Shown: positions 1 to 33,351 of the stretch, piece by piece
Numbering within the stretch: position 1 is the stretch's first letter
Layout of the letters: every line of letters starts with the position of its first letter
Source of the DNA: a virus
Virus record (IMG/VR): IMGVR_UViG_3300037847_004692
Location: 1-33,351 of that record
Strand: one strand, 5' to 3'
DNA length: 33,351 nt
Notes under the pieces: generated by a model
Databases searched by the model: none
Told to the model about the DNA's origin: nothing
The model's input: the letters and a program-made list of their open reading frames with translations, nothing else
Translations under genes and position numbers: made by a program

Positions 1-1
1 A

Positions 2-37
2 GATCATCAGAAATTGAAAACATATGATATTGGATAA
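2..37 (+). CDS. possible 3' tail of an upstream gene (partial)
   Basis: One frame is open from the window edge to a TAA at 35-37 and would encode the last 11 residues, DHQKLKTYDIG. The stop lies inside a GATAAATA late-promoter-like motif (33-40), as at several other gene ends here. In T4 the gene before 43 is regA, but the fragment is too short to identify. Another frame stops at 25-27, so the choice of frame is uncertain. Confidence 0.3.
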   Translation, partial: DHQKLKTYDIG

Positions 38-60
38 ATAGAATTGAATATCGTCGCCGC

Positions 61-104
61 AAGAGGGGCAACTGGCACAATCCAGTTGACGCCCCTCTTT
101 TTTT
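61..104 (+). terminator. rho-independent terminator
   Basis: The arm AAGAGGGGC (61-69) pairs with GCCCCTCTT (91-99). An inner arm AACTGG (70-75) pairs with CCAGTT, separated from the outer arm by a small bulge. A run of seven T residues closes the element. It separates the preceding transcription unit from the small gene before the DNA polymerase. Confidence 0.85.
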
Positions 105-134
105 GTGGTAGTATGAATGAAACTAGGAGTCCAC

Positions 135-386
135 ATGAACCTGCACGTAATTGAACTTATAAACAGTGCCATTGTAGTAGCTGATATTGAAGAGTTAGAT
201 GAAGAACCATCCTGTTTTCTAAAAAATTGTAGAGAAGTTATAGAGAATGGTGAAGAAATTGAATTGAGAAAATGGCCTAGGTTTACTGATGAAACAGATA
301 CCTTGATTTATTCAAACAGAATTGTTACAATATCTACTCCGTCAGACGAACTAACCGCACTATACAAGAAAGTTATTAATTCATGA
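135..386 (+). CDS. small conserved-type hypothetical protein before DNA polymerase
   Basis: It encodes about 83 residues. I chose the ATG at 135 over the in-frame ATG at 117 because an AGGAG ribosome-binding site at 126-130 sits five bases before it. The protein is acidic with alternating hydrophobic strands (IELINSAIVVADIEEL and the later NRIVTISTPSDEL), suggesting a small beta-rich fold. No catalytic motif is visible. Its stop overlaps the polymerase start in an ATGA arrangement, so the two are probably translationally coupled. Function unknown. Confidence 0.7.
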   Translation: MNLHVIELINSAIVVADIEELDEEPSCFLKNCREVIENGEEIELRKWPRFTDETDTLIYSNRIVTISTPSDELTALYKKVINS

Positions 387-2872
387 ATTTTTATACAAAC
401 GTTCAACTCGTAGGTGATCAAGTTCTCTATCGTGGATATGAGAATGGTGAACAAGTAATGTACAGAGATAGTTTTTCTCCAGTGCTATTTGTTCCATCCC
501 AACAGAAAACAAAGTATAAAACTCTAGATGATCTATATGTAAAACCTGTAAAATTTGGTGGTGCTCGAGAAGCAAGAGAATTCATCAAAAAATATTCTGA
601 TGTGCAAAACTTTGATGTCTATGGATATGAAAGATTCTTATATCAGTATGTTGCTGATAAATTTCCTCAGGAAGAAATTAAATTTGATATGTCTCAGATG
701 AATATCATCACACTTGACATTGAGGTTGAGTGTGAAAATGGATTCCCTGATGTTGAATCTGCTTCGGAATCTATTCTTTGTCTGACTATCAAAAATCTTA
801 ATACCAAAAAACTTGTAGTCTGGGGTACTAGAGAATTTGATAACAAGAGAGATGATGTTGAGTTTGTATATTGTTATGATGAGAAAGATCTCTTACATAA
901 GTTTATAAATTTCTGGGTTCAAAATACTCCAGATATCGTGACTGGTTGGAATGTTTATTTGTATGACATTCCTTATATTTGTCGTCGTATTGAACGTGTG
1001 TTTACTGAAAAACACATGCGATCTTTGTCGCCATGGAATCTAATCAACTATCGTGAGTTTGTTGTTCAGGGTCGTAAACAGATTGCTTATGATCTTGGTG
1101 GTGTTTCCTGTCTAGACTATCTCGATCTCTATAAGAAGTTTACCTATACAAACCAGGAGTCTTATCGACTTGATCATATTGCATTCGTTGAACTTGGTCA
1201 GAAGAAACTGGATCATAGTGAGTTTGAAAACTTTAAAGCTTTCTATACTAACAACTGGCAGAAGTTTGTAGAATACAACATTATTGACGTGGAACTTGTT
1301 GACCGTATGGAAGACAAGATGAAACTGATTGAGTTGTGTCTGACCATGGCTTATGATGCAAAACAAAATTATGAAGATGTGTATTCCCAAGTTAAGACGT
1401 GGGACAATATTATTTTCAACTATCTCAAGAAAGATAATATTGTTGTTCCGCCAAAAATTATTCACCGAAAGGATGCAGCATATGCTGGTGCGTATGTTAA
1501 AGAACCTATTCCAGGTAGGTATGACTGGGTTGTCTCTTTTGACCTCAACTCCCTATACCCTCACCTCATTATGCAGTACAACATCTCGCCAGAAACGCTG
1601 GTGGATGAGAAACACCCAAGTGTGACTGTGGATAAAATTTTGAGTCAACCTGTGATGTATGATGAGAAGTATGCTCTTTGTGCAAATGGTGCTCAGTATC
1701 GTAAAGATTTCCAGGGGTTTCTACCAAAACTTATGGAGAAGATGTATAACGATCGTGTCATCTTCAAGAAGAAAATGTTGCAAGCAAAACAACAGTATGA
1801 GAAAACTCCTACAGTTGAATTGACAAAGGAAATTGCTCGTTGCAATAACATTCAGATGGCAAAGAAGATCTCTTTGAACTCTGCTTATGGTGCAATTGGT
1901 AATGAATATTTTCGTTATTTTCGAATCGCAAATGCAGAAGCAATTACTTTGTCTGGTCAAGTTTCGATTCGATGGATTGAAAACCGTATGAATGGTTACC
2001 TAAATAAACTGTTAAAAACAGAGGATGTCGATTATGTCATTGCTTCTGATACCGATAGTATCTATCTTAATATGGGTCCTGTTGTTGAAAGTATATACGG
2101 AGGGAGAAAGGCGTCTAATGAAAAGATTGTTAATTTCCTTGACAAAATCTGTCAGATGGAACTTGAAAAGTATATTGAAAGTTCTTACCAAGCGTTGGCC
2201 GACAAAGTAAACGCTTATGATCAGAAGATGCAGATGAAACGGGAGAATATTGCTGACCGTGGAATCTGGACCGCTAAGAAAAGATACATTCTAAATGTGT
2301 GGGATAGTGAGGGTGTTCGATATGAAAAACCCAAACTTAAAATCATGGGATTGGAAACTGCTAGATCTTCCACTCCATCTTTCTTCAGAGATAAACTTAA
2401 AAAAGCTTTTACAATCATCATCAACAATACCAATGATGATTTAATTAATTTTATTGAGTCTGTTAAAACAGATACTAGGAAACAAGAAGTAGAAAATATT
2501 TCTTTTCCTCGTGGTTGTAATGGTATTGACAAATATAAAAGTTCTTCAGATTTGTACAAAAAGGGAACACCTATTCAAGTTCGTGGTGCTATTCTATACA
2601 ATCATCATATCAAGAAGAACAAACTTCAGTCTAAGTATCCGATGATTCAGGAAGGTGAAAAAATTAAATTCATCTACTTGAAATCTCCAAATCCAATCGG
2701 AGAAGATGTCATTGCATATTTTCAAACTCTTCCCAAAGAATTGAAACTAGATAAGTATGTTGACCATGACATGCAATTTACAAAGAGTTTTCTCGAACCA
2801 CTAAAGAAAGTTGTTGAAACTATTGGGTGGCAAGTAGAGAAACGAGGATCACTTGAATCTTTCTTTGTTTGA
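383..2872 (+). CDS. 43: DNA polymerase, family B (T4 gp43-like)
   Basis: This is the replicative DNA polymerase with 3'-5' proofreading. The 829 residues are slightly shorter than T4 gp43 (898). Visible in order are: Exo I with the DIE triad in NIITLDIEVECENG (near residue 107); Exo II (DIVTGWNVYLYDIPYI); Exo III (EYNIIDVELVDRM); Pol motif A (SFDLNSLYPHLIMQYNIS); motif B (KKISLNSAYGAIGN); and motif C (VIASDTDSIYLN), which carries the catalytic aspartates. All key residues appear intact. The start overlaps the upstream stop by four bases. In the T4 system it works with the clamp, helicase gp41 and primase gp61, the last two of which are also in this window. Confidence 0.97.
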   Translation: MNFYTNVQLVGDQVLYRGYENGEQVMYRDSFSPVLFVPSQQKTKYKTLDDLYVKPVKFGGAREAREFIKKYSDVQNFDVYGYERFLYQYVADKFPQEEIKFDMSQMNIITLDIEVECENGFPDVESASESILCLTIKNLNTKKLVVWGTREFDNKRDDVEFVYCYDEKDLLHKFINFWVQNTPDIVTGWNVYLYDIPYICRRIERVFTEKHMRSLSPWNLINYREFVVQGRKQIAYDLGGVSCLDYLDLYKKFTYTNQESYRLDHIAFVELGQKKLDHSEFENFKAFYTNNWQKFVEYNIIDVELVDRMEDKMKLIELCLTMAYDAKQNYEDVYSQVKTWDNIIFNYLKKDNIVVPPKIIHRKDAAYAGAYVKEPIPGRYDWVVSFDLNSLYPHLIMQYNISPETLVDEKHPSVTVDKILSQPVMYDEKYALCANGAQYRKDFQGFLPKLMEKMYNDRVIFKKKMLQAKQQYEKTPTVELTKEIARCNNIQMAKKISLNSAYGAIGNEYFRYFRIANAEAITLSGQVSIRWIENRMNGYLNKLLKTEDVDYVIASDTDSIYLNMGPVVESIYGGRKASNEKIVNFLDKICQMELEKYIESSYQALADKVNAYDQKMQMKRENIADRGIWTAKKRYILNVWDSEGVRYEKPKLKIMGLETARSSTPSFFRDKLKKAFTIIINNTNDDLINFIESVKTDTRKQEVENISFPRGCNGIDKYKSSSDLYKKGTPIQVRGAILYNHHIKKNKLQSKYPMIQEGEKIKFIYLKSPNPIGEDVIAYFQTLPKELKLDKYVDHDMQFTKSFLEPLKKVVETIGWQVEKRGSLESFFV

Positions 2873-2881
2873 TGGTATAAT
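2853..2881 (+). promoter_or_regulatory. sigma70-type early promoter for uvsX
   Basis: TTGAAT (2853-2858), a 17-base spacer and a perfect TATAAT (2876-2881). It lies across the last codons and stop of the DNA polymerase gene. An AAGGAG ribosome-binding site and the uvsX ATG follow at once. The host RNA polymerase would use it early in infection. Confidence 0.8.
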
Positions 2882-2899
2882 TTTAAAAAAGGAGTATCT

Positions 2900-3919
2900 A
2901 TGAGTTTTATTAAATCCGTAATTCCAGATCTGGAAAATGAATTTGCTTCTGTTGTTGAGGACGGTGTTGCTAGTGGTGATTGTGACATTTTTATCGATAC
3001 TGGTAGTTACATCTTCAACGCTCTATTAAGTGGTAGTATCTATGGTGGACTTCCTGCAAATAAAATCACTGCTCTTGCTGGAGAATCAAGCACAGGTAAA
3101 ACATTCTTCGCATTATCAATGGTGCGATATTTTCTGGAACAGAATCCGACTGGTGAAGTAATCTACTTTGAATCAGAATCTGCTATCACTAAGAAGATGA
3201 TGAAGGAGAGAAATATTGATACCGCTCGTATTGGTCTGGTTCCTGTAACTACAGTTCAGGAGTTTCGTACACAATCTATCAAGATCGTGGATGAATATAT
3301 GAAAGTTAAAAAATCTGATCGTCCACCTTTGATGTTCGTATTGGATAGTCTTGGTATGCTTTCTACATCCAAAGAAGTACAGGATGCTACTGACGGTAAG
3401 GAGACCAGGGACATGACCCGTGCTCAGGTTATCAAGTCTATCTTCAGGATCCTGTCCCTCAAACTAGGGACCGCAGGCATCCCTCTGATCGTCACGAACC
3501 ACACTTATGACGTTGTGGGGTCCTACGTCCCCATGAAGGAGATGGGAGGGGGTTCTGGACTCAAGTACGCCGCCTCTACGATCATCTTTCTGTCTAAGTC
3601 TAAGGAGAAGGACGGTACAGAGGTTGTTGGTAATATCGTAAAGTGTAAGGCATTCAAGTCTAGATTCACAAAAGAAAACTCCTTGGTTGAAACTAGATTG
3701 TTCTATGATCATCGTGGACTTGATAAGTATTATGGTCTCTTGGAACTTGGTGAAAAGTATGGTGTCTTCAATAAGTCTGGTGGTCGTTATGAAATTAATG
3801 GTGTGAAGACGTATGCAAAAACCATTCTTGCTGATCCAGAAAAATATTTTACTCCTGAAATTATGCAAGCTTTAGATGAATGTGCTAAGAAGGAGTATAG
3901 TTATGGTTCATTTGAATGA
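2900..3919 (+). CDS. uvsX: UvsX RecA-like recombinase
   Basis: This is a strand-exchange ATPase of the T4 UvsX/RecA family, used in recombination-dependent replication and repair. Of 339 residues, the Walker A motif GESSTGKT is at 61-68 and the Walker B-like segment [12 protein letters not shown] at 143-154. The loop-2 region ([17 protein letters not shown]) follows. An AAGGAG site (2889-2894) precedes the ATG by about six bases. The middle of the gene (about 3395-3615) is much richer in G and C, with different synonymous codons from the rest, suggesting a recombination tract. The 3' end overlaps the next gene by 17 bases. Confidence 0.96.
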
Positions 3920-4460
3920 CCTTATAAAGGTCCATGGTAATGTTCTTAATAAGAATGAATGCAGACTTTTAATCGAAACATTTGAGTCTGCAGAAAATCT
4001 AGAAGAAATTGACAATAACGGTACGCCAAAATTTACACAATATAATTTAACTAAAAATATAAAATCACATAATAATCAGGTTCAATATCTTCATAATAAA
4101 TTAGTGAAGATAGCTATGTCCCAAAGAGATAATTATTATAGATTTGTAGATAAAAGATGTTTTCCACAGAAACATGCTTTTGAACAATTTAGAATCAAAA
4201 AATACTGTGTCGGTAATGATGATAGGTTTGACACCCATGTAGATGTAACCGATTACGAATCAGCTAGAAGATACCTATCTTTCTTTTGGTATTTGAATAC
4301 TATTGATGAAGGTGGTGAAACCGAATTTGATGAGTTGACAATCACACCAAAGATGGGTAGCATGGTTGTCTTCCCTCCCCTTTGGATGTTTCCTCACCGT
4401 GGTAACAAACCCATCAGTGGTGACAAGTATCTACTCAGTACCTATTTGCATTACGTATAA
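3903..4460 (+). CDS. 2-oxoglutarate/Fe(II)-dependent oxygenase
   Basis: A 185-residue protein of the 2OG-Fe(II) dioxygenase superfamily. The iron triad is visible as H112-x-D114 (DTHVDVTDY) and distal H165 (MFPHRGNKP). A basic residue follows in the expected place for the 2-oxoglutarate carboxylate (R166 or K175). A beta-strand region with EGGETEF lies between. I chose the ATG at 3903 because AAGGAG (3890-3895) lies seven bases upstream; a start at 3876 has no such site. Such enzymes are common in T4-like cyanophages, often with unknown substrate. Being wedged between uvsX and the helicase suggests co-expression with replication genes. Confidence 0.88.
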
Positions 4461-4462
4461 TT

Positions 4463-5836
4463 ATGAAGTTTGAACAAAAAATTCTTTCCAACCTTATCTT
4501 TGATGGGGACTACATGAGGAAAGTTATTCCTTTTATCAAGGATAATTACTTTGATGTGCTCTCGGAAAGAATTATTTTTACTGAGATCAATGAATATGTA
4601 ATCAAGTATGATGACCTTCCAACTAAATCTGTGCTTGAAATTCAAGTCCAAAATAGGAATGACTTATCTGAAGAAGTATTCAAAGAATGCATGACTTGTA
4701 TTCGAGATCTTCATGAGGAAAAGACTGATGAGAATTGGTTGATAGACACTACAGAGAAGTGGTGTAAAGAACGTGCTGTCTATCTTGCTTTGATGGAGTC
4801 CATCAAAATTGCAGATGGAAAGGACAAGACTAAGAGTCGTGATGCAATTCCTAGTGTTCTATCAGAAGCTTTGAGTGTGTCTTTTGATGATCATGTTGGT
4901 CATGATTATTTCAATGATGCAGATTCTCGATATGATTTCTATCATCGTAAAGAAGATAAGATTGAGTTCGATCTGGATATGTTCAACAAAATCACAAAGG
5001 GTGGACTTCCTAGGAAGACTTTGAATATTGCTCTTGCAGGAACTGGTGTTGGTAAATCTTTGTTCATGTGTCACCAAGCCGCATCTTGTTTGTTGCAAGG
5101 ACAGAATGTTTTGTATATCACTTTGGAGATGGCGGAAGAAAGAATTGCAGAACGTATTGATGCAAATCTTTTTAACATGGATATCAAAACTTTGGTGGAT
5201 CTTCCCAAACCAATGTATGACACCAAGGTTAATAAGTTGGTAAACAAAACAAGGGGAAGACTTATCATCAAAGAGTATCCTACTGCTAGTGCTCATGCAG
5301 GACATTTCAAGAGTCTTTTGAATGAATTGTCTTTGAAGAAAGGTTTCTCTCCTGATATTATCTTTATTGACTATTTGAATATCTGTTCATCCAGTCGATT
5401 TAAAGGTACGATTGTCAACTCATACACTTTCGTCAAAGCAATTGCAGAAGAACTCAGGGGTCTTGCTGTGGAATATGATGTACCTATTGTGTCTGCAACT
5501 CAGACAACTAGAACTGGTTATGGTTCTTCTGATGTCGAGTTGACTGACACTTCAGAATCATTTGGTCTTCCTGCAACTGCAGACTTTATGTTTGCTCTAA
5601 TTTCTACAGAAGAACTAGAGGAAATGAATCAGTTGATGGTGAAACAGTTGAAGAACCGTTACAATGATCCGACCATGAACAAACGATTTGTGATTGGTAT
5701 TGACAGGGCGAAGATGAAGTTGTATAATTTGGAGGACAGTGCTCAAATGAACATTGTTGACTCAGGTCAGGAAGAAGAAGATTACACTGACCGACTAGAT
5801 AAAAAATTCCGTAATTTTGATGGTTTCAAAGTATGA
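4463..5836 (+). CDS. 41: replicative DNA helicase, DnaB family (T4 gp41-like)
   Basis: A 457-residue hexameric 5'-3' helicase that partners primase gp61. The N-terminal domain (1-about 140) is alpha-helical. The RecA-like motor carries Walker A GTGVGKS at 193-199, the segment VLYITLEMAEERIAERI (H1a type), and Walker B DIIFIDYLNICSS near 298-310. DnaB-type VSATQTTRTGY and arginine-rich segments follow. The start lies two bases after the oxygenase stop without an obvious ribosome-binding site, so coupling is likely. The stop overlaps the mazG start in an ATGA arrangement. Confidence 0.95.
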   Translation: MKFEQKILSNLIFDGDYMRKVIPFIKDNYFDVLSERIIFTEINEYVIKYDDLPTKSVLEIQVQNRNDLSEEVFKECMTCIRDLHEEKTDENWLIDTTEKWCKERAVYLALMESIKIADGKDKTKSRDAIPSVLSEALSVSFDDHVGHDYFNDADSRYDFYHRKEDKIEFDLDMFNKITKGGLPRKTLNIALAGTGVGKSLFMCHQAASCLLQGQNVLYITLEMAEERIAERIDANLFNMDIKTLVDLPKPMYDTKVNKLVNKTRGRLIIKEYPTASAHAGHFKSLLNELSLKKGFSPDIIFIDYLNICSSSRFKGTIVNSYTFVKAIAEELRGLAVEYDVPIVSATQTTRTGYGSSDVELTDTSESFGLPATADFMFALISTEELEEMNQLMVKQLKNRYNDPTMNKRFVIGIDRAKMKLYNLEDSAQMNIVDSGQEEEDYTDRLDKKFRNFDGFKV

Positions 5837-6312
5837 GTAAAGTTGTTGACCTTTTCGATCCCGACACTGGTGCTACTCTGGAGAATGTTCCAGTTGCAGA
5901 ACCAGAAGTTAAAGTTGACTACGATCGATATTTCAATTTTGTAAACGAGGTAACTTCCGACGCATCTCGTTATACCGATAGTTTTATTGAACGTATTGGT
6001 GAACTCCAAGAACAAGGTGTTGATGTCCAACGTCTCTTGACTGCTGGTGTTGGTATTGGTGCTGAAGGTGGTGAGTTTACTGAGATCGTCAAGAAGATTT
6101 GTTTCCAGGGTAAACCCTACAACGAAGCAAATCGCGAACACATGATTGTCGAACTTGGAGATGTCATGTGGTATGTTGCACAAGCCTGTATGGCACTTGG
6201 AGTTTCCCTCGATGACATCATTATCCGAAATGTTAACAAACTGTCGGCGCGCTATCCAGAAGGTGCGTTTGAAGTATTCCGATCTGAGAACCGACGAGAA
6301 GGAGATATCTGA
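5833..6312 (+). CDS. mazG: MazG-like nucleotide pyrophosphohydrolase
   Basis: A 159-residue protein with the MazG helical-bundle signature: acidic residues E78, E81 and E84 in EGGEFTE, then E107 and D110 in ELGDVMWYVAQACMALG, and a typical LDDIIIRNVNKLSARYP tail. MazG enzymes hydrolyse NTPs/dNTPs. In cyanophages the family has been proposed to act on alarmone or GC-rich dNTP pools of the host, but substrate preference cannot be read from sequence. The N-terminal 40 residues are an extension outside the core. It is coupled to the helicase gene by a four-base overlap and is the last gene before a terminator. Confidence 0.88.
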   Translation: MSKVVDLFDPDTGATLENVPVAEPEVKVDYDRYFNFVNEVTSDASRYTDSFIERIGELQEQGVDVQRLLTAGVGIGAEGGEFTEIVKKICFQGKPYNEANREHMIVELGDVMWYVAQACMALGVSLDDIIIRNVNKLSARYPEGAFEVFRSENRREGDI

Positions 6313-6383
6313 TCCTGGTATCAGAGAAGCTCTAAAACAAACACTCATTGGGTTTTCTATAGATCCAAGAGTGTTAAGAAAGA

Positions 6384-6391
6384 AATAAATA
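6384..6391 (+). promoter_or_regulatory. T4-type late promoter motif AATAAATA
   Basis: AATAAATA abuts the left arm of the terminator at 6391-6416. Phage late transcription from it would start within the hairpin sequence, so the late RNA would lack the full left arm. The gene at 6418 would then have a very short leader. Confidence 0.55.
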
Positions 6392-6416
6392 GAGGGGAAG
6401 AACTCCCCTCTTTTTT
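6391..6416 (+). terminator. rho-independent terminator after mazG
   Basis: AGAGGGG (6391-6397) pairs with CCCCTCT (6405-6411) around a seven-base loop, followed by six T residues. It ends the polymerase-to-mazG unit. The next ATG lies only two bases beyond the T run. Confidence 0.85.
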
Positions 6417-6417
6417 A

Positions 6418-7758
6418 ATGAACTATGGAGAACAGGTAGTTGCTTTTGTTACAGCATTCAAAGATTTTGAACATACTACAGTCAAGAGTGCTAGCAGGAA
6501 GCAAGTAACAGTTATAGTAAGGGATAGTAATAGATCCACCACACAAAACTCTGTCGAGAGTGCTTTGAAGAAAAATGGATTTTCTTCGAACCTAGTGACC
6601 AGAGAAGTGGTAGGATCTTCTACGTTCCCTGCTACTGTTGTACAGATGAAAAATTCCAAAGGAATCATCATCTATAAACCAAAGAAAGGTGGTGGTTCTG
6701 GTGCTGGTGCTGCACAAACAAAATTAGCGGAATGTTCTCAGTGTTTGTATGCATCTTTGGCATTCAATGTCAAGGGTGGTAAAATAGATGCAACAGATAT
6801 CTCTCTACCAAATTTCAAGAAAGCTGCAAAAGGTATTGATGTAGATGAGTTGTTTGAAAGTATGACAAACAACTTAGATGATGAGTGGATAAAGTCTTCT
6901 ATTGAAGGCGCAAATATGTTGTATGGAAAGTATGGTGGTTCAGGATGGAAATTTCATCGTGGTAGTTCATCTGTAGCAATAATTGAAAATCAATTCAAAA
7001 AATTAAACAGACTAGAGAAAGAGTTTAGTAATTTAAATAAGTGGAGTCCTGCGGATATATACATGACAAAGGGCATGACTGCAGTCGATTGGAACAAGAT
7101 AAAAGGAACCAAGACTATAAAAAGTTTAAATGAAGTTTTGGTTGAATTTATTAATGATGAAAAACTAATTGGTGTTTCCTTGAAGAAAATTGTTGGTAAC
7201 GCCAAACCATTTAAATTCTACAATCTAACCAGTGACAGAAATGTAGAGGACATTGGATTTCATGGTGCAGTGATATCAAAGACAGGTAATCCATTTTCTA
7301 GTATTGATGTTTATATAAATTGGAAATCTGGACGTGGTAACGAAATTCAATTCAGAACTACAACTGGACAAGCAAAAGGTTGGCAAGGAGAAATTAAAGG
7401 ATCAAATGCAAACCAAGGAAAGATATCTTTTGGTCCTGTAAATACCGTATTAAAACAGTTTGGTATAAGTGATTTACCAAACTATACTTCTTCTACAAGA
7501 TTATCATCTGAGTCTCTAGCAAAAGAAATTTTCAGGGACTTGGAAAAAATTGGTGGGGTCGCGGTGGACGAAAAAACTTTTGTCACATCAGCCCTTGCAA
7601 TGGAGGACAAATGGCAGTATAGTAAGTATACAGGAATAAAACTCGCGAGGACGATCGTTGACCAGTCACCAAGTGATAGAGACAAGTTGGTTCAGGCGTT
7701 GTACTTATATGCAAACTCACAGTCTCCTCTCTCTGGTCCTTACGGTAAAATAGAATAA
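6418..7758 (+). CDS. unidentified phage protein, possible PD-(D/E)XK-like core
   Basis: A 446-residue protein I cannot assign to a known family with confidence. The N-terminal region has a short beta-rich part ending in IIIYKPKKGGG and a Ser/Gly/Ala stretch (GGSGAGAAQTKLAECSQCLY, about 92-111). W209-S-P-A-D213-I followed by LIGVSLKKI (250-258) resembles a D...xxK arrangement seen in nuclease-like folds; this is inference only. The ATG lies immediately after a terminator T run, so it is probably expressed only from the overlapping late promoter at 6384. It overlaps the next gene by one base (TAATG) and belongs to the late nucleotidyltransferase cassette. Confidence 0.75.
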   Translation: MNYGEQVVAFVTAFKDFEHTTVKSASRKQVTVIVRDSNRSTTQNSVESALKKNGFSSNLVTREVVGSSTFPATVVQMKNSKGIIIYKPKKGGGSGAGAAQTKLAECSQCLYASLAFNVKGGKIDATDISLPNFKKAAKGIDVDELFESMTNNLDDEWIKSSIEGANMLYGKYGGSGWKFHRGSSSVAIIENQFKKLNRLEKEFSNLNKWSPADIYMTKGMTAVDWNKIKGTKTIKSLNEVLVEFINDEKLIGVSLKKIVGNAKPFKFYNLTSDRNVEDIGFHGAVISKTGNPFSSIDVYINWKSGRGNEIQFRTTTGQAKGWQGEIKGSNANQGKISFGPVNTVLKQFGISDLPNYTSSTRLSSESLAKEIFRDLEKIGGVAVDEKTFVTSALAMEDKWQYSKYTGIKLARTIVDQSPSDRDKLVQALYLYANSQSPLSGPYGKIE

Positions 7759-8954
7759 TGGCAAAAAACACTCACCTAGAACACCTTGAAGATGATATCC
7801 TCAATCTTGGATCTGAGGGTGGTAAGTCTGCGATCAATTTTTTAAAGTCCTTGGGTCGTATGCTTTCCCAAGGTGACAAAAATAAATCCATGAAGATTAC
7901 CACTAAGTGGGATGGCGCTCCTGCAATTATATGTGGCATCGATCCTACATGGGAAACTTTCTTTGTTGGTAATAAATCAGTATTCGCTAAAACTCAACCT
8001 AAGATTTGTTACTCTGAAGATTCTGTAGATGAATATTATCCTACTGGTGGACTTAATCAAATTCTGAAGGATTGCTTTAAATATCTTTCTAAGTTAAATA
8101 TTAAAGGTGTCATTCAAGGAGATCTTCTCTTCACTGAAAACACTAAGACAGTTGCTAACGTTGGTGGAAAACGTTGTGTGATATTCACTCCTAACACGAT
8201 TACATATGCGATCCCCCTTGATACAAAACTTGGTCAACGTGTTAACAATTCTAAAATTGGTATTGTTTTCCATACCACTTATTCTGGTACTTCTATGGAA
8301 GGGATGTCTGCAGGATTTGGTGTCGATGTATCTCCGTATCAGGGACATAATGATATTGCTGTTTTCTCTTCCGACTTCAGTGACGCAAGTGGTTCTGCAA
8401 ACTTTACTCCCCAAGAACTGACTAAGTTTAGTTCTGCAGTAAATCGTGCGGAGGGTTCTCTTCGTCAAGCATCTAAGTTCCTTGACGTTATGAAGGGATC
8501 CGATCGTTATGCTTTCAATGCGATCTTCAAACAATTCTTTAATACTTATATTCGTGGTGGTCGTGCTATTCCTTCTACGAATAAAGTTGTTGGTGACTTT
8601 GCACGATACTATTCTGAATTGATTGACAAAGAAATCCAGAAGAAGAAAACTCCCGCTGCACAACAGAAGTGGACTAAACTTAAGGATGATGGTTTGAAAT
8701 TTATCGCTGCAAACCAAAGATCCATCTACATGACTGTTGCATCATATAAGAATTTGACAGAAGCAAAACTGATGGTCATCCGTCAACTAGAGAAAGTAAA
8801 AGATATCGGTACGTTTATTAAAGACGGAAATGGATATCGTGTTACCGCACCAGAAGGATTTGTTGCGATCAAATCTGGTCGTGCTATGAAACTGGTTGAT
8901 AGACTTGAGTTCTCGGTCGCTAACTTTACAGTTGATAAGAACTGGGACAAATAA
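7758..8954 (+). CDS. divergent ligase-fold (covalent nucleotidyltransferase-like) protein
   Basis: A 398-residue protein carrying signature motifs of the DNA/RNA ligase and capping-enzyme superfamily. Motif I is K50-W-D52-G (ITTKWDGAPAI), a motif III-like segment is GVIQGDLLF, and a C-terminal motif IV/V-like run is PEGFVAIKSGRAMKLVDR. Families of this type form a lysine-AMP or -GMP intermediate, which would make K50 the nucleophile. The spacing is unusual: about 300 residues separate motif I from the EGFV segment, longer than in simple ligases. It could be a structural or internal head protein that kept the fold. It is preceded by a TAATG overlap, and its TAA stop lies inside a late promoter motif. 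Confidence 0.75.
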   Translation: MAKNTHLEHLEDDILNLGSEGGKSAINFLKSLGRMLSQGDKNKSMKITTKWDGAPAIICGIDPTWETFFVGNKSVFAKTQPKICYSEDSVDEYYPTGGLNQILKDCFKYLSKLNIKGVIQGDLLFTENTKTVANVGGKRCVIFTPNTITYAIPLDTKLGQRVNNSKIGIVFHTTYSGTSMEGMSAGFGVDVSPYQGHNDIAVFSSDFSDASGSANFTPQELTKFSSAVNRAEGSLRQASKFLDVMKGSDRYAFNAIFKQFFNTYIRGGRAIPSTNKVVGDFARYYSELIDKEIQKKKTPAAQQKWTKLKDDGLKFIAANQRSIYMTVASYKNLTEAKLMVIRQLEKVKDIGTFIKDGNGYRVTAPEGFVAIKSGRAMKLVDRLEFSVANFTVDKNWDK

Positions 8955-8957
8955 ATA
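8950..8957 (+). promoter_or_regulatory. late promoter motif AATAAATA overlapping a stop codon
   Basis: AATAAATA contains the TAA stop (8952-8954) of the ligase-fold gene. It lies 28 bases before the next ATG at 8986, consistent with a short late leader. Confidence 0.6.
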
Positions 8958-8985
8958 GTTTATAGCTTAACTTGCGTTTAATTTA

Positions 8986-10263
8986 ATGAAATCTCTTAGC
9001 AACTTTTTTGGTGAAGCGAGGACAAAAGCAGGATTAGAAGCGGAAAAGAAAGGTTTAACACACACTGGTAAAGGATATTACGCAGATACCAAAGGTAACA
9101 TTGTTGCTAAGTCTGAAGGTGGTGGTCAGAGACTATCTTCAGTATCTAAGGCTGAGATCCAAAAGATGGAAAAAGGTGAACCATTAAATGGTCCTAGTTC
9201 CGTTGCAGATGTACAAACTCTTCAACAGTTTGCTGCTAAAGCAAAACAAGCTCAACAACAACCTGCTGCTGAAACTCCGTCACAAGAAACAAAGAAAGAC
9301 GAAAAGAAAGATGATGGTTCTCAAGTTCCTAGGAACGAGGGTGGACCTTCTATTGTAATTACTTTCGGTCGTTTCAATCCCCCACACATCGGTCATTTAA
9401 AACTGATGGATACAGTTGCTGATGAAGCATACAAGGATGGATCTGACTATATGATCTATCCAAGTCATAGTCAGGATGCAAAAAAGAATCCATTTGATCT
9501 TGCAACCAAACATAATGTTATGAGTACGATGTTCCCACATCATGCAAATAATATTTCAGGTGATTCTAATTCTGGTAGAAACATCTTTGATGTTCTAAAA
9601 GATTTACATGGTAAAGGTTATGATAATGTCAAGGTTGTTGTTGGTGATGACCGTGTAAAAGAGTTCTCTAATATCACAAGCAAGTATAATGGTAAGACAT
9701 ATAACTTTGGTAAACTGGATGTTATTAGTGCTGGTGCAAGAGATGAAAAGTCTGATGATGTAGAAGGTATGTCTGCATCTAAGATGAGGAAAGCAGCAAT
9801 GGATAATGATTATGATGCTTTCAAGAAAGGACTTCCAAAAGATCTAAAGGGTTCTGAAGCAAAGAGTATCTACAAACAACTTCGTAGATCAATGAACATT
9901 GAAGAAAGTTTGTGGGAAGTTGCTCCCAGATTAGATTATGAAAATCTTCGTGAGGAATACTTCCAAGAAAACATTTTTAATGTTGGTGATATTGTTGAGT
10001 GTTTGAATACTGGAATTGAAGCGGAGATTATTGTTAGGGGTTCTAACTATGTGATTGTTTTGGATGAACATGGAGAGACATTCAGACAATGGTTAGACAA
10101 TATTACTGAGAAGGCACATTGGGAAGTTGGTACTGATGTATATCGTGCCGCATTGCAAGCTTTAACACCAGGAGAGAAGGTACAATCGTTTACTGGTAAA
10201 TCTGTACCAGAACCTGGGACTCCTCCAGTCACACAATCTGTAAAGAAAAAGACCACTAAATAG
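8986..10263 (+). CDS. HxGH-family nucleotidyltransferase with Lys-rich N-terminus and SH3-like C-terminus
   Basis: A 425-residue three-part protein. Residues 1-about 120 are low-complexity (Lys, Gln, Ala, Glu) with a small module GKGYYADTKGNIVAKSEGGG. Residues about 122-275 form a cytidylyltransferase/NMN adenylyltransferase-type domain: TFGRFNPPHIGHLKLMD with H134-x-G-H137, VVVGDDRVKEF, and the GMSASKMRKA signature (K266-M-R268). A C-terminal segment (IFNVGDIVECLNTGIEAEII...) resembles a small beta-barrel. The domain transfers a nucleotidyl group in known families; substrate unknown. An IEES sequence at 305-308 resembles T4 prohead-protease sites. Late promoters lie before and at the end of the gene. 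Confidence 0.82.
   Translation: MKSLSNFFGEARTKAGLEAEKKGLTHTGKGYYADTKGNIVAKSEGGGQRLSSVSKAEIQKMEKGEPLNGPSSVADVQTLQQFAAKAKQAQQQPAAETPSQETKKDEKKDDGSQVPRNEGGPSIVITFGRFNPPHIGHLKLMDTVADEAYKDGSDYMIYPSHSQDAKKNPFDLATKHNVMSTMFPHHANNISGDSNSGRNIFDVLKDLHGKGYDNVKVVVGDDRVKEFSNITSKYNGKTYNFGKLDVISAGARDEKSDDVEGMSASKMRKAAMDNDYDAFKKGLPKDLKGSEAKSIYKQLRRSMNIEESLWEVAPRLDYENLREEYFQENIFNVGDIVECLNTGIEAEIIVRGSNYVIVLDEHGETFRQWLDNITEKAHWEVGTDVYRAALQALTPGEKVQSFTGKSVPEPGTPPVTQSVKKKTTK
10255..10262 (+). promoter_or_regulatory. late promoter motif ACTAAATA overlapping a stop codon
   Basis: ACTAAATA runs into the TAG stop (10261-10263) of the preceding gene, 24 bases before the next ATG at 10287. Confidence 0.55.
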
Positions 10264-10286
10264 TACTAAAAAGAGAAAATCCTATT

Positions 10287-11711
10287 ATGGACATTAAAAA
10301 CGTAGCCTCTTATTTGGCTTTAGAACCCTCTCAACTTATTCGTGCGGAAAGATTTCTTGAGCAAGGTCTCGGTATGTTTGACCGCGATGAGGAATTGACT
10401 GAAGCATATTTGAAGGAACACCTTGCTGGTGAAACTTTAAAGTATGCTATGCAACTACTAGATGAATCCACCACTTCATATATGGGTGTTCAGATTCATA
10501 ATCAAGGTGGTAAGTTCAGTGCTCCTACTGCTGGTGTTTATGGTTCTGGTTCTAGACCAGAACTAAAGAAAAAAATTAAAGAAAAGATTCTCAAAAGAAA
10601 CGAAAGAGAAAACAAAGCAGCTGCTTTGAAGAAGGAAGAACTTGAGTTGCAAGAAAAGAAAATGTCGAAGGCTGCTCATAAGAAAGCAGCTAAAGCTGGT
10701 AAGCGTTGGCAGGATTCTGATGGTGATGGTAAGTGGTACGAACCAGGTGAAGACGTAAAGAAAGAGTCTGTTGAAGTTGATGAAGAACTTCAGATGAAGG
10801 GAAAGAAGAAGGGTAATGTAGTTATCAATCCAGTTGTTAAGACAAAGGTTGATGAAGACGCAGACGCTTCCAAGAAGATGCAGATTCAGAGAAAGCAGTT
10901 GATGCTTAACAGACAAAAAGTTGCACTTCAACAGAAAGCAACAACTCGTAAGAAGTCTGCTGACATGCATTTGGAATCAACTGAAGATCTCCAGGAAGTT
11001 GATGTAACAACTAGATCTGTACAGTATGGTGCGGAGATTGAAGACACTACTATGAAACCAAAGAAAGAGAAGAAGTCACTCAAAGACTTCAAAAAACTTT
11101 CTATGGGTAGAACTAAGTCAGAGTCTGTTGAAGAAGTAGAAGAGGTTGATGAAAGCCTAAAGCAAGCACGTAAGAATGTTGGTGCTGACAAGTGCTGGAA
11201 AGGTTACAAGGCAAAAGGAACCAAAATGAAAGATGGTCGTCAGGTTCCTAACTGTGTAAAGGAAGATGAGGCTATAGAAGAAGGAAAAAAGGGCCTTTGG
11301 GATAATATTCACGCCAAACGTAAACGTGGTGAGCGTCCTGCTCGCCCAGGTGAGAAAGATTATCCCAAGACTTTAAACGTAGAAGATAAGGAAGAGTTTG
11401 AGATGGATGAGGCAACTTATCCTCAGGATTTCAAAGGTGGTCCTGTAGCAAAAAAGAAAACAGGTAAACCCAATGCTCAGGGTGACTATGGTAAGAAGGA
11501 CATCAATGAAGAGGATGCAGATCGTTTGAGAGATCGCCGCATGGAACGTGGTGGTGTTGATGGTAATACTAATTACAGAAAAGCACCTAAACCTACTAAC
11601 ACTGCTGGTAAAAAGAAACCTTATGATGGTATGTCTGCAATGGACAAAGTGAAAGCAGATATCCGTGCCAAGTATGGTCACGGTGCTATCATGGATACGA
11701 AAAAGAAGTGA
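10287..11711 (+). CDS. Lys/Glu-rich modular late protein, possibly head-associated
   Basis: A 474-residue, highly charged protein built from short modules. These include a helical N-terminus, a Lys-rich coiled segment (about 90-135), GKRWQDSDGDGKWYEPGED with a DxDxDG calcium-loop-like motif, DKCWKGYKAKGTKMKDGRQ ending in VPNC, KGLWDNIHAKRKRGERPARP, and DRLRDRRMERGG. I associate modules of this kind with phage structural or scaffold proteins from memory only. Several acidic (I/V/M)xE sites, for example AIEEG and EMDEA, resemble T4 prohead-protease cleavage positions. Low complexity makes homology calls unreliable. It is the third member of the late cassette. Confidence 0.75.
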   Translation: MDIKNVASYLALEPSQLIRAERFLEQGLGMFDRDEELTEAYLKEHLAGETLKYAMQLLDESTTSYMGVQIHNQGGKFSAPTAGVYGSGSRPELKKKIKEKILKRNERENKAAALKKEELELQEKKMSKAAHKKAAKAGKRWQDSDGDGKWYEPGEDVKKESVEVDEELQMKGKKKGNVVINPVVKTKVDEDADASKKMQIQRKQLMLNRQKVALQQKATTRKKSADMHLESTEDLQEVDVTTRSVQYGAEIEDTTMKPKKEKKSLKDFKKLSMGRTKSESVEEVEEVDESLKQARKNVGADKCWKGYKAKGTKMKDGRQVPNCVKEDEAIEEGKKGLWDNIHAKRKRGERPARPGEKDYPKTLNVEDKEEFEMDEATYPQDFKGGPVAKKKTGKPNAQGDYGKKDINEEDADRLRDRRMERGGVDGNTNYRKAPKPTNTAGKKKPYDGMSAMDKVKADIRAKYGHGAIMDTKKK

Positions 11712-11713
11712 TA

Positions 11714-11721
11714 CTAAATAG
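11714..11721 (+). promoter_or_regulatory. late promoter motif ACTAAATA
   Basis: ACTAAATA begins three bases after the stop of the Lys/Glu-rich gene and 35 bases before the ATG at 11749. Confidence 0.5.
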
Positions 11722-11748
11722 TGTGGCTCGCGTTTGAGGCACGCTATT

Positions 11749-11961
11749 ATGTTATCCGTTTTACTACCACTAGCATCAAAAATTGTTGATGCTGCTATTG
11801 CTAAGATTCCTGATGATGCGGAACTTGGCGAGAAATTGATTGAAATCTGTTTACATATTTTAAGAAAGGCTGTCACTCTTACAAAGACTGACATCGATGA
11901 CCAGCTACTTGCTGTTGTCGAAAAAGCAATTCTTACTAGAGAAGAAACACCTGCAGAATAG
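11749..11961 (+). CDS. small helical hypothetical protein (70 aa)
   Basis: A 70-residue protein beginning MLSVLLPLASKIVDAAIAKI. I chose the ATG at 11749 with a GAGG element about nine bases upstream; an in-frame TTG at 11734 is possible. The N-terminal 20 residues are hydrophobic and amphipathic and the rest is predicted helical (IPDDAELGEKLIEICLHILRKAV). No catalytic motif is visible. It has its own late motif upstream and a terminator after it, so it is probably a late or virion-linked protein. Function unknown. Confidence 0.7.
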   Translation: MLSVLLPLASKIVDAAIAKIPDDAELGEKLIEICLHILRKAVTLTKTDIDDQLLAVVEKAILTREETPAE

Positions 11962-11967
11962 TAACTT

Positions 11968-11990
11968 AGGGGGCTTACGCCCCCTTTGTT
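11968..11990 (+). terminator. rho-independent terminator
   Basis: AGGGGGC (11968-11974) pairs with GCCCCCT (11979-11985) around a TTAC loop, followed by TTGTT. The T run is short but the stem is GC-rich. Confidence 0.8.
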
Positions 11991-11997
11991 ATAAATA
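11990..11997 (+). promoter_or_regulatory. consensus late promoter TATAAATA
   Basis: An exact match to the T4 late consensus, directly after the terminator and 33 bases before the ATG at 12030. An AAGGAG ribosome-binding site lies before that ATG. Confidence 0.8.
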
Positions 11998-12029
11998 ATG
12001 TATAGGAATACAAACTTATAAGGAGACCA

Positions 12030-12815
12030 ATGGCAATTTTTGGAACCATCGATGCCGCAACTTTTTCCAACAATGTAGGTGTCACAATTAACGACGCTAC
12101 CGTCACTAAGAACGCCGCTGATACAGTTGCGGAAGGTGATGTTCTAGAATTGGGTGGAGTTGCGTATATCGTCAGAACAGTATCAAGTACAACTTCAATC
12201 GAACTGCATAAAGCATATGCAGGTTCTACTAACAACGCACTCTCTGGTGCAGTAAGACGTACTCCACCTAAAAAGGTTGCTGAATTTGTAATTAAAGGTG
12301 GAGATTCAATCACTGACTATCAACTAGTTTTTGTTGATAACACTGAGGATGGTATTGCTGCTAACAAGACTCGCGGTATTTGGGGTCCTGGTTGGTGGTT
12401 ATATAGAACATACACTGACGTTTCAGGTAGAACTCGTCACAAAGCAGAATGTCTTGCTGTAACACAAGCAACCGCAGCAGCTGCTGGTGATGATGCTGAT
12501 GATACAATCGCAGCAGATGTTGCTGAGACCATTACTATTGGTACTCAACCTGCTAACCAGAATACATCTTCTGGTGCTGCAACATTCAGTGTTGCTGCAA
12601 CTGCATCTGCATCTGGTACTCTTGCATATCAGTGGCAGAAGAGAACCAGTTCCTCTGGTCGCTTCTCTAATGTCTCTGGTGCAACCAGTGCATCTCTCGC
12701 GTTGACTGGTCAGACTGCTGCTGCAACTGGTAACCAGTACAGAGTTAAGATTACTACCTCTAAGGGTGCTGCTGAAGTTACATCTAATGCTGCAACTCTA
12801 ACATTTGTTTCCTGA
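12030..12815 (+). CDS. virion-type protein with C-terminal Ig-like domain
   Basis: A 261-residue protein. The N-terminal half (MAIFGTIDAATFSNNVGVTI...) is beta-rich and contains GIWGPGWWLYRTYTD. Residues about 170-261 form a bacterial-type Ig-like domain with the repeat hallmarks TIGTQPANQN, LAYQWQKRTSSSG, ASLALTGQTA and YRVKITTSKGAAEVTSNAAT. In phages such domains decorate capsids or tails (as in T4 Hoc) and bind cell surfaces weakly. The consensus late promoter and strong AAGGAG site upstream fit abundant late expression. Exact virion location cannot be read here. Confidence 0.82.
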   Translation: MAIFGTIDAATFSNNVGVTINDATVTKNAADTVAEGDVLELGGVAYIVRTVSSTTSIELHKAYAGSTNNALSGAVRRTPPKKVAEFVIKGGDSITDYQLVFVDNTEDGIAANKTRGIWGPGWWLYRTYTDVSGRTRHKAECLAVTQATAAAAGDDADDTIAADVAETITIGTQPANQNTSSGAATFSVAATASASGTLAYQWQKRTSSSGRFSNVSGATSASLALTGQTAAATGNQYRVKITTSKGAAEVTSNAATLTFVS

Positions 12816-12829
12816 TGATTAGTTGATAC

Positions 12830-13192
12830 ATGAAATTTACTGAGTTGAATGATGATAATTTTTTATTATTTGCAATAAAATATTATGACAACCCCCAATG
12901 TTCAACAAGAGATGATTTTTATGAAGATCTGAAGAGGTTTAAATATATAAAAAGACTTCTTAAAAAATATATAAAGAGTGGAGATCTCAAAACTCATCTT
13001 TTGTTGAATCATATAATTATAATTTATAATATATTTGGTGATGCTGGAACTCCTCTCTTGTTTTATAAACTTGAGAAAGAGTATTGGTCTGCGCTAAAAT
13101 CTATTTTAATTTTCTTATCAAGAATAGATGAGAATGATTTAACTAATGTTATTATCGATCAATATTGTTTAGAAGAGTTAAATAAAATATGA
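12830..13192 (+). CDS. hypothetical helical protein (120 aa)
   Basis: A 120-residue protein with Tyr/Lys/Leu-rich helices (FKYIKRLLKKYIKSGDLKTH and LLLNHIIIIYNIFG). No signal peptide or enzymatic motif is visible. The gene is unusually AT-rich. Its stop overlaps the next start (ATGATGG), indicating coupling. I do not recognise a function. Confidence 0.75.
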   Translation: MKFTELNDDNFLLFAIKYYDNPQCSTRDDFYEDLKRFKYIKRLLKKYIKSGDLKTHLLLNHIIIIYNIFGDAGTPLLFYKLEKEYWSALKSILIFLSRIDENDLTNVIIDQYCLEELNKI

Positions 13193-13686
13193 TGGACAAA
13201 AGTTACGTACAAGGAATGTGGGAAGATTCCATAGCCAATAGTGTGACTGGTGGAGCTATAGCTGGTCTCCCACCAGATGAACCTCCTGTATATAGAAAAA
13301 AACAGAAGAAAAAGTATGATGGTAGACGTAAAGATGTTCGTGAATTTGTAAGTAAACTACTAAAGAAAAGAAAGCAAAGAGAAGAAAAAAAGTCAAAGAA
13401 AAAATCTTGTGAGTGTTCTCATACTTTAGAAGAAGAACTTGCAATTCTTCAAGAGAGTGGTGGTAAAGTAATTGACCAGTTAAAAAAGATTGCAATGTCT
13501 GGAGGAACTGGTACTGTAAAATTTGATGATGGATCTGGTCAACCAGTAGAACCCGCAGAAGCTGGAAAGATAGTAAATCTATATCAAAACTTGAACGCCA
13601 GTAATAGAGTAAAGATGATTAAGTCTATTAATTCTTCTACAAGTGCTTACGAAAAAGTAAAAGCATTCGCACAATCAAGGACTTAA
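13189..13686 (+). CDS. hypothetical Lys-rich protein (165 aa)
   Basis: A 165-residue protein; translation could start at the ATG at 13189 or 13192. The N-terminus (SYVQGMWEDSIANSVTGGAI) is followed by a strongly basic helix (about 40-80) with a CEC motif, then LEEELAILQESGGKVIDQL and a VKFDDGSGQPVEPAEAGKI segment. The basic stretch could bind nucleic acid, but this is only inference. It is coupled to its neighbours by overlap and a one-base gap. Confidence 0.72.
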   Translation: MMDKSYVQGMWEDSIANSVTGGAIAGLPPDEPPVYRKKQKKKYDGRRKDVREFVSKLLKKRKQREEKKSKKKSCECSHTLEEELAILQESGGKVIDQLKKIAMSGGTGTVKFDDGSGQPVEPAEAGKIVNLYQNLNASNRVKMIKSINSSTSAYEKVKAFAQSRT

Positions 13687-13687
13687 A

Positions 13688-14149
13688 ATGGCGTTTTTTA
13701 ATTCCGATAAAAAGTTAGCAGTTTTAGAAAGTAAATTTGATATCTACGAAAACGTATCCAAGGAAATGTTGGATAAGTTAGATCGTGCTGTAAACACTAT
13801 ATCGGAGAATAGTAATAGAGTCGCTGTAATATTAGAAAGACATGAAGGAAAATTGAATGATAGTGCAAAGACAGATGAAATTATCATTCAAATGATAGAT
13901 GAACTTAAAACACAAAACTCCAAGGAACACGAATTAACAAAAGAGAGAATAGAAAAGATAGAAGTAAAAATACAAGAACTTTCGAAATTTAGATGGATTA
14001 CGGTTGGTGTAGCAACTGCTGCTGTAATAATAATTAAGAGTGCAGATTTCTTTGGTTCTATCCTAAAGTTGCCTAGCACCCCCTTGACGAGTCAAACAAC
14101 CCATGGTATGATGCATGTAGTGCAGACTCCATCGAATGTCCTACATTGA
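13688..14149 (+). CDS. coiled-coil protein with C-terminal membrane segment (XhlA-like architecture)
   Basis: A 153-residue protein. Residues 10-100 form a long coiled coil (for example ISENSNRVAVILERHEGKL). One hydrophobic segment (FRWITVGVATAAVIIIKSADF, minus its last residue) spans about 102-121. The architecture resembles XhlA-type hemolysin/lysis accessory proteins, so a role in lysis or membrane anchoring is possible. No sequence motif proves it. The early promoter for primase and the gp61 start both lie inside its 3' end. Confidence 0.7.
   Translation: MAFFNSDKKLAVLESKFDIYENVSKEMLDKLDRAVNTISENSNRVAVILERHEGKLNDSAKTDEIIIQMIDELKTQNSKEHELTKERIEKIEVKIQELSKFRWITVGVATAAVIIIKSADFFGSILKLPSTPLTSQTTHGMMHVVQTPSNVLH
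14084..14112 (+). promoter_or_regulatory. sigma70-type early promoter for primase
   Basis: TTGACG (14084-14089), a 17-base spacer and TATGAT (14107-14112), inside the 3' end of the coiled-coil gene and 24 bases before the gp61 ATG. It restarts host-type transcription for the gp61-nrdA-nrdB unit. Confidence 0.75.
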
Positions 14150-15131
14150 TATCAAATATATCACTGCTGTATCTCCTCGTTTAGAAAAGTTTTCAAAGAA
14201 GAAAGATTATCTCTATAATTTCAGATGCCCTTATTGTGGTGATTCCAAGAAGAACAGGAATCGTGCAAGAGGGTTTTTCTTTCGCGTGAAAGGAGATATG
14301 GTTTATAAGTGTCACAATTGTGGTGTTGGTAGAACTCTAACTAATTTTTTGAAAGACATTGATGTGAATCTCCATGATCAGTATGTAATGGAGAAATTTA
14401 AGAATGGATTGACTGGCAAAGGAACTACAACGCCAACTCCAAAGTTTGAATTTGAAAAACCAAAATTTAAAAAATCAACATCTGTAAATCTTCAAAAGAT
14501 CTCCGAACTAAATAAAGAACATCCTGCAAGACAGTACTTACAAAATAGAAAAATAGAAGATTTAGATAGATTTTTTTACTGTCCCAAATTTAAAGAATGG
14601 ACAAACAAAATTTCTCAATCGCAAGTATTTGCAGATACGAGAATTGATGGTCCTAGGATTATTATTCCACTAAGGGATAGGGATGGAACAATGTTTGGAT
14701 TCCAAGGAAGATCAATTTCTCCTGGTGAAAAACTCAGGTATATTACTATCATGCTTGATGAATCAAAACCAAAAATTTATGGTTTGGATACTGTAAATTC
14801 TACAAAGGATGTTTATGTCACAGAAGGACCATTTGACAGTCATTTCATTACCAATGCTATTGCTATGTGTGGTAGCGATGTTGACCTTAGCTCTTACGAT
14901 TATCAGTTCGTATACGCCTTCGACAACGAACCGAGAAACCGAGAGATCATTGCTCGAATTGAAGCTACGATTAAAAGAGGCAACAAGGTAGTCATTTTTC
15001 CGAGTGATGTAAAAGAAAAAGATATAAATGATATGGTATTGGCTGGACGAGATGTAGAACGTATGATAGAATCAAATGTCTATCAAGGTCTAGAAGCAAA
15101 ACTTAAACTGAACAACTGGAAAAAAGTATGA
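14136..15131 (+). CDS. 61: DNA primase (T4 gp61-like)
   Basis: A 331-residue DnaG-type primase that makes RNA primers for lagging-strand synthesis with helicase gp41. The zinc-binding domain has C31-P-Y-C34 and C59-H-N-C62 (CPYCGDSKKN and KCHNCGVGRT). The TOPRIM catalytic core begins with the glutamate of DVYVTEGPFDSHF (about 225-237) and the acidic FVYAFDNEPRN segment. The start overlaps the coiled-coil gene by 14 bases, and the stop overlaps the nrdA start (ATGA). Confidence 0.93.
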   Translation: MSYIDIKYITAVSPRLEKFSKKKDYLYNFRCPYCGDSKKNRNRARGFFFRVKGDMVYKCHNCGVGRTLTNFLKDIDVNLHDQYVMEKFKNGLTGKGTTTPTPKFEFEKPKFKKSTSVNLQKISELNKEHPARQYLQNRKIEDLDRFFYCPKFKEWTNKISQSQVFADTRIDGPRIIIPLRDRDGTMFGFQGRSISPGEKLRYITIMLDESKPKIYGLDTVNSTKDVYVTEGPFDSHFITNAIAMCGSDVDLSSYDYQFVYAFDNEPRNREIIARIEATIKRGNKVVIFPSDVKEKDINDMVLAGRDVERMIESNVYQGLEAKLKLNNWKKV

Positions 15132-17434
15132 CGAACGGAACAAAAGTACAGAAGCGACATGGTGGACTAGAGCCTCTAAATCTAGATAAAATTCATGCGA
15201 TGGTTGAATGTGCTTGTGATGGTCTTGCCGGAGTGTCTCCATCTCAAGTAGAAATTAATTCTGGTATTCAGTTTTATGATGGTATTACTACCAATGAAAT
15301 TCAAGAAATTCTTGTAAGATCTGCCAGTGATTTGATTAGTCTTGATAATCCTAATTATCAATTTGTTGCTGCTAGACTACTATTGTTTGGATTGTATAAG
15401 CAAGTGTTTGGTGATGGATGGAAGGATGGGTTTCCTAACCTTTCTAAACATCTTTGGGATAATTCTGGTAAAACTGGAATCTATGATAGTGATTTGCACT
15501 TTAAATATTCTAGAGAAGAGTGGGAGAAACTTGATAACTATGTAGATCACCATCGTGACTATTTGTTTACATATGCTGGATTACGGCAAGTTGTAGATAA
15601 ATATCTAGTACAGGATAGGAGTACTGGACAGGTATTTGAGACACCACAGTACATGTATATGTTGATTGCCGCAACCTTGTTCCAGGATTATCCAAAAGAA
15701 ACGAGACTGGAGTATGTCAAAAAATACTACGACGCAATCTCACGACACAAAATCAACATTCCCACACCTATCATGGCAGGGGTTAGAACTAAGCTTCGAC
15801 AATTTGCTAGCTGTGTTCTTGTTGATGTTGATGACTCCCTCGATAGCATCTTTAGTTCTGATATGGCTATCGGGAGATATGTTGCTCAAAGGGCGGGCAT
15901 CGGTATCAACGCAGGCAGAATCCGTGGCATCAACAGTAAGATCCGAGGCGGAGAAGTTCAACACACAGGTGTTGTACCTTTCCTTAAAAAGTTTGAATCA
16001 ACTGTCCGCTGCTGTACACAGAATGGAATTCGTGGTGGGTCAGCGACTGTCCACTTCCCAATCTGGCACCAAGAGATCGAAGACATCATCGTTCTAAAGA
16101 ACAACAAAGGTACAGAAGACAATAGGGTAAGGAAACTTGACTACTCAATCCAGATTTCAAAACTTTTCTACGAACGTTTCATTAAGAATGAAGAGATTAG
16201 CCTCTTCTCACCGCATGACGTACCAGGTCTGTATGATGCTTTTGGTACTGATGCATTTGACTCTCGCTATGTGGACTATGAATCAGATAAGTCTATTCCA
16301 AGAAAGACTGTCAGGGCGCAAGAACTATTTTTGGATATCTTAAAGGAACGTGCTGAGACTGGTCGTTTGTATATTATGAACATTGACCACTGTAATTCAC
16401 ATTCTTCCTTTAAGGATAAGGTGAGTATGTCTAATCTGTGTCAAGAGATTACTCTACCAACAGATCCACTCCAACATATTGACGGTGACGGTGAAATTGC
16501 CTTGTGTATTCTTTCTGCCGTCAACGTTGGAAAGTTGAAGAATCTAGATGAACTGGAGAATCTTTGTGACCTTGCAGTTCGTGGTTTGGAAGAACTAATT
16601 GACTATCAAGATTATCCTGTAGAGGCAGCAAAGAAAAGTACACTTGCTCGTCGTTCACTAGGTGTTGGATTTATTGGTCTCGCACATTATCTTGCTAAAA
16701 ACAATGTTAAGTATGATGACCCATCATCATGGGAACTTGTTCATAAACTTACTGAATCATTCCAGTATAATTTACTTAAGTCATCCAATGAAATTGCTAA
16801 AGAAAAAGGTGCATGTGAATACTTCTCTCGCACAAAATATGCTGATGGAATTCTTCCAATAGATACATATAAGAGTGACGTTGATGAAATCGTAAAACCA
16901 GAATACAATTATGATTGGGAATCTCTTAGAGTATCTATCACCACCCACGGTTTACGGCACTCAACACTGTCCGCTCAGATGCCATCAGAGAGCAGTTCCG
17001 TTGTGTCAAACGCAACAAATGGAATCGAACCACCTAGAGCCTTTTTGTCCGTTAAAAAAAGCAAAAAGGGACCGCTCAAACAGATCGTTCCTCAGTACGG
17101 TAGTCTCAAGAATAATTACACTCTTCTCTGGGACATGAAATCTAATGAGGGATATGTTAAAATTGTATCTGTGATGCAGAAGTTCTTTGATCAAGCTATC
17201 AGTGGAAACTGGAGTTATAACCCAGAAAACTATTCTGATAATGAAGTGCCAGTATCTGTGATGGCACAAGACTTACTCAACACATATAAGTATGGATGGA
17301 AAACCTCTTACTACCAAAATACATATGACGCAAAGAAAGACTTAGATGAACCCGAAACAAAAGATGATCAATTAATTGGTCAACTGTTGAAGGAAATAGA
17401 AGGAGCAGAAGACTGCGAAAGTTGCACAATTTAA
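15128..17434 (+). CDS. nrdA: ribonucleoside-diphosphate reductase alpha subunit, class Ia
   Basis: This large subunit (768 residues) reduces ribonucleotides for phage DNA synthesis. An ATP-cone-like region is at the N-terminus (VQKRHGGLEPLNLDKIHAMV). The redox pair is C229 (FASCVLVDV) and C460 (LCILSAVNV), the thiyl-radical cysteine is C438 in N436-L-C-Q-E440, and the tyrosine pair of the radical path is in KTSYYQNTYD. The C-terminal CESC shuttle cysteines are present. All key residues are intact. A GC-richer tract with different codon choice covers about 15725-16120, around the active site. It is coupled upstream to the primase and followed closely by nrdB. Confidence 0.96.
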   Translation: MTNGTKVQKRHGGLEPLNLDKIHAMVECACDGLAGVSPSQVEINSGIQFYDGITTNEIQEILVRSASDLISLDNPNYQFVAARLLLFGLYKQVFGDGWKDGFPNLSKHLWDNSGKTGIYDSDLHFKYSREEWEKLDNYVDHHRDYLFTYAGLRQVVDKYLVQDRSTGQVFETPQYMYMLIAATLFQDYPKETRLEYVKKYYDAISRHKINIPTPIMAGVRTKLRQFASCVLVDVDDSLDSIFSSDMAIGRYVAQRAGIGINAGRIRGINSKIRGGEVQHTGVVPFLKKFESTVRCCTQNGIRGGSATVHFPIWHQEIEDIIVLKNNKGTEDNRVRKLDYSIQISKLFYERFIKNEEISLFSPHDVPGLYDAFGTDAFDSRYVDYESDKSIPRKTVRAQELFLDILKERAETGRLYIMNIDHCNSHSSFKDKVSMSNLCQEITLPTDPLQHIDGDGEIALCILSAVNVGKLKNLDELENLCDLAVRGLEELIDYQDYPVEAAKKSTLARRSLGVGFIGLAHYLAKNNVKYDDPSSWELVHKLTESFQYNLLKSSNEIAKEKGACEYFSRTKYADGILPIDTYKSDVDEIVKPEYNYDWESLRVSITTHGLRHSTLSAQMPSESSSVVSNATNGIEPPRAFLSVKKSKKGPLKQIVPQYGSLKNNYTLLWDMKSNEGYVKIVSVMQKFFDQAISGNWSYNPENYSDNEVPVSVMAQDLLNTYKYGWKTSYYQNTYDAKKDLDEPETKDDQLIGQLLKEIEGAEDCESCTI

Positions 17435-17445
17435 GGAGAAACTAA

Positions 17446-18615
17446 ATGGAGTTCATCAAAGAAACAAAAAAATCAATCGAAGGGATGACAGTTTTTAATT
17501 CAAATAAAACTGATCTTAAGAAACAACCAATGTTCTTTGGGGCTCCTTTAGGAGTCCAAAGATATGACACTTACAAGTATCCTATCTTTGATAAGTTGAC
17601 ACAACAACAGTTAGGATATTTTTGGAGACCAGAAGAAGTATCACTACAGAAAGATCGTGCGGACTATCAGACACTACGCCCAGAACAGAAGCACATTTTT
17701 ACCAGCAATCTTAAATACCAGATCATGCTGGATTCTGTACAAGGGCGTGGTCCTGGGATGGCTTTTATGCCATACTGCTCACTACCTGAACTTGAAGCTT
17801 GTATGACTATCTGGGAAACTATGGAAATGATCCATAGTCGTTCTTACACATACATCATTAAGAATGTTTACTCTGATCCTTCAGAAGTATTTGATACTAT
17901 TCTAGACGACAAAAAGATTCTAAGTCGTGCAGAAACTGTAACTAAAGCATATGATGAGTTGATTGCAATGGCTCATCAATATGACACTGGTAATATGTGG
18001 AAGACGGACTTTAAAGATTCTCCTACAGCAAGATGGGAGGCAAAAGAACTCAAACGTAAACTATATCGTGCAGTTGTAAATGTAAATATCCTTGAGGGTA
18101 TTCGTTTCTATGTTTCATTTGCATGTACATTTGCTTTTGGTGAACTCAAACTCATGGAAGGATCTGCAAAGATTATTTCTTTGATTGCTCGTGATGAAAG
18201 TCAACACCTAGTAATTACTCAGAACATTCTTAAGAATTGGGCGAATGGTGATGATCCTGAGATGTTAGAGATTATGCAGGAAGAGGAAGAAAATGTATAT
18301 CAGATGTTTAGATCTTGCGTAGACGAAGAGAAGGAATGGGCAGAGTATCTGTTCAAGGATGGATCTATGATTGGTCTGAATGCAAAACTACTTGATTCTT
18401 ATGTTGAGTGGATTGCTAATCGTCGCATGAAAGCTGTTGGTCTAAATCCAATTTATGATATCCCTGCAAAGAATAATCCTCTACCTTGGACAGAACATTG
18501 GTTGAACTCCAAGATGATGCAGAACGCTCCTCAAGAAACTGAGATTGAATCTTATGTTATTGGAGGTATTAAACAGGATGTTAAGAAAGATACGTTCGCT
18601 AATTTCCAGTTATGA
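17446..18615 (+). CDS. nrdB: ribonucleoside-diphosphate reductase beta subunit, class Ia
   Basis: This small subunit (389 residues) carries the diiron-tyrosyl radical cofactor. Visible are iron-ligand helices with LEACMTIWETMEMIHSRSY, where E, H and the radical tyrosine of HSRSYTYII match E. coli Y122 context; NILEGIRFYVSFACTFAFGE; and IARDESQHLVITQNI with further Glu and His ligands. An AAGGAG site (17433-17438) precedes the ATG by seven bases. It pairs with NrdA eleven bases upstream. The stop overlaps a possible 55-residue ORF. Confidence 0.96.
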   Translation: MEFIKETKKSIEGMTVFNSNKTDLKKQPMFFGAPLGVQRYDTYKYPIFDKLTQQQLGYFWRPEEVSLQKDRADYQTLRPEQKHIFTSNLKYQIMLDSVQGRGPGMAFMPYCSLPELEACMTIWETMEMIHSRSYTYIIKNVYSDPSEVFDTILDDKKILSRAETVTKAYDELIAMAHQYDTGNMWKTDFKDSPTARWEAKELKRKLYRAVVNVNILEGIRFYVSFACTFAFGELKLMEGSAKIISLIARDESQHLVITQNILKNWANGDDPEMLEIMQEEEENVYQMFRSCVDEEKEWAEYLFKDGSMIGLNAKLLDSYVEWIANRRMKAVGLNPIYDIPAKNNPLPWTEHWLNSKMMQNAPQETEIESYVIGGIKQDVKKDTFANFQL

Positions 18616-18779
18616 CCAAAGATTTTGGGAGTGGTTGGAGGGCCCGCGCAATAGCAGACCCTCTGTTAACAGACAAACAGTGGACTCTATTAAATCTAGG
18701 TCCAACCAGTCTGTCAGAAGCATTCCAATTACAAGCAATAAAATGGAAATACCAGATCCGTGGGATTAGGGAGTCGTAA
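18612..18779 (+). CDS. possible small protein coupled to nrdB (55 aa)
   Basis: A 55-codon ORF starting in an ATGA overlap with the nrdB stop and ending with a TAA inside the loop of the following terminator. Its translation includes DPLLTDKQWTLLNLGPTSLS, which looks protein-like. A competing frame is open over the same bases to a TAG at 18767-18769, so the frame choice rests on the overlap. No ribosome-binding site is visible. Function unknown. Confidence 0.45.
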   Translation: MTKDFGSGWRARAIADPLLTDKQWTLLNLGPTSLSEAFQLQAIKWKYQIRGIRES

Positions 18780-18793
18780 GACTCCCTTTTTTT
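18769..18793 (+). terminator. rho-independent terminator after nrdB
   Basis: GGGAGTC (18769-18775) pairs with GACTCCC (18780-18786) around a GTAA loop, followed by seven T residues. Confidence 0.88.
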
Positions 18794-18796
18794 GTA

Positions 18797-18804
18797 TCTA
18801 AATA
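18797..18804 (+). promoter_or_regulatory. late promoter motif TCTAAATA
   Basis: TCTAAATA lies three bases after the T run of the nrdB terminator and 22 bases before the ATG at 18826. The terminator-then-late-promoter order repeats that at 11968-11997. Confidence 0.6.
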
Positions 18805-18825
18805 AAGGTGGTAAGGTATAAGTTT

Positions 18826-19143
18826 ATGTTGTCAACAGAGTATCGTTTGCGGATGGAATATATCTGCAAACGGATTGCTAATAATGAAGAGGTTCAGATA
18901 AGCGACATGATCTGGGCTCAGAAACTAGCTAAAGCGAATAGATCAGCAGAATCAATGTTGCGTATGGCTAGAAGACAATCGACGCTTCCAGACGCGCCTG
19001 AAGGTGGCTTAGACGATTTTATGAATAGGATGGACTTGGGCGATCCAGATCCATCCAATCACAGAAAAGGGTTTAGTGGAGCTGATGAAATTGTTGACTG
19101 GTTTAGACAAGAAAAATCTGATGACTGGAGACAAAGGGATTGA
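18826..19143 (+). CDS. hypothetical late protein (105 aa)
   Basis: A 105-residue helical, charged protein (YICKRIANNEEVQISDMIWA). I chose the ATG at 18826 with a TAAGG site about nine bases upstream; an in-frame GTG at 18808 lies too close to the promoter. The C-terminal half (GGLDDFMNRMDLGDPDPSNH) is acidic and probably flexible. No function recognised. Its TGA stop is part of the following -35 box. Confidence 0.68.
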   Translation: MLSTEYRLRMEYICKRIANNEEVQISDMIWAQKLAKANRSAESMLRMARRQSTLPDAPEGGLDDFMNRMDLGDPDPSNHRKGFSGADEIVDWFRQEKSDDWRQRD

Positions 19144-19168
19144 CAAGTATCTAATATCTCAGTAAAAT
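19140..19168 (+). promoter_or_regulatory. sigma70-type early promoter overlapping a stop codon
   Basis: TTGACA (19140-19145), a 17-base spacer and TAAAAT (19163-19168). The TGA inside the -35 box is the stop of the upstream gene. It lies about 50 bases before the nuclease ATG. Confidence 0.7.
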
Positions 19169-19220
19169 AACTCTGCCAGGGTTGAAAGGGAAATATATAG
19201 CTTATACTTAAGACTATAAT

Positions 19221-19556
19221 ATGAAACCTCAGAGTGCAAAAGCTAAGGGAAGAAATCTGCAGAAGTGGGTTAGACAACAATTAATTGAAAGATTAGATAT
19301 TCATCCAGAAGACGTAGAGTCTAGATCTATGGGAGCTGGTGGTGAAGATTTAATTATGGCACGTGCTGCTCGAGAAAGGTTTCCACATAGTATTGAGTGT
19401 AAGAATGTGGAGAAACTAAATGTGTGGGAAGCTTACGAACAAGCTAAAGCTAATTGTGGTAAGTATGAACCAATTGTTGTTATGAAAAAAAATCACAAAA
19501 AACCATTGGTAGTTGTTGATGCTGAATACTTTATTGAACTATTTGAAGATAAATAG
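19221..19556 (+). CDS. PD-(D/E)XK-type nuclease, possibly resolvase-like
   Basis: A 111-residue protein with a compact nuclease signature. An N-terminal helix is followed by GAGGEDLIM (D43) and SIECKN (E59-x-K61), and then a conserved-type helix VWEAYEQAKANCG (Q74). This D...ExK...Q pattern is typical of small PD-(D/E)XK enzymes, including archaeal-type Holliday-junction resolvases and restriction-like enzymes. A role in branch resolution during packaging or recombination is inference. An early promoter lies upstream, and the TAG stop is embedded in a late promoter motif. Confidence 0.78.
   Translation: MKPQSAKAKGRNLQKWVRQQLIERLDIHPEDVESRSMGAGGEDLIMARAARERFPHSIECKNVEKLNVWEAYEQAKANCGKYEPIVVMKKNHKKPLVVVDAEYFIELFEDK
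19548..19555 (+). promoter_or_regulatory. late promoter motif GATAAATA overlapping a stop codon
   Basis: GATAAATA runs into the TAG stop (19554-19556) of the nuclease gene, 28 bases before the ATG at 19576. It would drive the holin-like, petE and membrane-protein unit late in infection. Confidence 0.55.
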
Positions 19557-19575
19557 AACGCCTCGTTTCTTATCA

Positions 19576-19854
19576 ATGGAGTCTAATCCAAAGAAGAAAG
19601 AGGAAACCAAAAAGGAAAATAAATTTGAATGGGCTGATGAAGGGGTTTCTACCCTGGTGCGTGTTATTATTCTTGGGTGGTCAGCAGCAATACTGACTCT
19701 TAATTATGTAACTGTTCCTGGTATTCCTCAAAAAAATATCGATCCAACGTTTATTGCCTCTGTCTTTACAGGTACGCTAGCTACTTTTGGCGTTGTGCCT
19801 GCTAAGAAAAAAGAAGAAAAATCTGAAGAAAAGAAAGATGAAAAAATTTCTTAG
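19576..19854 (+). CDS. two-segment membrane protein, holin-like
   Basis: A 92-residue protein with charged termini and two hydrophobic segments: about 24-46 (STLVRVIILGWSAAILTLNY) and about 57-74 (PTFIASVFTGTLATFGVV). The C-terminus is Lys/Glu-rich (AKKKEEKSEEKKDEK). Short length, two membrane helices and highly charged tails fit a class II holin, but holins have no diagnostic motif. I chose the ATG at 19576 because it begins just after the late promoter. It overlaps petE by 17 bases. Confidence 0.7.
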   Translation: MESNPKKKEETKKENKFEWADEGVSTLVRVIILGWSAAILTLNYVTVPGIPQKNIDPTFIASVFTGTLATFGVVPAKKKEEKSEEKKDEKIS

Positions 19855-20170
19855 TGCAATCGTTCTAATTCTCACAATTTTTGTTGCTGGTCCTGCATGG
19901 GCAGTTGATGTTCAAATGGGTTCCAGTGGTAATCTAGTGTTTGATCCTGCAGAAGTTACTATTTCTGCTGGTGAATCAGTTCATTTTGTAAATAATATGT
20001 TACCACCACATAATGTTGTAGTAGAAGATCATCCAGAACTTTCACATGAAGCATTAGCAATGATGCCTGGTGAAGAGTTTGATGTTGCTTTTCCTACTGC
20101 AGGTGACTATACATACTGGTGTGGTCCACATAAGGGCGCTGGTATGATTGGTACTGTACACGTTGAGTAA
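19838..20170 (+). CDS. petE: plastocyanin
   Basis: A type I blue-copper electron carrier between cytochrome b6f (or alternative donors) and photosystem I in the thylakoid lumen. The 110 residues start with a signal peptide (cleavage predicted after WA at 22). Copper ligands are H58 in MLPPHNV, C95 and H98 in YWCGPHKGAGM, and M103. The hallmark YWCGPHKGAGMIGTV is complete, so the protein is probably functional. The start is the ATG at 19838 because the signal peptide begins there. It lies downstream of a late-type motif. It is an auxiliary metabolic gene of cyanobacterial origin. Confidence 0.95.
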   Translation: MKKFLSAIVLILTIFVAGPAWAVDVQMGSSGNLVFDPAEVTISAGESVHFVNNMLPPHNVVVEDHPELSHEALAMMPGEEFDVAFPTAGDYTYWCGPHKGAGMIGTVHVE

Positions 20171-20176
20171 ATTAAA

Positions 20177-20407
20177 ATGCAAAAAGTAATTAATGTTATT
20201 GCACTTCTATCGGGACTGACCTCATTGGCAGTTATCGGTGGGAGTGTTTATGTTATTGTGAATCAAGAAGCATGGCAGGAAAGAGCTAGAGAACGTTTAA
20301 CTGAGGTTATTACCGAAGGTGTTACTAGATCTCTTCCTGGTCTTTTAGATTCAGCTATTCCAAAGGTGCCAGAAGTTACTGGACCTGCTATCCCTAAACT
20401 ACCATGA
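20177..20407 (+). CDS. small membrane protein (76 aa)
   Basis: A 76-residue protein with one hydrophobic segment (VINVIALLSGLTSLAVIGGS, about 4-23) followed by a soluble amphipathic helix (WQERARERLTEVITEGVTRS) and a proline-rich tail (IPKVPEVTGPAIPKLP). It is six bases after petE and overlaps the next ORF by four. Function unknown. Confidence 0.75.
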   Translation: MQKVINVIALLSGLTSLAVIGGSVYVIVNQEAWQERARERLTEVITEGVTRSLPGLLDSAIPKVPEVTGPAIPKLP

Positions 20408-21027
20408 GTTTATACAACCACGAAAAAGAAGATTCTATTGCATCAGAAACAAAGAAACCTTCTGGATGGAAAATAATTATCACCACTGCTGGTGCATTAT
20501 TCGCTATCTCACACTTAGGTCTTCTGGGTTATCTGATTGACAGGAAAGCGGAACCCCCGACAGTTCCTACAATTAATCTTCCTCGTGGTCCTTACTCATC
20601 GTATAAAATTGAAGCCGGTAAAGATGGTTATACTATCGAATACCGTGCAAATGATCCCAAAGTCTTAGAGTCCAGTAGTTCATTAGATCTTGATCGTGAA
20701 AAGAAAGGACTCTTTGGCGGAGGATCTGAGACTCGTAGTGAATATCGTAGAGATCAATACACTATGGAAGGTGTTAGAAATATGGGAGGTGCAACAGGTG
20801 AAGTGGGAAAGATGAATGCTCAAAGCGCCGAGTGTATAGCGGCGGACGCTGGAGCACGGTCACAAGGTGCAATGGCAGGTAGTGCAATTGCTGCTGGTGT
20901 TGTTGTCCCTGCTGTCTCCAGTATTCCATATATTGGTTGGTTAGCTGGTGGTTGGGCTTTATTGTTAGGTCAACAAGCAGGATCTGAAATAGGATCCGAA
21001 GTAGGTAGTGCGTTTACTGATTGCTAA
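20404..21027 (+). CDS. membrane-associated protein with Gly/Ala-rich C-terminus
   Basis: A 207-residue protein. One membrane segment lies near 22-45 (WKIIITTAGALFAISHLGLL), followed by a soluble domain (YKIEAGKDGYTIEYRANDPK) and a C-terminal hydrophobic Gly/Ala region (about 154-188; AGSAIAAGVVVPAVSS...). The last residue is Cys. The glycine-zipper-like tail could insert into a membrane. It shares junctions with both neighbours (ATGA and TAATG overlaps). Function unknown. Confidence 0.75.
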   Translation: MSLYNHEKEDSIASETKKPSGWKIIITTAGALFAISHLGLLGYLIDRKAEPPTVPTINLPRGPYSSYKIEAGKDGYTIEYRANDPKVLESSSSLDLDREKKGLFGGGSETRSEYRRDQYTMEGVRNMGGATGEVGKMNAQSAECIAADAGARSQGAMAGSAIAAGVVVPAVSSIPYIGWLAGGWALLLGQQAGSEIGSEVGSAFTDC

Positions 21028-21830
21028 TGGATATTCCTATTATTACTGGTGCGAGTATTGATATCAAAGATATTCGTGTTGATGATATTAAAACATATCG
21101 ATATACACCACCATCAATTCCCACTGCACCACCAATAACTGTTGATATCGGTGTTCCTGTTGTAGACATTCCTGGATGTGTAGAGGCACATGAAACGAAC
21201 AACGCCAAAAACAACGAAATCAAGTCTGATGACGAAAGAGGACTGGTTACGTATTGTGACGCTGGCATCCCTAGTTATAATCCTATTCAGTTTGAACCTG
21301 AACAGATGATTATGACGAGTCCTGCTCCTGTCCCTAAGACACAGACACCAGAGACTCCAGAAGTTCCTAAGACACCAGAAGTAAAACCACCTCCACCTAA
21401 GACAGTAAAGATAGAATGTCCTACTAAAGTACAGAAAGCACAAGAACCTGTAGGAACATATGTCAATGGGTTTAGAGAGGTTGTCACTGGTTACAAACTC
21501 ATCGACAAGACTTGTGTCCAGTTAACAGAAAAAGTCCCGCTACCTCAACAGATAGTAGCGGGACTTCCTAGTGGCGGACAAGTAGTTCAGGTGGGAGGTG
21601 TTGCTGTTATTGCAACTACTTCGGCACTGCTTGCAAAACCTCTTGCTGATCTTTTGTTAAAAGCGGTGAAACCTGCTGTGAAGAAAGTGGTGAAGAAGGT
21701 TGCCGCGATAAGGGGTAAGACTCTCCCAACGAAGAGCTCAGGGGAGCGCCGAGCTGAGCAGCGTCAGATGAACCGCGCTGTGCGGGAACTTCGATCGGTG
21801 TTTCCAAGACAGAAGGTTCGGAAGGAATAG
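21027..21830 (+). CDS. proline-rich protein with hydrophobic segment and basic C-terminus
   Basis: A 267-residue protein starting at the ATG that shares its A with the upstream TAA. The middle is Pro/Thr/Lys-rich (VPKTQTPETPEVPKTPEVKP). A hydrophobic stretch (GGVAVIATTSALLAKPLADL) is followed by a strongly basic tail (KPAVKKVVKKVAAIRGK, then Arg-rich). The last 215 bases overlap antisense with the minus-strand gene ending at 21616. A minus-strand terminator is embedded at 21529-21566. Function unknown; virion or membrane role possible. Confidence 0.72.
   Translation: MDIPIITGASIDIKDIRVDDIKTYRYTPPSIPTAPPITVDIGVPVVDIPGCVEAHETNNAKNNEIKSDDERGLVTYCDAGIPSYNPIQFEPEQMIMTSPAPVPKTQTPETPEVPKTPEVKPPPPKTVKIECPTKVQKAQEPVGTYVNGFREVVTGYKLIDKTCVQLTEKVPLPQQIVAGLPSGGQVVQVGGVAVIATTSALLAKPLADLLLKAVKPAVKKVVKKVAAIRGKTLPTKSSGERRAEQRQMNRAVRELRSVFPRQKVRKE
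21529..21566 (-). terminator. minus-strand rho-independent terminator inside a plus-strand gene
   Basis: A perfect 12-base inverted repeat (21532-21543 with 21555-21566, loop of 11). Read on the minus strand the stem is followed by TTTTT. It lies 50 bases beyond the stop of the minus-strand gene at 21616. On the plus strand no T run follows, so termination should be one-directional. Confidence 0.8.
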
Positions 21831-22611
21831 CGTGTACGTGTGGGTGAGTATGTCCTGGTGGATTATTAACTACGACATCAGCACACACAGAATAATATGG
21901 TGACTTGGGATGAAAGCGAATTCCTTTTAACATTAAATCGCCACAATTTTTAAGACGAGCGATCTCGAAGTCGAGTCTTTTATTAGCAACTAACTGTTGG
22001 TTTAGTTCAATCTGAGTTCGTGCTGCTTGTTTACATTGTTCTTGTAACTCTTTATCAAGTGGTGTGCTCCATGTCATGGAGAAACCAATACCAAGATTAT
22101 AATTATCTTTCTGTCCTGTTCTTGTGGGAACTTGATAGAGAATATCGCCTGGATTATCGGGAGCGCCATCCTCGTCAATATCTCTCATATCATATACAGG
22201 AGAGTCATAGTATGCTTCATATGGTCTTGTGAAAGAACCACTACCTGTTACGTAAGGGGTGAAATTTCTAGTGGGTCCTTGACACTGAATTCCCCCTCCG
22301 TATGTGTTAGTGATGTATGGGCCTTGTAATACTTGTATCGCCTGATTTGTAACAGAACCACTAGAATTAGCAACAGGAGCAGCTGTTGCGCTAACACCGC
22401 CAACATTAGCCAGTGCTTGAGACGGGAAAAATACACTGGTAACACCTATTGCGAGAAGATTGAGGTAGTGTCTGTGACGCTTTGAATTTCTGTGGTTCTT
22501 TGAATAATCGTTTGGTTGCTTAGCCCAGGTCCTGAATACGTTTCTGTAAATTGAAACGCTGCTCCTGGTGTTGTTTGTGTGAACGTGGGTTTGTTTTGTA
22601 CTCCTGTCCAT
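21616..22611 (-). CDS. exported-type protein with internal signal-like segment
   Basis: The reading frame is 331 codons from the only ATG (22611), but a signal-peptide-like stretch begins only near residue 50 (RHYLNLLAIGVTSVFFPSQALA). The mature part would start near NVGGVSATAAPVANSSGSV and includes RPYEAYYDSPVYDMRDIDED, several Cys, and a His/Pro-rich GHTHPHVHAIP segment. No ATG, GTG or TTG lies close to the signal segment. The true start is therefore unclear: a 166-base overlap with the upstream gene, a rare start codon, or a frameshift. The 3' end overlaps antisense with the plus-strand gene by 215 bases. Function unknown. Confidence 0.65.
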   Translation of the reverse strand: MDRSTKQTHVHTNNTRSSVSIYRNVFRTWAKQPNDYSKNHRNSKRHRHYLNLLAIGVTSVFFPSQALANVGGVSATAAPVANSSGSVTNQAIQVLQGPYITNTYGGGIQCQGPTRNFTPYVTGSGSFTRPYEAYYDSPVYDMRDIDEDGAPDNPGDILYQVPTRTGQKDNYNLGIGFSMTWSTPLDKELQEQCKQAARTQIELNQQLVANKRLDFEIARLKNCGDLMLKGIRFHPKSPYYSVCADVVVNNPPGHTHPHVHAIPSEPSVLETPIEVPAQRGSSDAAQLGAPLSSSLGESYPLSRQPSSPLSSQQVSPLLTKDQQEVLQAVPK

Positions 22612-22889
22612 GTCGATGTCACTCCATCAATAGTTACATTGTTTGTACCTGTCCCTGGGGAAAGGTTGCCATTAGCCGTAACACCACTACCAGTAGCTGA
22701 GTACTGATAACCAGTGTTGTAATCCATAGAGTTTATGGTTTCTGTAATTTTTTGTGTGGTCTCTGTATGGCTGGTCATTGAGCCTTGTGTAAAATTTGGC
22801 ACAACTGGCACTGTGTGTCCAGGTTGCACCAAACCATGTATTACGCCAAGAACCAATCCGAGACCGATCGCTTCCTGTAATCTAGACAT
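22446..22889 (-). CDS. hypothetical protein with N-terminal hydrophobic segment (147 aa)
   Basis: A 147-residue protein. The N-terminus (AIGLGLVLGVIHGLVQPG) is a signal or anchor segment. The rest is Thr/Ser/Gly-rich and beta-prone (TQKITETINSMDYNTGYQYS). It contains TPGAAFQFTETYSGPG, closely matching TPGAAFSFSQSYTQGD in the upstream gene, which suggests the two are distant paralogues. It is the middle gene of the minus-strand island. Function unknown. Confidence 0.72.
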   Translation of the reverse strand: MSRLQEAIGLGLVLGVIHGLVQPGHTVPVVPNFTQGSMTSHTETTQKITETINSMDYNTGYQYSATGSGVTANGNLSPGTGTNNVTIDGVTSTWTGVQNKPTFTQTTPGAAFQFTETYSGPGLSNQTIIQRTTEIQSVTDTTSIFSQ

Positions 22890-22897
22890 ATTTATAC

Positions 22898-23395
22898 TCA
22901 GTCGATAACGGTGATCTCGCTAACAAATTGACCTATTCCACTGGTTCCAGCTCCACCTGCGGTGATTGTAAGGACTCCAGCAGAGGTGACAGTTCCAGCA
23001 AGATCTCCAGCAGCACCTGCAGCGTATGAAGTGGTGTTAGAAAAGTTGGGCACTGTACCTACAGTCGCAGCACTAGTTGGGACTGCATCGCCTTGAGTAT
23101 AAGATTGGCTAAAACTAAATGCTGCCCCAGGAGTATCTTGGGTTGCTGCAATAGTTCCTGGAGAATATACACCAGAGGTAATAGTACCAGCGGAAACTGT
23201 GTTTGCAGTGCTTCCATCCGTGGTATCAATATTTGAACCACTTATGCTGAAGGTAGAACCAATTCTGGTTGCCTGTGTTCTTGCAGCATCCACGGTAAGT
23301 TGAACACTGGAAGAGTGTTTAGATACTAAACCACCTGCTTGTACTGCAGATGATGTCATCAAAATCATTCCAAAAGCAAGTAATGCTCTGTTCAT
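22898..23395 (-). CDS. exported hypothetical protein (165 aa)
   Basis: A 165-residue protein with a clear signal peptide (MNRALLAFGMILMTSSAVQA, cleaved before GGLV). The mature part is Ser/Thr/Gly/Ala-rich and beta-prone, with TPGAAFSFSQSYTQGD shared with the neighbour. A late motif (TCTAAATA, minus strand at 23431-23424) lies just upstream. It is the first gene of the island. Function unknown; a secreted or periplasmic fibre-like protein is conceivable. Confidence 0.75.
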   Translation of the reverse strand: MNRALLAFGMILMTSSAVQAGGLVSKHSSSVQLTVDAARTQATRIGSTFSISGSNIDTTDGSTANTVSAGTITSGVYSPGTIAATQDTPGAAFSFSQSYTQGDAVPTSAATVGTVPNFSNTTSYAAGAAGDLAGTVTSAGVLTITAGGAGTSGIGQFVSEITVID

Positions 23396-23423
23396 GGTTT
23401 GGAAAAAAATACGGACCTCTTTC

Positions 23424-23431
23424 TATTTAGA
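23424..23431 (-). promoter_or_regulatory. minus-strand late promoter motif TCTAAATA
   Basis: Reverse complement of TATTTAGA at 23424-23431, 29 bases before the minus-strand ATG at 23395. It faces away from the plus-strand late motif at 23466, giving divergent late promoters. Confidence 0.6.
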
Positions 23432-23465
23432 TATCAAGACATTTTTTAAAAATCGAATGTTTAGG

Positions 23466-23473
23466 AATAAATA
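23466..23473 (+). promoter_or_regulatory. late promoter motif AATAAATA
   Basis: AATAAATA 23 bases before the ATG at 23496, divergent from the minus-strand motif at 23431. Confidence 0.5.
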
Positions 23474-23495
23474 TCTACAGATATATTTTTTCACT

Positions 23496-23663
23496 ATGCC
23501 AACAGGAGAAATGAAAAAAATAGATATCTATGCAAGAGTACTTAAATTAAAAAACGATTTATCTCAAGGTGATTATAAATCAGAATGGGATAATTATGCT
23601 AAACTAAAGGCACATGCAGTTCTTAACGACGTATTGGATATTATAAATGAATATAGATACTGA
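23496..23663 (+). CDS. small hypothetical protein (55 or 50 aa)
   Basis: A small helical protein (IDIYARVLKLKNDLSQGDYK... VLNDVLDIINEYRY). Two starts are possible: 23496, or 23511 (MKKIDIYAR), which has AGGAG only two bases away. A longer frame to 23394 would run through both late promoters and is unlikely. Its end overlaps the next tiny ORF by 17 bases. Function unknown. Confidence 0.65.
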   Translation: MPTGEMKKIDIYARVLKLKNDLSQGDYKSEWDNYAKLKAHAVLNDVLDIINEYRY

Positions 23664-23793
23664 GATACAAAAAATTATGGAGGCTATACGTCGAATGAAA
23701 AATGATGTTTTGATGGAAGAACCATGTCCGATTTATGAAGCGGACGAATCAGACTGGGAGGATTTCTGGTATGGACCTGATGCAGAAGATTAA
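23647..23793 (+). CDS. tiny acidic protein before PTOX (48 aa)
   Basis: A 48-codon ORF beginning MNIDTEIQKIMEAIRRMKND and ending ESDWEDFWYGPDAED. It overlaps the previous ORF by 17 bases and the PTOX start by 23. Its sequence is acidic with several Trp/Tyr residues. A GGGAGG site inside it serves the PTOX gene. Function unknown, but the tight tiling supports translation. Confidence 0.55.
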   Translation: MNIDTEIQKIMEAIRRMKNDVLMEEPCPIYEADESDWEDFWYGPDAED

Positions 23794-24283
23794 TGCAGTA
23801 ACTTTAACTTTTACTGTTACTGTGTTGGATTACCTTTATCGTGGTCGTGATTTCCAACGATTCTGGGTGCTTGAGGAAATTGCTCGGGCACCTTATTTTG
23901 CATTCCTGAGTGTGTTACATTTAAGGGAATCTATGGGACTTCGTGGACCAGAACATGTATACTTGATGAAAGAGCACTTTGCACAATCTATCAATGAAAC
24001 AGAGCATCTGGAATATATGGAAAGTCGGGGCGGTAATGCTTATTGGATCGATCGCTTTGTTGCCAAACACCTCGTCCTTATCTATTATTGGGTCAATGTG
24101 GTTTATTACTGGGTGGCTCCTAGGACTGCATACCACTTGTCTTATGAAATAGAAATTCATGCTGCAGAAACTTATGCAAAGTATCTTGCTTTAAATGGAC
24201 ATGATGACAAGATCCTTGAAATTTTAAATGATGAGTTAGATCACTCAAGAGAATTACATAATGCAATGGAGATGATCAAATGA
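23771..24283 (+). CDS. PTOX: plastoquinol terminal oxidase (alternative oxidase family)
   Basis: A membrane-bound diiron plastoquinol:oxygen oxidoreductase that drains electrons from plastoquinol to water, found in many cyanophages. The 170 residues contain the AOX/PTOX iron-binding segments: LEEIARAPYF (E35 region), NETEHLEYM (E76, H79), YEIEIHAAETY and NDELDHSRELH (E155, H158). Hydrophobic helices (VLIYYWVNVVYYWV) give monotopic membrane attachment. I chose the ATG at 23771 because GGGAGG lies nine bases upstream; 23735 would give an unusual N-terminus. It is shorter than plant PTOX, as expected for the phage version. Confidence 0.92.
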   Translation: MDLMQKINAVTLTFTVTVLDYLYRGRDFQRFWVLEEIARAPYFAFLSVLHLRESMGLRGPEHVYLMKEHFAQSINETEHLEYMESRGGNAYWIDRFVAKHLVLIYYWVNVVYYWVAPRTAYHLSYEIEIHAAETYAKYLALNGHDDKILEILNDELDHSRELHNAMEMIK

Positions 24284-24507
24284 AAAAGGATTGGATTTGG
24301 CAAGGTGGTCCAGTCGAACCACCTGAACGACTAACTAAAGCTGATGTACAGGAGATGATTGATGATGCTATACGAAAACACAATCGTAATGCTTCAATTA
24401 TTTCAATGTGTGTTGGCTGGGTTGTTCTTGCACTTTTTGCTGAAGGTTTGCTTCGACTTATTGGAGTTATAGATCCACTCTTCCCATGGCTGAAAATCAC
24501 GTTATAG
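24280..24507 (+). CDS. small membrane protein after PTOX (75 aa)
   Basis: A 75-residue protein coupled by ATGA to PTOX. The N-terminal part (KKDWIWQGGPVEPPERLTKA) is soluble and a hydrophobic segment lies at about 40-62 (IISMCVGWVVLALFAEGLLR). It may be a membrane partner of PTOX, by position only. The stop overlaps the next ORF by 22 bases. Confidence 0.7.
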   Translation: MKKDWIWQGGPVEPPERLTKADVQEMIDDAIRKHNRNASIISMCVGWVVLALFAEGLLRLIGVIDPLFPWLKITL

Positions 24508-24668
24508 AATGGATGGGGGTAATTGCCCTATTCTTTTTTGGTATAGCTATGATGTGTCAGGGACATTTTATTGTAACTGGCAAACATGGATACAAACATA
24601 CAGAGCGCGAAAAACACAAAATGTCTAGTGCTCGTAAACAAGTAGAAACTTTATTAAAAGACAAATGA
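24486..24668 (+). CDS. small membrane protein before gnd (60 aa)
   Basis: A 60-residue protein with one hydrophobic segment (WMGVIALFFFGIAMMCQGHF, about 9-28) and a basic cytoplasmic-type tail (HTEREKHKMSSARKQVETLL). It overlaps both neighbours, including an ATGA junction with gnd. Function unknown. Confidence 0.7.
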   Translation: MAENHVIEWMGVIALFFFGIAMMCQGHFIVTGKHGYKHTEREKHKMSSARKQVETLLKDK

Positions 24669-25705
24669 AAGTAGGAATGATTGGATTGGGTCGTATGGGT
24701 GAGGGAATGTCTCGCCGTATGATTGCAGCAGGACATGAAGTACACGGATATAGAAACAACTATGCAAAAGCTCAAGAACAATTTGAAAAGGGTTATATCA
24801 GTGGATGTACCACTTCTCTGGAAAGCCTTGTTCAAGTAGTTCACCAAGGAACAGAAATGACAGGAAAGGTTCCTGGTATTTTCATGATGGTTGTACCAGC
24901 AGAAACCGTAGAGGACACACTCAATGAGTTATTACAGTTTTGTGTGGAGGGAGATATTATTATTGATCATGGCAATAGTAATTTTAAGGATTCTCGATAC
25001 AGAGCAGAAAGGTTGTCTAAGATGGGCATCCAATATCTTGACTGCGGTACTAGTGGTGGTGTTTACGGTCTGGAGCGTGGATACTGTCTTATGGTTGGTG
25101 GTACAGATACTGCAGTATCCGTCTGCCGTCCAATCTTTGATGCACTCGCACCTGGCATCAAGGGAGCTGAACGAACCTCTGATGGAAGTTACGTTTGGTA
25201 TCCTGAGGAATGGGGTTGGATGCATTGTGGTGCCGCCGGTGCTGGACATTTTGTAAAGATGGTGCATAATGGAATTGAGTATGGTATAATGCAAGCATAT
25301 GCTGAAGGGTTTAATATCCTTCATGAGGCAAATGCGGGTTCACAGTATGTCAAAGAAGGAGATGCAGAGGTTGCTCCAATGGAATGTCCAGCAGACTATT
25401 GCTACGATATTAACATTGCTAAGGTGGCTGAGTTATGGCGTCGCGGTTCTGTTGTTGGTAGCTGGTTACTTGACCTTACCGCTGATGTTCTACGGCATGA
25501 TCGAGAACTTAGCAAGTTCGATGGTGGAGTATCAGACAGTGGTGAGGGTCGTTGGACGGTTCACGCTGCTGTGGATCTTGGCGTACCCGCTCCTGTCATC
25601 AGTAGTGCGTTGTATTCACGTTTTGAGTCGCGCCGTCTTGGTGCTTTCGCATCCAAGATTTTGAATGGAATGAGAGCTATGTTTGGTGGTCATGACGTTC
25701 GCTGA
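24665..25705 (+). CDS. gnd: 6-phosphogluconate dehydrogenase, decarboxylating
   Basis: Oxidative pentose-phosphate enzyme converting 6-phosphogluconate to ribulose-5-phosphate and NADPH. The 346 residues are nearer the short prokaryotic class than the roughly 470-residue form. Rossmann motif GLGRMG is at 7-12, GTSGG near 128-132, and the catalytic segment FVKMVHNGIEYG has K198 and N202. All key motifs appear intact. The 3' end overlaps the small ORF at 25692 and abuts the zwf region. With zwf and talC it should boost NADPH and pentose supply for nucleotide synthesis. Confidence 0.95.
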   Translation: MKVGMIGLGRMGEGMSRRMIAAGHEVHGYRNNYAKAQEQFEKGYISGCTTSLESLVQVVHQGTEMTGKVPGIFMMVVPAETVEDTLNELLQFCVEGDIIIDHGNSNFKDSRYRAERLSKMGIQYLDCGTSGGVYGLERGYCLMVGGTDTAVSVCRPIFDALAPGIKGAERTSDGSYVWYPEEWGWMHCGAAGAGHFVKMVHNGIEYGIMQAYAEGFNILHEANAGSQYVKEGDAEVAPMECPADYCYDINIAKVAELWRRGSVVGSWLLDLTADVLRHDRELSKFDGGVSDSGEGRWTVHAAVDLGVPAPVISSALYSRFESRRLGAFASKILNGMRAMFGGHDVR

Positions 25706-25823
25706 TGTCTTACTTTGGGCAGCACTACCCTTTGTATGTGCCACCCTCGCATTTGGACGATTTAAGGGTGAAATATCGTATTACGACTCGGAGGACTATG
25801 ACGGAAACGGAACCGCTCACTAA
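25692..25823 (+). CDS. overlapping small membrane protein between gnd and zwf (43 aa)
   Basis: A 43-codon ORF overlapping the gnd end and the zwf start. Translation begins MTFADVLLWAALPFVCATLA and ends with an acidic, Tyr/Asp-rich tail (ISYYDSEDYDGNGTAH). One membrane segment followed by a short soluble tail is a coherent design, which supports translation. No strong ribosome-binding site is seen. If real, zwf starts at 25798 and not at the in-frame ATG at 25705. Confidence 0.55.
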   Translation: MTFADVLLWAALPFVCATLAFGRFKGEISYYDSEDYDGNGTAH

Positions 25824-27138
25824 GGGAATTGTTATCTTCGGTGCAACGGGAGACCTTTGTAAGAAGAAACTAATTCCATCACTATACAAACTTTGGCAGA
25901 AAAGATTACTGCCGGATAATTTTTTAATTACTGGTTGTTCTAGGAGAGATCCTGGAGTACAAATTTGGAAAGAATCTCTTGGAGAATATCCAGAAGAATT
26001 TCTTCATCATCTAGATTACGTTTCTGCAGATCTCGACAATGTTGATACTCTTTCTCACCTTCCTAATTACTTACACGACAATACGTATTTTCTATCCGTT
26101 CCTCCAGAAAGGTATGAAAATGCAATCGTCAATCTCAAATCAGCAGGAAAACTCGAAGATCCAGAAAGATCCCGTGTGGTTGTGGAAAAACCCTTTGGGT
26201 ACGATTTTAAATCTGCTGATCATCTACAGTCTGTGGTTGAGCGACATCTACGCGAAAAACAAGTATATCGCATTGACCATTATCTCGGCAAAGATACTGT
26301 TAATAATATACTTGCTACTCGGTTTAGTAATATTTTGCTTGAACCACTCTGGAATCGTCAGTACATAGAAGAGATTCAGATCTTTGCATCAGAGACTATC
26401 GGATGCGAAGGTCGCTCACAATACTATGAGACTGCTGGTGCTGTACGAGACATGTTACAGAATCATATTCTGCAAGTTCTTTCATTGATTGCTATGGAAC
26501 CACCTAGCAAGATGAATGCGAGGGAAATCAGACGTGAGAAGACAAAAGTGCTTGCCGCGACTAGACTAGGTACAAATCTTATCTTGGGACAATATGATGG
26601 CTACCGTAACGAAGAGGGCGTTAATCCTAACAGTGGTACTCCTACCTATTTTGCTGGGACTTTATTCGTCGATAACTGGCGTTGGGAAGGAGTTCCTTTT
26701 AACGTCATGACAGGAAAAAAACTACCATACCAATGTGTAGAGGTAGTAATCAAACTCAAATCACCACCGCTAAAATTATATGAAGGAGAAGTTAACGACC
26801 GCATCGTCATGCGTTTACAGCCTAATCCTCATCTCGATATCCGTATGGATATTAAGTCACCTGGGCTCAATGACAACTTGGAGTTGGCAACACTCACCCA
26901 CGCCTATCCCCAAGACAGAGCAATCGATGGATACGAAAAACTTCTTTACGACGCCATAAATGGAAAACAATCTAACTTTGTTCACGCTGAAGAAGTTATG
27001 GAATCCTGGAGAATCGTTGATGATCTTCTCTGTACTGGTGACAAGTGTCCCGTTCGTACTGTTCCTTACATCTATACTGGCGGGTGGGGTCCACAATACA
27101 AAACAGAACAAATAACAAATTGGGATTATCCAGCATGA
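25798..27138 (+). CDS. zwf: glucose-6-phosphate 1-dehydrogenase
   Basis: First enzyme of the oxidative pentose-phosphate pathway, making 6-phosphogluconolactone and NADPH. From the ATG at 25798 it has 446 residues. The NADP-binding motif is GIVIFGATGDLCKKK (10-24), then EKPFG (about 130-134), and the active-site RIDHYLGKDTVNN (158-170). I prefer 25798 because GGAGG (25790-25794) precedes it and the Rossmann motif follows at once; a start at 25705 would add 31 residues. It is slightly shorter than typical bacterial Zwf. The stop overlaps a 27-residue ORF. Confidence 0.94.
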   Translation: MTETEPLTKGIVIFGATGDLCKKKLIPSLYKLWQKRLLPDNFLITGCSRRDPGVQIWKESLGEYPEEFLHHLDYVSADLDNVDTLSHLPNYLHDNTYFLSVPPERYENAIVNLKSAGKLEDPERSRVVVEKPFGYDFKSADHLQSVVERHLREKQVYRIDHYLGKDTVNNILATRFSNILLEPLWNRQYIEEIQIFASETIGCEGRSQYYETAGAVRDMLQNHILQVLSLIAMEPPSKMNAREIRREKTKVLAATRLGTNLILGQYDGYRNEEGVNPNSGTPTYFAGTLFVDNWRWEGVPFNVMTGKKLPYQCVEVVIKLKSPPLKLYEGEVNDRIVMRLQPNPHLDIRMDIKSPGLNDNLELATLTHAYPQDRAIDGYEKLLYDAINGKQSNFVHAEEVMESWRIVDDLLCTGDKCPVRTVPYIYTGGWGPQYKTEQITNWDYPA

Positions 27139-27218
27139 GCATATTGTTTGTATTTGCTTTTATTTTATTGCTTATTTCTGCCATGGAACTAACATGGCCA
27201 ATTAGACATAGGAAATAG
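27135..27218 (+). CDS. tiny membrane peptide (27 aa)
   Basis: A 27-codon ORF coupled by ATGA to zwf: MSILFVFAFILLLISAMELT and a short basic tail. It is essentially one membrane helix. Such tiny ORFs need expression evidence; the ATGA junction and the tiled neighbours support it. Confidence 0.4.
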   Translation: MSILFVFAFILLLISAMELTWPIRHRK

Positions 27219-27220
27219 AG

Positions 27221-27379
27221 ATGCATCACGTTCAACTGTTCGTTAGACATGTTATGCAAACCCCTTGGTGCCTTGGCGTCATGGGGTTCTTCCTTGTGTT
27301 TGTTCCTATCATTGGAATGCACCTTGTACATAAATATGGCTGGGAACACTGGGAACCTTTCGATAGGAGTCACAAATGA
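27221..27379 (+). CDS. small membrane protein (52 aa)
   Basis: A 52-codon ORF, MHHVQLFVRHVMQTPWCLGV..., with one hydrophobic segment (LGVMGFFLVFVPIIGMHLVH). Its TGA overlaps the ATG of the next gene, and it lies two bases after the previous stop. An AGGA-containing stretch precedes it. Function unknown. Confidence 0.5.
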   Translation: MHHVQLFVRHVMQTPWCLGVMGFFLVFVPIIGMHLVHKYGWEHWEPFDRSHK

Positions 27380-27585
27380 ACCCCGTAATACTAATTGGTT
27401 GTTTTACACCACTAGTTATTATTTTTATAGTGATGAAAATTGCAGTTTGGGTATCTGCTGTCAATGCTGAATCCGATTATGTCAGAAAAGAACCTTTACG
27501 AAAACGAGGACCCTATCTGGAGAACCCGTATGCAGATGTTGATGAAGAAGAAGAGGAATATGGAGATCGCACAGACTATAGATGA
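27376..27585 (+). CDS. small membrane protein with acidic tail (69 aa)
   Basis: A 69-residue protein: hydrophobic N-terminus (VILIGCFTPLVIIFIVMKIA, about 4-23) and a charged tail (YLENPYADVDEEEEEYGDRT). An AGGAG site lies nine bases before the ATG. It overlaps the previous ORF by four bases and the next by 26. Function unknown. Confidence 0.65.
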   Translation: MNPVILIGCFTPLVIIFIVMKIAVWVSAVNAESDYVRKEPLRKRGPYLENPYADVDEEEEEYGDRTDYR

Positions 27586-27703
27586 TGCTCTTTATGAGTG
27601 GTATTCTGAAAAGGGTCGTCCAGTTCCTCAATGGAAGAAAGAAAAACAACAATGGTGGATTGATTATCTAATCAGTTTAGGGATAGACCCCAGGAATCCA
27701 TAG
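27560..27703 (+). CDS. small Trp-rich hypothetical protein (47 aa)
   Basis: A 47-residue protein, MEIAQTIDDALYEWYSEKGR..., ending with a Trp-rich WKKEKQQWWIDYLISLG segment. I chose the ATG at 27560 with GAGGA just upstream; longer in-frame starts at 27440 and 27479 overlap more of the preceding gene. Function unknown. Confidence 0.55.
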   Translation: MEIAQTIDDALYEWYSEKGRPVPQWKKEKQQWWIDYLISLGIDPRNP

Positions 27704-27792
27704 TGTATAGAGAAAAACATCTTCAACAGAAATCAGATGAGTGTGCTCGCCTTTGGAGGGAGTGGGAAACTCTGTGGCGAAAAAAGCATTAG
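27703..27792 (+). CDS. possible tiny basic peptide (29 aa, GTG start)
   Basis: A 29-codon ORF beginning with the GTG that shares its G with the upstream TAG. Translation contains ARLWREWETLWRKKH, an amphipathic Trp/Arg/Lys helix. An AGGA lies eight bases upstream. Weak evidence; included because it fills the gap between tiled ORFs. Confidence 0.3.
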   Translation: MYREKHLQQKSDECARLWREWETLWRKKH

Positions 27793-27941
27793 GTGCGCCA
27801 GACGCTAGAAGAGCCTGGTGTAAGTGTTGTGATGAATTCAGTATAATGTGTCATCATGAAGCTACAACGAACCCTAGATATAAAGACATGAAGTATCAAT
27901 GGAATGAACCTCCTCCTCCGCCCCCTAGAAAATCCAAATGA
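27774..27941 (+). CDS. small Cys-rich, proline-tailed protein (55 aa, GTG start)
   Basis: A short protein with CKCCDEFSIMCHHE, a cysteine/histidine cluster that could bind zinc, and a tail EPPPPPPRKSK. The likely start is GTG 27774 (MAKKALGAPDARRAW...), with an upstream in-frame GTG at 27741 as alternative. It overlaps the 53-residue ORF at 27904. Function unknown. Confidence 0.5.
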   Translation: MAKKALGAPDARRAWCKCCDEFSIMCHHEATTNPRYKDMKYQWNEPPPPPPRKSK

Positions 27942-28065
27942 TCCTGTGTGGAGTGTGATAATAAGTATTATCATTCTTCTTATAGGAGTTGCCTGGGTTA
28001 TTAGATATATACTATTAGTTGACGAAAGAGAATCCCATGGGAGCAATGACACCACCAAGTCGTAA
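27904..28065 (+). CDS. small membrane protein (53 aa)
   Basis: A 53-codon ORF, MNLLLRPLENPNDPVWSVII..., with one strong membrane helix (VWSVIISIIILLIGVAWVIR) and a soluble tail. It overlaps the preceding Cys-rich ORF by 38 bases and the thermonuclease start by 29. The coherent membrane segment argues that this frame is translated. Function unknown. Confidence 0.5.
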   Translation: MNLLLRPLENPNDPVWSVIISIIILLIGVAWVIRYILLVDERESHGSNDTTKS

Positions 28066-28495
28066 GTCTTGTTACAATTTTAGAGTAATTGAAATAAATA
28101 GAGTCGTCGATGGCGATACTATCGATGTCACAATTGATCTCGGTTTTGACCTTTATAAAAAGGAGAGAGTTAGAGTTGCTGGTGTTGACACACCAGAAAA
28201 GAGAACAAGAGACGCAGAAGAAAAGGAGCTTGGAATCGATGCAACGAATTGGCTCAAAGAGAAGTTGGATGGTGCCATTTCTGGGGACGACGATCTTATT
28301 ATCCGTACTGAGCTTGTTGGCGGTATGGGCAAGTACGGCCGCCTCCTCGGTTGGCTCTATATCGGTGACGCCCAGTTGTCACTCAATGAACAAATGATTG
28401 ACGAAGGTTACGCTTGGTCTTATGATGGCGGTACGAAGCAAAAGAATTTTGAAGAGCTTCGTGAAATCCGTCGATCAAAAGGAACACTTTTATGA
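28037..28495 (+). CDS. thermonuclease (SNase)-like nuclease
   Basis: A 152-residue SNase-family protein. The core is VVDGDTIDVTIDLGF (23-37), RVRVAGVDTPE (45-54) with the catalytic-type Arg and Glu, and GKYGRLLGWLYIGD (98-111) with the third arginine. LNEQMIDEGYAWSYDGG completes the fold. No signal peptide is seen, so an intracellular target such as host nucleic acid is possible; this is inference. A GC-richer tract covers about 28285-28385. It is coupled to the next ORF by ATGA. Confidence 0.88.
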   Translation: MGAMTPPSRKSCYNFRVIEINRVVDGDTIDVTIDLGFDLYKKERVRVAGVDTPEKRTRDAEEKELGIDATNWLKEKLDGAISGDDDLIIRTELVGGMGKYGRLLGWLYIGDAQLSLNEQMIDEGYAWSYDGGTKQKNFEELREIRRSKGTLL

Positions 28496-28704
28496 ATGAA
28501 GACTGGCGTTACAGTGAAGAGAGAATGGATGTAAGAACTCAAGGTCTTAACATTCTTCTCAAAAGATTTGGATCTGAAATTTGTTCGGATGGATCTCCCA
28601 GATATTCCAATAGAAGCATTTATGAATGTATTCATGACTGGGTTTCTCAGGGAAACAAAGATACAGAAGGACTGATCAGATATTACATTTCCCATTACGC
28701 TTGA
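28492..28704 (+). CDS. hypothetical protein (70 aa)
   Basis: A 70-residue soluble protein (MNEDWRYSEERMDVRTQGLN...; ECIHDWVSQGNKDTEGLIRY). It is coupled to the nuclease gene, and its TGA stop forms part of the next -35 box. No recognisable domain. Confidence 0.65.
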   Translation: MNEDWRYSEERMDVRTQGLNILLKRFGSEICSDGSPRYSNRSIYECIHDWVSQGNKDTEGLIRYYISHYA

Positions 28705-28729
28705 CAACCAGCTAAAATGCCCCTATAAT
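28701..28729 (+). promoter_or_regulatory. perfect sigma70 promoter before tRNA-Ser
   Basis: TTGACA (28701-28706), 17-base spacer, TATAAT (28724-28729). The TGA in the -35 box is the upstream stop codon. A late motif ACTAAATA follows at 28738-28745, so the tRNA region may be transcribed in both phases. Confidence 0.85.
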
Positions 28730-28746
28730 ATAGGGGTACTAAATAT

Positions 28747-28833
28747 GGAAGGGTGGTCGAGTGGTTTATGGCACTGGTCTTGAAAACCAGCGAGGGTGCA
28801 AGTCCTCCGTGGGTTCAAATCCCACCCCTTCCG
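28747..28833 (+). tRNA. tRNA-Ser (anticodon UGA)
   Basis: An 87-base class II tRNA. The acceptor GGAAGGG (28747-28753) pairs with CCCTTCC (28826-28832), the anticodon loop is CTTGAAA, and a long variable arm (GAGGGTGCAAGTCCTC) is present. CCA is not encoded. It reads UCA. Confidence 0.93.
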
Positions 28834-28850
28834 TTTGCAAATATGCTGAC

Positions 28851-29021
28851 ATGAGAATTAATTTGTGGTACTCAACTAGTATGAAACAATGGAGATGGAC
28901 ACTTAGTAATGACAAAAATCAGATGCATCAAGAATCTGGACAACAACCGTTTCTTAGAGATGCAATGAATGATGTTGCTAACACCGTAGAATACCTTCTT
29001 GAATGTGAACAAAATGATTAA
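28851..29021 (+). CDS. small hypothetical protein (56 aa)
   Basis: A 56-residue protein from the ATG at 28851 (MRINLWYSTSMKQWRWTLSN), with SGQQPFLRDAMNDVANTVEY. A longer frame would run back through the tRNA and is rejected. A start at 28881 is possible. It overlaps the endolysin start by eight bases. Function unknown. Confidence 0.65.
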   Translation: MRINLWYSTSMKQWRWTLSNDKNQMHQESGQQPFLRDAMNDVANTVEYLLECEQND

Positions 29022-29586
29022 AACTATTGTTGCTTTCTCTGCTCTTGCCGTAGGATTTTCATACCCATCAAAACCAACAACACCAACACCAGAGATTCAA
29101 CCTCTCCCAGTAATTCCTTACGAAGCGTCCTGGAAGTGTGAGGATTGCTCTCCCGAAGAACAGTATGTCCTCGAACAACTCCAAGAACACACCAAGATTA
29201 CCGATCGCAATTCTCTTGCAACGATCCTTGGTAATATTAAACAAGAGTCTAACTTCCGTGCCAACGTATGCGAGGGAGGGGCTAGAGTTTCTTACGGGAA
29301 TTGCCATAGCGGTGGTTATGGTCTTATTCAGTGGACCTCAATAGGTCGATATAATAACCTCGGTAAGTTCTGTACTAAATATGAATGTGACCCCAGTTCA
29401 TTGGAAGGTCAAACTCGTTACATGATTAACGAAAACATTTTTCAACGGTATCTTCCAGAATTTGAAGGAAGAGGTCGTACAGTATCTCAATATATGGTCC
29501 CAGCATATTATTGGTTAGGGTGGGGTATTAAAGGAAATCGAGAACTGTATGCTTATGACTATGCTAAAAAACTTGTATGGAATTAA
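29014..29586 (+). CDS. exported lysozyme-like endolysin (phage tail lysozyme family)
   Basis: A 190-residue protein from the ATG at 29014. An N-terminal hydrophobic signal or signal-anchor (IKTIVAFSALAVGFSYP, about 2-18) is followed by a Pro/Thr linker. The lysozyme-like domain has SLATILGNIKQESNFRANV with the likely catalytic E78, then SGGYGLIQWTSIGRYNNL. In the family this domain hydrolyses peptidoglycan. The signal suggests export before lysis, giving an endolysin that does not need a large-hole holin. A TTG at 28999 is a less likely start. It overlaps both neighbours. Confidence 0.85.
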   Translation: MIKTIVAFSALAVGFSYPSKPTTPTPEIQPLPVIPYEASWKCEDCSPEEQYVLEQLQEHTKITDRNSLATILGNIKQESNFRANVCEGGARVSYGNCHSGGYGLIQWTSIGRYNNLGKFCTKYECDPSSLEGQTRYMINENIFQRYLPEFEGRGRTVSQYMVPAYYWLGWGIKGNRELYAYDYAKKLVWN

Positions 29587-29765
29587 GTGAGTGTCAGTTT
29601 GGTGGTCTTGACAGAGAACCAGTCAACGTGTTAAGATTACTAAGTGAACTTGAGGGTTCTTACCAACTCCTCAAGTACATGGGTTTCCGAGAAGATATGG
29701 ATACCCTTGATGAGATGAAGAAAAGGTATTACAAACTTTACTTCAAACTTAACAAGACTCAATAG
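29577..29765 (+). CDS. small hypothetical protein ending inside tRNA-Arg (62 aa)
   Basis: A 62-residue charged helical protein (SELEGSYQLLKYMGFRED...). The last codons and TAG stop lie within the 5' end of tRNA-Arg (overlap of ten bases). It overlaps the endolysin by ten bases. Function unknown. Confidence 0.65.
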   Translation: MELSECQFGGLDREPVNVLRLLSELEGSYQLLKYMGFREDMDTLDEMKKRYYKLYFKLNKTQ

Positions 29766-29829
29766 CTCAGCTGGATAGAGCAACTGCCTTCTAAGCAGTC
29801 GGTCGTAGGTTCGAATCCTACTTGAGTCG
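29756..29829 (+). tRNA. tRNA-Arg (anticodon UCU)
   Basis: A 74-base tRNA: acceptor GACTCAA pairs with TTGAGTC, anticodon stem ACTGC/GCAGT with loop CTTCTAA, T-loop GGTTCGAATCC. It reads AGA. CCA is not encoded. Its 3' end abuts a truncated tRNA-Gly. Confidence 0.93.
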
Positions 29830-29883
29830 TAGAACGTCAGCCTTCCAAGCTGAATGTCGTCGGTTCGAGTCCGATATCCCGCT
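29830..29883 (+). pseudogene. 5'-truncated tRNA-Gly (anticodon UCC)
   Basis: The anticodon stem TCAGC/GCTGA with loop CTTCCAA, a normal T-arm (CGGTTCGAGTCCG) and a 3' acceptor half ATCCCGC are present. The matching 5' acceptor half (GCGGGAT expected) and most of the D-arm are missing. Directly upstream is the intact 3' end of tRNA-Arg. It looks like a deletion junction inside a former tRNA pair. An intact tRNA-Gly(UCC) of a different lineage lies at 32966. Confidence 0.8.
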
Positions 29884-30010
29884 TAACGGACTGGAATACA
29901 TCCGTGCTCACATCTCCGAGAAAAAAAAGAATCGGAACAACAACCCATGTGAGAGAGAGGTGGGATCCCTCTTGGTGCCTCCCCTGCTGACGAGCAGGGG
30001 ATATTTCCCT
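29884..30010 (+). ncRNA. 127-base gene-free stretch with several hairpins upstream of tRNA-Val
   Basis: No convincing ORF. Potential stems are CGGA/TCCG (29887-29904), CTCACAT/ATGTGAG (29907-29953) enclosing TCCGA/TCGGA, AGAGG/CCTCT (29956-29972), and CCCCTGCT/AGCAGGGG (29981-30000) with a GACG tetraloop. The last arm can alternatively pair with CCCTGCTCG (30007-30015), which includes the first bases of tRNA-Val. It may be a structured RNA or a tRNA-processing element. No known family recognised. Confidence 0.4.
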
Positions 30011-30082
30011 GCTCGAATAACTCAGCGGTAGAGTGTCTCCTTTACACGGAGAGGGTCGGGGGTTCGAATCCCTCTTCGAGCA
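30011..30082 (+). tRNA. tRNA-Val (anticodon UAC)
   Basis: A 72-base tRNA: acceptor GCTCGAA pairs with TTCGAGC, anticodon stem TCTCC/GGAGA with loop TTTACAC, T-arm GGGGGTTCGAATCCCTC. It reads GUA. Confidence 0.93.
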
Positions 30083-30099
30083 TTAGTATACTACATACT

Positions 30100-30321
30100 A
30101 TGAACAAAGAAAAAATTAAAGACAATCTACAAGACATCCATTTAGAACTAGCCTACCTAAGAGCTATGATAGAAAATGTTAGTAATCAGATGCAAGAACT
30201 GCGGGAAGAAATTAGAGGCGCACCCAACTCAACTAAGGAGTTGCCAGTGCCCGAACTTTACGAGCATCCGTGGTACAAATATAAGCGGGAACTCATTGGA
30301 CTTAGTGGAAATAGTAACTAA
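30100..30321 (+). CDS. small coiled-coil hypothetical protein (73 aa)
   Basis: A 73-residue protein with a heptad-rich N-terminus (IHLELAYLRAMIENVSNQMQ) and a tail YEHPWYKYKRELIGLSG. The last 146 bases overlap, in another frame, with the zinc-ribbon-like ORF starting at 30176. Both translations look protein-like. Function unknown. Confidence 0.6.
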   Translation: MNKEKIKDNLQDIHLELAYLRAMIENVSNQMQELREEIRGAPNSTKELPVPELYEHPWYKYKRELIGLSGNSN

Positions 30322-30424
30322 TCCTAGAGAGAAAAAACTTCCATATCTAAGTAAACGTGATATGGAATTTCAAGAAAATAGACGACAACGTAAAATTCGT
30401 AAACTTGATTTTGAAGAACGATGA
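30176..30424 (+). CDS. small zinc-ribbon-like protein (82 aa)
   Basis: An 82-residue protein starting MLVIRCKNCGKKLEAHPTQL. CKNC followed by CQC (about 23-25) makes a plausible four-cysteine zinc site. The C-terminus is basic (QENRRQRKIRKLDFEER). It ends in an ATGA overlap with talC. The first 146 bases are shared with the coiled-coil ORF. The cysteine motif and the coupling to talC favour this frame as real. Confidence 0.72.
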   Translation: MLVIRCKNCGKKLEAHPTQLRSCQCPNFTSIRGTNISGNSLDLVEIVTNPREKKLPYLSKRDMEFQENRRQRKIRKLDFEER

Positions 30425-31065
30425 AAATTTTTCTAGACACTGCTAATTACAGAGAGATCTCTGACCGTTATTGTACTGGTCTTGTGGATGGTATTACAAC
30501 CAATCCAACACTAGTAAAGAAGTCTGGTGCTAATTATTTTGATTTTATTCGTACTTTGTCTAGAGATTTTGCTTTTGAAAGTATCTCTGCCGAAGTTAAT
30601 GGAGAAGATGCTGATGAGATGATTTCTAATGCTCAACAGTATATTGCAATTGGTTCAGAAGTTACTATTAAACTTCCTTTGACACAAGAAGGATTGATTG
30701 CATGTAAGATTCTCTCTGATGAGGGTGTAAAAACTAATGTCACTCTTTGTTTTAGTGCAGCACAATCAGTGATGGCTGCTAAAGCGGGTGCTACTTACAT
30801 CTCTCCATTTGTAGGTCGCATGAATGATAACTCCTTCAGTGGTGTTGAACTTGTCCGTGCTATCTCTGGTCTCTATTGTGCTCAAGGTGTTAAGACAAAA
30901 ATTCTTGCAGCATCTCTTCGTGATGCACATCATGTTTCTAGGTGCTTGATGTATGGTGCTAGTGTTGTCACACTCCCACCATCAGTATTTGATAAGATGT
31001 ATAAAAATGTTCTGACTGATGCAGGACTTGCTATCTTTGAGAAGGACTTCAAAGAAATTTCTTGA
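30421..31065 (+). CDS. talC: transaldolase (TalC/FSA type)
   Basis: Pentose-phosphate transaldolase of the short (FSA-like) class, 214 residues. The barrel begins MKIFLDTANYREI. GITTNPTLVKKSG is the substrate-loop signature, and the Schiff-base lysine is in VTIKLPLTQEG (near residue 84). TNVTLCFSAAQ and ISPFVGRMND complete the family pattern. With zwf and gnd it directs carbon through the pentose-phosphate pathway, a known cyanophage strategy. Its TGA stop is inside the -35 box of the next promoter. Confidence 0.95.
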   Translation: MKIFLDTANYREISDRYCTGLVDGITTNPTLVKKSGANYFDFIRTLSRDFAFESISAEVNGEDADEMISNAQQYIAIGSEVTIKLPLTQEGLIACKILSDEGVKTNVTLCFSAAQSVMAAKAGATYISPFVGRMNDNSFSGVELVRAISGLYCAQGVKTKILAASLRDAHHVSRCLMYGASVVTLPPSVFDKMYKNVLTDAGLAIFEKDFKEIS

Positions 31066-31090
31066 CAAGTGGTTGTCCCTCCACTATAAT
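31062..31090 (+). promoter_or_regulatory. perfect sigma70 promoter before tRNA-Pro
   Basis: TTGACA (31062-31067), 17-base spacer, TATAAT (31085-31090). The talC TGA stop is within the -35 box. Confidence 0.87.
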
Positions 31091-31103
31091 AAGGGACGTT
31101 CAA

Positions 31104-31177
31104 CGGGGTGTAGCGCAGTTTGGTAGCGCGCCTGCTTTGGGAGCAGGATGTCGCAGGTTCAAATCCTGTCACCCCGA
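31104..31177 (+). tRNA. tRNA-Pro (anticodon UGG)
   Basis: A 74-base tRNA: acceptor CGGGGTG pairs with CACCCCG, anticodon stem CCTGC/GCAGG with loop TTTGGGA, discriminator A. It reads CCA. Confidence 0.94.
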
Positions 31178-31193
31178 TTACCATATCAATCTT

Positions 31194-31364
31194 ATGGAAT
31201 TTTACACTGTGGAACATTGGGAAAAGAATTGGGAAACTCTTTTTGAAAGAGTGGAGAATGGAGAGACGATAGGTATAGAGAACGAGAACGGAGATAGAGC
31301 AGTAATGGTTCCAGCGGATGATGAAATCATACGCATATACACAGAACATAACGAAGCCTCTTGA
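31194..31364 (+). CDS. Phd/YefM-antitoxin-like small protein (56 aa)
   Basis: A 56-residue protein from the ATG at 31194 (MEFYTVEHWEKNWETLFERV). ENGETIGIENENGDRAVMVP matches the beta-hairpin pattern of Phd/YefM antitoxins, in which a helix with ...RVENGE is followed by two strands and VPADDE. No toxin gene is adjacent. A longer frame passing through tRNA-Pro is rejected. It ends at the base before tRNA-Ile. Confidence 0.6.
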   Translation: MEFYTVEHWEKNWETLFERVENGETIGIENENGDRAVMVPADDEIIRIYTEHNEAS

Positions 31365-31436
31365 GGGACCGTCGCCTATCGGTTAAGGCCCACTGCTTAT
31401 AACGGTGTGAACTGGGTTCAACTCCCAGCGGTCCTA
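31365..31436 (+). tRNA. tRNA-Ile (anticodon UAU)
   Basis: A 72-base tRNA: acceptor GGGACCG pairs with CGGTCCT (one G-U), D-stem GCCT/AGGC, anticodon stem CACTG/CGGTG with loop CTTATAA, T-arm CTGGGTTCAACTCCCAG. The anticodon UAU would read AUA directly. This is unusual because most bacteria read AUA with a lysidine-modified CAU anticodon. Confidence 0.88.
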
Positions 31437-31438
31437 TT

Positions 31439-31511
31439 GGGGGATTAGCAATCTGGTGAATGCACCGAACTCATAATTCGGCTAAGGTGGGTTCGATCCC
31501 CTCATCCCCCA
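31439..31511 (+). tRNA. tRNA with CAU anticodon (Met, or lysidine-type Ile)
   Basis: A 73-base tRNA: acceptor GGGGGAT pairs with ATCCCCC, anticodon stem CCGAA/TTCGG with loop CTCATAA, T-loop TTCGATC. CAU reads AUG, or AUA if modified by TilS. The neighbouring UAU tRNA makes the Met reading more likely. Confidence 0.9.
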
Positions 31512-31514
31512 TCA

Positions 31515-31522
31515 ACTAAATA
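31515..31522 (+). promoter_or_regulatory. late-type motif ACTAAATA between two tRNAs
   Basis: ACTAAATA lies within a small hairpin (AACTAAA 31514-31520 with TTTAGTT 31525-31531) and 12 bases before tRNA-Thr. It could be a late promoter or a processing hairpin. Confidence 0.35.
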
Positions 31523-31533
31523 TTTTTAGTTAT

Positions 31534-31607
31534 GCCATTCTAGCTCAGTTGGATAGAGCAGGTCTTTTGTAAAGATCAGGTCGCAGGTTCAAGTCCTGTG
31601 AATGGCT
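31534..31607 (+). tRNA. tRNA-Thr (anticodon UGU)
   Basis: A 74-base tRNA: acceptor GCCATTC pairs with GAATGGC, anticodon stem GGTCT/AGATC with loop TTTGTAA, T-arm CAGGTTCAAGTCCTG. It reads ACA. Confidence 0.94.
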
Positions 31608-31838
31608 TAGTCTCGGAACGACTCTAAAAGTGCCCTGGTCGGGATGGGTTTTACGACCCCTCGGGTTTCCAGTTTTTCCATAAAAACTGGTGGTGCGGAT
31701 GGGGTAACTCCCGCCTGGTTTCTTACTTCCAGTCAAAGAGTAAGTGGTGGTGCCAAATCCCTTCCGTGTGGTTGGTTCCTATTTACAACTAAAACAAATA
31801 GGTGGCGAGCCTGCTTGGGGGATGACCTCCCCCTCCTC
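31608..31838 (+). ncRNA. gene-free array of about four imperfect hairpin repeats (period near 55 bases)
   Basis: A 231-base stretch between tRNA-Thr and tRNA-Leu, without a credible gene. Three units have an A/T-rich perfect stem: CCAGTTTTT/AAAAACTGG (31669-31690), CTTACT/AGTAAG (31722-31744) and CCTATTT/AAATAGG (31778-31802). Each is followed by GGTGGTGC, GGTGGTGCC or GGTGGCGAGCC and then a second stem: GCGG/CCGC, CCAA/TTGG and GCGAG/CTCGC. A more degenerate first unit contains GGTCG/CGACC (31637-31658). The starts of the shared GGTGG-type element are 53-57 bases apart. The last stem overlaps the first bases of tRNA-Leu. No known RNA family recognised. Confidence 0.6.
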
Positions 31839-31920
31839 GCACGTATGGCGGAATTGGTAGACGCGCTGGGTTTAGGTTCCAGTGGGGCAACCCGTGAAGG
31901 TTCAAGTCCTTTTACGTGCA
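31839..31920 (+). tRNA. tRNA-Leu (anticodon UAG)
   Basis: An 82-base class II tRNA: acceptor GCACGTA pairs with TACGTGC, anticodon stem CTGGG/TCCAG with loop TTTAGGT, variable arm with GTGGGGCAACCCGT, T-loop GGTTCAAGTCC. It reads CUA. Confidence 0.93.
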
Positions 31921-31941
31921 TTATTCTTTAATTTGAATATT

Positions 31942-32607
31942 ATGAAAAAACTATTATTGGCTCTTATGTTGATGACAAGTCCTGCACTTGCAGATCATCA
32001 AAAGGGTCATATTAAAGGATACAACTCTATGGATTCTATGGGTTGTATGTTACTCCGAGAGTGTACAGATGGAGTCGAACAAGTCAATAATCTTCTGGAT
32101 ATTTCTAGTCGTTATCCCAACACTAGTGATTTTACTTTTGCTTCTTACGAGTTCAACCGAATGCTCGGTGCTCTTGAGCAGGTCGGAGTTAAAGTGTTTT
32201 TAGCAGATGAAAAATATTTTCCACCCGAACATCGTGGAGTCTATCATACTGTTAGTAATAACTTTTTCCTGAACAAAAAATACATGGGTAAACCTAATGT
32301 ATTGATGCAAGTGATGCGTCATGAAGGTTGGCATGCTGCACAGGATTGTATGGCTGGAACTATTGAGAATAGTTTGATTGCTATTATCAAACCTGAGGAT
32401 GAAGTTCCTATGATCTGGCGTGTTATGGCAGAACGAACCTACCCTGAACATGCTGTTCCCTGGGAAGCGGAAGCAAGTTGGGCGGGAAGAACTGAGGGTA
32501 TGACCATGGAAGCTCTTGAAGCTTGTGCTGCTGGTGAAATGTGGAAGGTCTACGAACCCACCCCACTGACCAGAAAGTATCTGGAAGAAAACGGATACAT
32601 GCCTTGA
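31942..32607 (+). CDS. exported HExxH protein, putative zinc metallopeptidase
   Basis: A 221-residue protein from the ATG at 31942. The signal peptide is MKKLLLALMLMTSPALA, cleaved before DHQK. The mature part carries H127-E-G-W-H131 (VMRHEGWHAAQDC), the HExxH zinc-binding and catalytic signature, and a downstream acidic segment PWEAEASWAG whose Glu (E175 or E177) could be the third ligand as in gluzincins. Several cysteines (35, 41, 136) may form disulfides. Target unknown; an envelope or periplasmic substrate during lysis is possible. Its TGA stop lies inside the next -35 box. Confidence 0.75.
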   Translation: MKKLLLALMLMTSPALADHQKGHIKGYNSMDSMGCMLLRECTDGVEQVNNLLDISSRYPNTSDFTFASYEFNRMLGALEQVGVKVFLADEKYFPPEHRGVYHTVSNNFFLNKKYMGKPNVLMQVMRHEGWHAAQDCMAGTIENSLIAIIKPEDEVPMIWRVMAERTYPEHAVPWEAEASWAGRTEGMTMEALEACAAGEMWKVYEPTPLTRKYLEENGYMP

Positions 32608-32632
32608 CAGGATCCCCTGGATCTCCTATAAT
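32604..32632 (+). promoter_or_regulatory. perfect sigma70 promoter
   Basis: TTGACA (32604-32609), 17-base spacer, TATAAT (32627-32632). The TGA stop of the upstream gene is within the -35 box. It precedes the 98-residue ORF and tRNA-Gly. Confidence 0.87.
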
Positions 32633-32654
32633 ACTTTTGTTCTGAACGACACAT

Positions 32655-32951
32655 ATGACATCAGATTGCCGACCATTCCTTGGTCCAGACAATACATACG
32701 AAAAACAACGTCGTTGTCGCATGGCGGATGCTATTGGTGACTATCTCTCCGATGAAGATGTAGATGCACGTCGTTGTTATGAAGAAATGCTTGCTGAAGT
32801 AGATGAGATCATCAATTATCATAAAAAAAGTCTTGGTAAAGCAAGTCGATTAAAAGAAATGATGATGGGTAATCGAGACATTAGTTTTTTTGATGATGAT
32901 GAACTTGCTGCAAAATGGCAGTATGATAAAATTCTTTTGACTGAAGAGTGA
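32655..32951 (+). CDS. hypothetical helical protein (98 aa)
   Basis: A 98-residue protein. The ATG at 32655 lies about 15 bases after the expected transcription start and has no visible ribosome-binding site. An in-frame ATG at 32721 (MADAIGDYLSDEDVDARRCY) is an alternative. The sequence is acidic and helical (YEEMLAEVDEIINYHKKSLG). No enzymatic motif. Confidence 0.65.
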   Translation: MTSDCRPFLGPDNTYEKQRRCRMADAIGDYLSDEDVDARRCYEEMLAEVDEIINYHKKSLGKASRLKEMMMGNRDISFFDDDELAAKWQYDKILLTEE

Positions 32952-32965
32952 CTTCGGTCTTTTCT

Positions 32966-33036
32966 GCGAGTGTGGTGTAGCGGTAACATCCCATCCTTCC
33001 AAGTTGGTGTCACGGGTTCGATCCCCGTCACTCGCT
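32966..33036 (+). tRNA. tRNA-Gly (anticodon UCC)
   Basis: A 71-base tRNA: acceptor GCGAGTG pairs with CACTCGC, anticodon loop CTTCCAA with stem CCATC/GTTGG (one U-U mismatch), T-arm CGGGTTCGATCCCCG. It reads GGA. The discriminator is T. Confidence 0.92.
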
Positions 33037-33037
33037 T

Positions 33038-33063
33038 GTGACACTTCCAAAAGTGTCACTTTT
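33038..33063 (+). terminator. rho-independent terminator after tRNA-Gly
   Basis: GTGACACTT (33038-33046) pairs perfectly with AAGTGTCAC (33051-33059) around CCAA, followed by TTTT. Confidence 0.85.
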
Positions 33064-33088
33064 ACAACTAAAATTGAGTGATTAGTTG

Positions 33089-33096
33089 TATAAATA
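33089..33096 (+). promoter_or_regulatory. consensus late promoter TATAAATA
   Basis: An exact late-promoter match about 110 bases before the ATG at 33200. It follows an inverted repeat (ACAACTAA 33064-33071 with TTAGTTGT 33082-33089). Confidence 0.75.
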
Positions 33097-33199
33097 TTAC
33101 ACCTTTTGTCATTTTATAACAAAAGGTAACAAACGGGGAGATGTCGATTCCCCTTCCATCTGCGGGTAAACATTCCGCAAGTAACTATAGGTATAACAA
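33097..33199 (+). promoter_or_regulatory. long structured 5' leader of the exported protein
   Basis: This leader is far longer than other late leaders here (17-35 bases). It contains ACCTTTTGT/ACAAAAGGT (33101-33127), GGGGA/TCCCC in the segment starting at 33135, and GCGG/CCGC (about 33162-33178) with loop GTAAACATT. The structure could control stability or translation, or have arrived with the gene. No riboswitch class recognised. Confidence 0.5.
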
Positions 33200-33351
33200 A
33201 TGATCAAATCTGTATTCGCAGCTGTCGCTGCTGCTCCTCTTTTCGCCGGCGCTGCCCTTGCAGGTCCCTACGTCAACGTAGAGGCTAATTCTGGTTGGAG
33301 CGGTTCTAACTACACTGGAACCACCACTGATGCTCACGTTGGCTATGAAGG
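33200..33351 (+). CDS. exported outer-membrane-type protein (N-terminal part)
   Basis: The first 50 codons only; the gene runs off the window. A signal peptide (MIKSVFAAVAAAPLFAGAAL then A) is followed by GPYVNVEANSGWSGSNYTGT and DAHVGYEG, resembling the first strands of a beta-barrel outer-membrane protein. Codon use is richer in G and C than in neighbouring phage genes (GCC, GTC, GGC), suggesting host origin or optimisation. Driven by a consensus late promoter. Identity of the full protein cannot be settled here. Confidence 0.7.
   Translation, partial: MIKSVFAAVAAAPLFAGAALAGPYVNVEANSGWSGSNYTGTTTDAHVGYE

Follow-up and report, generated by a model that had tools for sequence, protein, structure and literature searches.

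A four-module form of the cyanophage wcaG RNA between two tRNA genes of a viral tRNA cluster

The DNA analyzed here, referred to as the window, is a stretch of 33,351 nucleotides (positions 1 to 33,351 of IMG/VR virus record IMGVR_UViG_3300037847_004692). It carries a tRNA cluster that comes after a transaldolase gene (talC). Between tRNA-Thr and tRNA-Leu of this cluster lie 231 bases (31608 to 31838), for which an original prediction made from the sequence alone had proposed an array of imperfect, structured repeats. The array is real, with four units spanning 31609 to 31814. The features of the locus are as follows:

31062..31090, plus strand: perfect sigma-70-type promoter (TTGACA-17-TATAAT, 12/12 matches), upstream of tRNA-Pro
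31534..31607, plus strand: tRNA-Thr (TGT), found by ARAGORN and Rfam, abutting the array
31609..31660, plus strand: module A, outside the Rfam wcaG model; head stem AGTC 31609-31612 with GACT 31620-31623, long-range pair C31614-G31632; body CTGGTCGGGA with stem GGGT 31646-31649/ACCC 31656-31659
31661..31758, plus strand: wcaG RNA according to Rfam (RF01761), 89.4 bits versus a gathering score of 42, E 6.4e-17
31661..31714, plus strand: module C; hairpin CCAGTTTTT/AAAAACTGG at 31669-31677/31682-31690, based on pair counts; moderately supported short pseudoknot GG 31664-31665/CC 31678-31679; body GTGGTGCGGATGGGG..CCC, its stem backed by pair counts
31715..31771, plus strand: module D, an H-type pseudoknot based on complementarity and covariation; S1 CTGG 31715-31718/CCAG 31729-31732, L1 UUU 31719-31721, S2 CTTACT/AGTAAG 31722-31727/31739-31744, L3 A-rich; body GTGGTGGTGCCAAATCCCTTCCGTGTG
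31771..31814, plus strand: module T (terminal), outside the Rfam model; pseudoknot GTTG 31771-31774/CAAC 31786-31789, hairpin CCTATTT/AAATAGG 31778-31784/31796-31802, terminal GTGGCGAGCCTG
31817..31833, plus strand: GC stem GGGGGA/TCCCCC, in the position equivalent to the intrinsic terminator of other loci
31839..31920, plus strand: tRNA-Leu (TAG), found by ARAGORN and Rfam, directly 3' of the array region

Given the promoter before tRNA-Pro, the array is probably transcribed within the tRNA cluster, and the transcript likely spans tRNA-Pro, -Ile, -Met, and -Thr, the array, and tRNA-Leu. Perfect 12/12 sigma-70 promoters occur at three places in the window (28701-28729, 31062-31090, and 32604-32632), preceding tRNA-Ser, tRNA-Pro, and an ORF at 32655, respectively, and likely mark the transcription units of the tRNA region. 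Two dehydrogenase genes (one of which also matches 6-phosphogluconate dehydrogenase) and the transaldolase gene, at 24665-27138 and 30421-31065, likely belong to the pentose-phosphate pathway; the RNA array comes after the transaldolase gene. The protein encoded at 31942-32607 starts like a signal peptide and contains HEGWH, an HExxH motif of the metalloprotease-like kind; it matches phrog_591, of unknown function, and has no Pfam match.

Each of the three later units has the A/T-rich perfect hairpin with differing arms that the original prediction described, followed by GTGG(T/C)G. The proposed shared element GGTGG(T/C)G does not extend to the first unit, which has CTGGTCGG instead of GGTGGYG and a different, shorter head (AGTC..GACT). 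GTGG recurs at 31690, 31744, and 31802 in homologous register, giving spacings of 54 and 58 (57 and 55 in the register used originally). Heads are of two types, either a UUU/A-rich H-type pseudoknot or a GUC hairpin to which a single long-range pair is added, and both types are followed by a UGGU(G/C)G body.

A search with the Rfam 15 covariance models identified units 2 and 3 of the four as wcaG RNA, the match covering the full model (1-98), and we regard the identity of the array as wcaG as almost certain. The first description of this RNA, in cyanophages and marine metagenomes, dates from 2010 (Weinberg 2010, PMC2864571), so the suggestion of a new phage noncoding RNA does not hold. PMC2864571 graded wcaG as "certainly" RNA, "probably" cis-regulatory, and "probably" a riboswitch, on the basis that it often precedes exopolysaccharide or high-light genes, and later cyanophage papers (PMC9964418, PMC10665884, PMC9602691) repeat the label without tests. 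The window copy resembles wcaG in sequence, in the two-hairpin consensus of units C and D, and in its cyanophage and marine range. It differs in position, being flanked by two tRNA genes instead of preceding a sugar or high-light gene. Sequence and structure still place it in the family, as the 5' UTR context is the authors' typical setting and lies outside the covariance model. No credible Rfam matches to manA, STAXI, or tRNA-like families were found in the array. manA (RF01745) is another structured RNA of cyanophage tRNA clusters, with a different fold; the Rfam search detected it near wcaG in S-CREM1 and gave no match in the window.

The distribution of homologues agrees with the known range of wcaG in T4-like cyanophages and marine metagenomes. 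In blastn, the 231 bases matched 178 phage records, all Synechococcus, Prochlorococcus, or cyanophage by name, and 18 of the 178 aligned over 80% or more of the query; homologues spanning the whole 225 nt occur in isolates that include S-RSM4, ACG-2014h, and Sf-CH1b. A search with the Rfam model under strict filters, for which the window and ten phage genomes served as positive controls, found wcaG in 0 of 390 cyanobacterial genomes; it replaced a contig scan with a shorter pattern, which hit many unrelated and mostly GC-rich genomes, apparently by chance. Nine of the ten isolate genomes have a single wcaG locus; in S-H35 a full-scoring match is accompanied by a weak one at a distance of 200 nt.

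To describe the RNA beyond the Rfam model we used several hundred IMG/VR loci fetched through three pattern scans; the conserved patterns used in sampling mean that locus frequencies are not unbiased. Modules were assigned by signature: A, CTGGTCGGGA..CCCC; B, TGGTGGAGTCA..TGACC; C, GTGGTGCGGATGGG..CCCGCC; D, GTGGTGG..CCCTTCCGTGTG; and T, GTGGCG(A/T)GC. The generic A/B body pattern proved too short to be specific in whole phage genomes. Within 1 kb upstream of distinct wcaG cores with enough upstream sequence, module A is present in 170 of 171 cases, and the orders among these 171 cores are ABC (93), AC (40), BAC (35), ABAC (2), and BC (1). Many loci have a B module or an extra terminal module, and spacing in loci read in register is about 46-58 nt. 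The window has the order A-C-D-T, for which 28 non-redundant arrays of exactly that kind were aligned. The Rfam wcaG corresponds to module C together with the following module's hairpin and, at 98 nt, lacks modules A and B, the terminal T, and the pseudoknots. We consider it very probable that the four-module array A-C-D-T is the extended form of cyanophage wcaG. It is well supported that wcaG, itself already known, has in reality about twice the length of the catalogued model, with less than half of it covered by those 98 nt; equally well supported are the near-constant module A and the pseudoknot of hairpin 2.

The heads can be exchanged between modules. B occurs with either head type, and the C body of S-PM2 carries a GUC-type head. 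Two matches to the wcaG model fall within one array in ACG-2014h and in Syn1, which is what homologous modules should give. Small ORFs are inserted in 98 of the 303 inter-module gaps counted, which suggests that the modules fold independently. A small membrane-like ORF of about 75-85 aa recurs between modules A and B (its cluster counts 49 cases); in the loci read, its stop codon falls inside the B hairpin (for example, IMG/VR locus L066, from 4562).

Pairing is kept while sequence changes, as originally proposed for a structured phage RNA of repeated units; both the Rfam match and covariation in homologues bear this out. Evidence beyond chance is comparative. Folding of single sequences gave none: the minimum free energy of the 231 nt alone was no better than that of shuffles (z -0.50), and single modules were uninformative (z +1.77, -0.76, +0.33, and -2.01). 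This is as expected if the signal is carried by pseudoknots. Across the 28 four-module arrays, 34 pairs were kept in 98.1% of cells versus 90.2% after shuffling, and 14 pairs had changed on both sides, a result reached in 0 of 500 shuffles.

The top covarying pair of the whole region (174 non-redundant cores) is not part of the Rfam model and links nucleotides 5' of the conserved UUU with the loop of hairpin 2. With the geometry fixed as 4 nt, UUU, the stem, and 4 nt of the loop (a first test with free geometry had a high background and was replaced), this strand is fully complementary to its own loop in 141 of 143 loci versus 29% with swapped loops. Six different 4-bp helices occur (CTGG/CCAG, CCTG/CAGG, CCAG/CTGG, CTAG/CTAG, CAGG/CCTG, and CGAG/CTCG). 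Pair counts over 89 sequences gave 98.1% paired versus 81.7% shuffled, and 222 double-changed cells versus 57; on one side of this helix certain letters were imposed or ruled out by the sampling patterns, and the partner side was free. The pseudoknot is absent from the Rfam covariance model used, and the accessible text of PMC2864571 mentions no pseudoknot for wcaG.

Support for the other modules varies. The 2-3-bp pseudoknot of module C is moderately supported (53% at offsets 0/1 versus 23% swapped), as is S1 of module T, which varies as GTTG/CAAC, GATG/CATC, and GCTG/CAGT and has one pair broken in some homologues. In GUC-type heads (module A and many B modules) a 4-bp GUC/GAC stem is formed and a C or U in its loop pairs with a G or A after UAAAA; in module A the head stem and the loop pair covary, and the long-range pair is present in all 74 sequences (55 CG and 19 UA). 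The window array therefore contains tandem pseudoknots, strong in unit D and moderate in T and C. A similar arrangement, alike only in how it may work, is STAXI (RF01728), in which two or three copies of a pseudoknot follow one another (PMC2864571); that RNA is enterobacterial, lies near DNA-handling genes, and is absent from the window's Rfam matches up to E 10.

What the array does is suggested by its surroundings. A cis-acting role, as proposed by Weinberg 2010, would have a ligand fold the aptamer and alter expression of a downstream sugar or high-light gene, and we consider such a riboswitch or leader rather unlikely. It draws on the position of wcaG RNAs before exopolysaccharide and high-light genes in PMC2864571 and on the genes found here: downstream ORFs form 34 clusters, of which the largest is nucleotide-sugar epimerase-like (75 of 182 ORFs), a further 23 of 182 are cytidylyltransferase-like (both identities read from sequence), and hli genes follow the array in S-H35. 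These two classes keep a cis link to surface-sugar genes alive, and modules directly before the start codons of inserted ORFs could control translation in cis. Other observations weigh against this role. Downstream genes are diverse, including tRNA-Gly, -Leu, and -Met, tail fibre, S-layer, hli, and sugar epimerase genes; the next gene in the window is tRNA-Leu, and tRNAs of four kinds follow the array in 38 of 195 loci (Gly 23, Leu 8, Met 6, Asn 1). In most loci an intrinsic terminator separates the array from the gene (146 of 195; 148 in a second count), often with a fresh promoter: a promoter-like site overlaps the terminator in 101 of the 148, so that transcription of the downstream gene often begins afresh, whereas a 5' leader would be expected to form part of that gene's mRNA. 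In an attenuation riboswitch, aptamer and terminator should have pairing in common, yet no antiterminator pairing was found, the longest array match of the terminator arm being 6.49 for a locus's own array versus 6.49 for swapped ones. Terminators and promoters after the arrays, together with the lack of antiterminator pairing, argue against a 5'-UTR riboswitch and favor an autonomous multi-site RNA.

Individual loci illustrate the variety of settings. In IMG/VR loci such as L002, L032, and L105, just after the array, the loop of the terminator hairpin carries the -35 element (TTGACA/TTGCAT) and TATAAT follows the T-run. The array is near talC and tRNA-Gly in S-RSM4, Sf-CH1b, and ACG-2014h, and behind tryptophan halogenase in Sf-CH11. 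In S-PM2 (NC_006820.1, L465:1365-1436), ARAGORN places a tRNA-Gly (TCC), unannotated in the record, right after the array.

Equally improbable, in our estimate, is a role as an intercistronic or 3'-end element, whose pseudoknots would stall exonucleases or position RNase cleavage, protecting or processing an mRNA or tRNA precursor. The first module often starts close to the end of the upstream ORF or slightly within it (median -5 nt), or abuts the 3' end of a tRNA (10 cases), the array precedes a terminator or tRNA, and modules also lie between small ORFs, all as such an element would. Ordinary stems would suffice for protection, however, and the conservation of module types (A before C-T at nearly all loci) exceeds what a barrier needs. 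The original prediction had raised processing of tRNA-Leu through a last stem overlapping its 5' end. Such a stem can be drawn (GCGAG 31805-31809 with CTCGC 31836-31840) but is absent from the other tRNA-flanked homologues inspected; the overlap is probably due to chance, judging from these sequences, and we rejected it as a processing switch.

Much less probable is that the array is an intergenic cassette, mobile or prone to recombination, which resembles the PeSLs of T4-like phages and has no function as an RNA. The array does occupy the variable region of tRNA, talC, and sugar genes, many loci have a terminator-promoter composite after it, and each genome has one array with differing neighbors. 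PeSL promoter-terminator composites (Arbiol 2010; Comeau 2014, cited in PMC4503421) resemble the terminator and overlapping promoter after most arrays; the array itself is separate from them. In the window, where a PeSL would combine a terminator stem-loop with an overlapping sigma-70 promoter, neither a T-run nor a promoter was found at the stem at 31817-31833. Moreover, each module has several helices with compensatory changes, which shows that RNA pairing is under selection.

A small protein gene, reading from an ATG at 31644, is highly improbable: the ORF matches PHROG family phrog_25004 (hmmscan E 4.9e-18 over 38 residues) and such ORFs are annotated in records (S-RSM4 SRSM4_042, Syn1_206), but 15 of the 26 arrays with this ATG stop after 3-52 codons, further downstream all three frames are used across the same RNA, and the stem changes are compensatory, so we rejected this reading, and the original prediction is not refuted by a conserved protein. 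The family phrog_25004 (37 aa, function unknown; window 31644-31931) itself appears to be a product of spurious gene calling over wcaG arrays.

We return to an autonomous RNA with several sites. Upstream neighbors vary (stop codons of unrelated ORFs, or tRNAs), as do those downstream, and the modules remain together despite changing neighbor genes and inserted ORFs; variable neighbors with module types kept favor this reading. The array would then be not a 5' control region but an RNA with several equivalent sites for one factor, which may be a host or phage protein, or the ribosome or RNase machinery. In the window, processing of the tRNA-Thr 3' end and the RNase P cut at the 5' end of tRNA-Leu would release an RNA of about 230 nt. 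We put this multi-site mechanism at somewhat below an even chance; as the best overall explanation, an extended four-module wcaG in a tRNA cluster acting as an autonomous multi-site RNA stands at about even.

More tentatively, by analogy with CsrB, which titrates CsrA via repeated sites, wcaG may be the core of a larger modular phage RNA whose interchangeable pseudoknot modules titrate one host or phage factor; the array would be released from tRNA or terminator-ended transcripts and would use pseudoknots as its sites. The sponge or decoy role suggested originally is a possibility. Several roles may coexist. The original description missed both the pseudoknots and the association with terminators and promoters. 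Overall, the balance shifts from "riboswitch" toward an autonomous modular RNA, with a cis leader and an element for RNA stability or processing as serious rivals.

For more than a decade wcaG has been listed as a possible riboswitch whose ligand is not known. Should it be a modular RNA of about twice the length that usually has a terminator of its own after it, hunts for a ligand of the 98-nt form and the "cis-regulatory" label would be aimed at the wrong object. The extended model and its pseudoknots open the way to direct tests.
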